Shown: positions 1 through 54,666 of the stretch, piece by piece
Position numbering within the stretch: position 1 is the stretch's first letter
Layout: the number at the start of each line of letters is the position of its first letter
Assembly (NCBI GenBank): GCA_950096615.1
Contig: CATNCP010000016.1
Location: 1 to 54,666 of the forward strand
DNA from: an uncultured Kangiella sp.
GTDB lineage: Bacteria; Pseudomonadota; Gammaproteobacteria; Enterobacterales; Kangiellaceae
DNA: 54,666 nucleotides
Direction of reading: 5' to 3'
The notes under the pieces: model-generated
What the model saw: only the letters and a program-made list of their open reading frames with translations
What the model was told of the DNA's origin: nothing
The model's database searches: none
Translations under genes and position numbers: made by a program

Positions 1-16
1 GAAAGGGATATAAAAT

Positions 17-101
17 TGCTTTAGGCGAGGCAAAATTCAAAATTGGAGCGGGAGTTTACGCTAGGTAAATGACCAAGCCAATTTTGAATTTTAACAAAGC
101 A
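17..101 (+). repeat. ERIC-like intergenic palindromic repeat, copy A
   Basis: A near-palindromic element in the spacer just 3' of rlmD. It contains a perfect 15-bp inverted repeat (32-46 against 78-92) around a core of the form AGTTTAC-N4-GTAAATGA. Its outer ends are GGCGAGGC on the left and AACAAAGC on the right. The same core and outer ends recur at 45098-45172 and 46946-47023, in the same orientation. The core resembles the centre of enterobacterial ERIC elements (GCTTAC-N3-GTAAG), but homology is only inferred. It could fold at the 3' end of the rlmD transcript. Confidence 0.75.
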
Positions 102-111
102 TAAAGTGATT

Positions 112-1458
112 TTAGGCCCTTTCAAATAAGGCGATAGATTCCGTATGCGCCGTATGAGGAAACATATCCATCACTCCCGCTTTCACCAACTTATACCCTC
201 TTTCCTTTAATTCGCCACTGTCGCGTGCCAGTGTTGCTGGGTTGCACGAGACGTAGACGATGCGCTCAGGATTAAAGCGTGCGATGTTTTGCACGACATC
301 TAGCGCACCACTTCGGGGCGGATCGATTAAGACTTTGTTGAAGCCTTCTTGCGCCCAGTCTTCTTGCGTGAAGTCGGCTTGTAGATCTGTGGCGTAGAAT
401 TTTACGTTGTCGAGGTTGTTGTGTTTGGCGTTCATGCCACCGCGCTCGACCATCTCTTCACTGCCTTCGACGCCGACGACGTTTTGCACTTGAGTGGCGA
501 GAGGAATCGTGAAGTTTCCGAGGCCACAAAACAGGTCGAGAATACGGTCGTCCTTGCTCGGCTCTAGCCAGTCGATAGCACGCTTCACCATTTGCTGGTT
601 AATACTGGCGTTAACTTGCGTGAAGTCCATTGGGTGGAACAGTAGCTCAACGCTATAGTCATCAAGTTTATAGCTCAACCAGTCCTTCTCTTCCGGCCCA
701 TAAATCTTATGAACGGTTTTAGGGCCTTTGGGCTGCAAATAAATATACAAACCATGCTCTTTACCAAATTCGACCCACATATCATGATCTTTCTCGGTAA
801 GCGGTTCTAAATGTCTTACCACTAAGGCCACTTGGTCATCGCCCATGGCGACTTCAAGCTGTGCGGTTTTGTTATTGGTATCCAGCTCTGAAATCATGGT
901 TTTGAGCGGTGTAATCAATTGGCCCACGCGAGGATCGAGCACTTCACACGAGTCGATAGTCGCTAAGAAGCTGCTGCGCTTCTCACGAAAGCCAACCAGC
1001 GCCCCACCCTTTTTCGGCACGAACTTGACGCCCAGACGTGCTTTACGACGATAGCCAAGAACGTCCGCCTGCATTGGCTCAACGAGTTCATAATCATCAT
1101 TATCTAAGTCGTACTGCCCGAAATGTTTCAGCTGCTCGACCAGCACCGATTGTTTGTGGGCAATCTGCGCTGGATTACTCATATGCTGCAAACTACAGCC
1201 ACCACAAATATCCGCATGAATACACGGCGGTGTCACACGGTCATCTGAAGCACGATGCACTTCTTCCGCTACGCCTTCATCAAACTTGCCGCGTTTTTCG
1301 GTATAAATAAACGATACTTCTTCACCAAGCAGTGCGTTATCGACAAATACTGTTTTGCCATCAACTGAGGTGATGCCGCGACCTTCATGCGAAAAAGCAT
1401 GGATTTCAGCGCGAACGGGATCTTTCGGTAGCGGTTTTCTACGTCGTCTTCTTGCCAT
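112..1458 (-). CDS. rlmD: 23S rRNA (uracil-1939-C5)-methyltransferase RlmD
   Basis: SAM-dependent methyltransferase that makes m5U1939 in 23S rRNA, a cytoplasmic rRNA modification step. At 448 aa it is close to the E. coli enzyme. A basic N-terminus and TRAM-like domain (about residues 10-70) precede the 4Fe-4S cysteines C79, C85, C88 and C171. The SAM-binding motif DLFCGLGNFT follows (around residue 310), with the catalytic cysteine C405 in VSCNPATL. The gene lies 65 bp downstream of the exonuclease gene on the same strand and may be co-transcribed with it. rlmD next to barA is conserved in Gammaproteobacteria. ATG start; only a weak AGAGA is seen upstream. Confidence 0.95.
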   Translation of the reverse strand: MARRRRRKPLPKDPVRAEIHAFSHEGRGITSVDGKTVFVDNALLGEEVSFIYTEKRGKFDEGVAEEVHRASDDRVTPPCIHADICGGCSLQHMSNPAQIAHKQSVLVEQLKHFGQYDLDNDDYELVEPMQADVLGYRRKARLGVKFVPKKGGALVGFREKRSSFLATIDSCEVLDPRVGQLITPLKTMISELDTNNKTAQLEVAMGDDQVALVVRHLEPLTEKDHDMWVEFGKEHGLYIYLQPKGPKTVHKIYGPEEKDWLSYKLDDYSVELLFHPMDFTQVNASINQQMVKRAIDWLEPSKDDRILDLFCGLGNFTIPLATQVQNVVGVEGSEEMVERGGMNAKHNNLDNVKFYATDLQADFTQEDWAQEGFNKVLIDPPRSGALDVVQNIARFNPERIVYVSCNPATLARDSGELKERGYKLVKAGVMDMFPHTAHTESIALFERA

Positions 1459-1523
1459 TAAATTCGGTCTCTATTGCTAAATTGTCGCTAAAATATAATT
1501 ATTGCTACTAAAACTGCTTATGC

Positions 1524-2297
1524 CTACTCACCAGCCCAAGCAGTTAAAAATTCATTAAAGTGTGGCTGGTTTTCTTCTTTAAGATACTGTTTCAAGAAGC
1601 TTTCTTCCGCTTCCAGTTCTCCTTCAGTAATGTTGCCTCGCATCACTTCAAAGCGTAAATACACGAGATAAGTATTCAAAACATCCGTTTCACAGTAGTC
1701 TCGAATGGCCTTGAGGTTACCTTCATTATAGGTTTCCCAGACTTTGGCGCCGCTCATGCCCATTTTCCCTGGGTAGCCTAACATCGAAGCAATTTTGTCT
1801 AAAGGTGCATTGGCTCTAGGGTTATATAAGGCCAACAGATCCATTAAATCAATATGACGATTGTGGTAGCGGCTAATGTAGTTGTTCCACTTAAATTGAT
1901 TGTCAATTTCACCAGTGTCCCAGTACTTCTGGGCAATCACGTTATTCTTCATGGCGCGATAGTGCAACACAGGCAAGTCAAAACCTGAACCGTTCCAAGA
2001 AACAATGGTTGGAGCGAAACGTTCGATACCGTCAAAAAAGCGCTGGACGATCTCTTTTTCGTCCGCATCTTCTTCGCCTAGCGACCAAACTTTAACCTTA
2101 TCGCCATGGCGAAATACCGCAGAAATCGCTACAACCTTGTGCAAATACAGCGGCTGAAACGTGGTGCCAGACTGTTGTACTCGCAGGTGCTCCATCGCCG
2201 AAACGACGTCCTCATCGCTCAGGCCTTCGAAATCATTGAGTAAGCGCCCCGCTTCGACGTCTGGAATTGTTTCGATATCAAATACAAATAAGTTCAT
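1524..2297 (-). CDS. PolB-related 3'-5' exonuclease (DNA_pol_B_exo2 family)
   Basis: Predicted DEDDy-type 3'-5' exonuclease related to the proofreading domain of DNA polymerase B; its physiological substrate is not established. The three exonuclease motifs are visible in 257 aa: Exo I FDIETIPD at residues 5-12, Exo II WNGSGFDLPVL near residue 100, and Exo III YCETDVLNTYLVY near residues 205-217. The tyrosine and aspartate of Exo III are present, so the domain looks active. No polymerase domain is attached. The ATG has GAGAG about 9 nt upstream. It is divergent from the binding-protein/barA pair and precedes rlmD on the same strand. Confidence 0.88.
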   Translation of the reverse strand: MNLFVFDIETIPDVEAGRLLNDFEGLSDEDVVSAMEHLRVQQSGTTFQPLYLHKVVAISAVFRHGDKVKVWSLGEEDADEKEIVQRFFDGIERFAPTIVSWNGSGFDLPVLHYRAMKNNVIAQKYWDTGEIDNQFKWNNYISRYHNRHIDLMDLLALYNPRANAPLDKIASMLGYPGKMGMSGAKVWETYNEGNLKAIRDYCETDVLNTYLVYLRFEVMRGNITEGELEAEESFLKQYLKEENQPHFNEFLTAWAGE

Positions 2298-2533
2298 ATG
2301 AACACTCTCTCGTCACTTTTCCCACCATTTCCCCATTACTTTTATCACCTCGGCCTCACCACTATCACATTGCCACTTCTGCAATGCCTGAAGCCGAACA
2401 TTGGGTTTGTTATTGTCTTCCCCTAATCCTGCAAAACTCATCCTTGCCACAGCTACTAAGGCAGGGTAGATTAGGCTACAAAAGACCCCGTAGTATAACG
2501 ATTTTGTCACCAAAAAGCTTGGAGAATTCACAC

Positions 2534-3547
2534 TTGAGTGCGATGCGAAAAATTTTCTTACCCGCCAAGATAACGAGTATTATTTTCCTGCTCATTTATT
2601 TGCTCGGGCTGTCTTCGCAAGCACAGGCTGAGCATGCTCCCGAGCCAGAAGTTGTTAAAGTCAATGTATTGAGCGCCTTCTCCACAACTCAAGAACGAGA
2701 GCTATTACACTCCCTGCGCCAGACGCTGCTCGAACAATACAACATGAAAGCTGATGAGCAGCTCATTTTTTGGCAAAGGCAAGGTAACTGGGAGTCACTC
2801 TTAGAAAAAAACCAGCCAGACTTAATTATTGTTATTGGTAACAAGTCCTTTAAAAAGCTGCAACAGGTCGAGTTGAACACACCAGTTTTGGCAGTCATGT
2901 TAGGTAAAAGTAAATTTGAATCGCTCAAAGCATCCCCGCGAGACAATATCTACGCGATTACGCACTCTCAGCCGACCGAACGTTTCGTGCAACTCGCAAA
3001 AAGCCTTAACGTTTATCAGGCACAAATTGGTAGCTTTATCTCGCCACAGACGAAGTACAACATACAGACCTTTGAACGACTGGCTAATTTTTATAACCTA
3101 GCCTATAGCCCCGTGATGGTCGAACCTAAGTTACATGGTCGGGATGCGCTTCGCCAATTATCTTTGTGCTGCTCAGTTATTATTCTCGAAAGTGACTGCG
3201 TTTTCCGTCCTGGCAAGGTCAGGAAGTCGATTATGGTTAACGCTTACCGCGAGAGAATCATTGTCATTGCGCATGCTGAAAGTGTACTAAAAGAAGGAGC
3301 AATGCTAACATTGTTTACCCAGACGTATGACATAGGGGCTCAAGCGGCAGATCTTTATCACGCCTTAGTTGAAGGTTCATTAACGCAGCCTTATCAATAC
3401 CCTGACAAATTTGCGATTGGTATCAACCGAAAAATTGCACGGTTATTGGGTTATGATGACCTTACGGTGGGTGGCTTGATGCAGAAAGTGGAAACTTTGG
3501 ACTTCATACAAAGCGCAATGGGTAATGGGAAAACTACAACACCATGA
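2534..3547 (+). CDS. Periplasmic ABC-type substrate-binding-like protein, coupled to barA
   Basis: Predicted periplasmic binding protein of the ABC_sub_bind (COG2984-like) type. The open frame extends upstream, but GGAG at 2521-2524 lies 9 nt before TTG 2534 and 18 nt before ATG 2543, so I start at TTG (337 aa); ATG 2543 (334 aa) is the alternative. A hydrophobic signal peptide ends at a SQAQA-E cleavage site. Two alpha/beta lobes follow. No permease or ATPase gene is adjacent. The stop overlaps the start of the BarA-type kinase (ATGA at 3544-3547), which suggests translational coupling and a sensory role, as in LuxP/LuxQ or TorT/TorS pairs. That role is inference. Confidence 0.8.
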   Translation: MSAMRKIFLPAKITSIIFLLIYLLGLSSQAQAEHAPEPEVVKVNVLSAFSTTQERELLHSLRQTLLEQYNMKADEQLIFWQRQGNWESLLEKNQPDLIIVIGNKSFKKLQQVELNTPVLAVMLGKSKFESLKASPRDNIYAITHSQPTERFVQLAKSLNVYQAQIGSFISPQTKYNIQTFERLANFYNLAYSPVMVEPKLHGRDALRQLSLCCSVIILESDCVFRPGKVRKSIMVNAYRERIIVIAHAESVLKEGAMLTLFTQTYDIGAQAADLYHALVEGSLTQPYQYPDKFAIGINRKIARLLGYDDLTVGGLMQKVETLDFIQSAMGNGKTTTP

Positions 3548-6387
3548 AAAACTGGGGAATTAGTCGACGAATTCTAACCTTGGCATTAACGCCAACGCTC
3601 TTGGTTTGCCTACTGTTAGGCTTCTTTTTTATCAATAACCACATCCAAGATAGCGAAGACTCACTACTATCACGCGGTAAAACTATCGCGACTCACCTGG
3701 CTCTGGCTAGCGAATACGGCATTATCACGCTGGATAACTCAACACTCCAAGAAATGGCTCAAGCCGCAAGGGACAATGATAAAGAGTTATTGGCGGTTGC
3801 TATTTATGATCAAAATAACCGAATTTTAACCTCTGTGGGTGCCGCAGAGTATTTGTCTAAGATGGGCATTCAAAACCCTCATGACCTGACTCAAATTGGC
3901 GCTCAGAGTAGTCTGATGCGTTATGCCCACGTTGAAGAGATTAGCGATGGAGTCGTTTTCCATGCTCCGATCTTATCCAAATTTCCTGAAGATCACGAAG
4001 CCTGGCGAACCAATGTCAAAAGTAATACCGAAGTGTTGGGCTATGTTGCGGTATTGATGTCACAAGACTTTTCATTACTCAGCCGTTACAGCACCATCAT
4101 TACTACCATGCTTATCAGTTTAATCGGTCTGTTAATTGGCGGTTTCTTGGCGCGCAGAATGTCGACGAGTGTTACTGAGCCTATCGTCAGCATGGCTAAA
4201 GGTGTCGATAAGATTAAAGACGGTAAGCTTGATACACGAATCAGCTCCGACGCCAGCGCAGAACTAAAGACGTTACAAGACGGTATTAACTTGATGGCTG
4301 AAAGCATGGAGCACAATCAGGAAGAAATGCAGCAAGCCGTGGACCAAGCCACAGAAGATTTACGCGAAACCTTGGAGACGCTTGAGGTTAACAACTTGGA
4401 GCTGGATATCGCACGACGTCAGGCCGTCGAAGCGAGCCGTATAAAAACTGAATTCCTAGCCAACATGAGCCATGAAATCCGAACTCCAATGAACGGCGTT
4501 ATTGGCTTTACCGACCTTCTCCTTAAAACAGAATTAAACAATAAACAAAAAGACTTTCTGTTTGATATTAAGCGTTCAGCATCCGGCCTTTTGTCAATTA
4601 TCGACGATATTTTGGATTACTCCAAAATTGAAGCGGGCAAAATGTCTTTCGAACGCTATCCGTTCGATTTACGCGAATGCGTCGATGATGTCTTCAAAAT
4701 TTTGGGGCCTAATGCTTCGCAAAAAGGTATCGAGCTGGTATCGCTGATCTATTCAGATGTCCCTAAAGCGCTATTGGGCGATCCAATTCGAATTAAACAG
4801 ATCATTACGAATCTGCTCAACAACGCGGTCAAATTTACTAAGTCTGGCAGTGTCGAACTTTACGCAGAAGTCGAGTCCGAAGGCAAGAAAGGGCTAAAAC
4901 TTAAAATTCAAGTCAAAGACTCCGGTATCGGCCTAACGAAAGAGCAGCAGAACAATCTATTTAAAGCCTTCAGCCAAGCCGATAGCAGCACTACTCGTGA
5001 GTTTGGCGGGACTGGGCTGGGTTTGGTTATATCCAAATCGCTGGTTGAGAAAATGGGCGGTAATATTGGCGTCGAAAGTGTTGAGGGCGATGGTTCAACG
5101 TTCTGGTTCACCCTTCAATGTGAGCGTGCTGAGTCCTTACCAGAAGATGGCCTAACTGGAGAGTTCTTGGCTGCAAAATCGGTACTCGTGTTTGATCCAC
5201 ACCCCGCTACTCGCTTGTCTTTAACTCAAATGCTAGAAGACTGGCAAATGCAGGTTCGTAGCTTTGAGAAAATTGATGACTTGATGACCGAAGTCGACCT
5301 ATACGCTCAAAGTGGTAAAAACGTCGATTTAATCATTATTGGTGGTCAGCGCTTCCGCCGTCGTATGCAACGGATCGAGCACATCTGTGACAAAGTGAAT
5401 AACCAGCTTGGTTGCCCTGTGATTACCTTTAGTACGTCGAGTGATGTCGACTTCCTTGAGCACTTGGCCACTCTAGGCGTGTCACGTGCGATGGAGAAAC
5501 CAATCACATACCGCGCTTTGTACAACTCGTTAATTGAGTTATTACGCTCAAATCGCTCTGAAACATCAGGCAAGAAAGTACAAGCTAGCACCACTCACCT
5601 CGATGCCAGTGAACTCAAAGGTAGTTACGTATTAGCCGTGGATGATAATCCGGCTAACTTGCGCTTGGTTACGACATTGCTGAAAGATCTCAAGATTAAA
5701 GTTGATACCGCAGACAACGGTATGCAGGCGGTAGCCTTAAGCAAAGATAAAGTCTACGACGCTATTTTAATGGATATTCAGATGCCGGAAATGAATGGCT
5801 TAGAAGCGACACGGACGATCCGAGCGAATGCGACCAACCAGAGTACACCCGTTATCGCTTTAACCGCTCATGCGATGGCTAATGAACGAGAAATATTACT
5901 CGATTCAGGCATGGATGATTACATGACTAAGCCCGTCTCAGAACAAGACTTAATCAATGTGCTCCTGAAGTGGACACAAGCTGACGCTGCTCTTAACACC
6001 GTGGTTCAGCCTGCTGAATCCAGTGACACGGATAAAGAGAAAACATTGGATTGGGAGCTAAGTCTTAAACTGGCCAACGGCAAAGTTGATTTAGCACAAG
6101 ATATGTTGAAGATGATGGTTGATTCGAATCACGAAACCGGTCGGGTTATTCATGCGGCTTATCAGGCTCAGGACTTTGATGAGCTATTACAGCATATTCA
6201 TAAACTGCATGGCGCCAGCTGTTATGTTGGAACGCCTCGTTTAAAAAGTCTTAGTAATCAGTACGAAACCAAGCTGAAAAAGCAACAATACAACTTACTG
6301 GAAGACTTGCATACCGACTTAATTGCAGAGCTAAAAGCCATTGACCAAGCAGCGCAACCTTACATCGAAAGCGAAACGACGAGCTAA
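3544..6387 (+). CDS. barA: BarA-type hybrid sensor histidine kinase
   Basis: Inner-membrane tripartite sensor kinase, 947 aa, resembling BarA/GacS, which phosphorylates the response regulator UvrY/GacA and so controls Csr small RNAs. Visible order: TM1 (about 10-32), periplasmic sensor (33-180), TM2 (182-204), HAMP (205-258), coiled coil, HisKA with H310 in MSHEIRTP, HATPase with N box NLLNNAVKF and GTGLGL (to about 525), a degenerate receiver-like domain (545-665, no proper phosphoacceptor motif), an intact receiver (695-810, D744 in LMDIQMPEMNG, K797 region), and an HPt domain with H886 in HIHKLHG. Its start overlaps the upstream binding-protein gene. The cognate regulator gene is not in the window. 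Confidence 0.92.
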   Translation: MKNWGISRRILTLALTPTLLVCLLLGFFFINNHIQDSEDSLLSRGKTIATHLALASEYGIITLDNSTLQEMAQAARDNDKELLAVAIYDQNNRILTSVGAAEYLSKMGIQNPHDLTQIGAQSSLMRYAHVEEISDGVVFHAPILSKFPEDHEAWRTNVKSNTEVLGYVAVLMSQDFSLLSRYSTIITTMLISLIGLLIGGFLARRMSTSVTEPIVSMAKGVDKIKDGKLDTRISSDASAELKTLQDGINLMAESMEHNQEEMQQAVDQATEDLRETLETLEVNNLELDIARRQAVEASRIKTEFLANMSHEIRTPMNGVIGFTDLLLKTELNNKQKDFLFDIKRSASGLLSIIDDILDYSKIEAGKMSFERYPFDLRECVDDVFKILGPNASQKGIELVSLIYSDVPKALLGDPIRIKQIITNLLNNAVKFTKSGSVELYAEVESEGKKGLKLKIQVKDSGIGLTKEQQNNLFKAFSQADSSTTREFGGTGLGLVISKSLVEKMGGNIGVESVEGDGSTFWFTLQCERAESLPEDGLTGEFLAAKSVLVFDPHPATRLSLTQMLEDWQMQVRSFEKIDDLMTEVDLYAQSGKNVDLIIIGGQRFRRRMQRIEHICDKVNNQLGCPVITFSTSSDVDFLEHLATLGVSRAMEKPITYRALYNSLIELLRSNRSETSGKKVQASTTHLDASELKGSYVLAVDDNPANLRLVTTLLKDLKIKVDTADNGMQAVALSKDKVYDAILMDIQMPEMNGLEATRTIRANATNQSTPVIALTAHAMANEREILLDSGMDDYMTKPVSEQDLINVLLKWTQADAALNTVVQPAESSDTDKEKTLDWELSLKLANGKVDLAQDMLKMMVDSNHETGRVIHAAYQAQDFDELLQHIHKLHGASCYVGTPRLKSLSNQYETKLKKQQYNLLEDLHTDLIAELKAIDQAAQPYIESETTS

Positions 6388-6416
6388 CGCAGCCCGTCGT
6401 TGCTATTTGTTGCTAA

Positions 6417-7766
6417 CTACAACTGTGTTATTTTAATTGACGCTGATGCGTCGACAGTCGCCGCAGGAATTTCATCCGTAATTTCACCAATTAGGCACCC
6501 CTGCTCTTCATCAACAGACAGCAGTTGAGTACTTAATATCAGACGCTCTGGGCTTTTATCCGCAGGAACGTCTACCGCAACTTTATGATAGTTAGGCGTG
6601 TAACCATGATAACGGTAACTACCGTCCTCATTAGTTTGGTTTGAGCTCTCCCAAAGGATAGGAACATTCTGTCCCAACTGAGCTTCTAACTCTTGAGCCT
6701 TTAACCTTGCCGCAAGCTCATGCAAACGTCTGCTCCGCTCTTTCTTCACCTCTTTGCTGATCTTATTCGGTAAGCGTGCCGCCTTAGTTCCTTCCCGATC
6801 TGAGTAAGTAAAAATATGAATATGGCCGAAACCGACTTGCTCAATGTACTGCATCGTTTGTTCGAATTCTTCGTCAGTTTCACCAGGGAAACCAACAATC
6901 ACATCCGTAGTGACATTAAAACCAGCAACCTGAGTTCTCGCCTGATTCACTAGCTCTGCGAAGTCCTCTGTGCGACAACGACGCGACATACGACGCAACA
7001 CACTGTCCGCTCCACTTTGGATAGGCAAGTGCATATGCGCCATTAACCTTGGGTTAGCAAATAACTCAAAGAAGTTCTCACCTAAATCCCAAGGCTCAAC
7101 CGACGCAAATCGAATTCTTGGCATTTCAGTTCGTTCAAGAACATTTTCCACTAACTGATACAAGCTCGAGTCAATATCGGAACCGTAGCCACCGACGTGA
7201 ACTCCAGCCAACACGATTTCTTGGATACCTTCTGCGTGTAGCTTATTGATTTCATCGATTAAATCGTCAATCGTTCGGCTTTTTTCTTCACCACGCGCCA
7301 CCGTCACAATGCAATAAGTACAGCGGTACCGGCAGCCATCTTGAATCTTGATAAAGGCACGTTCGCGGTTTCGAGCAAATAAAGCACTTTCACCCGGCTC
7401 GGTTGCAAACTCTGGCATCACAGGGATGTCCAAAACCTCTTTAACTTTATCAACTAAAACGTCTTTATCAGAATTATCGACTACGAGATCAACACCCATG
7501 ATTTGCTCTAGCTTCTGAGGCTCTAGCGATGCATAGCAGCCTGTCACCACCATACGAGCTTCAGGGTTGGAGCGATGGAAACGACGCACCGTTTGGCGCG
7601 ACTTGCGAGCCGCTTCAGAAGTCACAGCACAAGTATTAAGCACAATTAAGTCCGCCACTTCTGGGGTGGCCGCCAACGAATAGCCAACCTTTTGAAACGA
7701 GGTCGCCCAATTTTGTAGTTCAGCTTCGTTTAATCGACAACCTAAGGCACTTAAATGTACTTGCAT
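6417..7766 (-). CDS. mtaB: tRNA (t6A37) methylthiotransferase MtaB
   Basis: Radical-SAM methylthiotransferase predicted to convert t6A37 to ms2t6A37 in tRNAs reading ANN codons. The N-terminal UPF0004 domain has its three cluster cysteines C10, C46 and C77. The radical-SAM CxxxCxxC motif is C145/C149/C152 (CRYRCTYC). A C-terminal TRAM-like region follows; total length is 449 aa. LGCRLNEAE at the N-terminus fits MtaB better than MiaB or RimO. The gene converges on barA with a 29-bp gap, and its ATG is preceded by a purine-rich GAGAAAGAGAG stretch. MtaB is best known in Firmicutes, but close homologues occur in marine gammaproteobacteria. Confidence 0.88.
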   Translation of the reverse strand: MQVHLSALGCRLNEAELQNWATSFQKVGYSLAATPEVADLIVLNTCAVTSEAARKSRQTVRRFHRSNPEARMVVTGCYASLEPQKLEQIMGVDLVVDNSDKDVLVDKVKEVLDIPVMPEFATEPGESALFARNRERAFIKIQDGCRYRCTYCIVTVARGEEKSRTIDDLIDEINKLHAEGIQEIVLAGVHVGGYGSDIDSSLYQLVENVLERTEMPRIRFASVEPWDLGENFFELFANPRLMAHMHLPIQSGADSVLRRMSRRCRTEDFAELVNQARTQVAGFNVTTDVIVGFPGETDEEFEQTMQYIEQVGFGHIHIFTYSDREGTKAARLPNKISKEVKKERSRRLHELAARLKAQELEAQLGQNVPILWESSNQTNEDGSYRYHGYTPNYHKVAVDVPADKSPERLILSTQLLSVDEEQGCLIGEITDEIPAATVDASASIKITQL

Positions 7767-7903
7767 AACTCTCTTTCTCTAACGTTTTACGGCTTTAAAT
7801 CAAATGTATTACTGGCCATTTAGGTCTCAGCAAAACGGGCGCTAATTGTACAGATTATAATCATCGGAATCATCTGTTTTAACCAAATTCCGACAAACAA
7901 ACA

Positions 7904-7931
7904 TAAAAAAAGGCGCTAGAAGCGCCTTTTT
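7904..7931 (-). terminator. Intrinsic terminator of the mscS-family gene
   Basis: A perfect 7-bp stem (AGGCGCT 7911-7917 with AGCGCCT 7921-7927) and a 3-nt loop are flanked by A-runs on the left and T-runs on the right. It sits 16 bp past the stop of the minus-strand channel gene. On that strand the stem is followed by seven U residues. Confidence 0.9.
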
Positions 7932-7947
7932 ATTTAACATCAATCCC

Positions 7948-8847
7948 TTACGAAGATTGCTCAACCTGATGAAGGTGAACATCTGTTTGTGGGAACGGGA
8001 TAGAAATACCATTGGCATCCAGTGCTTTCTTGAAGGCTTCTAGGTTATCCCAGTAAACGCCCCAGTAATCGCCACTATTGACCCATACCCGTAGCGTGAA
8101 ATTCACTGAACTGTCGGCTAACTCAGCAACCGCAATAAACGGCTCAGGATCTTTAAAGACACGCTCGTCTGCTGAGATCACGTCTAAAATCACTTTCTTA
8201 GCCTGATCAATATCATCTTCATAACCAATGCCCACAGTGAAATCCACCCGGCGCGTCGGCTCAGTGCTGTAATTGACCAAAGAGTCCGTTGAGATTGGTG
8301 AGTTAGGGATAATGATTGTTTTGTTATCAGGTGTTTTTAAAATCGTGTTGAAAATTTGAATTTCCTTCACTGTACCTGAGTAACCCTGCATTTCGACCCA
8401 GTCGCCGACTTTGTAATGACGGAATATCAATAGCATCACACCGCCAGCAAAGTTTTGAAGCGTACCAGATAGAGCCATACCAATGGCTAAACCCGCAGCA
8501 CCCAATAAAGCGACAAACGTCGTCATTTGTACGCCCATAGTGCTAATAACGGTAATACCTAATATCACCTTCAATAAGATCCCAGTAAAGCTCAGCAGGA
8601 AGTTTTCTAACGTTGTGTCAAAGTTTTTAACTTTGAATAGCTTCTTCATACCACCAAGCAAGATCTTAATTAAAATCAGACCGATGATCAGAATCACAAG
8701 AGCAACGGCTAACTTTGGTAAGTAAATCATGGCATATTCAACGGCTAAGTCGGCCCAACCTGATATTTGGTCCGTGCTTATTCCTAAGCCGTTTGCTGTC
8801 TCTGAAGCTGTGTCTTTAGCTGCTTCAGCCGCTTTGTTCGTTGACAT
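7948..8847 (-). CDS. Small-conductance mechanosensitive channel, MscS family
   Basis: Inner-membrane channel that opens under membrane tension and releases solutes on osmotic downshock. It is 299 aa, close to E. coli MscS (286 aa). A short polar N-terminus precedes TM1 (about 39-60) and TM2 (about 85-107). The Gly/Ala-rich pore helix TM3 (about 112-140) contains LLGAAGLAIGMALSGTLQNF. A beta domain (GDWVEMQGYSGTVKEI) and an alpha/beta C-terminal domain follow. The gene is monocistronic, with its own terminator and an ATG start. The upstream spacer 8848-9032 is shared with the divergent lipoprotein gene. Confidence 0.93.
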   Translation of the reverse strand: MSTNKAAEAAKDTASETANGLGISTDQISGWADLAVEYAMIYLPKLAVALVILIIGLILIKILLGGMKKLFKVKNFDTTLENFLLSFTGILLKVILGITVISTMGVQMTTFVALLGAAGLAIGMALSGTLQNFAGGVMLLIFRHYKVGDWVEMQGYSGTVKEIQIFNTILKTPDNKTIIIPNSPISTDSLVNYSTEPTRRVDFTVGIGYEDDIDQAKKVILDVISADERVFKDPEPFIAVAELADSSVNFTLRVWVNSGDYWGVYWDNLEAFKKALDANGISIPFPQTDVHLHQVEQSS

Positions 8848-9032
8848 ATTGGTTCCCCGTATCTGATAAATTAATCACTAAGGTATTCTATTAACTGTGT
8901 CTCACAGTAACAAGTCCATTACTAAAATCAAGGACTTACTTTTACAAATTTTAACGACAAATTATTTCTAATCTGTTAATTTGTTATTGATATTGACCAA
9001 ATTTCGCCCACCTAGGTTTTAAAGGAGTCATT

Positions 9033-9446
9033 ATGAAATCGCTGAAGCTTTTCACTATCGTCGCTATTTCTACTGCAATTGGTACTGGTTGCGCCAGCAT
9101 CAAGCCAGCTGAAATCGACACAAAATTATCTCAATGGCAAGGTAGCAACATTGATACCGTGATTCAAACATGGGGCGTGCCAACAGCTGACCGAGAAATC
9201 AATGGTAAAAAATACGCGGAATGGAATACCCGAGAAATCCAAAACCGACCGTCTTTCAATATTGGCGTGGGTGGCTTTGGTGGTAACTTCTTCGGCAGTA
9301 TTGGTACTACGCTATTTGGCGGAAAAAAAGATGTATATTGTACCGTTCAGATTGGCTATAACGATCAAGGCACTGTCACTCAAAGTAACTGGACCGGTGA
9401 TCCTGATGCCTGTGACTCTGCAATCCCAGAAAGAGCAGACTCTTAA
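9033..9446 (+). CDS. Small lipoprotein with BamE/SmpA-like repeat motif
   Basis: Predicted lipoprotein of 137 aa. The signal peptide ends in IGTGC with the lipidated Cys at residue 20; the next residue is Ala, so outer-membrane sorting is expected. The mature part has a WQG..IDTVIQTWGVPT..REINGKKYAEW pattern reminiscent of BamE/SmpA-type folds, then a Gly/Phe-rich segment and two cysteines (YCTVQ and DACDS). Function is unknown. A strong AAAGGAG lies ahead of the ATG. It converges on recJ with an 8-bp gap. Confidence 0.8.
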   Translation: MKSLKLFTIVAISTAIGTGCASIKPAEIDTKLSQWQGSNIDTVIQTWGVPTADREINGKKYAEWNTREIQNRPSFNIGVGGFGGNFFGSIGTTLFGGKKDVYCTVQIGYNDQGTVTQSNWTGDPDACDSAIPERADS

Positions 9447-9454
9447 AGCCTGAA

Positions 9455-11167
9455 TTACACAGGCTCTAGGTGCGTGATAATCAGTTGTAGTTCTTTTTGG
9501 TAATAGTCATTAATGTCTGGTCGAAACACAGCTCGTATATTTGATACTGGCTGTGACCATTGAGCAGGATCGACTCTAAATGCAATTGCTGAGATAGGTG
9601 TTGGGCAACCTGCTTTTTCTAGCGTGAGTTTTAAATGGTTCTCTCCGACTATTCGTTGATTTAATACTTTAAACTCATCATCAAAAGCTGGTTCAGCGAA
9701 ACCCTGTCCAAAAGGTCCGGCCGAGGATAGAAGCTCAGCACTGGCTAACTGATACTCCTGCGGCATCAAAGCACCGTCAGTTTCAACCACATCCTCCATA
9801 ATACTATCGCCTAAAACCTGCTGTACAGCATCATCAAAAGCACTTCGAAACTCTTCAAACTTGTCTTTATGCAAAGAAAGACCCGCAGCCATGGCATGGC
9901 CACCAAACTTATCGATCAGTCCGGGGTTCTTGGCATCGACCAGCGCCAAAGCATCTCTAATATGAACTTCTTTTACCGAACGCCCTGAACCTTTGATGTA
10001 CGCCTCATCAGCATTAGCGAACACAATACACGGGCGATAGGTTCTTTCCTTTAAGCGCGAGGCAACGAGCCCTACAACCCCTTGATGCCAATGTGGCTCA
10101 TACAAACACAGCGATGATGACTGTTCTTGGTCATCAAATGACATTGATTCAATTTGAGCCAAGGCTTCATCCTGCATTTCTTGCTCAACTTGCTGTCGGT
10201 CCGTATTTAAGCTGTGTAAAATCTGGGCATATTCTATTGATTTATCCTGTGAGTCGCTAAGCAAGCACTCGATACCTAACCCCATATCATCAAGCCGACC
10301 AGCAGCATTGAGCCTTGGTCCAACGGCAAAACCCAGATCCGTGGATTTGATTTTTGCCGGATCACGCTTTGCAACTTTCAGTAACTCAAGAATCCCAGGG
10401 CGACATTTCATTGCGCGAATGAGCTTCAACCCATGCTCAACTAGAATTCGATTATTTTTGTCTAAAGGGACAACGTCTGCAACGGTCCCTAGGGCAACTA
10501 AATCCAAGTAATGAGCCAGATTAGGCTCCGCGACATCTGACAATTCAAACCACTTCTTTTCTCGTAATAGAGCACGAAAAGCCAATAAGACATAAAACAC
10601 GACTCCTACGCCAGCTAAGTTTTTGCTGGGAAATTCGTCGCCCGGTTGATTAGGGTTAACGATGGCATCAGCTTTGGGCAATTCATCACCCGCTAAATGA
10701 TGATCAGTTACCAACACTTTTATTCCCGCAGCTTTAGCCGCTTCGACTCCCGCTATGCTGGAGATGCCATTATCAACCGTGATAATTAAGTCTGGCGACA
10801 TACCTTTAGCCACTTCAACCAACTCAGGTGATAGGCCATAGCCATAATCAAAACGATTAGGCACTAAGTAATCAACCGTCATGCCCAAGCGAGACAAGAC
10901 TAACTTAGCTAACGCGCTACTGGTGGCACCGTCGGCATCAAAATCACCAACGATTAATACCTTTTCTTCACCGAGCAAACTCTGCCACAATAACTCAGTC
11001 GCAGAATCAATACCTGTAAGGCTATGAAAAGGCTCAAGTTTTGATAGTTGGTAATCAAGTTCTTCAGCACTAGTAATACCGCGGTTAGAATAGACTCTAT
11101 TCAGCAAGCTGGACTCAGTAAGCGCGTGTTCAGTGTTGGAAACTCTGCGACGGATGTTTAGTGGCAT
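9455..11167 (-). CDS. recJ: Single-stranded-DNA-specific 5'-3' exonuclease RecJ
   Basis: DHH-family exonuclease used in RecF-pathway recombination, mismatch repair and base excision repair. At 570 aa it matches the usual length. Motif I DFDADG is at residues 75-80 and the DHH motif at residues 155-157 (VTDHH). The DHHA1 motif GGHAMAAGLSL lies near residue 420. A C-terminal OB-like region follows. It is third in the xerD-dsbC-recJ order known from E. coli, but the divergent Mth938-family gene sits upstream, so recJ has its own promoter in 11168-11258. Confidence 0.96.
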   Translation of the reverse strand: MPLNIRRRVSNTEHALTESSLLNRVYSNRGITSAEELDYQLSKLEPFHSLTGIDSATELLWQSLLGEEKVLIVGDFDADGATSSALAKLVLSRLGMTVDYLVPNRFDYGYGLSPELVEVAKGMSPDLIITVDNGISSIAGVEAAKAAGIKVLVTDHHLAGDELPKADAIVNPNQPGDEFPSKNLAGVGVVFYVLLAFRALLREKKWFELSDVAEPNLAHYLDLVALGTVADVVPLDKNNRILVEHGLKLIRAMKCRPGILELLKVAKRDPAKIKSTDLGFAVGPRLNAAGRLDDMGLGIECLLSDSQDKSIEYAQILHSLNTDRQQVEQEMQDEALAQIESMSFDDQEQSSSLCLYEPHWHQGVVGLVASRLKERTYRPCIVFANADEAYIKGSGRSVKEVHIRDALALVDAKNPGLIDKFGGHAMAAGLSLHKDKFEEFRSAFDDAVQQVLGDSIMEDVVETDGALMPQEYQLASAELLSSAGPFGQGFAEPAFDDEFKVLNQRIVGENHLKLTLEKAGCPTPISAIAFRVDPAQWSQPVSNIRAVFRPDINDYYQKELQLIITHLEPV

Positions 11168-11258
11168 AAACTCGGTATCTGTTACATTTCTTGTTGCTCA
11201 ACGTTATACTGTAAATAATCCGTTGGTGCAAAACAAACCCTAAACTGCTGTTGGTATT

Positions 11259-11627
11259 ATGGATATTTCTTTAGACAAAAACGCTGGCGACTTTCAGATT
11301 CGTTCATACAAAGAACGGACTATCTTGGTTAATAATCGTGAGTTTAGAGAACCCTTCACTGTATCGCTCAACAAGCTTACCCAAGAGCATTTGCCCAGTA
11401 CGGTGGATGCAATAACTGCTGATGCATTAAAAGAACTCAATATCCAAGACTATGAAGCGGTATTACTAGGAACAGGCCCCGAGCTAATACACCCGTCTTG
11501 GGAAATTATTGAAGCGGCGCAGATGATGGGGGCGCCTTTGGAAGTTATGTCGACAGGAGCTGCCTGCCGAACCTTCACCATTCTCGCTAGCGAAGGTCGA
11601 CAAGTATTGGCGATTTTATATCCCTAA
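11259..11627 (+). CDS. Mth938-like domain protein (DUF498/COG3737)
   Basis: A 122-aa protein of the Mth938/AAMDC family with no secure molecular function. The family pattern is visible: an N-terminal strand (DFQIRSYKERTILVNN), then LLGTGPELIHPSW in the middle, and GAACRTFTILASEGRQVLAILYP at the C-terminus. No signal peptide or membrane segment is seen, so it should be cytoplasmic. It lies divergent to recJ and between recJ and dsbC, where it is often found in Gammaproteobacteria. Confidence 0.85.
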   Translation: MDISLDKNAGDFQIRSYKERTILVNNREFREPFTVSLNKLTQEHLPSTVDAITADALKELNIQDYEAVLLGTGPELIHPSWEIIEAAQMMGAPLEVMSTGAACRTFTILASEGRQVLAILYP

Positions 11628-11676
11628 CGAACCTCTGACCTATTACAGCGATGCGTCAGGCCCAACTCGCCTAGTA

Positions 11677-12507
11677 TTATTTGTTAGCGACTTTTGAATT
11701 ATTACCTAAGTCATTCAAACGACGGTTCATGACTTCCGCGGGCAAGTAGCCACCAATCAAATCACCATTCTCTAGAATGATTCCTGGTGTTCCATTAAGA
11801 CCAAACTTTCTGACTAGAGCCATATGCTCTTTAAATGGCGTTTTGCAATTACCATTGCGATATTTATTGCGCACTTTTGCATCAGTCATTGCTGTCTGCT
11901 GATCATTAGCACACCAAATCCCGCGCAACTTATCCGCAGATTTCGAATCTAGGCCAGCTCGTGGAAACGCTAGGTAACGTAACGTGATACCTAAGTCGAG
12001 GTAATCTTGACGCTCTCTATGAAGTTTCTGACAAAAACCGCAATCAACATCGGTGAAAATAGTAATCACATGTTGCTCGTTAGGGGCCTTATAGACCACC
12101 ATGCTACTTTCGTCTAACTTATTGATTTCAGCAAGACGCATCGGGGATTCTTTCTTTTGGATCTCCGCCATGCGTTCAGAAGATAAGTTACGAACTTTAG
12201 GTGTCGAAATATCAAGCATCTGACCTTTGAATAAATACTTACCGTTATTAGCTATGTAATAAAGGTCGCCCTGAAGGACAAAAGAGTACAGGCCGTCAAT
12301 TTCAGAAGGCGCAATATGTTGAATACTGGCCGATGGGAATTTAGCCTGTAATAACTGTTTAATCTGAGCCTTGTTAAGTGTGTCTACCTGCTTGAGGTTT
12401 TTAACATTCGGCATTGCTTTAGTTTCTTTATTAGCAGCATGCGAAGCCGTTACTAAAAACAGCGAACCTAGCAGCCCTATAAACAGCAGTTTGCTAAAAT
12501 TTTGCAT
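11677..12507 (-). CDS. dsbC: Periplasmic disulfide isomerase DsbC
   Basis: Periplasmic thiol:disulfide isomerase that reshuffles wrong disulfides and is kept reduced by DsbD. I start at ATG 12507 (276 aa) because the signal peptide then reads naturally and ends at ASHA-A near residue 24; the frame stays open to 12573 but adds a non-signal-like extension. A dimerisation domain (about 30-85) and linker precede the thioredoxin fold with active site CGFC (C156/C159). A second cysteine pair (WCAND and GNCKTP) and the cis-proline TPG follow. The usual motif is CGYC, so Tyr is replaced by Phe. It lies between xerD and recJ. Confidence 0.93.
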   Translation of the reverse strand: MQNFSKLLFIGLLGSLFLVTASHAANKETKAMPNVKNLKQVDTLNKAQIKQLLQAKFPSASIQHIAPSEIDGLYSFVLQGDLYYIANNGKYLFKGQMLDISTPKVRNLSSERMAEIQKKESPMRLAEINKLDESSMVVYKAPNEQHVITIFTDVDCGFCQKLHRERQDYLDLGITLRYLAFPRAGLDSKSADKLRGIWCANDQQTAMTDAKVRNKYRNGNCKTPFKEHMALVRKFGLNGTPGIILENGDLIGGYLPAEVMNRRLNDLGNNSKVANK

Positions 12508-12661
12508 AAGTGTGGAGTTTCTTCTTTGAAAGGTTAATAACCATAGCATGCGGTTGTTGCTTATCCTAATCAACCGCTTCTATCCCATATGGCATTATTT
12601 TAGCCATGCCAATGAGTCAAAAGTAAGTCGATTTACAAAGATTTACATGCCTTGCTAATGC

Positions 12662-13588
12662 TTAACCACGAGGGTGATGTTCTGAGTGTAGTTGTTTTAA
12701 CCGCTCTCGAGCAACATAAGTATAGATTTGCGTGGTCGACAAATCGCTGTGGCCGAGTAGCATTTGTAAAGTCCTCAAGTCTGCACCGTGGTTCAATAAA
12801 TGTGTGGCAAAAGCATGACGTAACGTATGTGGCGACAAATGCGTCCGTATTCCTGCCGTTTTAGCGTAATGTTTAATTCGATACCAGAAAGTCTGCCGAG
12901 TCATTTTTGAACCTCTAGTGCTGAGAAACAACCAATCATTGGTATCCTCGCTGGCGAGATCCGGACGGCCATACTTTAAATAAGACTGTATTGAAGACAA
13001 TGCTTCTTCGCCAATTGGTACTAACCTTTCTTTGTCGCCCTTACCAATAACTCGCATGACCCCTTGTACAAAGCCAACCTGGTTAACTTCAACACTAATC
13101 AGCTCGGTAATACGCAGTCCACTGCTGTATAACAATTCAAGCATAGCTTTATCACGCAAGCCAAGCGGCGTCTCAACATCCGGTTGCTCTATCAATACTT
13201 CGACATCTTTTTCACTCAGAGACTTAGGTACGGGTGGTTGTATTTTGGGGTTTTCAATCTGCTGGGTCGGGTCGACTTTTAAGCGGTGTTGTTGACACAA
13301 GTAGCCATAAAACTTACGCAGGGAGGATAACAGTCGTGCCGTTGAGCGGCCACTGTATTGCTCTTGAAACCGGTAAGCTAGATAAGCTTGGATATGACTT
13401 TGCTCAACCCTGAATAAACTTGAACCTTGATCCTTTAACCAAGCAGCGAAGATTTTAAGATCAGTACGATAACTGGATAAGGTCGCGTCAGACAGCCCCT
13501 GCTCCATCCACACGTGATCACAGAACAGTTCTATTTCACTGACATCTTGTGCAGATGCATTGCTTTTTTTTCGTCGTTTATCGGCCAA
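12662..13588 (-). CDS. xerD: Site-specific tyrosine recombinase XerD
   Basis: Chromosome-dimer resolvase that works with XerC at dif under FtsK control. It has 308 aa, with an N-terminal SAM-like domain (20-110) and a catalytic domain (125-300). Catalytic residues are visible: R159 (GLRITEL), K183, H254 and R257 (HTLRHAFATH), H280 (GHSDLSTTQIY) and nucleophile Y289. The start is TTG 13588: there is no in-frame ATG between the upstream stop and this codon, and the N-terminal arm is needed. It is followed by dsbC, as in E. coli. Confidence 0.94.
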   Translation of the reverse strand: MADKRRKKSNASAQDVSEIELFCDHVWMEQGLSDATLSSYRTDLKIFAAWLKDQGSSLFRVEQSHIQAYLAYRFQEQYSGRSTARLLSSLRKFYGYLCQQHRLKVDPTQQIENPKIQPPVPKSLSEKDVEVLIEQPDVETPLGLRDKAMLELLYSSGLRITELISVEVNQVGFVQGVMRVIGKGDKERLVPIGEEALSSIQSYLKYGRPDLASEDTNDWLFLSTRGSKMTRQTFWYRIKHYAKTAGIRTHLSPHTLRHAFATHLLNHGADLRTLQMLLGHSDLSTTQIYTYVARERLKQLHSEHHPRG

Positions 13589-13693
13589 GAAACTATACCA
13601 GCATGAAAGTTACCTATAGATTACCCGAAGCTTGAGTATGGCGAAAGCATAATCACTTCAGCAAACCACATTCAACGTTTCTGCAACATACTA

Positions 13694-13749
13694 TCGGCAT
13701 AAAAAAGTCGGCATAAAAAAATCGGTATAAAAAAATCGGTATAAAAAAA
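13694..13749 (-). repeat. Four tandem 14-bp repeats extending the rplS terminator U-tract
   Basis: Four head-to-tail 14-bp units at 13694, 13708, 13722 and 13736, each of the form TCGGYATAAAAAAA/G. Read on the transcribed minus strand they are TTTTTTTATACCGA-like units starting in the U-tract of the rplS terminator. The two proximal units carry TATACC and the two distal ones TATGCC. No ORF is involved, and the xerD start is about 105 bp further left. Slippage duplication of the terminator tail is the simplest origin. Confidence 0.85.
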
Positions 13750-13766
13750 GCAGCCCAGGGGCTGCT
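13742..13766 (-). terminator. Intrinsic terminator of the rpsP-rimM-trmD-rplS operon
   Basis: The stem AGCAGCC (13749-13755) pairs with GGCTGCT (13760-13766) around a 4-nt loop. On the minus strand it is followed by seven U residues. It lies 21 bp past the rplS stop and closes the operon. Confidence 0.93.
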
Positions 13767-13787
13767 TTTAGTACTGCATTGAAAAAC

Positions 13788-14144
13788 TTACTTTTTAACG
13801 TCAAGTCTTTCTTTAATACGTGCAGATTTACCACTACGCTCACGCAAGTAGTAGATTTTAGCTTTGCGAACGTCACCACGACGCTTAATTTCAATGCTTT
13901 CTACTAATGGGCTGTAGGTTTGGAATGTACGCTCAACGCCAACACCTGAAGAAATTTTACGAACAGTAAAAGCAGAGTTTAAGCCGCGGTTACGCTTAGC
14001 GATAACAACGCCTTCAAAAGCCTGTAGACGCTCACGGTCGCCTTCTTTTACTTTAACTTGCACAATTACTGTGTCACCAGCACCAAACGTTGGTACTTCT
14101 TTATTCATTTGTTCAGCTTCTAGCTGTTGGATGATGTTACTCAT
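13788..14144 (-). CDS. rplS: 50S ribosomal protein L19
   Basis: Ribosomal protein L19 at the 30S-50S interface. It has 118 aa (E. coli 115). It starts [13 protein letters not shown] and contains [42 protein letters not shown]-type sequence and the C-terminal [17 protein letters not shown] region typical of the family. It is the last gene of the rpsP-rimM-trmD-rplS operon, followed by a strong terminator at 13742-13766. Confidence 0.98.
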
Positions 14145-14199
14145 GGCTGTTGCTCCTCATTTGAGCGTTTGCTCTGTCAAAATTAATCGTTGCGAAAAG

Positions 14200-14955
14200 C
14201 TAGCTATTACTATGCTCTTCAATAAATTCTTGCAAAAGTTGCTGTTGCTCATCGTTAAGTTCGACTTGCTCCAACAAATCTTTGCGTCTTAGCCAGGTTC
14301 TCCCCAGAGATTGCTTCAGCCTCCAGCGACGAATCTTCTCGTGGTCGCCAGTTAGCAATATGGGCGGGACCTGCTGACCTTCGTAAACCTCAGGTCTTGT
14401 ATAGTGCGGATGGTCTAATAAACCCTCCACGAACGAATCTTGCTCCGCAGAATCTTGATGGCCAAGGACTCCCGGCAAGGTTCGAATAACTGAGTCCATC
14501 ACAGCCATAGCTGCAACTTCCCCACCGCTAAGAACGAAATCTCCTAAGGAAATTTCTAGATCGATTTCCGAGTCAATAACTCGTTCATCAATGCCTTCAT
14601 AGCGGCCCGCGACAAGAAGCAAATGTTGCTTCTGCGCTAAAGTTTTAACCAATTGATGGTCTAGCTTCTGCCCTTGTGGTGATAAATACACCTTAAAAAC
14701 AGGTTCGTTTTCGCTTATAGCCATAGTGCTTTCAGCGTAACGAATTGCTTCCGTTAGTGGTGCAGTCATCATTAACATGCCTGGGCCACCACCATACGGC
14801 CTATCATCAACGGTGCGGTGCTTATCCTGAGTAAAGTCACGCGGATTCGTTACCGCCACATTGACTTTACCCTGTTTTACCGCACGTCCCACGACACCTT
14901 GCTCGCAAATCGTTTCAAACATTTGCGGAAAAAGGCTGATGACTTGAATATTCAT
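14200..14955 (-). CDS. trmD: tRNA (guanine-37-N1)-methyltransferase TrmD
   Basis: SPOUT methyltransferase that makes m1G37 and prevents +1 frameshifting. The real start is ATG 14955 ([13 protein letters not shown], 251 aa), preceded by AAGGCG at good spacing; the frame is open to 15009, but that would overlap rimM. The family's [11 protein letters not shown] and the trefoil-knot motif [15 protein letters not shown] are present, as are the C-terminal DLL and EEHS segments. It lies 19 bp downstream of rimM and 55 bp upstream of rplS. Confidence 0.97.
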
Positions 14956-14974
14956 CAACGCCTTCGCATCAGTG

Positions 14975-15493
14975 TTAATAGTCGGACTCCCAATCCACGA
15001 GCATTTCACCCGCCTTGAGGTCTACGCTGATAACGCTATAGTCCAGTACATAAGGAATCAGTAGCTCATCACCTTTCGGTTGCTTTACTACCAAGACATC
15101 ATTAGCACCAGTTTCCATCAACTTTTTCACTTGCCCCAACTGCTCTCCGGCTTGGTTTACGACGGTTAATCCAATCAGATCTCGCCAGTAAAATTCGCCT
15201 TCGCCCAGTTCAGGCAGCTGCGATTTTGCAATCGCAATTTCTATCCCGTGGTAACTCTCGGCTTGATTTCGATCATCACAGCCTTCCAGCTGAACAACCA
15301 AGGTTTTACCTTGCTCACGACCATTAATAATAGCAGTTTCCTGCCACTGGCCATTAAGCTTGATGTACCACGGCTTATAATTGAGAATATTCTCTTTAGG
15401 CGACGTGAAAGAATACACTTTCACCCAGCCTTTAATGCCATAAGCTCCATTTAATTTACCGACTGTAAGCGGTTCAAAAGCCTCAGACATCAA
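14975..15493 (-). CDS. rimM: 16S rRNA processing / 30S maturation factor RimM
   Basis: Assembly factor that binds S19 and helps mature the 30S head. It has 172 aa. The N-terminal barrel ([19 protein letters not shown], about residues 11-29) is followed by the C-terminal PRC-barrel domain ([12 protein letters not shown] to [16 protein letters not shown]). Ends in the usual acidic WESDY. It is second in the S16 operon, 20 bp after rpsP. Confidence 0.97.
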
Positions 15494-15513
15494 TCGTATT
15501 CTTAATTAATCGC

Positions 15514-15765
15514 TTACTCAGCTTTAGCTGCAGCTTCTTTAATCAATGCTGCTGCGCGTGGAGTTGCTTGTGCGCCTTCACCGATCCAGTGCTGGATACG
15601 GTCGTTGTCCACACGTAAACGCTCTTCGTTGCCACGAGCAACTGGGTTAAAGAAACCTACGCGCTCAATGAAACGACCATCGCGACGTGCGCGAATATCA
15701 GCAATTACCAAGTGGTAAAAAGGACGCTTTTTAGAACCACCACGTGCTAAACGGATGCTAACCAT
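15514..15765 (-). CDS. rpsP: 30S ribosomal protein S16
   Basis: Ribosomal protein S16, 83 aa. It begins [20 protein letters not shown], the family signature, and continues [16 protein letters not shown] and QHWIGEGAQ. First gene of the operon; the ATG is preceded by AGAGGA about 9 nt away. A possible leader hairpin (15799-15832) and promoter (15856-15885) lie upstream. Confidence 0.98.
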
Positions 15766-15798
15766 ACGTTTGAATCCTCTAATATTAAATACAAAGTA

Positions 15799-15832
15799 CC
15801 CCGAAGCCCCCTGCTTTAAGGCGCTTTCGAGG
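15799..15832 (-). promoter_or_regulatory. Leader hairpin upstream of rpsP
   Basis: On the minus strand CCTCGAAAGC (15832-15823) pairs with GCTTCGGGG (15807-15799), one bulged A and one G-U, forming about nine pairs. It starts 34 nt upstream of the rpsP ATG inside the predicted 5' UTR. It might be a translational or attenuation leader for the S16 operon, but it lacks a U-tract and no known leader family is recognised. Confidence 0.4.
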
Positions 15833-15855
15833 TTTACAAATTTTTAAGAGCGCGA

Positions 15856-15885
15856 ATTTTACATGAAATTACGCCCATTTGGAAA
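15856..15885 (-). promoter_or_regulatory. Possible promoter of the rpsP operon
   Basis: On the minus strand TTTCCA (15885-15880) is separated by 18 nt from TAAAAT (15861-15856), four of six and five of six matches to the sigma-70 hexamers. Transcription would start about 85 nt upstream of rpsP. The remaining spacer up to 16046 is AT-rich with no gene seen. Confidence 0.35.
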
Positions 15886-16046
15886 CCGTTTTTGCCAATA
15901 TCTCTAATTATTTCGGGCTTTCAGCCGTAAATTATGCTTTTAAAGAAACCTGAGACCAAAAAAAGCAAAAACAGAACTTATTATAGCAAATTATTACCAC
16001 ACATTTTACAGCGCAGGATTGACTAAAATTTACGGGTAATCGACGC

Positions 16047-16079
16047 AAAAAAGCGGCTAAGGCATGGCCTTAACCGCTT
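16047..16079 (-). terminator. Terminator of the Met/Cys-rich secreted protein gene
   Basis: A 13-bp stem with one G-U pair (AAGCGGCTAAGGC 16051-16063 with GCCTTAACCGCTT 16067-16079), a 3-nt loop, then U residues on the minus strand. It lies 22 bp past the stop of the gene at 16101-16499. Confidence 0.88.
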
Positions 16080-16100
16080 ATAAAATCAATACGTTAGATT

Positions 16101-16499
16101 TTATTGCTGATTTGGAGAGCAGCTTTTTGCTTTTTCAGGGTCGATACCATGCTTTTCAGAAACACCGTTCGCACAGTTTTCCATTTCAGCATTTAAAGCA
16201 TCACGCTCTTCTTGGCTCATACCTTGTGCAGCCATCAACTGACTGAAGTTAGGCGCCATACACTGATTTAGTACGCCGTCCATCATCTCGTTACATTCAG
16301 CTTGAGTCACTTCCATGCACGACAACATTTCTTTATCTTCGCAAGCTTTCGTCATTTGCTGCTTCATCATCTGCATCATCATAGCTTCCATACCAGCTGC
16401 CTGTTGTGCTTTTGCACCTTCGGCTGCTTTGTCTTCAGCTTGAGCCGTAACCGACATTGCCATTAATGCAGTACCAGCAAATAGTCCAAGTAATTTCAT
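16101..16499 (-). CDS. Small secreted Met- and Cys-rich protein, unknown function
   Basis: Unrecognised 132-aa exported protein. I choose ATG 16499 because TTGGAG lies 6-7 nt upstream and the signal peptide MKLLGLFAGTALMAMSVTAQA then starts cleanly; the frame has an earlier ATG at 16511. The mature part opens with an Ala/Lys-rich stretch, then MEAMMMQMMKQQM. Six spaced cysteines follow (ACED, LSCM, AECN, NQCM, ENCA, KSCS). The pattern suggests disulfide-bonded helices, or metal binding through Met and Cys, but neither is shown. The gene is monocistronic between ffh and rpsP, with its own terminator. Confidence 0.75.
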   Translation of the reverse strand: MKLLGLFAGTALMAMSVTAQAEDKAAEGAKAQQAAGMEAMMMQMMKQQMTKACEDKEMLSCMEVTQAECNEMMDGVLNQCMAPNFSQLMAAQGMSQEERDALNAEMENCANGVSEKHGIDPEKAKSCSPNQQ

Positions 16500-16562
16500 A
16501 GAATTCTCCAATATTGAAAGTTTCAGTCGCCAGATTCTAACTAAACTGACACTAAGTACAAC

Positions 16563-17957
16563 CTATTTCCGACCAAAAGGAGGCATGCCTCCCATTCCAC
16601 CACCGCCAGGAGGTGTCATACCTTGCATGCTGCGCATCATTTTCATCATGCCACCTTTGCCTTTCATCTTCTTCATCATTTTCTGCATCTGGTTGAACTG
16701 CTTCAACATGCGGTTAACGTCTTGAATTTGAGTTCCAGAGCCATTGGCAATACGCTTTTTACGTGAGCCTTTAATCAATTCAGGGCGAGCTCGCTCTTTC
16801 GGCGTCATAGAGTTAATCATAGCCACCATGCGCCCTGTCGACTTGTCATTCATGACTTTTTGTTTCGCTGCTTCTGGGATTTGTCCCATGCCAGGTAGCT
16901 TATCCATCAGGCCTGCCATACCGCCCATATTGCTCATCTGTAGCAGTTGCTCACGAAAATCTTGCAGGTCAAAGCCCTTACCTTTCATGAGTTTCTTGGC
17001 AACTTTCTCGGCTTTGGTCTTATCAACCTTACGCTCAACTTCTTCAATCAAGCTAAGAACATCACCCATGCCAAGAATACGAGACGCTACACGTTCTGGG
17101 TGGAATGGCTCTAACTGATCCAGCTTCTCGCCCATACCGATAAATTTAATCGGTTTGCCTGTAATTTGGCGAATAGACAGTGCTGCACCACCTCTAGCAT
17201 CACCGTCAGCTTTAGTTAAAATAACACCTGTTAAATCTAAGGCATCATTAAATGCTTTAGCAGTATTCGCGGCATCTTGACCGGTCATCGAGTCAACCAC
17301 GAACAAGGTTTCTGTTGGCTCAACCGTTTGCTGTAATTCGCTGATTTCGCTCATCATCGCTTCATCAACCGCTAACCGACCCGCCGTATCAATGATGATG
17401 ACATCCATAAACTGCTTACGCGCTTCTTCAATCGCGTCTTTAGCAATATCGACTGGCTTTTGCTCGGTGTGGCTCGGGAAGAAAGTTGCTCCGACTTCAC
17501 CGGCGACCGTTTCCAGCTGCTTAATCGCGGCTGGGCGGTAGACATCGGCACTGGCTACCATCACCGATTTTTTCTCACGGTTAATCAGTAAGTGCGATAA
17601 TTTACCCGCACTGGTGGTTTTACCCGCACCTTGTAAACCGGCTAATAAAATCACCACTGGTGGTTTAGCATTGAGATCGAGCGCATCATTTTCAGCGCCC
17701 ATAGCCTTAACCAGCTCATCATTAACAACTTTAATGAAAGCTTGGCCTGGATCGAGCGCCTTACCAACTTCCGTACCGACGGCACGCACTTTAACTGCAG
17801 CTATAAAGTCTTTAACAACTGGTAGCGCCACGTCAGCCTCTAATAAGGCCATACGAACTTCGCGCAAGGTTTCTTTAACGTTATCTTCGGTAATTTTGCC
17901 CTTACCCGTTAGGTTTTTCAGGGCACCGGAAAGGCGATCACTTAAATTATCAAACAT
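16563..17957 (-). CDS. ffh: Signal recognition particle GTPase Ffh
   Basis: SRP54 homologue that binds 4.5S RNA and signal sequences and docks with FtsY for co-translational membrane targeting. 464 aa. N domain 1-90; G domain with GLQGAGKTTSAGKL (about 106-119), DTAGRL (about 191) and TKADGDARGGAAL (about 248); Met-rich M domain from about 300 with MGGMAGLMDKLPGM and a repeated MKKMKGKGGMMKMM tail. It is close to the S16 operon, as in many Gammaproteobacteria, and divergent from the ypjD-like gene. A TATAAT hexamer on the minus strand at 18071-18066 may be its -10. Confidence 0.97.
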   Translation of the reverse strand: MFDNLSDRLSGALKNLTGKGKITEDNVKETLREVRMALLEADVALPVVKDFIAAVKVRAVGTEVGKALDPGQAFIKVVNDELVKAMGAENDALDLNAKPPVVILLAGLQGAGKTTSAGKLSHLLINREKKSVMVASADVYRPAAIKQLETVAGEVGATFFPSHTEQKPVDIAKDAIEEARKQFMDVIIIDTAGRLAVDEAMMSEISELQQTVEPTETLFVVDSMTGQDAANTAKAFNDALDLTGVILTKADGDARGGAALSIRQITGKPIKFIGMGEKLDQLEPFHPERVASRILGMGDVLSLIEEVERKVDKTKAEKVAKKLMKGKGFDLQDFREQLLQMSNMGGMAGLMDKLPGMGQIPEAAKQKVMNDKSTGRMVAMINSMTPKERARPELIKGSRKKRIANGSGTQIQDVNRMLKQFNQMQKMMKKMKGKGGMMKMMRSMQGMTPPGGGGMGGMPPFGRK

Positions 17958-18180
17958 TCGCTATAACTCACTCATAAGATTTAAGTCAGTGGTCTTTATT
18001 GTAATTAGCCTATATCGAGGCCTTAGAACTCACTTGAAATTTGACGATATTTAAAATTATGAGGCATTATAACGAATAAACAAGAGATATGTGCCACTAT
18101 TTATCGCTAGAACCGCTTGTTAACGCGCTGTTTTCCTCTAAAATAGCCCTTAGAATCGACTGATAATTATTTACAATAAC

Positions 18181-18975
18181 GTGACTCTCATTTTTCAAGT
18201 TATAACTGGACTCGCCTATCTTGGTCTCGCACTATTTTTAATGCGTCGCATCAAGCATCCTGAGCAACAGGTTCCTGACTGGGGAAAATGGTTACCATTG
18301 ATTCCTGCGATCCTACATTTGTTCACCGTTTACCTATTGATCGACAATAGCAGTGAATCGGGACAGAACTTGTCGCTGCTTAACCTTGTATCCTTGATTA
18401 CCTTAATCTTAGTATTACTGGTTGCGATATATCGCTTTAGCAAACAAACACCTCACTTAATGCTGTATACAGCCGTGATTGCTGGCGTCATCAATTGGTT
18501 ATCCATCATCCCTGAAGAGCCAAATATCGTTAACTTCAGTAATAATGGGTTGGGCGTGTTACATGTTTGGCTTTCGATTATCGGTTTTAGTTTGCTACTC
18601 GCAGCTACGTTACAAAGTAGTCTTGTCCTGATACTGCACAGCAAGCTTCGCCATAAACCATCCAGCATACACCCTTTGCTTCCGCCGTTATTAGAGATGG
18701 AAGGCTTTTTATCCACGCTGGTGTTGTCCGGTATCATTAGTCTTGGTATCGCGTTCGGCTTGGGTTTTGGTCTTCCTGAGTCCGTAATAAAAGCTCAACC
18801 GCTCCACAAAATTATTCTATCGCTACTTGCTTGGTTCAGCTTCTGTACATTTTACTTGGGGTATAAGACCTCAAAGCTAAGCGGTATTCGTTTTGCCCGA
18901 CTTTGCATCATTGCTTTTGTTATTTTGAGTATAGGGTTCATTGGCACCAAACTGGTTATCCAGTACATTTTATAA
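18181..18975 (+). CDS. ypjD: Inner-membrane CcsA/HemX-like protein (YpjD)
   Basis: Cytochrome-c-assembly-like integral membrane protein, 264 aa with about eight hydrophobic helices. The conserved region NNGLGVLHVWLSIIGFSLLLAA in the middle has a His/Trp pair typical of the CcsA/CcmC-like fold. The reaction of YpjD is not settled. The start is GTG 18181 with no clear Shine-Dalgarno; the next ATG (18241) would remove the first helix. It follows divergent ffh and is 20 bp upstream of the CNNM gene, the same order as E. coli ffh-ypjD-yfjD. Confidence 0.85.
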   Translation: MTLIFQVITGLAYLGLALFLMRRIKHPEQQVPDWGKWLPLIPAILHLFTVYLLIDNSSESGQNLSLLNLVSLITLILVLLVAIYRFSKQTPHLMLYTAVIAGVINWLSIIPEEPNIVNFSNNGLGVLHVWLSIIGFSLLLAATLQSSLVLILHSKLRHKPSSIHPLLPPLLEMEGFLSTLVLSGIISLGIAFGLGFGLPESVIKAQPLHKIILSLLAWFSFCTFYLGYKTSKLSGIRFARLCIIAFVILSIGFIGTKLVIQYIL

Positions 18976-18995
18976 GAACAATACGGAGTTAATTC

Positions 18996-20279
18996 TTGGA
19001 ATCATTGTCAACAGGGACCTTATTCTTAATACTGGGTTTACTGATTCTTTTGTCAGCGTTTTTCTCAAGTTCAGAAACCGGCATGATGTCGCTTAATCGT
19101 TACCGCTTAAAACACCAAGCAAGGAGTGGTGACAAAAGTGCGAAGCGAGTCTACGAGATGTTAAAAAGACCGGATAAATTGTTAGGGCTCATTTTGCTCG
19201 GCAATAATATTGTCAATATCCTTGCCTCAGCCATTGCCACCGTTATTGCTATACGCTTTTGGGGTGAAGGTGGTATTTTCGCAGCCACTTTGATGCTCAC
19301 AGTAGTGATTCTGATATTCGCCGAAGTTACTCCAAAGACACTAGCCGCGCTAAACCCTGAAAAGATTTCATTCTTCGCTGCACCGACGTTGAAGATATTA
19401 TCAACCATATTCCACCCCGCAATTAAATTGATCAGTATCTTAGCCAATACCTTATTGAAATTGTTTGGCGTAAATTCGAATACCAATCAAGATGATCATT
19501 TAAGCCAAGAAGAGCTTCGTACCGTGGTCAATGAAGCTGGCGCTATGATCCCGCGCCGTCACCAGAAAATGTTACTGAGCATTCTGGACTTAGAGACGGT
19601 TACCGTGGATGACATCATGGTGCCGCGAAACGAAATCATTGGCATCGATCTGAATGATGATATGGACTATATCCTTGAGCAAATTCGCAACAGTATTCAT
19701 ACACGACTGCTTGTATTTCGAAGCGAGATCGACAATGTCGAAGGCTTTCTACATGCGAGAAACTTTGGCCGAGTGCTGGAAATGGAGTCCAACTCATCAG
19801 AAGGCATACTCGACCATTTAGACCCTATCTATTATGTCCCAGAAGGTACGCCACTACATACTCAGTTGATGAAATTTCAACGCAAGCGTGATCGTATCGG
19901 CTTGGTAGTCGACGAGTATGGCGACATTGAGGGGTTAGTCACACTGGACGATATCCTTGAAGAAATCGTGGGTGATTTCACGACGGAAATGTCGAGTATT
20001 AATAGAGATATTCAAAAAGATGGCGAAGACGCCTACTTGATTGATGCGACAGTAACGATACGCGATCTAAACAAAACCTTAGAGTGGGAGTTGCCGACGG
20101 AAGGCCCTAAGACTCTGAATGGTTTAATTACGGAATACCTCGAAACGATCCCGCAATCTGGAACCTGTCTGCGTCTTTATGGTTACCCCATAGAAATTCT
20201 ACAAATTAAAGATAATATCGTTAGAAGCGTGCGCGCTATGCCAAAACTTTATGCGCCACCCAGCGATGAAGCCAACTAG
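18996..20279 (+). CDS. yfjD: CNNM/HlyC-CorC family transporter with CBS pair (YfjD-like)
   Basis: Membrane protein of the DUF21-CBS-CorC_HlyC architecture, 427 aa, implicated by family in Mg/Co ion handling. DUF21 with four hydrophobic segments spans about residues 5-185. A CBS pair follows from VDDIMVPRNEIIGIDL, and the CorC_HlyC domain with RIGLVVDEYGDIEGLVTLDDILEEIVGDF begins about 300. The start is TTG 18996, with CGGAG 7 nt upstream; no better ATG exists before the first helix. Second in a three-gene operon; its stop is 8 bp before the MMPL gene. Confidence 0.9.
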   Translation: MESLSTGTLFLILGLLILLSAFFSSSETGMMSLNRYRLKHQARSGDKSAKRVYEMLKRPDKLLGLILLGNNIVNILASAIATVIAIRFWGEGGIFAATLMLTVVILIFAEVTPKTLAALNPEKISFFAAPTLKILSTIFHPAIKLISILANTLLKLFGVNSNTNQDDHLSQEELRTVVNEAGAMIPRRHQKMLLSILDLETVTVDDIMVPRNEIIGIDLNDDMDYILEQIRNSIHTRLLVFRSEIDNVEGFLHARNFGRVLEMESNSSEGILDHLDPIYYVPEGTPLHTQLMKFQRKRDRIGLVVDEYGDIEGLVTLDDILEEIVGDFTTEMSSINRDIQKDGEDAYLIDATVTIRDLNKTLEWELPTEGPKTLNGLITEYLETIPQSGTCLRLYGYPIEILQIKDNIVRSVRAMPKLYAPPSDEAN

Positions 20280-20287
20280 GATCAATA

Positions 20288-22777
20288 ATGACTCAACACA
20301 AAGAAAACTTTTTCTTTAAACTGTATAAAAAAACTGTCCTTGACCATCCGTTGGTCAGTCTCATTATTGTTATATTGCTTACTGTCTTAGCTGCCAGCCA
20401 GCTATATAAGTTCAGGCTAGATGCATCAGGTGAGTCGCTAGTCCTAGAGAGTGATAAGTCCTTAGATTATTACCGCCAAGTTAACAAGCAGTATGGCTCA
20501 GATGACTTTTTGATTATTACTTGGCAGCCACATCAAGGTTTAATGAGCGATGAGTCGATTAACGGCTTACAATCATTAACCAAAGAGCTGAAAAAAATAG
20601 ATACCGTTGCTACTATCAACAGTATTTTGAATGTCCCACTAATCGAAGGATTGACTTTAGATACTGACGCCCTTGGTGAAGAAATTCCTACACTGCAAAG
20701 TCCAGGAACTGATCGAGAAGAAGCGTTAGACGAGTTTACCTCAAGCCCTATTTATCAAAACTTACTAGTTGGCGAAGATGGTGAAACCAGCGCTGTTCAA
20801 ATCAACTTTGAGCGCGACAAAACATATTTTTCTCTACTTGAAGCTCGTGACGAACTTCGTGTTAAAGCAACTAACAAGCAGTTGTCCAATGAAGAACAGA
20901 AGCAGTTAGAACAGCTAGAAAGTCAGTTTGATGCCCATAGCAAGAAAGTGTCAGAGCGTACTAGCAGCATTATCGCGGAAGTCAGAACCATTATGGAAGA
21001 TTACCGTGATATTGCCGATATGCACTTAGGTGGCATATCGATGATCACCAACGATATGCTGACCTTTATCCAACATGACATTACGGTTTTTGGTATCGGT
21101 ATTCTACTCTTTATCATGCTGGCTTTGTTTGTCTTCTTTGGCAAGATTCGTTGGGTGGTATTGCCGTTGTTTTCTTGCGTGGTCACGGTCATCATGCTCG
21201 CAGGCCTACTCAGCTTTTTAGACTGGCGTATTACGGTCATTTCTTCTAACTTCCCGTCTATTCTGCTGATTGTAATACTAGCCTTAAATGTTCACCTTGC
21301 TGTTTACTACCGAGACTTCATTTCAGCTAACCCAGAGTCGCCACAGAAACTTCGAGTTTCCTCGACGCTAAAGACCATGTTTTGGCCGTGTTTTTATACC
21401 GCCCTAACCACCATTGTTGCCTTCATTTCCTTGCTTATCAGCGGCATTCGCCCAGTAATTGATTTCGGCTGGATCATGACCATAGGTATCGTGCTGGGCT
21501 TTATCATCACGTTCGTCATTTTCCCAAGCTTTATTCAACTCTTAAAGCGGGATACTCATACAAGTGGCACCAGCATTACCTATAAAATCACCAACTGGAT
21601 CTATGGCTTCACAGTAAATTACCGAGTCGTTATTTTCCTGTTAACTGCAGGTATTACGGCTTTCAGTGTCTACGGTATAACTCAATTAAAAGTTGAAAAT
21701 CGTTTTATCGATTACTTCAAACCAAGTACTGAGATTTACCAAGGCATGACCGTTATTGACCAGCAACTTGGCGGCACGACACCTCTTGATATTGTCATTG
21801 ATAAAGGTGAGGAACAGTCCCTTGTTGCAGACGACGAGTTTGAGGATGAGTTCGGTGATGAGTTTGATGCAGGCATTTATGATGCTGGCTACTGGTTTAC
21901 AGGCTCAAAACTAAAACAAATAGAGCGTATTCATGACTTCATTGATAACTTGCAAGTCACGGGTAAAGTTCAATCGATAGCCACTTACTCAAAAGTCTTA
22001 GAGAAGATGAATGGTGGCGAGTACCCTGACGAACTAACGCTCAGTTTGGTTCATCAGAAAACGCCTGAAGAAGTTCGGTCAGTCTTAATGACACCATACT
22101 TGTCGGAAGATGGTGACCAAACACGCATCAACATTCGCGTTCAAGAAACCAATCACGATTTAAAGCGGGCTGAATTGATTAACACCATCAATGACTACAT
22201 TGTCAACGAAGAAGGTATCGCTCAAGATAAAGTCCACTTCACTGGTATGCTAGTCCTCTATAATAATATGCTAGAAAGCCTTTTTGACTCTCAAATTAAG
22301 ACGATTGGAGCAGTTTATCTCGCCATATTACTGATGTTCTTAGTCTTGTTCCGCTCAATAACGCTAGCAATACTAGCAACCATTCCTAACGCACTTTCTG
22401 CCGCGCTAGTCTTAGGCATTATGGGATGGATGGGTGTGCCTATGGACATGATGACCATAACAATCGCAGCCATTGTTATTGGTATTGCTGTCGACAACTC
22501 TATTCACTATGTTCATCGCTTTAAAGCAGAGTTCCAGAAAGATCACAACTACCTAGACACCATGAAGCGCTGTCATAGCAGTATCGGTAAGGCTATTTAC
22601 TACACTGGTGTTACTGTTATTTTTGGTTTCGCTATTCTAGCCTTATCAGAATTCATACCGTCCATTTATTTTGGATTATTGACTGGGCTTGCCATGGCTG
22701 TAGCACTCTTTTTAAACCTAACCCTGCTTCCTCTGATGCTTATTACAATGAAGCCTCTTAAAGCGCCTAAAACTTAG
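20288..22777 (+). CDS. RND superfamily (MMPL/HAE3-like) exporter
   Basis: Inner-membrane RND-type protein of 829 aa, with two repeats each made of one TM, a large periplasmic domain and five TMs (TM at about 20, cluster 255-420, TM about 445, cluster 675-820). The MMPL signature recurs as VAFISLLISGIRPVIDFG and GIAVDNSIHYVHRF. The second periplasmic domain carries an unusual Asp/Glu-rich insert (about residues 515-530, DEFEDEFGDEFDAG). Such proteins move hydrophobic or amphiphilic substrates or lipids; the substrate here is unknown. No membrane-fusion or outer-membrane partner is adjacent. It ends the ypjD-CNNM operon, and its weak AGGA overlaps the previous stop. Confidence 0.85.
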   Translation: MTQHKENFFFKLYKKTVLDHPLVSLIIVILLTVLAASQLYKFRLDASGESLVLESDKSLDYYRQVNKQYGSDDFLIITWQPHQGLMSDESINGLQSLTKELKKIDTVATINSILNVPLIEGLTLDTDALGEEIPTLQSPGTDREEALDEFTSSPIYQNLLVGEDGETSAVQINFERDKTYFSLLEARDELRVKATNKQLSNEEQKQLEQLESQFDAHSKKVSERTSSIIAEVRTIMEDYRDIADMHLGGISMITNDMLTFIQHDITVFGIGILLFIMLALFVFFGKIRWVVLPLFSCVVTVIMLAGLLSFLDWRITVISSNFPSILLIVILALNVHLAVYYRDFISANPESPQKLRVSSTLKTMFWPCFYTALTTIVAFISLLISGIRPVIDFGWIMTIGIVLGFIITFVIFPSFIQLLKRDTHTSGTSITYKITNWIYGFTVNYRVVIFLLTAGITAFSVYGITQLKVENRFIDYFKPSTEIYQGMTVIDQQLGGTTPLDIVIDKGEEQSLVADDEFEDEFGDEFDAGIYDAGYWFTGSKLKQIERIHDFIDNLQVTGKVQSIATYSKVLEKMNGGEYPDELTLSLVHQKTPEEVRSVLMTPYLSEDGDQTRINIRVQETNHDLKRAELINTINDYIVNEEGIAQDKVHFTGMLVLYNNMLESLFDSQIKTIGAVYLAILLMFLVLFRSITLAILATIPNALSAALVLGIMGWMGVPMDMMTITIAAIVIGIAVDNSIHYVHRFKAEFQKDHNYLDTMKRCHSSIGKAIYYTGVTVIFGFAILALSEFIPSIYFGLLTGLAMAVALFLNLTLLPLMLITMKPLKAPKT

Positions 22778-22793
22778 TTAATATTCAACACAT

Positions 22794-22824
22794 AAAAAAG
22801 CCGCGAATATCGCGGCTTTTTTTA
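22794..22824. terminator. Bidirectional intrinsic terminator
   Basis: The stem AGCCGCGA (22799-22806) pairs with TCGCGGCT (22810-22817) with a 3-nt loop. An A-run lies to its left and a T-run to its right. It lies between the convergent MMPL and M6 protease genes and can serve both. Confidence 0.92.
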
Positions 22825-22841
22825 TTACGTCTAAAGCTAGA

Positions 22842-25800
22842 TTAAGCTTTACGACGAAGCATAACACCTGATGCTAGTAGTAGCAGTAATAACATATTAA
22901 TGCTACCGCCACCGCCACTATCGCCAGATGATTTTTCTGCAACTGTAATTGATTTGTTCACAGTTCTTTCAGCTCCGGTGCCATCGGTTACCGTTAACTC
23001 AACGTCATAGCTTCCAGCTGAAGCATAAGTATGGTTTGGGCTACTGCTTGTAGCACTTGCACCATCACCAAAGTCCCACGCGTAAGTATAGTTTCCATCA
23101 CCACCACTGACGCTGGAACTGAAATTAACACTTAATCCATCTGCAGGGCTATTAATTCCTGCACTCATAGCAACTACAACTTGAATTTTTTCCATCACTT
23201 CAACTTCTTGTTTATCGCTACTAGTGACGCGTAATGTAACTGTGTACTCCCCTGTTAAAGCATAAGTGTGCTCTCCAGACTCATCACTGCTTGTAGTTCC
23301 ATCGCCAAAATCCCAAGCGTAGGTATAACTAGGTGAGCCACCAGCAACATTGGTTGATACAGACAGCATTGCGCCATCAACTGAAGTAATAATTTCCGCT
23401 AATAACTCATCAGCGATACTGACAGATTTTGATTGACTATCAACGGTAGCTGCACCATCTGTAACAGTAAGCGTCACTGTGTAATCACCGGCTTGAGCGT
23501 AAGTATGTGTAGGAGTTTCGTCAGTCGAAATAGCAGAGCCATCACCAAAATCCCACGCATAAGTATAATTATTATCACCACCACTGGTACTGTTAGTAAA
23601 GGTTACTTGCTGATAATCGATATCAAAACCAAACTCAGCTTTTAGTCCAGCTCCAGCTTTAGAAATTTTTACGGTAGCAGTGCTACTGTTAGCCGCTTGA
23701 GCAGTCACTTCAATTGACAAGCCATGAGTTGGCAACACAAGCCCTGACTCTGGTTGCTCGGGTAATGAGTAATCTAAACTATCATCAAACTTAGCTGTTG
23801 GTGATAAGTGTGAATCACCACTGTAGTTCTTCTGAGTATATAAGCCGAAAGCTGCATCAATAACCTGTAACGTCGAGCTCGCTATTGTGCCATTACGCTT
23901 TACAGGGGTTTGATCCGCGTCTACAACCCCTAAGAAACCATGGCCTGGATGCTCCTCAACTTTATTATCAGAGTAAGACTCATCAGCAAACCAGACTACC
24001 ACACCAGGCGTGTAAACAGTTTTCTTCAAGCCTTCATCTTGCCCTGCCTCACTACGTAACTGAACCCAGTAATGTTGAGCTTTACCATCAGTTTTATCGC
24101 TGACTCTCAAAAAGCCTGCTAAGTTAAGACTGCCTTCAGTTTCGGCACCATCATTAAAGAAGTCAGAACCATTATTTAAAGCAATATCATCAATAACCAA
24201 TCCATAACCACCAACAGCAGGGTCTGTAACATAACGTACTTCGATAGATACTGACTGACCTGCGTATGCTGACATATCAAAAGTTAAATCAACCCAACCC
24301 AACGAGCCTTCAGCGCCCGAAATGTTTCTTGACTCACCAGTAATGAAATTAGTCACACTATTATGGTACTGATTGTTTACCTTAGTATGGTTTCCAGCAA
24401 TAGGAGCACCATTCACAAGAACTTGCGCATAATCGTAATCGACTTCAATATCCCAGCGAGCCTTCATGCTTAAGGTACTGCTGCCTGAAGCCGGTATGTT
24501 TGTGTCAAAAGATAGCTTGTTGTTTAAATAGTGACCTTCATCAGAGTAGTATTGGTATGAACCTGAATAGGGAGCAGCAAAGTCTACCTGTGGTTTAGGC
24601 ATATCAATTCTAATTTGATTTAAGCTATTGTGATTTACTGCTTCCACTAAATCAAAAGATTGCGAACCCGCAGCCATTGCCTTGAAGTCAATGGTTTGCT
24701 CATCGATCCAGTTTCCGCCAAATAAAGACTGGAAGTAGGCACGAGCATATGGACTAAAACCTGTCGGTTGAGTACCAGCAACATCTCCAGCCCAGCTTCC
24801 GCCAGCCATAACTGACCAATAAGCAACTGGGGAGCCTACCGCAGAACCTGCAATATCGTATTCATCGGGAACACCCAAGTCATGACCGAACTCGTGTACT
24901 ACAACCCCCGTCGCCGCATCAATCGGTTGAATCGTGTAGCCAAATAATTTCTTTCCAGTGCCAGGAACTGTATAACCATTTGTATTAGTGTCTACAAAGA
25001 AACGGTGTGACCAAATCGCATCATCACCTAAGTTACCGCCACCAGCTTCTTCACCTATACTGGAGTGATAGACCATAACATGATCAATAATGCCATCTGC
25101 TTCATCAAGGTTACCATCACCATCTAAGTCATAAGGATCTTCGATATCATAGTCTGCTAGGTTGATGCTATTGGCAGTAACCGCTTTAGTAACAGCCTCT
25201 TTTATCAAGGCAGGTACATTTTTATCATTATCATTATTACCAGCATCATTCTCACCATAATGCTTTGCATTATTATCCGCAGTTACCCAGCCATAGGTTT
25301 GCCCTGTAAATCTGAAAGTGCCACCTGATTCATTTTGATAATATTGATAACCCGTAGCGAAGTTTTGCCCACTTGGCCCCGTAAAACCGGTGGTCGAGAA
25401 CATTAAGTCCTGATAATGAGAAACAGGATATGAGCTGTAAAACATATCAGTATCAGATGCAGTTAATCCATGAGCATCATGCTTTAAATCTGGAAAATCA
25501 ATCAATACAGCTAAAACTTTGACAGTTTTATTATTGCCATTCTTTTGAGCAACAAGTTTATTTTTTACATAATTTGTATGTTGCTTTTGTAAACGTGCCA
25601 ACTCAATCTTAGGCAAACTAACTTTATTATTATAAGCTCCTTCTAAATAATTCATTAAAGCAGCCTTGCGCTCTAGTTCAGATGCGTCTTGAGCGACCTC
25701 ACCACGCTTCTCAAGCCAGTACATAATGCGCTCTTCATTAACTAGCGCAGTATCTTTAGGTGTTGTTTCCACTTGATTCTTAATAACACCCGCACTGACG

Positions 25801-25853
25801 CTAGGGAGAAGCGCAGCAGCAAGCAAGCCAGATAAAAGCTTTATTTTCATCAT
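22842..25853 (-). CDS. Secreted M6-family metalloprotease with three PKD domains and GlyGly-CTERM tail
   Basis: Immune-inhibitor-A-like zinc protease of about 1003 aa. AAGGA upstream supports ATG 25853 (or 25850), not the earlier frame opening at 25871. Signal peptide, propeptide, then catalytic domain with a calcium-loop DLDGDGNLDEADG (about 242-254) and zinc motif HEFGHDLGVPDEYD (about 320-333). MAM/jelly-roll-like regions follow (about 400-560). Three PKD domains each with YAWDFGDG lie at about 740-980. The C-terminus GGGGS plus a Leu-rich helix plus RRKA is a GlyGly-CTERM signal, expected to be cut by a rhombosortase and linked to type II secretion. Coupled to the upstream lipoprotein gene. 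Confidence 0.93.
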   Translation of the reverse strand: MMKIKLLSGLLAAALLPSVSAGVIKNQVETTPKDTALVNEERIMYWLEKRGEVAQDASELERKAALMNYLEGAYNNKVSLPKIELARLQKQHTNYVKNKLVAQKNGNNKTVKVLAVLIDFPDLKHDAHGLTASDTDMFYSSYPVSHYQDLMFSTTGFTGPSGQNFATGYQYYQNESGGTFRFTGQTYGWVTADNNAKHYGENDAGNNDNDKNVPALIKEAVTKAVTANSINLADYDIEDPYDLDGDGNLDEADGIIDHVMVYHSSIGEEAGGGNLGDDAIWSHRFFVDTNTNGYTVPGTGKKLFGYTIQPIDAATGVVVHEFGHDLGVPDEYDIAGSAVGSPVAYWSVMAGGSWAGDVAGTQPTGFSPYARAYFQSLFGGNWIDEQTIDFKAMAAGSQSFDLVEAVNHNSLNQIRIDMPKPQVDFAAPYSGSYQYYSDEGHYLNNKLSFDTNIPASGSSTLSMKARWDIEVDYDYAQVLVNGAPIAGNHTKVNNQYHNSVTNFITGESRNISGAEGSLGWVDLTFDMSAYAGQSVSIEVRYVTDPAVGGYGLVIDDIALNNGSDFFNDGAETEGSLNLAGFLRVSDKTDGKAQHYWVQLRSEAGQDEGLKKTVYTPGVVVWFADESYSDNKVEEHPGHGFLGVVDADQTPVKRNGTIASSTLQVIDAAFGLYTQKNYSGDSHLSPTAKFDDSLDYSLPEQPESGLVLPTHGLSIEVTAQAANSSTATVKISKAGAGLKAEFGFDIDYQQVTFTNSTSGGDNNYTYAWDFGDGSAISTDETPTHTYAQAGDYTVTLTVTDGAATVDSQSKSVSIADELLAEIITSVDGAMLSVSTNVAGGSPSYTYAWDFGDGTTSSDESGEHTYALTGEYTVTLRVTSSDKQEVEVMEKIQVVVAMSAGINSPADGLSVNFSSSVSGGDGNYTYAWDFGDGASATSSSPNHTYASAGSYDVELTVTDGTGAERTVNKSITVAEKSSGDSGGGGSINMLLLLLLASGVMLRRKA

Positions 25854-26131
25854 TTCTTTCCTTTTACACATTTAATATAAGCAGAGTTCTTTTTATTAAT
25901 ATAATCGCGTATAACCTGCTCTTTCTCAGATTGGGTCATACCCTCAGTAATTAGGCCTTTTTCCTTCAGCACTGGCTCCAACTTCCAAATATTCTGCGGA
26001 GGTGGAGGAGTGCTACAAACAGGTTGGACGTTGTTATTTTTTATAGTCGGAGGCGCTACAGTGTCGGTTTGTTGGGTTGCACATGACATCACCGCCATAA
26101 AGCTAACAATCGATAATAATTTACTTCTCAT
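25850..26131 (-). CDS. Small lipoprotein translationally coupled to the M6 protease
   Basis: A 93-aa predicted lipoprotein with lipobox AVMSC (Cys 17) and a proline-rich linker (CSTPPPPQN). A C-terminal helical part follows (EPVLKEKGLITEGMTQSEKEQVIRDY). Two further cysteines occur. Its TGA stop lies inside the ATGATGA of the protease start, so the two products are probably made in a fixed ratio. Function is unknown; an inhibitor, chaperone or secretion helper for the protease is conceivable, but the sequence gives no direct evidence. Confidence 0.75.
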   Translation of the reverse strand: MRSKLLSIVSFMAVMSCATQQTDTVAPPTIKNNNVQPVCSTPPPPQNIWKLEPVLKEKGLITEGMTQSEKEQVIRDYINKKNSAYIKCVKGKK

Positions 26132-26394
26132 TATTAATGTTTTTATCTAAACGATAGAGTATTCCAATCGAAGTAAGTCATATCTGCAAGGAATTAATGA
26201 CCTAGAAACATTTAGTAACATTTTGATAGATTGTACACAATTAGTACAATTAATGTTTTTTTTGAGGAGTTAATTCTATACAAATAGTTGTTATTGGTTT
26301 AAAGAGTCTAACTCATTGAATCAGTTATATAAAAAAAAGGAGAAGCATCTAGCACTCCTCCTTTCCTTCATTAGATAGCGTTATCTATTAGTGA

Positions 26395-27594
26395 TCACTG
26401 ACTTACCAAGGCCATTTGATTTTGATCGCGAAGTTCTAGCTGTTTTATTTCATACGGAGCTGAAACTCCTGACTGTTTTAATAGTTTCGGATCAAACTTC
26501 ATATGGATAGCGCCTTCTCCCGCAGCTAAGTTAGCTGCGCTGTGAGTCATCATCACAGGAACTAGGTTTCCTCGAGAATCCGTACCGTAAAGAATAGCGC
26601 GCACTTCATAACGGCCATCGACTTTGGCGTTGACTGGAATGGTCGCTACGGGCTTTTGTTTTTGCCCCGAAATAACCGGTTGAGCGGATACCTTTGCAGT
26701 TTGGTTTGCAAAAGCAAAAGGCAGTTGGCCATTACGCTGAACTAACTTCCCGCCAACTTTTACTTGAGTTTCAGTATGCAACTCCCAAAGTGCGCCGGGT
26801 ATTGAGTGTGCCGACATGTTCAGTGGTTTACTCAATGAGTAGCCGTCTTTACCCTTTGTGAAATCAACCGCAAAAGTTTTACCTGTCGGAGAAACCAGCT
26901 GCCCTTTTATGCTAACGATACTTTCAGCTTTACCTTGGTTATAAACACGAGTGTCAACTTTTAGAACATCGTCGCTTAGGTAGTTACTTTTGTCCGCTGT
27001 TAAGTGCATTTCTGTGTCACTATTTTTCTCGAATACATTAATACGATACTTGGCGTGACTCGAAATACCTTTATCAGCCTTTAACGAAAAACTACCTGCA
27101 CCTAGACTATCTTCTAGCTTAAAACCAGTAGTACCCTGCTGGAAGCCCATGCCATTCTTTTGCATAGCGCTACTGCTGACCAGCGTATCAAAGGCTTTAC
27201 CCTGCTGATACACCTGACCTTTTGGGCTTTTTACTGTTAATTGCTGTGGCTCTACAGCACTTTTCCCATCAAATGCAGAAATTCGAACCAACGCACCTTT
27301 GGCTGATGTCGTCAGCTGTACGCCAGACTTCAACTGTGCACCGGTAACGTCCTTCATGTATTGACGGCTTTGAATGTGCGATTGCTTCTGTGAAAAATCA
27401 ATCTTCTCAATGTTGTTAACTGGGAAGCTGTAACTCACACTTTTTAACTCACGCTGACTATCTGGTTGTGCTGGCGTAGTATTTACAGGGGCTCCTGTAT
27501 ATGAGTTATCGCGCTGTGACTTTGAACTAGCGTTATCTGCCACTGCAACACCGCTCAAAGAAATGATCATAGATGTTAATAATAAAGTCTTCAT
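26395..27594 (-). CDS. Exported DUF4785-type protein paired with the lipase
   Basis: A 399-aa exported protein with signal peptide cut near AVA-D (residue 19-20). The body is all-beta in character: alternating hydrophobic strands, an Ig-like segment around LKVDTRVYNQGKAESIVSIKGQLVSPTG and a C-terminal repeat-like part (YEVRAILYGTDSRGNLVPVMMTHSAANLAAG). I believe this is the DUF4785 family, moderately sure; no catalytic motif is evident. It starts 9 bp after the lipase stop, so the pair is co-transcribed and may act together, for example as lipase and folding or surface partner (inference). Confidence 0.7.
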   Translation of the reverse strand: MKTLLLTSMIISLSGVAVADNASSKSQRDNSYTGAPVNTTPAQPDSQRELKSVSYSFPVNNIEKIDFSQKQSHIQSRQYMKDVTGAQLKSGVQLTTSAKGALVRISAFDGKSAVEPQQLTVKSPKGQVYQQGKAFDTLVSSSAMQKNGMGFQQGTTGFKLEDSLGAGSFSLKADKGISSHAKYRINVFEKNSDTEMHLTADKSNYLSDDVLKVDTRVYNQGKAESIVSIKGQLVSPTGKTFAVDFTKGKDGYSLSKPLNMSAHSIPGALWELHTETQVKVGGKLVQRNGQLPFAFANQTAKVSAQPVISGQKQKPVATIPVNAKVDGRYEVRAILYGTDSRGNLVPVMMTHSAANLAAGEGAIHMKFDPKLLKQSGVSAPYEIKQLELRDQNQMALVSQ

Positions 27595-27603
27595 GTCAGC
27601 TCC

Positions 27604-28458
27604 TTATATACGGTCGCGAAGGAATTTATCGAGCCCAAAGCATTTGCGTCTGCTTTGTGCGTGGCTCAAAGGTTCATCACCATACGTTTTACTGGTGTCG
27701 TAGAACCAAACGGATCCCGCTGCATTTTGTGAACTACAGTTCAGGAAACCATCAGAGCAACTATCAAGCCAGTTCTGAGTAAACTCTAATCCCACATTTT
27801 GTGCATAACCGCCGCAGTAACTATCGCTATCCCAAACCGCTGACTCGACATCAGTGCCGACAACACTGCGGAAAGGTTTAGGTAATGCTGGGCGTCCTGA
27901 TGTACCGTATAGCCAGTTAGCGTTATAACTCGCCATCCAAGCTTCTTGCTGCATGCGAACAGCATCGTTTTTATAACCCAATAACCAACCCAACGCTGAC
28001 TCAAAAACGTTACCATCAATCACTGCATCAGCCAAAGGTGTTCCTGCGCTAGACGGTGCCAACGCTATGACTTCATCAATTCGGTTAATAATATTAGGAT
28101 ATCGACTGTCCCAGGTTGGGTTCGACATGATCCAACGTGCGACATTACCGCCGTTAGAGTGCGTTATCAGCGTCAAACTCGTGATATTTTTTTGATTAAT
28201 AAATGATGTTAACTGACCGGCTAAGCAACCTGCAGCTCCAGAGGTCCACATATACTGCTCAAAGTCGCAATTAATAACAGTGTAATTATTGGAGTTAGGA
28301 AGACCTTGAATAACGGATTGAACAAAACTACCCGTCCAATAATCGTTGTAAGCATCGCTTTGACTGCCCGTACCATGAACAAAAGCTACGCCAGTGTTAG
28401 CCTGACTCAGTCCAGTAAAAGTGAGTGCTGCTGTTAACAGCAATAGTTTTTTAAACAT
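27604..28458 (-). CDS. Secreted alpha/beta-hydrolase (lipase-like)
   Basis: Exported esterase/lipase of 284 aa; signal peptide cut after SQA (residue 20). The oxyanion segment FVHGTG is at 27-32. The nucleophile elbow THSNGG puts the serine at residue 101, a THSxG variant of GxSxG. The lipase-type strand VIALAPSSAGTPLAD is at about 133-144. H266 in EPLSHAQSR is a candidate catalytic histidine. Six cysteines in the mature part suggest disulfides, fitting periplasmic Dsb oxidation before secretion. Likely substrates are lipids or esters. First gene of a pair with the DUF4785 protein. The frame is open upstream to 28646, but the signal peptide fixes the start. Confidence 0.85.
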   Translation of the reverse strand: MFKKLLLLTAALTFTGLSQANTGVAFVHGTGSQSDAYNDYWTGSFVQSVIQGLPNSNNYTVINCDFEQYMWTSGAAGCLAGQLTSFINQKNITSLTLITHSNGGNVARWIMSNPTWDSRYPNIINRIDEVIALAPSSAGTPLADAVIDGNVFESALGWLLGYKNDAVRMQQEAWMASYNANWLYGTSGRPALPKPFRSVVGTDVESAVWDSDSYCGGYAQNVGLEFTQNWLDSCSDGFLNCSSQNAAGSVWFYDTSKTYGDEPLSHAQSRRKCFGLDKFLRDRI

Positions 28459-28910
28459 CGACTACCCCCATCGGTGTTATTGAGTGTTTTTATGTTTCTT
28501 TTCAGTAGAAAGCTCAAACCATTCATTAGAATAACTAAGCCGAATAGATTTATAGCATCAATATTTATTAGTGTAAAAAACAGTAGTTTAAAACTAAAAA
28601 ATCTATGAATAGCAGAAAAATAGAACTGATGACAAGCTATAAGCAATTGTTTTCATTGTGTAAAAACAAGACTTTCAAACAGGACAACCAAAAAAAACTA
28701 AAAGCATTCAAACAGGGAGTGGGACTGGCAAGTTAAATATGACTTATTATCAAATGAATTGATAAGTTTTTTGGATGGCTATACATCTGGTACAACCAGC
28801 TTTAATGAACAGCTGTGAACTAGTTAACAAAAATAATTAAGCACAAGATTAAGGTTGAGTTGTTATCGGAAAGAAGATCTTTTGAAACTAGGGAACCTCT
28901 AGAAAAGAGA
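28459..28910. other. 452-bp spacer without a supported gene
   Basis: AT-rich spacer between the lipase start and the tRNA-Leu 3' end. It should hold the lipase promoter. A plus-strand hairpin with a bulge (ACTTATTATCA around 28741-28752 with TGATAAGT around 28759-28767) is followed by TTTTTT and looks like a plus-strand terminator. A 43-codon plus-strand frame (28605-28736) ends just before it but has no Shine-Dalgarno. A short IR CTGGT-ACA-ACCAG lies near 28787-28800. Nothing here is assigned with confidence. Confidence 0.5.
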
Positions 28911-28997
28911 TGGTACCAGAGGGCGGACTCGAACCGCCACACCCGTGAAGGCGGGGGATTTTGAATCCCCTGTGTCTACCAATTTCACCACTCTGGC
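28911..28997 (-). tRNA. tRNA-Leu (anticodon CAA)
   Basis: Complete class II tRNA of 87 nt including encoded CCA. The acceptor stem GCCAGAG pairs with CTCTGGT. The D-loop contains AATTGGTAGAC. The anticodon stem GGGGA/TCCCC encloses the loop TTCAAAA, giving anticodon CAA, which reads UUG leucine codons. A long variable arm (CGCCTTCACGGGTGT) marks a leucine tRNA. The T arm is GGCGGTTCGAGTCCGCC. Confidence 0.97.
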
Positions 28998-29093
28998 ACT
29001 TTAGATTACGCACTTTTAAGAATCGATAACTCCCTAAAAGTGCGGGGCATTATAAACCAATAAGCTGTTTTTGCAATACTCGCTAAGCCATTT

Positions 29094-29318
29094 TTAAGCG
29101 CTTTCTTTATCTTCTTTTATCAAACTAAAGATATCCTCAACAGGGGCATTAAAGTACTCAGCAATTTTAAGCGCAATAATGGTTGAGGGGACAAACTTAC
29201 CCACTTCTATCGTACTGATCGTTTTTCGGGATACCCCTATTGCGTCCGCCAAATCACTTTGACTCATTCGGTGCTCGGCCCGAAAAACCCGTATCCTATT
29301 ATCGAGTTCAGGGTGCAT
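29094..29318 (-). CDS. XRE-family transcriptional regulator (Cro/CI-type HTH)
   Basis: A 74-aa protein that is almost entirely one helix-turn-helix domain. The HTH spans about residues 7-62 (RIRVFRAEHRMSQSDLADAIGVSRKTISTIEVGK), with a short acidic tail. Such compact regulators commonly control their own operon. It begins 2 bp after the stop of the membrane-protein gene, and its GAGGA ribosome site lies in that gene's last codons, so the two are coupled. A long palindrome at 29828-29867 upstream of the operon is a candidate operator. Confidence 0.9.
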   Translation of the reverse strand: MHPELDNRIRVFRAEHRMSQSDLADAIGVSRKTISTIEVGKFVPSTIIALKIAEYFNAPVEDIFSLIKEDKESA

Positions 29319-29320
29319 AA

Positions 29321-29791
29321 TTATTCCTCAAGCCCTTCTAAATCATCATCACGTGTCAGCCAAAAAAAGCTGATACTCGCTGATAACACCGCCACAGCAA
29401 ACAGGAGAACCAAGTAAAACTTCAAAGGTAGCGCCAAGCTATCCAGAAACTTTGCCGCACCTAATAAAACGACCAACGTTAAAGTTAAAGCAATCCAACC
29501 ATTTTTAAAGCTCGCTAACATAGCGCCCGAAACGAAGCTTTCTGTTTCGTTTTTAACGAGAATTTTACCGGTCAGCTTTTGCTTAATAACGGGCCATAGG
29601 GAGACAAATGTGACAATCACGGTTAAAGCTGAACCAATTATAGCTGCAAAATCTAATATTTCGTTCAAGCGGCCCTTCTCGGTCAGTGTTTCCCATAGCA
29701 AAATCAAATAAGTAACACCACACACCAACATTCCACGAGCAACTCCTGTCTGGACATTATCCACTGTTTCGGCACAATTCTTTTGACTCAT
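29321..29791 (-). CDS. Four-TM membrane protein paired with an XRE regulator
   Basis: Unrecognised 156-aa inner-membrane protein with four hydrophobic segments (about 20-36, 48-70, 98-116, 123-145) and an acidic C-terminus (DDDLEGLEE). Membrane proteins of this size located immediately upstream of a small YozG-like XRE regulator form a recurring two-gene module, possibly with the membrane protein antagonising or signalling to the regulator; this is inference. AAGGAG lies ahead of the ATG. A 15-bp-arm inverted repeat is centred about 57 bp upstream of the start. Confidence 0.75.
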   Translation of the reverse strand: MSQKNCAETVDNVQTGVARGMLVCGVTYLILLWETLTEKGRLNEILDFAAIIGSALTVIVTFVSLWPVIKQKLTGKILVKNETESFVSGAMLASFKNGWIALTLTLVVLLGAAKFLDSLALPLKFYLVLLFAVAVLSASISFFWLTRDDDLEGLEE

Positions 29792-29827
29792 AATTTAACT
29801 CCTTTTCATTTAACTCAATATTTATGC

Positions 29828-29867
29828 GAGTATCACAAAGGGAGCTGAACAACCCTTTTTGATACTC
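29828..29867 (-). promoter_or_regulatory. Candidate operator or 5'-UTR hairpin upstream of the membrane/XRE pair
   Basis: Arms of 15 bp with 14 matches (29828-29842 against 29853-29867; GAGTATCACAAAGGG and its near-complement), with a 10-nt loop. It ends 37 bp before the ATG of the membrane-protein gene. It lacks a U-tract in the direction of that operon. The dyad GAGTATC...GATACTC is of the type bound by dimeric HTH regulators. Confidence 0.5.
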
Positions 29868-29918
29868 TTAGGTGTCATTATGGTAATTTTACGCACCAAG
29901 TCAAGTGATTCTACGGAA

Positions 29919-29948
29919 TAAAAAAAGCCCGATACAAAGATCGGGCTT
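29919..29948 (-). terminator. Intrinsic terminator of the DUF885 gene
   Basis: The stem AAGCCCGAT (29925-29933) pairs with ATCGGGCTT (29940-29948) around a 6-nt loop, followed on the minus strand by six or more U residues. It lies 40 bp past the DUF885 stop. Confidence 0.9.
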
Positions 29949-29987
29949 AAGTGCTAGTGTTAATAAGCTTTTAACTTGTTCAATCCA

Positions 29988-31766
29988 TTAACTTTTTTCA
30001 GCTATAGCATTCTTTTCTTCTTCAATAAATTGATGAATCTGGTCTTCTAATACACTTAGTGGGATCGAGCCATTACTCAACACAGCGTCGTGAAACTTGC
30101 GAATATCGAAGTTTTCGCCTAACTCTTTTTCGGCCTTTTCTCGCAATTCTAGGATCTTAAGCTCACCAAGCTTGTAGGAGAGAGCTTGAGCTGGCCAGCT
30201 AATATAGCGGTCAATTTCGGTACGAACATTGTGTGTGGATAAGGCCGTATTACTCGCCATCATATCAATGGCTTTTTCGCGACTCCAACCCTTCGCATGC
30301 ATACCGGTATCGACCACTAAGCGCATCGCACGCCACATTTCGTAAGTCAAACGTCCAAAGTTGCTATAAGGGTCTTCATAGAAACCTGCTTCAAGACCCA
30401 ACTTCTCGCTGTATAAACCCCAACCCTCACCAAACGCCGATATATATGTGTTCTGACGGAACTTAGGGAGATCGGTCAGCTCTTGAGCCAACGCGGTTTG
30501 TAAGTGGTGGCCAGGCACAGCTTCATGAAGCGTTAAAGCTTCTAGGTTATACAAGGGGCGCTTTTCCAAAGCGTAAGTATTAACCCAATACTCACCCGCT
30601 CTATCACTGTCGATCGGCGCGCCTGAATAGCGTCCAGTGGTGTACTTAGGAGCAATTTCTGCAGGCACCGGCACCACACCATATGGTTGACGAGGTAATT
30701 TTCCAAAGAATTTAGGCAGCTGATGGTCCATCTTTTTGGACATATACGCCGCCTCTTTCAACAGCTCCTCGGGTGTCTTGGCATAGAACTGTTCGTCGGT
30801 TCGTAAGAAGTGTAGAAAATCATCGAAAGAGCCTTCAAAACCTGTAGTTTTAATAACCTCCTCCATCTCTTTACGAATCCGCGCCACCTCTTTTAAACCA
30901 ATCTCATGAATCTCGTCAGGCGTTAAGTCTAAAGTTGTGTAGTGCTTGATCTGATTCTGGTAGAAAGCTTTACCATTGGGGTAATCGTAAGCTGCAATGG
31001 TCTTTTTAGCAGCCGGTAAGTACTCTTGCTCAAAGAATGTTAAGTAAGCTTGGTATTGAGGAACCACACTTGAAGCAATAACCTCTGCCGCTTCCTGTTG
31101 CAGCGCTTCTTTATCTTCAGCATTAATAGACTCTGGCAATGATTTGAACGGGCGATACCAAACTGTCTCTGTCGGATCTTCTTTGATATAGACCTTAATA
31201 CTGTCTGAGTAACCATCCAGCACCGCTCTCGGTACGGTAAATCCTCGCTCCATGCCAGCTCGCATGTTCGCAACGTTTTGTTCGAAGAATGTCGGTATGG
31301 CGCCTAACAAAGCAATATAATCTTTGTAGTCTTCTGCGGTTCTAAAGCGAAATGCATTCGATAAGTTAGTTGTTTGTGCATGAAAACCATACTCGGCAGT
31401 TAGCGGCATTTCATAGGTTTTAAAGTCTACCTCAGCCACTTCCTGCTTAAGCTGAGTCATCATCATGTCATAGCTTATCTGCTCTTCTTCAAGCAGATTC
31501 TCGCGCTTAATGTCTTCTAACTCATCAATAAGCTTTAACAAGGTGTCTTTGCGCTTGGCATAAGCTTCCGGGCTTACGTCACGCAGTTTGCCTTTCGCGT
31601 TTTCATCACCTTCACGCGCAGCCCAGACTGGATTTTGTGATTGGCGGTATTCCTGAACATCTTGAAAGAAGTCATTTAACCATTGGCTATAATCTTCACC
31701 AGCCATAGCACTAAAGCTACTCGCCAATAAAGCTCCTGAAATCATTAATTTTTTTGTAAATTTCAT
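29988..31766 (-). CDS. Exported DUF885 family metallopeptidase-like protein
   Basis: A 592-aa DUF885 protein, a family with gluzincin-like peptidase features. The signal peptide is cut near SAMA-G (residue 22). The family motif HEAVPGHH occurs at residues 414-421, followed by an acidic cluster GEGWGLYSEKLGLE (447-460), the expected third zinc ligand region. Largely helical throughout, length typical for the family. Probably hydrolyses peptides in the periplasm or outside; the substrate is unknown. The gene is monocistronic with its own terminator. The divergent spacer 31767-31923 has an 8-bp dyad (31862-31869 with 31888-31895). Confidence 0.88.
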   Translation of the reverse strand: MKFTKKLMISGALLASSFSAMAGEDYSQWLNDFFQDVQEYRQSQNPVWAAREGDENAKGKLRDVSPEAYAKRKDTLLKLIDELEDIKRENLLEEEQISYDMMMTQLKQEVAEVDFKTYEMPLTAEYGFHAQTTNLSNAFRFRTAEDYKDYIALLGAIPTFFEQNVANMRAGMERGFTVPRAVLDGYSDSIKVYIKEDPTETVWYRPFKSLPESINAEDKEALQQEAAEVIASSVVPQYQAYLTFFEQEYLPAAKKTIAAYDYPNGKAFYQNQIKHYTTLDLTPDEIHEIGLKEVARIRKEMEEVIKTTGFEGSFDDFLHFLRTDEQFYAKTPEELLKEAAYMSKKMDHQLPKFFGKLPRQPYGVVPVPAEIAPKYTTGRYSGAPIDSDRAGEYWVNTYALEKRPLYNLEALTLHEAVPGHHLQTALAQELTDLPKFRQNTYISAFGEGWGLYSEKLGLEAGFYEDPYSNFGRLTYEMWRAMRLVVDTGMHAKGWSREKAIDMMASNTALSTHNVRTEIDRYISWPAQALSYKLGELKILELREKAEKELGENFDIRKFHDAVLSNGSIPLSVLEDQIHQFIEEEKNAIAEKS

Positions 31767-31923
31767 TATAAGACCCTACTCAACATACAATTGACCTTTT
31801 ATAGCAGGAATGACTTTGCGATGAAAGTGAAGCGCTTGAAATGCGGCAAAAGAATCTTTCAGCTAGTCTCTAGGGACCTGTTTTGCTAGACTAGCGCCAG
31901 TTTTACACAAGCATTTAAGCGCT

Positions 31924-32403
31924 ATGGCTCAAGACACACAGCAAACCCTTATCACGACCCCAGCTTCGCTCACTAAGAAAATGGGCGCTTGGTTATATGA
32001 CATCTTAATTAGTATCGCCATTTGGTTTTTATGGGGGTTATTCACCTTCCCACTGATTCGCTGGATGTTGGGTGTTAATGACATGAGCGCTGAAACAGGC
32101 TGGCAAGATACAGTAACCTACCAAATCTATTCATTGTTCCCAACGCTATTACTATTGCTCTACTTCGTAGGCTCGCACGTTCGTTACGGCCAAACCGTTG
32201 GCATGAGCGCGTGGAAAATTATGTTAGTACAAGATGATGGTAAAGCAGTCGCTTTTGGTCCAGCCTTGATTCGAAGCATTGTTTCAATATTAGGCATTGG
32301 AATGTTAGTCAGCCCGTTCACCAAAAAGAACCTTGGCTGGCACGATATGCTTACTAAGACTCGAGTGGTGGCATTGCCAGACAAAGAGAAGAAGAAAAAG
32401 TAA
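31924..32403 (+). CDS. RDD family membrane protein
   Basis: Inner-membrane RDD-domain protein of 159 aa. Its hydrophobic segments lie at about 28-50, 73-93 and 116-136. The family Arg and Asp-Asp signature appears as GAWLYDILISI near the N-terminus and GYQT-like SHVRYGQTVGMSAWKI in the middle. Function is unknown; some RDD proteins affect ion or compatible-solute transport. The C-terminus is strongly basic (DKEKKKK). It converges on lptG with a 25-bp gap, the usual RDD/lptG/lptF/pepA neighbourhood of Gammaproteobacteria. Confidence 0.88.
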   Translation: MAQDTQQTLITTPASLTKKMGAWLYDILISIAIWFLWGLFTFPLIRWMLGVNDMSAETGWQDTVTYQIYSLFPTLLLLLYFVGSHVRYGQTVGMSAWKIMLVQDDGKAVAFGPALIRSIVSILGIGMLVSPFTKKNLGWHDMLTKTRVVALPDKEKKKK

Positions 32404-32428
32404 CTTCATACTCTTTTTTTATTGCCTA

Positions 32429-33535
32429 TTAACCCGCCCTTCTAAGCAAATACCAAGCCGCTACTGCAAAAATCAGTGGCGGCATTAATGCTCCTAAGAA
32501 TGCAGGAACACCAGCCACTAAACTGACTGGCCCAAAAGAACGGACTGCAAAGAAATAAACCATTCCAGTGAGCACACCTACTAAGACCCGAGCGCCCATA
32601 GAAACACTTCGCATGGGGCCAAAAATAAACGACGCCGCCAAAATAATCATCACAGCGGTACTGATCGGTTGGAACACTTTTTGCCAGAAAGCCAAATCGT
32701 AGTTCTTAGTATCTAAACCATTGTTGTCCAAATAGGTACGGTATTGATACAAACTCACGATGTTCATATTCTCAGGCTCGATACTCAGCGCTGATAAATT
32801 ATCCAAGCTAATACTTGTATTCCAGGGCTGCTGGGTAAAAGGTAAGCGTTCAACTTTATCAAAACGTTGAATCGATTGGTCCTCGCCAGCACCACTGATA
32901 TCCGATCCCAGTTGAGTGACCACTCCTTTATTGAGCTGCCACGAACCACGAATGAGCTCTGCTGCGTCGGCATGAATCATTGTGGTCAACTCATTTTCAC
33001 GATTAAACTCGTAGACTGTCACATCACTAAGACGAGAAGAACCAATAACCTCTCCCACGTGCACCATATTAGCGCCGTCTTTGAGCCACAACCCTTGATT
33101 ACTATCCACAAACTGTTCGCCATACAGCGCTCGGTTGCGTAGATTCTCGGCCATCAGAGTTGTTTTCGGCGCGACATACTCCCCTAAAAATACGGAAAAT
33201 GAGATCAACACCAACCCATACGATAGTGCGGCTCCAATAATTTGCCAGGTGGTTTTGCCAGCCGCGCGCATCACGGTTAGCTCGCTACGCGAAGCTAAAA
33301 CACCTAACCCAGCTATCGAGCCGATCAGAATAGCCATCGGGAAAAACTCGTAAATATACTGAGGAGACAGTAGTAGCGAATACGACAATCCATCAATAAA
33401 AGCATAGCTGCCTTTGTCAAAATCACCACTTTCGTCAATTAGAGCGAACAGTACACGAATAATAGCAAGCGTGAATAGTGTCATAAGTGACGTGGCAAGG
33501 ATGGTTTTGCCAATATAAAATCTTAAAATATTCAC
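32429..33535 (-). CDS. lptG: LPS export permease LptG
   Basis: Inner-membrane permease that with LptF and the LptB ATPase extracts LPS and hands it to LptC. It has 368 aa, with three TMs before and three after a periplasmic beta-jellyroll domain (about 130-265). The C-terminal helix region includes FIFGPMRSVSMGARVLVGVLTG. The start is GTG 33535 and overlaps the lptF stop (GTGA), so the two are coupled. lptB, lptC and lptA are outside the window. Confidence 0.95.
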   Translation of the reverse strand: MNILRFYIGKTILATSLMTLFTLAIIRVLFALIDESGDFDKGSYAFIDGLSYSLLLSPQYIYEFFPMAILIGSIAGLGVLASRSELTVMRAAGKTTWQIIGAALSYGLVLISFSVFLGEYVAPKTTLMAENLRNRALYGEQFVDSNQGLWLKDGANMVHVGEVIGSSRLSDVTVYEFNRENELTTMIHADAAELIRGSWQLNKGVVTQLGSDISGAGEDQSIQRFDKVERLPFTQQPWNTSISLDNLSALSIEPENMNIVSLYQYRTYLDNNGLDTKNYDLAFWQKVFQPISTAVMIILAASFIFGPMRSVSMGARVLVGVLTGMVYFFAVRSFGPVSLVAGVPAFLGALMPPLIFAVAAWYLLRRAG

Positions 33536-34641
33536 GCGTCATCTCCTTTCGTCGACGGAGAGCCTGTATTTTTAGTATTGGCACGACCATGAGCATACAG
33601 CAGCCGAGACGCTAATAACCCCATGACAATATAAATCGGAATAAAGCCTAGCCATCCCGGAATTTTTTCAGCCTCAACCCACTTCCTGAATACAACGATC
33701 AGAATGATATAAACAATATAGACCATCAACGCCGGAAGCATCTTTGCGAACTTACCCTCTCGTGGCCGAACGCGGCTTAAAGGGATCGCTAAGAATAATA
33801 AGAAAGGGACCGACAAAGGAACCGCCAAACGCCAGTGAAGCTCTCCCCAGCTTGCGCCGTCCGCAGTGGTAAGCAACTCCATTGTAGGGGTCGCCGATAT
33901 TTTACGACGAGATACTATCGATCGTTCTGCCTCTAACCTCGCATAATAATGCTCAAATTCGGTGATCTTACGAACATTCTTATCGGCATCCAATTCATAG
34001 ACCAGTCCATCGTTTAACTGTAGAAAGTTCTTATCAAGCTCTTCGTCGTAATAACGTTCCGCAGACTTGGCTGAAATAATACGCGTATAAGGACTATTTT
34101 CTGCTGGAAGCTCCGCCAAGAAAAAGTTACCCAAGTGACTAGAGCTGTCAGAGGAGTCTGCATAAACCACGCCTTCTCCTTCTTGGAAAATCTGGAAGCG
34201 ACCAGGCTCTAACATACTCAGCTCAAGCTTGCTGGCATGCTCATCTCGGATTTGATACGTCGTTTCATTGGCCACAGGCGCTAACCATAACGCAACCGCA
34301 CCACCGATTAGCGCGACCACAACCGCTATAGGCATCAATAAGCTGATCAATTTTCGTTCACTAACACCGACAGAACGCAGTACCGCCATTTCACTATCGA
34401 CGTACAAACGACTAAAGGCCAGCAAGCAGCCTAAGAAAAACGCCAAGGGCAATAGAAAGCCAAGCAATACAGGTGAATACAGCAAAACCATCTGCCACAC
34501 CATGGTGCCAGAAATATCACCAGAAGCAGCTTGCGCCAAATATTTAACAATACGCTGACTAATAAAAATAGCGAATAACACGCCCAAAATAGCAAGCGTA
34601 CTGGTAAAGACTTCGCGATTTAGATAACGACTTAGTATCAA
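33532..34641 (-). CDS. lptF: LPS export permease LptF
   Basis: Partner of LptG in the LptB2FG transporter; 369 aa with the same 3 TM + jellyroll + 3 TM layout. The N-terminus ILSRYLNREVFTSTLAIL aligns with E. coli LptF. Its RVRPREGKFAKMLPA segment precedes the last helices. The start is TTG 34641; the family N-terminus begins exactly here, and no ATG precedes. It is divergent from pepA across a 121-bp spacer that must hold both promoters. Confidence 0.95.
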   Translation of the reverse strand: MILSRYLNREVFTSTLAILGVLFAIFISQRIVKYLAQAASGDISGTMVWQMVLLYSPVLLGFLLPLAFFLGCLLAFSRLYVDSEMAVLRSVGVSERKLISLLMPIAVVVALIGGAVALWLAPVANETTYQIRDEHASKLELSMLEPGRFQIFQEGEGVVYADSSDSSSHLGNFFLAELPAENSPYTRIISAKSAERYYDEELDKNFLQLNDGLVYELDADKNVRKITEFEHYYARLEAERSIVSRRKISATPTMELLTTADGASWGELHWRLAVPLSVPFLLFLAIPLSRVRPREGKFAKMLPALMVYIVYIILIVVFRKWVEAEKIPGWLGFIPIYIVMGLLASRLLYAHGRANTKNTGSPSTKGDDA

Positions 34642-34762
34642 GGTTTTCTCAGTCTGTTGACTGCCCAGAAACTGGTATTTATGGCAATATCAGTTAAACT
34701 ATGGGCACGGTTTATGCCAATAACGGCATTATAAACGAAAATTAACAATTTGCAGGTGATCT

Positions 34763-36253
34763 ATGGAATTCTTTGTAAAGAGTGGTAGCCCAGAAAAACA
34801 AAAAACAGGTTGCTTAATCGTAGGTGTATTTGAATCTCGTAAACTGTCTGCTCCAGCGCAGCAGATTGATGATATCAGCGAAGGCTATATCAACTCTATC
34901 GTCAAGCGTGGCGATATGGAAGGTAAGTTTGGACAAACTCTGTTACTTCATAGCGTTCCCGGCACCAGTTGTGATCGTGTGTTGTTGGTCGGCTGTGGTA
35001 AAGAACGTGAGTTTGACGCCATTAAGTATAAAAAGATCTGCGGTAAAGTTATTAAGTTATTAAATGAAACTGGCGCGACTGATGCTATCAATTCATTGCC
35101 GCTTTTAAATGTTAAAGGACAAGAACTTTACTCGAAGGTACGTTTTGCGGTAGAAGCTGCGAACGATAGCCTTTATGTGTTCGATCAATTAAAAAGTGAG
35201 AAGCCAGAAACGCGTCGTCCTCTACGTAAAATGACGCTGTTTATTGAATCTCGCGGAGATTTACCGGAAGGCGAAAAAGCCATAAAACATGCCAGCTCAA
35301 TTACAGCGGGACAATCATTAACGCGTGATCTTGCAAACCTACCGGGCAATATCTGTAACCCAACGTATCTAGCCAATACAGCTGAAGAGTTGGCGAAAGA
35401 ATACTCTTCGATCACAACCAACATTCTTGATGAGTCTGAATTGAAAGAGATGGGCGCTGGTGCTTTTGTCTCAGTTTCACAGGGTTCGGATGAGCCAGGA
35501 AAATTAATTTGTATGGAATACAACGGCGGTACAAAAGGTGATAAACCTTTAGTATTCGTGGGTAAAGGTATTACGTTTGATACTGGTGGTATTTCGCTTA
35601 AGCCTGGCGCTAAAATGGACGAGATGAAATTTGATATGGGTGGCGCAGCCTCTGTATTTGGTTTAATCAAGTCAGTGGCTGAAATGGGCTTACCAATCAA
35701 CGTTATCGGTGTTGTGGCTGCGGCTGAAAACATGCCAAGCGGTAACGCGAGCCGCCCTGGTGATGTCGCAACGTCTCTCTCTGGCCAGACTATCGAAATC
35801 TTAAACACCGACGCCGAAGGCCGTTTGGTGCTTTGTGATGCCTTAACGTATATCGATAAATACGATCCTGAGATTGTGATCGATGTCGCGACGCTTACTG
35901 GTGCAGTTATTGTCGCTCTAGGGCACGAGGCATCTGGCGTTATGAGTAATAACAACGCTTTGGCTAATGAAATCGAAACGGCGAGTGATATGGCGACTGA
36001 CCGCGTTTGGCGCTTACCGATTTGGGATGAATACCACGAGCAACTTAAAAGTAACGTTGCAGACTTCACCAACCTAGGTGGAATGCCTGCAGGTAGTATT
36101 ACTGCCGGTTGTTTCTTAGCAAAATTCACCAAGAAATACCGTTGGGCGCATATTGATATCGCGGGTACTGCTTGGAAGTCTGGCGCAGAAAAAGGTGCAA
36201 CAGGCCGCCCAGTTCCATTGCTTTCTCAAATCGTGATTAACCGCGCTAAATAA
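34763..36253 (+). CDS. pepA: Leucyl aminopeptidase PepA
   Basis: M17 manganese/zinc aminopeptidase, 496 aa (E. coli 503). The N-terminal macro-like domain covers about 1-170. The catalytic domain has GKGITFDTGGISLKPG (about 268-283), where lysine and aspartate bind metal, and the signature NTDAEGRL at about 348-355. E. coli PepA also binds DNA in Xer recombination and carAB control; whether this one does is unknown. It is first in pepA-holC and divergent from lptF. GGTGAT precedes the ATG. Confidence 0.96.
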   Translation: MEFFVKSGSPEKQKTGCLIVGVFESRKLSAPAQQIDDISEGYINSIVKRGDMEGKFGQTLLLHSVPGTSCDRVLLVGCGKEREFDAIKYKKICGKVIKLLNETGATDAINSLPLLNVKGQELYSKVRFAVEAANDSLYVFDQLKSEKPETRRPLRKMTLFIESRGDLPEGEKAIKHASSITAGQSLTRDLANLPGNICNPTYLANTAEELAKEYSSITTNILDESELKEMGAGAFVSVSQGSDEPGKLICMEYNGGTKGDKPLVFVGKGITFDTGGISLKPGAKMDEMKFDMGGAASVFGLIKSVAEMGLPINVIGVVAAAENMPSGNASRPGDVATSLSGQTIEILNTDAEGRLVLCDALTYIDKYDPEIVIDVATLTGAVIVALGHEASGVMSNNNALANEIETASDMATDRVWRLPIWDEYHEQLKSNVADFTNLGGMPAGSITAGCFLAKFTKKYRWAHIDIAGTAWKSGAEKGATGRPVPLLSQIVINRAK

Positions 36254-36263
36254 GGTTAAACTC

Positions 36264-36704
36264 ATGACCCAAGTAGGTTTTCACTTGCTGGAAAGTCAGT
36301 CAGGCGTAGAAGCTTATCTACGCCTGATTGGTAAGTGTGTGCAAAGTTTGTACAAGCAAGGGCGTAAGATCTATATCCACGCTAAAAACGAAGAACAGGC
36401 TCATGCCGTGGACGAGTGGCTGTGGACACAAGAGCTTGATGAGTTTGTGCCTCACAACATCGTTGGTGAAGGCCCAAACAAGCCACCACCGGTTCAAATT
36501 GGCTTTGCCACTTCTGATCAGAAACCACCCGAAAATCAACATGACTGCTTGATCAATTTAAGTGGCGAAATACAACCTTTCTTTAGCTATTTCTTGAAAT
36601 GCTTTGAAATCGTTCCCAACGAAGAAGCGGATAAAGAGTCGGCGCGAGAGCGATACAAGTTCTATCGAGGCCGAGGCTACCCTCTCGATCATAAAAAGTA
36701 CTAA
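36264..36704 (+). CDS. holC: DNA polymerase III subunit chi
   Basis: Clamp-loader accessory subunit that links the replisome to SSB. 146 aa, matching E. coli chi (147 aa). It begins QVGFHLLES and has the family segment KIYIHAKNEEQAHAVDEWLWT and the later DCLINLSGE. The C-terminus RYKFYRGRGYPLDHKKY is typical. It lies 10 bp after pepA, as in E. coli; valS, which normally follows, is displaced by two inserted genes. Confidence 0.95.
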   Translation: MTQVGFHLLESQSGVEAYLRLIGKCVQSLYKQGRKIYIHAKNEEQAHAVDEWLWTQELDEFVPHNIVGEGPNKPPPVQIGFATSDQKPPENQHDCLINLSGEIQPFFSYFLKCFEIVPNEEADKESARERYKFYRGRGYPLDHKKY

Positions 36705-36706
36705 AT

Positions 36707-37621
36707 ATGGCGAAAGAGCGACTCCACGAGACTAGAATCACCACAGGAAACCTCGCTCTTGCGTTAGCCAATATTGCTCCTCTTATTGGCGTTCTGCTCG
36801 GTTATTGGAACGCCTTTGATATTATCTTTCTCTATTGGTTTGAGAACATTATCATCGGCGTGTTTACTGTAGCGAGGATGACTATACGTCCTGATACAGC
36901 ATCGCTATTTAAATTCGCCGGTGTGTTTTTAGGTGCCTTTTTTTGCTTCCACTACGGCTTCTTTACATATGGCCACGGCAGTTTCATAGCAAGCTTTTTT
37001 GATGAACAGTTGCTTGGTGCCAATACTTCGGTAAGTAGCAACATTGTCGACGTATCTCGCTTTATGCTTGCTCAACAAGGCATCCAGCTAACTATTGCAG
37101 CTATGTTCATTGCGCACCTAGTTGAGTATCTCTTGGCATACAAAAACCGTGAGTTCGATGACGCGCCTAAAGAAATGTTTAAGCCTTATAAAAGAATTAT
37201 CGTACTTCATATCGCAATTATTTTTGGAGGCTTCCTAGCAGCTATGCTCGATAACTCTATTGGCGTAGCTCTGGTGATGATCGCTCTAAAAACTTACTTT
37301 GATTTAAAACCTCTAAGCTTTGCCTCTAGCACAAATACATCCTTCGATAAAAACATCAGTGATGAAGAGGCTCGCGAAAAAATCAGACAAAGTCTTCTTA
37401 AACCTGAAATAAAAATTAATGGTCAGACTCATAAGTTTAGTAGTGCTGAAGAAATGATAAATTCGGAAGTTTATAAAAAGCACTCCAAGTGGATTCGCTG
37501 GATGCTACCCAAAAGGCACCTTGCTATTTATGACGAAGTTTTAACCGAGTGTTTAAAAAAAGAACAGCAGCCCACTCTTTCTAAAGAACCAAAAGATATA
37601 AAGCCCTCATCAGGTTTGTAA
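36707..37621 (+). CDS. DUF6498-like multi-pass membrane protein
   Basis: A 304-aa inner-membrane protein with about five to six hydrophobic segments in the first 200 residues. The N-terminal block LGYWNAFDIIFLYWFENIIIGVFT is characteristic of what I recall as DUF6498. A C-terminal cytoplasmic tail (about 205-304) is charged. No catalytic motif is recognised. It begins 2 bp after the holC stop, so it is probably read as part of the pepA-holC transcript, with no good Shine-Dalgarno of its own. Confidence 0.75.
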   Translation: MAKERLHETRITTGNLALALANIAPLIGVLLGYWNAFDIIFLYWFENIIIGVFTVARMTIRPDTASLFKFAGVFLGAFFCFHYGFFTYGHGSFIASFFDEQLLGANTSVSSNIVDVSRFMLAQQGIQLTIAAMFIAHLVEYLLAYKNREFDDAPKEMFKPYKRIIVLHIAIIFGGFLAAMLDNSIGVALVMIALKTYFDLKPLSFASSTNTSFDKNISDEEAREKIRQSLLKPEIKINGQTHKFSSAEEMINSEVYKKHSKWIRWMLPKRHLAIYDEVLTECLKKEQQPTLSKEPKDIKPSSGL

Positions 37622-37703
37622 TATTTCATCAAGAGTGATATTTCTTATGGTAATAACATCATAAAAACGTCACACTATTAAAAACTTAATACTTAGGAAA
37701 CGC

Positions 37704-38258
37704 ATGAAGGGCTTTACACGCTACGCACTAAAAAACTTAAAAAGTACAGGCAGCATAGCCCGTAGCTCGAAATTCTTAGCTCGTAACTTGGCAAAGCAAA
37801 TTCCTTCCGATACTCGAACCATTATTGAACTCGGTGCTGGCGACGGAATTATCACCAAAGAACTGCTGAAGTATATGCCGCCGCAGGCACACCTCACCGC
37901 CTATGAAATATCCGAGGAACTGCTGCCGCTACTGCAAAGAATTGAACATCCGCAATTCACACTAAAACACAGCTCTGCTTTAGACGTTGTGCAAGACTTT
38001 GCCATCGATAGCGTCGACTGCCTTGTGTCATGCCTACCTTTGGCTTTATTTCCCCTAGAAATGAAGCATGAACTGTTAACGCATATCCGTTCCGTGTTGA
38101 AACCAAACGGTGTTTTCCTACAGTATCAATACTGGTTAAGCGATAAGGCACTGATTAAAGAGTACTTCCCACACCTTAAAACAAACTGGGTACCTTTAAA
38201 CCTCCCTCCTTCCTTTGTTTATAGCGGAAAAAAACCGTCACAAAAAGAAAGCGTTTAA
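37704..38258 (+). CDS. Class I SAM methyltransferase, PmtA-like
   Basis: A 184-aa SAM-dependent methyltransferase. Motif I IIELGAGDGIITKELL (about 39-54) is clear, with the acidic end of strand 2 in AYEISEEL. The preceding FLARNLAK and STGSIARSSKFL pattern resembles PmtA-type phosphatidylethanolamine N-methyltransferases, and the post-motif SCLPLALFP fits. Phospholipid methylation is a plausible role; the substrate is unproven. TTAGGAAACGC lies ahead of the ATG. It sits with the DUF6498-like gene between holC and valS. Confidence 0.78.
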   Translation: MKGFTRYALKNLKSTGSIARSSKFLARNLAKQIPSDTRTIIELGAGDGIITKELLKYMPPQAHLTAYEISEELLPLLQRIEHPQFTLKHSSALDVVQDFAIDSVDCLVSCLPLALFPLEMKHELLTHIRSVLKPNGVFLQYQYWLSDKALIKEYFPHLKTNWVPLNLPPSFVYSGKKPSQKESV

Positions 38259-38436
38259 CCTTATATAAATCAAAAAGTTATAATCAGAATGTCTAGAAAA
38301 GCCCTAAGCCAGTTTCAGCTAGCTAGGTTTTGTTATTAGGTTTTAATAATAAATATCCTGCAAATATAGATATCTCGCTCACAAGCGTTATAATTCAAGG
38401 CTTTGTTACTGAAACTGCAGAAACCACGAAACGACC

Positions 38437-41220
38437 ATGGATAAAGCATACAACCCGCAATCAATCGAGCAAGAAACCTACAAGAAGTGGGAAGATAACG
38501 ACTATTTCTCGCCAAAAGGCGGCGCAAAAGGCAATGACGACAGTTATTGCATCATGATCCCGCCACCGAATGTCACCGGTAGTTTGCACATGGGGCACGC
38601 TTTCCAGCACACCATTATGGATGCTTTAACCCGTTATCACCGCATGAAAGGTGAAAACACCTTATGGCAACCAGGCTCGGATCACGCTGGTATTGCGACT
38701 CAGATGGTTGTGGAACGCATCTTGGACCGCGAAGGTAAAACTCGTCACGACCTTGGTCGCGAAGCCTTTGTTGACCGCATCTGGGATTGGAAAGAAGAAT
38801 CCGGCGGCACTATCACCAAGCAGATGCGCCGCATGGGCGACTCTTGTGACTGGTCTCGCGAAGCTTTTACCATGGATGATGATTTGTCAGAGGCAGTGCT
38901 AGAAACCTTCGTCCGTCTACACGACGAAGGCTTGATCTACCGTGGTGATAGACTGGTTAACTGGGATCCTAAACTTCTTACGGCGGTTTCTGACTTAGAA
39001 GTCGAGTCGCACGAAGAAAGCGGCCATATGTGGCACATGCGCTATCCGCTGAGCGATGGCTCGGGTCACGTAATTATTGCAACCACTCGCCCTGAAACTA
39101 TGTTGGGTGATAGCGCAGTAGCAGTCCATCCTGAAGACGAGCGTTACCAGGATTTGATCGGTAAAACCATCGACTTACCACTTACTGGACGTCAAATTCC
39201 TATCATTGCCGATGATTACGTAGAAAAAGACTTTGGTAGTGGCTGCGTCAAAATCACTCCTGCTCATGACTTTAATGATTACGAAATGGGTCAACGCCAT
39301 GATTTGGAAATGATCAATATTTTGACGCCAACCGCACATATCAACGATAATGCTCCTGAAGCATACCGTGGTCTCGACCGTTATGATGCGCGTAAGAAAA
39401 TTGTTGAAGACTTCGAAGCATTAGGCTTGATGGAGAAGATCGAACCTCACAAACTTAAAGTGCCACGCGGTGATCGTAGCGGCGTGGTTATTGAGCCATA
39501 CTTAACACCTCAATGGTACGTAAAAATTGCACCACTGGCCGAGCCTGCTCTTAAAGCAGTCAAAGATGGCGATATTAAATTCGTGCCAGAAAACTGGTCA
39601 AACACTTACTACCACTGGATGGAAAACATTCAAGATTGGTGTATCAGCCGTCAGCTATGGTGGGGGCATCAAATCCCAGCATGGTACGACAATAAAGGTG
39701 ATGTTTACGTAGGCCGTAATGAAGAAGAAGTTCGTGAGAAATATAATTTAGGTGATATTGAGTTGCGTCGTGATGAAGACGTTCTTGATACTTGGTTCTC
39801 CTCAGCGCTTTGGCCTTTTGCGACCTTAGGCTGGCCAGAGAAAACCCCGGAGCTAGAAACTTTCTTGCCGACCAGCGTTCTTGTCACTGGCTTTGACATT
39901 ATTTTCTTCTGGGTTGCCAGAATGATCATGATGGGCTTAAAGTTCACGGGCAAAATTCCGTTCAAAGAAATTTACATCACTGGCCTGATTCGTGACGAAC
40001 AGGGTCAGAAAATGTCGAAATCGAAAGGTAACGTTCTTGACCCTATCGATATTATTGACGGCATTGAGCTAGAAACCTTAGTCGACAAACGAACTACAGG
40101 AATGATGAACCCGAAAGCCGCAGAGAAGATTGCAAAGCGCACCCGCAAGCAGTTCCCAGATGGCATCGAGGCTTATGGGACTGACGCCATGCGCTTTACG
40201 TTCTGCGCCATGGCTTCTACGTCACGCGATATTAACTTCGACCTAAACCGCGTAGAAGGTTATAGAAACTTCTGTAATAAAATCTGGAATGCGGCTCGCT
40301 ACGTATTGATGAATACAGAAGAGCAAGATACTGGTTTAGATGGTGGTGAAATGGAGCTTAGTCTAGCGGATCGCTGGATTAAAAGTGAGCTTCAAAAAAC
40401 CATAACTGAATTTGAAAAAGCCGTTGAGACCTACCGCTTTGATTTGGCGTCGAACGCTTTATACGAATTCACTTGGAACACTTACTGCGATTGGTATCTA
40501 GAACTATCAAAGCCCGTGCTTTATAGCGACGAGTACTCAGAAGCCGCCAAGCGGGGAACTCGCCATACTCTAGTATCAGTACTAGAATCTTTAATGCGCT
40601 TATTACACCCTTTCATGCCATTTATCACTGAGGAAATTTGGCAGAAAGTGGCGCCTTTGGCTGGAACCTTCTCGGAAGAACGCCCAAGTATTATGTTGCA
40701 AGACTTCCCTCAGTTTGAAGCAAGCTTAGTCGATACAGAAGCTAAGCATGATATTGAGTGGCTCAAGAAAATTATTGTTGGAGTGCGTAATATCCGTGGT
40801 GAGATGAACATTGCTCCAGGCAAGCCACTCGACGTTTTGTTTAGAAATGGTTCTGATAGTGATAAAGAACGCCTTGAAGGAAATAAAACCTTCTTATCAA
40901 AGCTAGCCAAGCTTGAATCCATCCAATGGCTAGAAGCTGGTGACGAAGCTCCGATGTCGGCGACTGCATTAGCCGGTGACATGGAAATCTTGATTCCAAT
41001 GGCAGGCTTGATCGATGTAGAACAAGAGCTTGCTCGACTGGATAAAGAAGCTGAAAAGCTAGAGAAAGACTTACAACGTATTTCTGGCAAGCTCAATAAT
41101 CCTAACTTTACGGATAAAGCGCCGGAAGCAGTTGTTGCAAAAGAAAAAGGTAAGCTTGATGAAGTTGAGTCTACTTTGAAGAAAATCGAGGAGCAGCGCC
41201 AGCAGCTTAAAGCGCTTTAA
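38437..41220 (+). CDS. valS: Valyl-tRNA synthetase
   Basis: Class Ia synthetase that charges tRNA-Val and edits threonine. 927 aa. The HIGH motif is HMGH at 51-54 in [13 protein letters not shown]. The editing domain (about 185-340) has [15 protein letters not shown] is at about 525-529 in [14 protein letters not shown]. An anticodon-binding domain follows, and a C-terminal coiled coil (about 860-927) ends [10 protein letters not shown]. The upstream spacer has no visible T-box or leader peptide rich in valine; a TATAAT-like GTTATAATTC lies near 38389. Confidence 0.97.
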
Positions 41221-41246
41221 AATATAAAACTGGAAACGAGGATATT

Positions 41247-41615
41247 ATGAAAAAATTTGTAGTAGCGAGTTTAATCTTACTCACTGGCTCTATGGCGGCT
41301 TCGGCAGATAGCCTAACCAACAAACATTATGTCCTCGTCACCACACACCATAATGATATTGGCGAGATTTGCCCTGAAATGGATGAAGGGCAAACACTAG
41401 ACTTTGAATTCGAATCAAACCATGACGTTGAGTTTAACCTCCACTATCACGAAGGCGAAAAAGTCAACTACCCTATTAAGCCTCAACAGCTAAGCTCACT
41501 CAACAAAGCATTCAAAGCACCCATCAAGCAGACTTACTGCCTAATGTGGAAAGGGTTAAGCGAAGAAGCCTCGAAGATTAAGGTGAAGTATCAAATTCTT
41601 CCAAGCAATACATAA
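41247..41615 (+). CDS. Small secreted protein, unknown
   Basis: A 122-aa exported protein with signal peptide ending ASA-D near residue 20. The mature part is rich in Asp, Glu and His (HNDIGEICPEMDEGQTLDFEFESNHDVEFNLHYHEGE) and has two cysteines (EICPE and TYCLM) that could form one disulfide. A beta-sandwich-like, cupredoxin-sized domain is possible, but no metal-site pattern is certain. A good ACGAGGA precedes the ATG. It follows valS by 26 bp and ends at a terminator. Confidence 0.7.
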   Translation: MKKFVVASLILLTGSMAASADSLTNKHYVLVTTHHNDIGEICPEMDEGQTLDFEFESNHDVEFNLHYHEGEKVNYPIKPQQLSSLNKAFKAPIKQTYCLMWKGLSEEASKIKVKYQILPSNT

Positions 41616-41620
41616 TTGTT

Positions 41621-41645
41621 AAAGGGGCTCTAAAGCCCCTTTTTT
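41621..41645 (+). terminator. Intrinsic terminator after the small secreted protein gene
   Basis: The stem AAAGGGGCT (41621-41629) pairs with AGCCCCTTT (41634-41642) with a 4-nt loop, followed by T residues to 41645. It separates the valS unit from convergent lysAC and may serve both, though the U-tract is better on the plus strand. Confidence 0.92.
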
Positions 41646-41659
41646 GTTGCTGTATAAGC

Positions 41660-44218
41660 TTAAATACACACCTCTTCTGCTGGCTGACGCATATTATACT
41701 GAGTCGCCATAACACGTCCGTAAGCACCGGCATTTTCGATAAGGATCAAATCCCCTTCTTTCGTTTCTGGGAAAGGAATCTCAACACCTAACTTATCAGT
41801 GCTTTCACAAATAGGTCCGACTACCGTAGCAAGATGTTCTTTCTCTGCATCAAGGCGAGACAGGTTGACGATGTTGTGGAAAGAACCGTACAAAGCTGGC
41901 CGCATCAGCGAGTTCATTCCTGTATTGAGCCCAACATAGTAGTAGTTTTGTTTTTGTTTAACCTGCGTCACTTTAGATACTAGAACGCCAGTATTCGCAG
42001 ATATATAGCGCCCTGGCTCGATCCATAATTGGTACTGAGGAAACTCAGCTTTAATCAGTTTCAAACTTTGATCAATTTGGCTCATGGTTAACTCAGTTTG
42101 TTGTGAGCGCTCTTTAATACCAAAGCCTCCACCTAAGTTAAGATACTTGACGCGAGGGAATATAGAGGCTGTCTCAGCTAACAAGCGAGCATGTTCAGCC
42201 CAATGCTCATTAGTCAAAATGCCGCTTCCTGCATGAGCGTGCAGTCCAACAATATGAATATTGTGCTGTTGAATAACCGGTAACAGCTCCTCCAGCTCGT
42301 AGATAGGAATACCGAACTTAGACGTTGCGCCAGCGGTTCTAACATTCTCATGATGGCCTTTACCAATATTTGGGTCGACCCTTAAGAAGATCTCTTTTCC
42401 CTCAAAAATTTCAGGCCATTGTCTTAAGGGGTAACTGCTATCGAGCGTTAAACGGATCTCTTTCTGTAGAATCTCATCGTACTCCCGCTTATCCGCAAAA
42501 TTCGGTGTGAAAAATATGCGTGACTTATCGATACTTGGGAATAAACCAAGAATATGATTCACCTCACCGCTTGAAACTGTTTCGAAACCAATCCCTTGGT
42601 CGTAGGCAGTTCGCAGTACATCAGGGTTATTGTTGGACTTAACGGCGAAGAAAACACGATCAACCGCACTGATGCTTTGTAGGTTGTGAATATTATGGCG
42701 GATAGAATCTAGGTGGTAGATGTAAGCGCTGTCACGTTCTGAGAGACACATCTCAATAGTCTCTTTCTTATCCTGCCACCATTTTCTGCTTTCGACTAAT
42801 CTGTCAGTCTGCTTTAACTCTTTTGCCGTCGGCCCTAGTATTTCACTGTTTGGATTATTGGTGATCAGTAATTCGTGCAAAGCTGATATCACTTTGCTGC
42901 TATGTTCATCATCAATAACAAAGGTTAGGTTCAAATCTGAAGCAGCCTGCGATAACAAGTAGACTTTATACGTTTCGAAGATTGAAAATGCTGGAGCGAT
43001 TTTATGCAAAATGGCTCGGACGTTTTTACCAACAATAGAAACCGCGGAACAGTTATGCATCACATTAACACGACACATTTCCGATAACTCATCAACCAGG
43101 CCTTTGAGCTGCCTTTCGTTTATTACTTGAGTCAAACTGTCTAAGCTAACGGTAATATTCGTTTCTGACGTTGACACCAAGTCTACAGAGACATTGTGAT
43201 GCTTGAATATAGAGAAAATATCAGCCAAGAAACCAGCTTGCTGCCACATTCCCTGACTTTCCATTGATATTAATGTGATCTGCTCTTTTGCGGTAATAGC
43301 TTTGACCATGCCCCAACTGTTTTCAATTCCGCTAATCACCGTACCATCAATATCAGGCTCGATGGTTGAGCGGATATAAACTGGGATTTGACTAATTTGA
43401 GCGGGACGAATAGCTCGCGGGTGCAATACTTTAGCACCAGCTGACGCCATCTCTTGGGCTTCTTCATAATTGAGCTGCTTTAGCAGCCGAGCACTCGCCA
43501 CTTGATTAGGGTTAGCGGTAAAGATACCTGGGACGTCAGTCCATATTTCCAAACGTTCAGCCTCTATTTTAGCCGCAAAATACGCTGCTGATGTATCAGA
43601 GCCACCACGCCCCAACAATACCGTTTCATCGTCACTGGTATTCGCGATAAAGCCTTGTGTGATAACGATTGATGTATCGCTAACATCCTTTAATAAATTT
43701 TCGTCACGCTCAAAGTGACAGCTAGCACACAAATAATCCATGTTCCGACTTTCTCGTGCATATAAAAAATCACGAGCATCCAACCATAGGACAGACTCAT
43801 CAAATACTTTTGTAAGGTAGGTTTGACCAATTGTTGTGGACCATAACTCCCCTTGAGACATCACTAACGCTCTAACGCGATCGCTAACTTCGCCCAGTAA
43901 ATGAATACCATCTATCAGCCGCTTTAAATAACTGTAACGCTCGCTTAATAAATCTAACGGCAACCCCATCTCTTTAATAATCTTTTGATGTAATTCCACT
44001 AGCTCGTCATAAGCAGTTTGATATTCCCCAAGTTGAGCAAGCTCTATTAGAGCCTCAAGTCGGTTGGAAACAGTGCTAACAGCAGAGTGCACAACAAACA
44101 CCTTCTTTCCTTTAGCACGTTTACGCTTAATGATGCTCGCAATAGTATCCCAGTTTTGACGAGTGGAGACGCTAGTCCCACCAAATTTAAGCAAGTGCCA
44201 AGAATCGTTTGTTGCCAT
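41660..44218 (-). CDS. lysAC: Bifunctional aspartate kinase / diaminopimelate decarboxylase
   Basis: Fusion of the first and last enzymes of lysine synthesis: aspartate to aspartyl phosphate, and meso-DAP to lysine. I start at ATG 44218 (852 aa), which has GGGGA 8 nt upstream, rather than at 44233, which has none. Aspartokinase domain about 8-300 (KFGGTS at 11-16, GRGGSDTSA near 205, WTDVPGIFTANP near 228). Two ACT domains at about 315-455, expected to sense lysine. The LysA half runs from 490, with PLP lysine K527 (FFAVKSNN), HAHAGSG, GGGFG and CESTD. No homoserine dehydrogenase is attached. Preceded by an attenuator-like leader. Confidence 0.95.
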   Translation of the reverse strand: MATNDSWHLLKFGGTSVSTRQNWDTIASIIKRKRAKGKKVFVVHSAVSTVSNRLEALIELAQLGEYQTAYDELVELHQKIIKEMGLPLDLLSERYSYLKRLIDGIHLLGEVSDRVRALVMSQGELWSTTIGQTYLTKVFDESVLWLDARDFLYARESRNMDYLCASCHFERDENLLKDVSDTSIVITQGFIANTSDDETVLLGRGGSDTSAAYFAAKIEAERLEIWTDVPGIFTANPNQVASARLLKQLNYEEAQEMASAGAKVLHPRAIRPAQISQIPVYIRSTIEPDIDGTVISGIENSWGMVKAITAKEQITLISMESQGMWQQAGFLADIFSIFKHHNVSVDLVSTSETNITVSLDSLTQVINERQLKGLVDELSEMCRVNVMHNCSAVSIVGKNVRAILHKIAPAFSIFETYKVYLLSQAASDLNLTFVIDDEHSSKVISALHELLITNNPNSEILGPTAKELKQTDRLVESRKWWQDKKETIEMCLSERDSAYIYHLDSIRHNIHNLQSISAVDRVFFAVKSNNNPDVLRTAYDQGIGFETVSSGEVNHILGLFPSIDKSRIFFTPNFADKREYDEILQKEIRLTLDSSYPLRQWPEIFEGKEIFLRVDPNIGKGHHENVRTAGATSKFGIPIYELEELLPVIQQHNIHIVGLHAHAGSGILTNEHWAEHARLLAETASIFPRVKYLNLGGGFGIKERSQQTELTMSQIDQSLKLIKAEFPQYQLWIEPGRYISANTGVLVSKVTQVKQKQNYYYVGLNTGMNSLMRPALYGSFHNIVNLSRLDAEKEHLATVVGPICESTDKLGVEIPFPETKEGDLILIENAGAYGRVMATQYNMRQPAEEVCI

Positions 44219-44255
44219 CCTCTTATTCCCCAATATGTTGTGTTAGTCTAGACAT

Positions 44256-44290
44256 AAAAAAACCCGCAAAGGATGTCCTGTGCGGGTTTT
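44256..44290 (-). terminator. Leader terminator (attenuator) upstream of lysAC
   Basis: On the minus strand AAAACCCGCA is followed by C-AGGA-CA-TCCT-T and TGCGGGTT, forming a two-part stem of about 9 + 4 pairs followed by seven U residues. It lies between the leader peptide stop and the lysAC ATG (38 nt away), so it would end transcription before the structural gene. Its ascending arm contains ACAGGACA (44281-44274), complementary to a leader segment. Confidence 0.9.
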
Positions 44291-44379
44291 GATATTCGTT
44301 AGATTTATCGTTTCAGTCACCCACAGCAGAACAGGACACGTTTTTTAAGTGCCTTTTTACTGTGTTTTTTAACGATAAA
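44274..44379 (-). promoter_or_regulatory. Attenuation segments: competing pairings in the lysAC leader RNA
   Basis: Four segments in order. Leader codons 5-7 TTTATCGTT (44379-44371) match AACGATAAA after the stop (44312-44304), 9 bp. TGTCCTGT in codons 18-21 (44338-44331) matches ACAGGACA in the terminator arm (44281-44274), 8 bp. AGGCAC (44354-44349) can pair with GTGTCCT (44339-44333) to hide that segment, with a loop holding lysine codons 16-17. Stalling at lysine codons would free TGTCCTGT to seize the terminator arm. The pairing is read by eye; energies were not computed. Confidence 0.75.
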
Positions 44380-44391
44380 CTGTGTTTTCAT
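44317..44391 (-). CDS. Lysine-rich leader peptide of lysAC
   Basis: A 24-codon ORF (ATG 44391, TGA 44319-44317). Lysine occupies positions 2, 8, 9, 12, 13, 16 and 17, seven of 24, six of them as three adjacent pairs. It ends VLFCCG. It overlaps the competing RNA segments and is followed by the terminator at 44256-44290 and then lysAC. No Shine-Dalgarno precedes the ATG; the promoter position suggests a leaderless transcript. The role inferred is to report lysyl-tRNA charging through ribosome position. Confidence 0.82.
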   Translation of the reverse strand: MKTQFIVKKHSKKALKKRVLFCCG

Positions 44392-44398
44392 GATGTTG

Positions 44399-44426
44399 AA
44401 TATAGTAAATATCGAGACTTTGTCAA
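44399..44426 (-). promoter_or_regulatory. Sigma-70 promoter of the lysAC leader
   Basis: On the minus strand a perfect TTGACA (44426-44421) is followed by 16 nt and TATATT (44404-44399). Transcription should begin 6-8 nt later, at about 44392-44391, which is the A of the leader ATG or next to it. It lies in the 46-bp gap between the tadA stop and the leader ORF. Confidence 0.85.
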
Positions 44427-44437
44427 ATATATTTTAG

Positions 44438-44905
44438 TTATTTGTCACGCTTTGCTTTAAAAAAAGCCTTTAATTGCTGGGAACATTGCTCTTTTAAAAG
44501 GCCTGAATGGACTTCACAGTGGTGATTAAAAGACTCGTGTTTAAGGATATTCAACACGCTACCGCCTGCTCCAGTACGAGGATCTTCTGTGGCATAGACT
44601 ACACGACCTACCCTCGCATGAACTAAAGCCATAGCACACATCGCGCAGGGTTCTAGCGTCACATACAAGGTTGTATCAACCAAGCGATAGTTCTCAAGCT
44701 GCTTACCCGCCTCTCGCAAAGCAACGACTTCCGCATGAGCCGTCGGATCATTGCTCAATATCGGCTGATTAAAGCCTTCCCCAACGACCTCATCACGCTT
44801 TACCAAAACAGCACCAACAGGTACCTCGCCCTTATCCTTAGCCATTTCGGCTAACTCAAAAGCTCGTTGCATGTACTGGTAATCTTGTTCAGTGAATTTG
44901 GTCAT
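44438..44905 (-). CDS. tadA: tRNA-specific adenosine deaminase TadA
   Basis: Zinc deaminase that converts A34 to inosine in tRNA-Arg(ACG). 155 aa. Zinc and catalytic motif HAE (in HAEVVALREAG, about residue 57-59) and PCAMC (about 87-91) are present, with VGAVLVKRDEVVGEGFN upstream. The last 47 bp before the lysAC leader carry no terminator, so read-through into the lysAC leader is possible. A REP-like palindrome (44926-44953) lies 21 bp upstream of its ATG. Confidence 0.96.
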   Translation of the reverse strand: MTKFTEQDYQYMQRAFELAEMAKDKGEVPVGAVLVKRDEVVGEGFNQPILSNDPTAHAEVVALREAGKQLENYRLVDTTLYVTLEPCAMCAMALVHARVGRVVYATEDPRTGAGGSVLNILKHESFNHHCEVHSGLLKEQCSQQLKAFFKAKRDK

Positions 44906-44925
44906 TTTTTGGAGTTCGACTAAAC

Positions 44926-44953
44926 GATGGGTTACGCTAACCGCTAACCCATC
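44926..44953. repeat. REP-like palindrome ahead of tadA
   Basis: Perfect 9-bp arms GATGGGTTA (44926-44934) and TAACCCATC (44945-44953) around CGCTAACCGC, flanked by CCTACG. On the minus strand it reads CGTAGGATGGGTTAGCG, a sequence I recognise as a palindrome scattered through many proteobacterial genomes. It may be part of the tadA 5' leader or an extragenic REP unit. Confidence 0.6.
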
Positions 44954-45097
44954 CTACGACTGGTAAATAATAGACTCAGAATTTGCAGTTCTATCAAACT
45001 GAACGTCCTAGTAAATTTAAGATTTTTGGTATAAAACGAGTAAAGTATTATTCCAAAAGCTCAATTAGCGGGAAGAAACATTAGATTTTTCGATTTA

Positions 45098-45172
45098 TGC
45101 TAGGCGAAAACTCACGCAAAGAAGGAGTGTACAAAATGTACATGCCTGATTGAGCAAGTTTCCAACACCGCA
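45098..45172 (+). repeat. ERIC-like intergenic palindromic repeat, copy B
   Basis: The core AGTGTAC-N4-GTACATG has a perfect central dyad TGTACA-AAA-TGTACA (45128-45142). Left end TGCTAGGCGAAAA; right end AACACCGCA. The arms pair imperfectly. It lies 31 bp past the guaA stop, in the same orientation and relative position as copies A and C. The rest of the 44906-45203 spacer holds the tadA upstream region and no gene. Confidence 0.7.
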
Positions 45173-45203
45173 GAAGTTGAAAAAAATATGTTTATTTTGC
45201 TAA

Positions 45204-46781
45204 TTACTCCCACTCAATGGTTGCTGGCGGCTTCGATGAAATATCATAAGTAACCCTAGAAATCCCATCGACCTCGTTAATAATTCTGCCAGAAACCAAC
45301 TCTAAGAACTCATACGGCAGGTGTGCCCAACGAGCAGTCATAAAGTCGATAGTTTCTACCGCACGCAGCGCAACCACATAATCATACTTACGACCGTCGC
45401 CCATAACCCCTACAGAACGCACTGGCAGGAATACGGTAAACGACTGACTGGTTTTATGATACAGGTCATGCTTGTACAACTCTTCGATAAAGATTGCGTC
45501 TGCACGACGTAGGAGATCAGCGTACTCCTTCTTCACTTCACCCAATATTCTGACGCCTAAGCCAGGTCCTGGGAAAGGATGGCGATAAAGCATGTCATAC
45601 GGCAAACCAAGCTCTAAACCAATTTTACGCACTTCGTCTTTAAACAACTCGCGCAAAGGTTCGACGAGTTTAAGCTCCATCGTTTCTGGTAAGCCACCTA
45701 CATTGTGGTGCGATTTAATAACGTGCGCCTTGCCTGTTTTAGCGCCAGCAGACTCAATAACGTCAGGGTAGATTGTGCCTTGCGCAAGCCACTTAGCATT
45801 GGTTAACTTTTTAGATTCTTCATCAAAAATATCAACGAATACTTTACCGATAATTTTGCGTTTCGCTTCAGGTTCGTCGACGCCTTTCAGCTCACTTAAG
45901 AAACGGTCCTCTGCGTCAATACGAATAATATTCAAACCAAAGTTATCACCAAACATCGCCATAACTTGGTCAGCTTCATTCAAACGCAGTAAGCCGTTAT
46001 CAACAAAAACACAGGTTAATTTATCGCCAATTGCACGGTGCAAAAGCATCGCGGTTACTGATGAGTCAACGCCGCCCGATAAGCCTAAGACAACCTCATC
46101 ATCACCAACCTGCTCTTTAATCTGCTCAATAGCATCATCGATAATATTTTCGGCAGTCCACAAGCGTTCGCAACCACAAATCTCAGTGACGAAACGCTCT
46201 AGCATGCGCCCACCCTGCTTAGTGTGCGTGACCTCTGCGTGGAATTGGATACCATAAAAAGGTTTTTCTTTATGGGCCATTGCAGCGATCGGTGCATTAT
46301 CGCTTGAGGCAATGACTTCAAAGCTTTCTGGAACTTCTAAAACTTTGTCACCATGACTCATCCAGACGTCGAGTAATGCCTTACCTTCGGTATTGAATCG
46401 GTCTTCGATACCATCCAACAGTGCATTTGGTGTATTGATAAACACTTCGGCGTAACCAAACTCACGCTTGTCAGAGCCACCAACTTTACCGCCAAACTGA
46501 TACGCCATGGTCTGCATACCATAGCAAATACCAAGTACTGGAATATCTAATTCAAACACTAGCTCCGGCGCTCTTGGTGTACCTTCGCCTGATACAGATT
46601 CAGGTCCACCCGACAAGATAATTCCTTGTGGATTGAACTCGCGAACGTACTCGTCGCTAACATCAAAAGGCACCAACTCACAGTAAACACCAATTTCACG
46701 AACTCGACGCGCGATAAGCTGTGTGTACTGAGAACCAAAGTCCAAAATCAATATACGATGATCATGAATATCTGTTTGCAT
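45204..46781 (-). CDS. guaA: GMP synthase (glutamine-hydrolysing)
   Basis: Makes GMP from XMP, ATP and glutamine. 525 aa, as in E. coli. Class I amidotransferase domain with nucleophile C86 (GICYGMQ) and H180/E182 (HAEVTHT). The ATP pyrophosphatase P-loop LSGGVDSS is at 233-240, and the C-terminal dimerisation domain ends PPATIEWE. guaB lies upstream on the same strand but is separated by a terminator (46845-46872) and an ERIC-like repeat, so guaA probably has its own promoter in 46782-46844, where a short CTCAT-N3-ATGAG dyad is found. Confidence 0.98.
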
Positions 46782-46844
46782 CTTCTTACCTTTCTAGGTT
46801 AGCTACTCATACTATGAGATAAACTCCCACAGTTGAAAAAAATC

Positions 46845-46872
46845 AAAAAGCCGCAGTAAAATTCTGCGGCTT
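46845..46872 (-). terminator. Intrinsic terminator between guaB and guaA
   Basis: The stem AAGCCGCAG (46848-46856) pairs with CTGCGGCTT (46864-46872), 7-nt loop, and U residues follow on the minus strand. It lies about 175 bp past the guaB stop, beyond the ERIC-like repeat, and about 64 bp before the guaA start, so it should uncouple guaA from guaB. Confidence 0.85.
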
Positions 46873-46945
46873 CGTTTACCCGTCTTTATTTAGGTCGAAT
46901 AATTCGTAGTTTTCAAACCACGCCTTTTGCAAACTAAAGTTTTCG

Positions 46946-47023
46946 AGAGCGAGGCAGAACTTTACGAAACTGCGCAGTTTACTGAAGTAAATGAGCATGA
47001 TTGAGTAAAGTTCTAACAATGCT
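46946..47023 (+). repeat. ERIC-like intergenic palindromic repeat, copy C
   Basis: The core AGTTTAC-N4-GTAAATGA is identical in form to copy A, with inner arms AGAACTTTAC (46956-46965) and GTAAAGTTCT (47005-47014) as a perfect 10-bp inverted repeat. Left end AGCGAGGC; right end AACAATGCT. It lies 23 bp past the guaB stop, same orientation as the other two copies. Confidence 0.75.
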
Positions 47024-47046
47024 ATCGGACACTTTAGGCAGCAAAG

Positions 47047-48507
47047 TTATACACGATAGTTTGGTGCCTCTTTCGTAATCGAAACATCATGCACATGGCT
47101 CTCGCTCATACCCGCACTTGTCACTCTGACAAACTGTGCTTTAGTACGAACATCTTCGATGGTTTCGCAGCCGGTTAGGCCCATACTAGAGCGTAAGCCA
47201 CCCATCATCTGATGGACAATCTGCGTCATGCTTCCTTTGTAGGGGACACGACCTTCAATACCTTCTGGAACTAATTTATCCGCTGCGTTCGAGCTTTGGA
47301 AGTAACGGTCCGCTGAGCTGTTCTTTTGCGACATAGCGCCTAATGAACCCATACCACGGTACGACTTGTACGAACGGCCTTGGTATAACTCAACTTCACC
47401 AGGTGCTTCTTCTGTACCCGCCAACATTGAGCCAACCATCACGCTGTAAGCACCAGCGGCAATCGCTTTACACATATCACCAGAGAAGCGGATACCGCCA
47501 TCAGCGATGAATGGAATACCTGTGCCTTCAAGTTCTTTGGCAACACTCGAGATCGCAGAGATTTGCGGAACGCCAACCCCTGTTACGATACGTGTTGTAC
47601 AGATAGAACCAGGACCGATACCGACTTTAACGCCATCAGCGCCAGCATCAACCAAAGCACGTGCACCAGCACCAGTAGCGACGTTACCGCCGATAACTTG
47701 CTTGTCAGGATAATTCTCTTTTACCCACTTAACACGGTCAAGAACGCCCTGCGAATGGCCATGAGAGGTATCCACAAGAATAATATCTACTCCAGCTTCT
47801 ACGATAGCTGATACACGATCAGGCGTTTCAGCACCGGTACCTACGGCAGCACCGACACGTAAATGACCATAGCGGTCTTTACAAGCGTTAGGTTTTGTTT
47901 CTGCGTTGTTGATATCTTTGACCGTGATCAAACCTTTCAGATCAAATTTATCATTTACAACTAACAACTTTTCGATTCGGTTGGTGTGCAATTTGTCCAA
48001 GATTTCTTCTTGGCTCGCACCTTCCTGAACGGTTACTAAGCGCTCTTTCGGGGTCATGACTGACGATACAGGTTGCCCATCACGAGTTTCAAAGCGAATG
48101 TCACGGTTAGTCACGATACCGACCAGCTGATCACCCTCTACCACCGGCATTCCTGAAATACCATGCTGCGCAGTCATTTGCTTTAACTGGCCAATGGTTG
48201 TGTCAGGAGTAACAGTAATGGGATCGCTAACGATACCGCTTTCGAATTTTTTCACGCGGCGAACATGTTCAGCTTGTTGCTCGATAGACATATTCTTGTG
48301 AATGAAGCCCATCCCACCTTCTTGCGCCAACGCAATAGCAAGACTTGATTCTGTCACAGTATCCATCGCGGCGGAAACAAGTGGAATATTTAGAGCGAAC
48401 TCACGGGTGATTTTAGTACGTAAATCAGCATCTGCTGGAAGGACTTTAGAATGTCCTGGTACTAATAAAACATCGTCAAAGGTTAGAGCTTCCTCTATAA
48501 TGCGCAT
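47047..48507 (-). CDS. guaB: Inosine-5'-monophosphate dehydrogenase
   Basis: Oxidises IMP to XMP, the committed step to GMP. I start at ATG 48507 ([20 protein letters not shown], 486 aa), which aligns with the family; a GTG at 48519 is possible but adds four residues with no gain. The catalytic barrel is interrupted by a CBS pair (about 92-205, [18 protein letters not shown] and [11 protein letters not shown]). The catalytic loop [15 protein letters not shown] has the active Cys near 304. C-terminal [10 protein letters not shown] and the flap region are present. Divergent from xseA. Confidence 0.98.
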
Positions 48508-48562
48508 AGGGTGTACCACGTATTATTTAAGCGCCAGAGCGACAGGCACTGGCTAGATGAAG

Positions 48563-48579
48563 CGCGTTATTATAACGCG
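48563..48579 (-). promoter_or_regulatory. Palindrome over the predicted guaB -10
   Basis: CGCGTTAT-T-ATAACGCG, perfect 8-bp arms around one base. On the minus strand it contains TATAAT (48574-48569), a perfect -10 about 62 bp before the guaB ATG. The -35 is weak (TTACCT at 17 nt spacing). The dyad could be an operator blocking guaB; it does not match the PurR consensus. Confidence 0.5.
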
Positions 48580-48635
48580 TCTGTACTGCACAGGTAAATA
48601 GCTAAACTACTAAATAACCAATTTCAACTCATATT

Positions 48636-49985
48636 ATGATTAAACCGCTTTTAGAGCCGCAAGAACCAAACGAACAGCGTAAAGTTTATAGTGTCACCGA
48701 ACTGGCGCTCAACGTTCGTCGACAGCTAGAGAAAGAGATTGGGCAAATATGGATCAGCGGCGAAATCTCCAATTTAGCCACTCCGCGCTCAGGTCACTGG
48801 TACTTTACTTTAAAAGATTCAGATTCACAGCTTCGCTGTGCCATGTTTAAAAACCGTAATCGAAGCGTACGATTCACCCCAGAAGACGGCCAACAGGTAT
48901 TAATGCGCGCCAAAATTAGCTTGTATGAACCACGGGGCGATCTACAGCTTATCGGCGAATATATGGAGCCTGCTGGTGAAGGCGCTTTACAGATAGCCTT
49001 CAACCGCCTCAAACAGAAGCTGAACAATGAAGGATTATTTGATGAAGAGCTCAAGCGTCCGATTCCGAGCCTGCCGCGTACAATAGGCATCATCACCTCA
49101 CCAACAGGCGCGGCTATTCGTGACGTGTTAACGGTCTTAAAGCGCCGTATGCCACATGTGCCGGTCATTATATACCCCACTCAAGTCCAAGGCGAAAAAG
49201 CCGCAAAAAACATCATCGAACAGCTACGCGTTGCTAACGAGCGTGCAGAGTGTGACGTACTATTGGTCACACGTGGCGGTGGCTCACTAGAAGATATGTG
49301 GTGCTTTAACGATGAAAAACTGGCAAGAGCAATTGGTGCAAGTGACATTCCTGTAGTCTCTGCTGTTGGCCATGAAGTGGATACGTCAATCAGCGACTTA
49401 GTTGCCGATCTACGAGCGCCGACTCCTTCTGCGGCGGCAGAACTACTGGTTCCCAACCGTACGGACATTGCACACAAATTTCAAAGCCTAGAGCGACGAT
49501 TAGTTAATGAATTTCAGCACAAGCTCCAAATTCAGCAAGCTCGTCTGGATAAACTCAGCGCAAAAATTGTTCACCCGAAGCAGCGACTCGCACAAAGCCA
49601 AACCGACCTAGAGCGCTTGACTAAGCTACTGAACAGCGCTCAAAAGCGATACATAGAGAACAAAGTTGTAAGCCTTGAGAGCACTAGGGCTCGACTCACT
49701 AGCTATAAACCTCACAAGCACTTACAACAATCAAAAGATAAGTTACAGGCTCAGCAGAAACAGCTTCAACAAGCAGTCAATCAGCAGTTAAAAGAGTTTA
49801 GACAAGAGTTTGTGCTAATGGCACAAAAGCTCAACAATATCAGCCCTTTAGCTACACTAGAGCGTGGTTACACGCTAACCACTGATGACAACGGGAAAGC
49901 CTTAAGAAGCGCTAAATCGGCTAAAAAGGCGAAAGTATTGGTAACGAGATTTAGTGACGGAGAGGTAAGAAGTAAGCCTGAATAA
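48636..49985 (+). CDS. xseA: Exodeoxyribonuclease VII large subunit
   Basis: Large subunit of the single-strand exonuclease VII. 449 aa (E. coli 456). The N-terminal OB-fold (about 18-115) starts YSVTELALNVRRQLEKEIGQIWISGEISN-like sequence. The catalytic core contains GIITSPTGAAIRD, RGGGSLEDMWCFNDE and GHEVDTSISDLVADLRAPTPSAAAELL. A long coiled coil (about 275-400) and a beta C-terminus follow. Small subunit xseB is not in the window. Divergent from guaB, convergent with der. Confidence 0.96.
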   Translation: MIKPLLEPQEPNEQRKVYSVTELALNVRRQLEKEIGQIWISGEISNLATPRSGHWYFTLKDSDSQLRCAMFKNRNRSVRFTPEDGQQVLMRAKISLYEPRGDLQLIGEYMEPAGEGALQIAFNRLKQKLNNEGLFDEELKRPIPSLPRTIGIITSPTGAAIRDVLTVLKRRMPHVPVIIYPTQVQGEKAAKNIIEQLRVANERAECDVLLVTRGGGSLEDMWCFNDEKLARAIGASDIPVVSAVGHEVDTSISDLVADLRAPTPSAAAELLVPNRTDIAHKFQSLERRLVNEFQHKLQIQQARLDKLSAKIVHPKQRLAQSQTDLERLTKLLNSAQKRYIENKVVSLESTRARLTSYKPHKHLQQSKDKLQAQQKQLQQAVNQQLKEFRQEFVLMAQKLNNISPLATLERGYTLTTDDNGKALRSAKSAKKAKVLVTRFSDGEVRSKPE

Positions 49986-49997
49986 AGCTTACTTCTT
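49967..49997. other. Hairpin spanning the xseA stop codon
   Basis: A perfect 11-bp inverted repeat AAGAAGTAAGC (49967-49977) and GCTTACTTCTT (49987-49997) with a 9-nt loop that contains the TAA stop (49983-49985). No U-tract follows on the plus strand, so it is terminator-like only in part; it may stabilise or end the convergent xseA and der transcripts. Confidence 0.55.
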
Positions 49998-50015
49998 CAT
50001 TATTGGGCTCTAGAT

Positions 50016-51431
50016 TTACTTCTTGCCAAACTTTTTAATCGCGCGTTTTTTCTTTAGTCGCTGGCGGCGTGATAATTCACGGCTTTTATTCGTCTTATCG
50101 GCAAAAGGATTGTCGCCTTCTTTTGTTTCTAGGCGGATAGGGGTTCCGATAAGATTTAACTTCTTGCGGAAAAAGTTAATCAGATAGCGTTTATAGCTTT
50201 CTTGTAACTTGCTCACTTGCTTACCATGGATCACGATCAATGGCGGATTATGCCCACCAGGGTGCGCATAACGAAGCTTTATCCGTCGACCTTTAATTGC
50301 CGGTGGCTGGTGACGCTCATAAGCCTGCTCTAATAAACGTGTTAACTGAGATGCTGACATTTCGACTAATGCGCTTTCCCACGCTTCATCAACGGACTCC
50401 CAAAGGTGCCCGACATTAGAGCCGTGTAACGCTGAAATAAAGTGAATTCGGGCAAAATCGACAAAGCCTAAACGACGATCAATTTCCTGCTTAACCTCGT
50501 CACGCTCTTCTTCCGTCATGCCGTCCCATTTATTAATGGCAATTACCATAGAGCGACCGGCATCAATAATATGGCTGACTAGGCTTAGGTCCTGATCCGT
50601 AATAGGCTCACGGGCATCCATCACCATCACAACAACGTTAGCATCGCCAATGGCCTGCAACGTTTTAAGCACAGAGAACTTTTCAACCGTTTCTTTAACT
50701 TTGCCTCGGCGGCGTACTCCAGCTGTGTCAATCAGCGTGTAAGGCTTGCCTCGACGCTCCATTTCGATATAGATACTATCGCGTGTCGTTCCGGGCATAT
50801 CAAACACCACGACCCGCTCCTCACCTAAGAAGCGGTTAATGAGAGTCGATTTACCCACATTCGGGCGACCAACTACAGCTAGCTTTAAGCCACGAGCTTG
50901 CAGCTCTTCAATGGTTTGCTCGTCTTCGCTAGTAGGAGTTATGTCTAAGTTTTCTAAGACTTGGTCGATCAGGGTCGATACGCCTCGGCCATGCTCGGCA
51001 GCAATGCCTAAGATATTGCTGTATCCAAAACTGTAATACTCAGCTAACGCCGCATCAGCATGGACACCATCAACTTTATTGACCACTAGAATCACTGGTT
51101 TTTGTTGACGACGCAACTGCTCAGCAACATACTCGTCGGCTGCTGTCATGCCTGTTCTGGCATCCACCAAGAACAACACAATATCGGCTTCTTCGACTGC
51201 TTGTAGCGATTGTTTCGCCATAAGGTCATCAATGCCCTCTTCGTCACCAGCGATACCACCAGTGTCAACGACGATAAAAGGCTGACCTTTTAACTTAGCT
51301 TGTCCGTATTGACGATCTCGAGTTAAACCAGGAAGGTTAGCTACAAGGGCATCGCGCGACTTAGTCAGTCGATTGAATAACGTAGATTTGCCGACGTTGG
51401 GACGACCAACGAGCGCGATAACAGGAAGCAT
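50016..51431 (-). CDS. der: Ribosome-assembly GTPase Der (EngA)
   Basis: Essential double-GTPase for 50S assembly. 471 aa. The first G domain has [14 protein letters not shown] at about 8-21, DTGGI and NKVDG; the second has [14 protein letters not shown] at about 188-201, [11 protein letters not shown] and NKWDG. The KH-like C-terminal domain (about 355-445) contains [16 protein letters not shown] basic tail ([15 protein letters not shown]) ends the protein. It lies 5 bp after bamB in the hisS-yfgM-bamB-der order. Confidence 0.98.
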
Positions 51432-51436
51432 AACAA

Positions 51437-52600
51437 TTACTCTTCGGAATCTTCTTCAACTTTGTTGAAGACATACATAAAGCCAAAACGGCTGGTTAGA
51501 ATCACTTCATCATCAGTGACGATTGGCTTGTGCGCAAAACCATAGTCATCTAAGTGATCACGCGCCACAATCTCACCAGTCGACTTATCTAAGAAGTGAA
51601 CATACCCTTCAAAGTCACCCAACACCAAATCATCACCTAGTTCTGCGGCTGCGGTAGGACTACGGTACTTCAACCCTTCTTGCTTCCAAGCAACGTCGCC
51701 AGTTGTGCGGTTAATAGCAACAACAGTGCCGTCAGTAGTAACCGCGTACACTCTTAGGGTATCGACCAACAAATCTTTTACCGTCGATAATTCTTCTCGC
51801 CACAAATAACGGCCATTGCTTAGATCCATCGCAATTGCATAGCCATTATAACCAGCGCCGTACAGCGTATCCCCGTATAAAACAGGTGTAGTATCCACGT
51901 CTACAATGCGAGAAATGTCGGAGCTACCTCGTGGCGATGAAACTCGTTGCTCCCACAATAAGTCACCTGAGTCTAAATTGAACGCAGCCAACTTACCATT
52001 AGCAAATCCAGTTAAAACAATACCGCTTGTCGTCAGTGGTGCCGACGTTCCGCGAATCGTTAAACTTGGTATGACGCGGTCGTAAAACCACTCCTGATCA
52101 CCATCAGTGCTGTCTAGCGCAAAGATTCTACCGTCTGCCGTTCTGACAACAACTTTAGTGCCTTCTATCGCTGGCTTTGCTAACACTTCACTCGACACGT
52201 CAGCACGCCATAGCTCAGAACCATCGTCAACATTTAGGACGATAACCTTGGCTTTTTTGGAGCCAATAGCAACTAACCCAGCGTTGGCACTGATACCGCC
52301 TGACAGTGGTTCATTAAGCTCAACTTCCCAGACAATATCGCCCGACTCACGATCAAACGCAGTTACCAATCCTTCAATATCGGCCGTAATGATGTAATCG
52401 TTCCAAACCGCCGGTGTTAAATCATTAAACTTATCATCAGCGCCTTCACCAACAGACTCGGACCAACGAACATCAATCTCGAACTGAGACTCTACATCTT
52501 CAAGTTCAGTTGGTTCATTGACGATCTCGTCTGAACAGGCTGCAAGCAATGCGCAAGCTGCTAATGAAGTTAGTAATTTAGACTTAACGTTTAGTGTCAT
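51437..52600 (-). CDS. bamB: Outer-membrane assembly lipoprotein BamB
   Basis: Lipoprotein of the BAM complex that aids folding of outer-membrane proteins. 387 aa. The signal peptide ends LLAACSDE, with lipidated Cys at about residue 22 followed by Ser. Eight-bladed PQQ-like propeller repeats are visible ([64 protein letters not shown] and others). It lies between yfgM and der, as is common. Confidence 0.96.
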
Positions 52601-52639
52601 ATTTTATCCCGTTGTAGAATACTCGATTCGTTTTATTAA

Positions 52640-53272
52640 TTATTTCTCGATTCCAAACTCAGATAGTCGCAATGCTAACAATGGGTGTGGCGCAGCCTGC
52701 GAACTATCGCGAGCTTGAATAAAGCTATTTTTAGCCGCCTCACGGTCGCCTTGCGCTAATTGGGCTTCACCCTTAACCAACAAAGCACTGGCTTTATATG
52801 CATCAGAAGTCACCGCATCAGCCTCAGCAATCGCTGCATCATACTGTTCTTGAGCTAACAAGATTCGAGCTAAACGAACCTGTGCTACAGGAGCAAAGGT
52901 CTTGTTACCTTGGTCAACAACCCAGCGTAATTGTTCCATAGCGCCATCAAAATTATCGCCAGAAACCTCAAGCTCAGCTAGCTTTAATGCCGCTAATGCT
53001 GCATATGTTGAACTGCTGAAGTCTTGCTTTAGTGTTTCAGCTTTCTCGACAAATTCAGTTTGATCATCACTTCCTGCCACAATACTGTTAAACGCTTCTG
53101 CGTATTGTGCAGAGGCTGCTTCAGCTTGTGAAACTTTATGATCTTTATAGTAGTCCCAACCGAAAATACCGCCAAAACCGATAACCGCCCCCAAAATAAT
53201 GGCTTTACCGTTTTCTTTCCAAAAGGTTTTTATCGCTTCGACCTGTTGTTCTTCTGTTTCATACTGAGCCAT
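52640..53272 (-). CDS. yfgM: YfgM-like TPR membrane protein
   Basis: Inner-membrane anchored periplasmic TPR protein, 210 aa. A cytoplasmic N-terminus (YETEEQQVEAIKTFWKENGKA) is followed by one TM (about 24-42, IILGAVIGFGGIFGWDYY) and TPR-like helices to the end. In E. coli YfgM (AncA) associates with PpiD at the SecYEG translocon and has been linked to stress signalling; the same role is assumed from family. Between hisS (19 bp) and bamB (39 bp). Confidence 0.93.
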   Translation of the reverse strand: MAQYETEEQQVEAIKTFWKENGKAIILGAVIGFGGIFGWDYYKDHKVSQAEAASAQYAEAFNSIVAGSDDQTEFVEKAETLKQDFSSSTYAALAALKLAELEVSGDNFDGAMEQLRWVVDQGNKTFAPVAQVRLARILLAQEQYDAAIAEADAVTSDAYKASALLVKGEAQLAQGDREAAKNSFIQARDSSQAAPHPLLALRLSEFGIEK

Positions 53273-53291
53273 TACTGGTCTCCTAACTCTA

Positions 53292-54566
53292 TTACTGTTT
53301 AATTAATGATTTCAGTTGTTCAGCCACATCCGACTGAGCTAACTGCAATTGTTCTTTTTGTTCGCGTAAGAATTTAACGCCTACTGTCTGTTCTTGCACT
53401 TCTTCTTCGCCAATAACTAGTGCTATATCTGCACCACTCTTATCAGCTCGCTTGAACTGTTTCTTGAAATTGCCGCCACCAAAATTATTACGTACTCTTA
53501 GTGAAGGTAATTCATCTCTTAGCTTTTCAGCTAACTGGATAGCATTAATCTCCGCAGTTTCGCCTAACGCTACCATATAAACATCTGCTAGCCTTGGCTT
53601 TATTGGCTCACTCTCTTCCAACAAAGCAACAATTCGCTCGATGCCCATCGCAAAACCACTGGCCGTGGTTGCATGACCACCTAGTTGCTCGGTCAAGCCG
53701 TCATAGCGACCACCTGCACATATAGTACCTTGAGCGCCTAGCTTATCAGTAATCCACTCAAATACTGTACGATTATAATAATCCAGACCTCGAACCAAGT
53801 TCGTATTCACTTGGTACTCAATGCCATTCGCCTCGAGAATTTTGCACAAAGTGTTAAAGTGCTCTTGAGACTCCTCGTCTAAATGCTCCGATAATTTTGG
53901 TGCATCTTTGACTAGCGCTTGCACCTCTGGATTCTTACTGTCCAAAATTCGCAATGGATTGGTGGTTAAGCGACGCTGACTATCTTCATCAAGCTGCTCT
54001 TTAATAGGCTCTAAAAAAGCTACTAATTTATCACGATAAGCAGCACGTGCTTCATTGGAACCTAAAGAATTAATCTCTAAACGTACCGAGTCCGCTAAAC
54101 CCAGTTCTTTCCAAAGGCGTGCGGTCATCAATATAAGTTCAGCATCAACATCAGCTGTAGCGATTCCAAAGGTCTCCACACCTAACTGATGGAACTGCCT
54201 ATAACGCCCCTTTTGTGGACGTTCATGGCGAAACATCGGTCCCATATACCACAAACGTTGCTCTTGGTTATAGAGTAACCCATGCTCAATGCCCGCTCGC
54301 ACACAACTTGCTGTACCTTCCGGACGCAAGGTTAAGCTATCACCATTGCGATCCTCGAACGTATACATCTCTTTCTCAACAATATCAGTCACTTCACCAA
54401 TAGAGCGCTTGAAAAGCTGAGTTTTCTCCACGATAGGCATACGAATTTCAGAGTAGCCATAACTCCCCATCAAACGACGGAGAATCGCCTCTAGCTTCTG
54501 CCAGTACGGAGTCTGTTCCGGCAAAGTATCGTTCATGCCGCGAATTGCTTGAATTTTTTGCGCCAA
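53292..54566 (-). CDS. hisS: Histidyl-tRNA synthetase
   Basis: Class II synthetase for tRNA-His. 424 aa, as in E. coli. The start is TTG 54566, where the family N-terminus [15 protein letters not shown] begins; the next ATG (RGMND) would remove the first strand. Motif 2 appears as [17 protein letters not shown], HisA box as AGGRYDGL, and motif 3 as FAMGIERI. The C-terminal anticodon domain spans about 325-424. First gene seen of hisS-yfgM-bamB-der. The remaining sequence to 54666 holds a 7-bp hairpin (54627-54651) and no gene. Confidence 0.97.
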
Positions 54567-54666
54567 AATCTATCCCGATCCGTTCAAGTGATATTTTTTG
54601 TGAAAGTGCGAAATTATAGCGAATTTGGCGAAAAACAGTAGTTATTTCGCCGTTTTTTCAGAAATT

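Follow-up and report, generated by a model that had tools for sequence, protein, structure and literature searches.

A lysine-codon leader peptide and candidate transcription attenuator upstream of the fused lysAC gene in Kangiella

The window, which is the whole stretch of 54,666 nucleotides of Kangiella DNA that was analysed, carries on its minus strand a lysAC gene, encoding a fused aspartokinase/diaminopimelate decarboxylase and thus the first and last enzymes of the diaminopimelate pathway. The product matches NF006515 (bifunctional aspartate kinase/diaminopimelate decarboxylase) at 1229.9 bits against a cut-off of 802, and at the 11 Kangiella and Kangiellaceae loci matched by this LysAC the identity was 62 to 91%. 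The gene likely starts at the ATG at 44218, although in the open reading frame list it begins at a TTG farther upstream (44233), and it is apparently monocistronic. Upstream on the same strand lies tadA (a match to NF008113), which ends at 44438, about 150 nt ahead of an intrinsic terminator that precedes lysAC. Between the two genes, the span of 44256 to 44426 (minus strand) singled out in an earlier note on this DNA runs exactly from the -35 box of a promoter to the end of the terminator T tract. The features are listed below in the order in which they are transcribed.

44399..44426, minus strand: sigma-70-like promoter, with -35 TTGACA at 44426-44421, a 16-nt spacer and -10 TATATT at 44404-44399 (11 of 12 consensus bases)
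44317..44391, minus strand: leader open reading frame of 24 codons, translated as MKTQFIVKKHSKKALKKRVLFCCG followed by a stop (from the translation and its counterparts in the genus)
44371..44380, minus strand: outer helix P1, 5' strand, GTTTATCGTT, from the end of codon 4 to codon 7 (from folding and a partner-swap test on 18 leaders)
44335..44353, minus strand: hairpin A:B inside the reading frame, GGCAC at 44353-44349 with GTGTC at 44339-44335, the loop holding Lys16-Lys17 (from alignment covariation)
44319..44326, minus strand: segment C, CTGTGGGT, predicted antiterminator strand over the final leader codons and the first base of the stop codon (from duplex prediction)
44303..44312, minus strand: outer helix P1, 3' strand, AACGATAAAT, directly after the stop codon (from folding and the partner-swap test)
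44274..44287, minus strand: segment D, ACCCGCACAGGACA, terminator rising arm and loop, predicted partner of C (from duplex prediction)
44256..44290, minus strand: intrinsic terminator with a tract of seven T (-18.4 kcal/mol)
41660..44218, minus strand: lysAC, fused aspartokinase/diaminopimelate decarboxylase (NCBIfam NF006515)

The earlier note had described a 24-codon frame with seven lysine codons, three times in adjacent pairs, then a strong terminator and a second, earlier hairpin, and each of these parts could be located and its coordinates checked, so that the observation as a whole is confirmed. The frame, at 44391-44317, lies between promoter and gene and has lysine at codons 2, 8, 9, 12, 13, 16 and 17, which is Lys2 plus three adjacent pairs in 7 of 24 codons. 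Such a composition is rare in the window, where among 389 ATG-initiated frames of 15 to 45 codons two had at least three Lys-Lys pairs and five had a terminator-like site near the stop; both features were combined only in the lysAC leader.

A full-length LysAC match was found in 19 of the 20 genomes of the genus, that of the window included, the one without being G032, and in all 19 a leader frame and a terminator precede lysAC. In one of them (G026) a contig end truncates the leader, and a first half of such a leader lies at one end of a different contig in that genome (L106), so that 18 leaders are complete. The peptides range from near-identical to very unlike (for example MNLSTCNKKRTKKVSKKDAKANYCG and MNLNCIQAKKSVKKTLKPSVWISCVW), and 17 of the 18 contain five to eight lysines. 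When the complete leaders were aligned on hand-chosen motifs, the six pair positions held lysine in 16, 15, 17, 18, 18 and 14 of the 18. At four of these six columns both AAA and AAG are used, in ratios such as 8:8 and 9:8. Conserved lysine codons are what the earlier note had proposed to look for in relatives, and the residue is indeed kept while the codons swap, a pattern that points to translation of the leader. The exception is L018 (L018:4073-4254), with three lysines, no Lys-Lys pair and four internal methionine codons, which occupy or adjoin the places where Lys-Lys pairs formerly stood; this leader might also sense methionine or might be decaying.

The leader start codon stands very close to the promoter. 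In the window, 7 nt separate the -10 box from the ATG, and, counted from the first -35 base, the ATG lies at a distance of 34 to 36 nt in 17 of the 18 leaders with a complete region (the start of L004 being taken at the in-frame ATG, not the upstream GTG), the exception being L014. With a 16-nt spacer, a distance of 34 to 36 nt places the ATG 6 to 8 nt after the -10 box, approximately where transcription would normally begin. Judging from this spacing, translation of the lysAC leader probably begins on a leaderless message.

The terminator at 44290-44256 bears out the claim of a strong terminator after the leader frame, and counterparts of -12.3 to -18.8 kcal/mol stand between the leader and lysAC at all 19 loci, where GCGGG followed by six or more T was used to delimit the regions, which made the T run itself a selection criterion. 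Nine of its 12 pairs are invariant among the sequences that have them. Since this hairpin comes after the end of tadA (44438) in the direction of transcription, one might take the hairpin for the tadA terminator and the small frame for a chance occurrence. We consider this extremely improbable, because tadA and the frame are separated by a promoter-like site, the lysine codons are kept through synonymous change, and helices within the coding region covary. Furthermore, at three of the 19 loci (L015, L017 and L019) the upstream gene is, by eye, unlike tadA, and leader and terminator have stayed with lysAC.

The 161-nt leader region as a whole folds with a z score of -4.9, and none of 200 shuffled sequences folded as well. 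The earlier hairpin proposed in the note is A:B. In an alignment of the 19 sequences all 95 cells of A:B are paired, and four of its five pairs show compensatory changes on both sides; taken with the terminator, 99.7% of cells pair, versus 26 to 66% when the partners are slid, while further pair types were no better represented in these two helices than in shuffles (189 of 500). Helix P1, which joins the early leader codons to the bases directly after the stop, was seen in the predicted fold and tested by exchanging partners between the 18 leaders. Native duplexes had a mean of -8.06 kcal/mol versus -4.52 kcal/mol for swapped ones, the native pairing was better than its row median in 15 of 18 cases, and none of 20,000 partner permutations was as stable; P1 is weak in L005, L014, L016, L017 and L019. 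Relatedness of the species inflates both partner-swap and covariation tests, and with that proviso the compensatory changes support A:B and P1 as conserved helices.

The alternative to the terminator is predicted to be a helix between segments C and D, in which the last leader codons and the first base of the stop codon pair with the terminator rising arm and loop. Such a helix, sharing a strand with the terminator and overlapping the end of the leader frame, is predicted at all 19 loci, in each case ending at the stop codon. MAFFT alignment shifts segment C in L014 to L019, and C:D was therefore evaluated by duplexes rather than by columns. Covariation between the two segments is weak (native mean -16.1 versus -15.0 kcal/mol for swapped partners) because D hardly varies; the leaders of L015, L017 and L019 pair better on average with D of other species, and the own D ranks 14th for L016 and 9th for L014. 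Between 0 and 34 of 300 shuffled C segments paired with D as well as the native segment. The clearest covariation is in L018, in which the loop (CATAGAC) and the leader end that pairs with it (GTCTGTG) have both changed.

A different pairing had been put forward in the earlier note, namely an 8-bp complement between the leader and the rising arm. In the window TGTCCTGT at 44338-44331, from the last base of codon 18 to the first base of codon 21, does complement ACAGGACA at 44281-44274 exactly, the latter being the upper rising arm and loop of the predicted terminator. The complement is perfect at 1 of the 19 loci, that of the window's own species. It was rejected as the core antiterminator on this count. 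This block is a species-specific addition beside the shared C:D pairing.

The leader peptide is basic and has, in the leaders compared, a cysteine one or two residues before its C-terminal end, and such a conserved residue could be taken to mean that the peptide is a functional small protein followed by a constitutive terminator. Yet this conserved end falls on segment C, the predicted partner of D, and the peptide ends themselves differ among species (CCG, GCG, SCG, DCG, YCG, CAW, CVW and CAR) while the pairing stays possible. A role as a small protein is hardly credible.

A riboswitch is the best-known bacterial control of lysine synthesis, and the L-box riboswitch often controls lysine genes. 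On this general ground, for which a passage in a 2005 study (PMC1262725) can also be adduced, and given the conserved strong structure at the leader, a metabolite riboswitch or a protein-bound RNA might control the terminator, with the reading frame incidental. That same passage reports no RNA element before the lysine operons of Actinobacteria; for lysine outside that group, it names the L-box. The earlier note had seen no L-box here, and this stood: a covariance search with RF00168 (E of 0.001) found none at the locus and none in any of the 20 genomes of the genus, its own included, and the same search was positive in 4 of 14 named control genomes. Moreover, no Rfam family reached its gathering score at the leader (the sole match in the window was a tRNA elsewhere), the predicted fold of the window leader consists of hairpins without a multi-branch junction, and the hairpin lies within a frame having conserved lysine codons. 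A riboswitch or protein-bound RNA is on these grounds very unlikely. Below the gathering score, the His_leader (RF00514, 26 bits against a threshold of 49) and Leu_leader (RF00512, 21.5 bits against a threshold of 50) models match the element from end to end; several unrelated sRNA families also match weakly, and two of these, BTnc005 and IsrM, outscore them by E value. The element is built like His_leader and Leu_leader, its membership in either family lying below threshold.

Outside the genus, inspection of 16 lysAC genes with usable upstream sequence (six from other Kangiellaceae, three from family f14 and seven from elsewhere in the class, with L022 dropped for having 46 nt upstream) gave no lysine-rich frame with a terminator. 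Short frames with lysine codons in L024 and L026 lie inside the upstream gene and lack such a terminator. In L085, from another family of the class, a terminator-like AAACCCGCCGGGATATTCCTTGCGGGTTTTTTTTT stands some 125 nt upstream of where the LysAC family match begins, with no lysine-rich frame. Nor was a leader seen in any of 15 regions upstream of unfused lysC or lysA, two of them in G032 and the rest in other Kangiellaceae. A covariance model, built from 19 of the 20 genus genomes, matched all 20 at an E of 0.01, the match in G032 (E of 0.0067) being unlike a leader; in 368 other genomes of the class it gave three matches under strict filters that may miss weak relatives, none of them leader-like. 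Within the genomes sampled the element is found only in Kangiella; those outside the genus were samples (394 and 229 drawn), and presence elsewhere is possible.

Taken together, these parts have the layout of his/trp/ilv-type attenuation, as the earlier note had held, with leader, hairpin A:B, terminator and predicted C:D pairing at all 19 loci. Of that note's interpretation, the lysine leader, the terminator and the missing L-box hold, and the named 8-bp pairing as shared antiterminator does not. Judged from sequence, the element very probably works as a ribosome-mediated attenuator of transcription, with charged lysyl-tRNA as its signal and lysAC as its target. We infer that transcription starts at or adjoining the leader AUG, so that translation would probably be leaderless. 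With ample Lys-tRNA, the ribosome would reach the stop codon and cover segment C (codons 22 to 24 plus the stop), whereupon the terminator (D:E) would form and transcription would end before lysAC. With scarce Lys-tRNA, the ribosome would stall on a lysine codon, open P1 and leave C free; C would then pair with D, the terminator would come too late, and lysAC would be transcribed. If the leader were not translated at all, P1 and A:B would fold the coding region onto itself. A:B has the structure of a protecting or pause hairpin within the leader frame, and may double as a pause hairpin by which polymerase and ribosome stay synchronized.

The 18 leaders were folded with each codon in turn masked by a ribosome footprint and the RNA cut just before the falling arm of the terminator, and the outcome is compatible with this scheme. 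By hand count, and leaving aside lysine codons up to codon 3, the predicted probability of the antiterminator exceeded 0.5 at 87 of 104 lysine stalls. With the ribosome at the stop codon it was zero, which is a consequence of the masking itself. A stall at the last lysine codon gave 0.5 or less in 11 of the 18 leaders (0.01 for Lys17 in the window's own leader, L001). The antiterminator is permitted in L001 by a stall at almost any codon between 2 and 16, lysine or not, and folding therefore does not single out the lysine codons; it shows that lysine stalls would permit read-through, and does not indicate a special placement of these codons. When no ribosome was placed, termination was favoured in 14 of the 18 species and the antiterminator in four, L001 (0.81) among them. 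For the full-length L001 RNA at equilibrium most stall sites favour the terminator, so that antitermination would have to be kinetic, chosen with the polymerase between D and E, and in the trp system the choice is likewise made while the polymerase sits there.

Other leader peptides followed by terminators, for threonine, tryptophan and histidine, are also present in the genus. At L069 (G000:C13:44007-44127, minus strand, and downstream) two serial tryptophan leaders, MKTLYVKNIWWWHVT and MTIINLATDMTQHQWWWSC, both with a terminator-like hairpin after them, precede a 3-deoxy-7-phosphoheptulonate synthase gene, and similar leader pairs occur at L107, L109 and L111. Serial histidine leaders, MIILQAQNHHHHHEKLMAG and MYIQLITTHHHHTLHWRRWDLL, each with a terminator-like hairpin, stand before hisG at L108 (G031:C5:132326-132447, minus strand, and downstream). 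At L076 (G000:C52:3100-3900) a threonine leader, MIIFNTTTTTTTIFPWEVDG, and a terminator-like hairpin precede an 823-aa open frame containing an aspartokinase, and the ATG of this leader lies, by eye, about 7 nt after a -10-like box. A spacing from -10 box to ATG similar to that of the lysAC leader was seen by eye both for the threonine leader before the thrA-like gene and for the first tryptophan leader of the same genome.

The his, thr, trp, leu, ilv and phe attenuators of gammaproteobacteria share with the Kangiella element a leader frame in which codons for the regulated amino acid occur in runs, hairpins that exclude one another and a terminator before a biosynthetic gene; the Kangiella element differs from them in its lysine codons, in the lysAC gene and in a start codon directly after the promoter. 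The earlier note knew of no well-described lysine attenuator, which is probably too strong a statement, for one based on a leader peptide is said to have been described in Thermus thermophilus by Tsubouchi et al. (2005, J Biol Chem). That system likewise controls lysine biosynthesis through a leader peptide with lysine codons; it reportedly has a short leader with few lysine codons and belongs to alpha-aminoadipate genes in another phylum, whereas the Kangiella element belongs to the diaminopimelate pathway. The L-box, too, serves lysine gene control, but it senses free lysine.

For leaderless attenuation, a passage in PMC10117765 describes a case in Sinorhizobium meliloti trpL (rnTrpL), which concerns tryptophan and another class, whereas in Kangiella the suggestion of a leaderless message comes from promoter spacing only. 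Another passage of that paper suggests that the Sinorhizobium small frame SEP5, with three lysine codons and near an aspartate-family gene, encodes a leader peptide; SEP5 differs in having six threonine codons in addition and in preceding an aspartate dehydrogenase gene, and that passage presents no attenuator for it. Neither lysine nor lysA nor lysC is mentioned in the main text of the attenuator survey of Naville and Gautheret (PMC2965389). A literature search that covered few subscription papers, and is thus a weak negative, returned no report of such an element in Kangiella.

The mechanism of attenuation is already known, and the noteworthy features here are the specificity for lysine and the diaminopimelate pathway together with the probable leaderless start. 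Taken at its widest, the proposal would be that a lysyl-tRNA-sensing attenuator of the diaminopimelate pathway replaces the riboswitch throughout the genus, on a leaderless message, in a genus that starts several leader peptides (Lys, Thr, Trp and perhaps His) directly after the promoter, some as two attenuators in series; we regard this as evenly balanced between right and wrong. The Kangiella case would show the same lysine task being solved by sensing tRNA charging, not free lysine, and would offer a compact element for comparing attenuator and riboswitch strategies. If the leaderless start is true, the genus would also suit the study of attenuation without a Shine-Dalgarno sequence.
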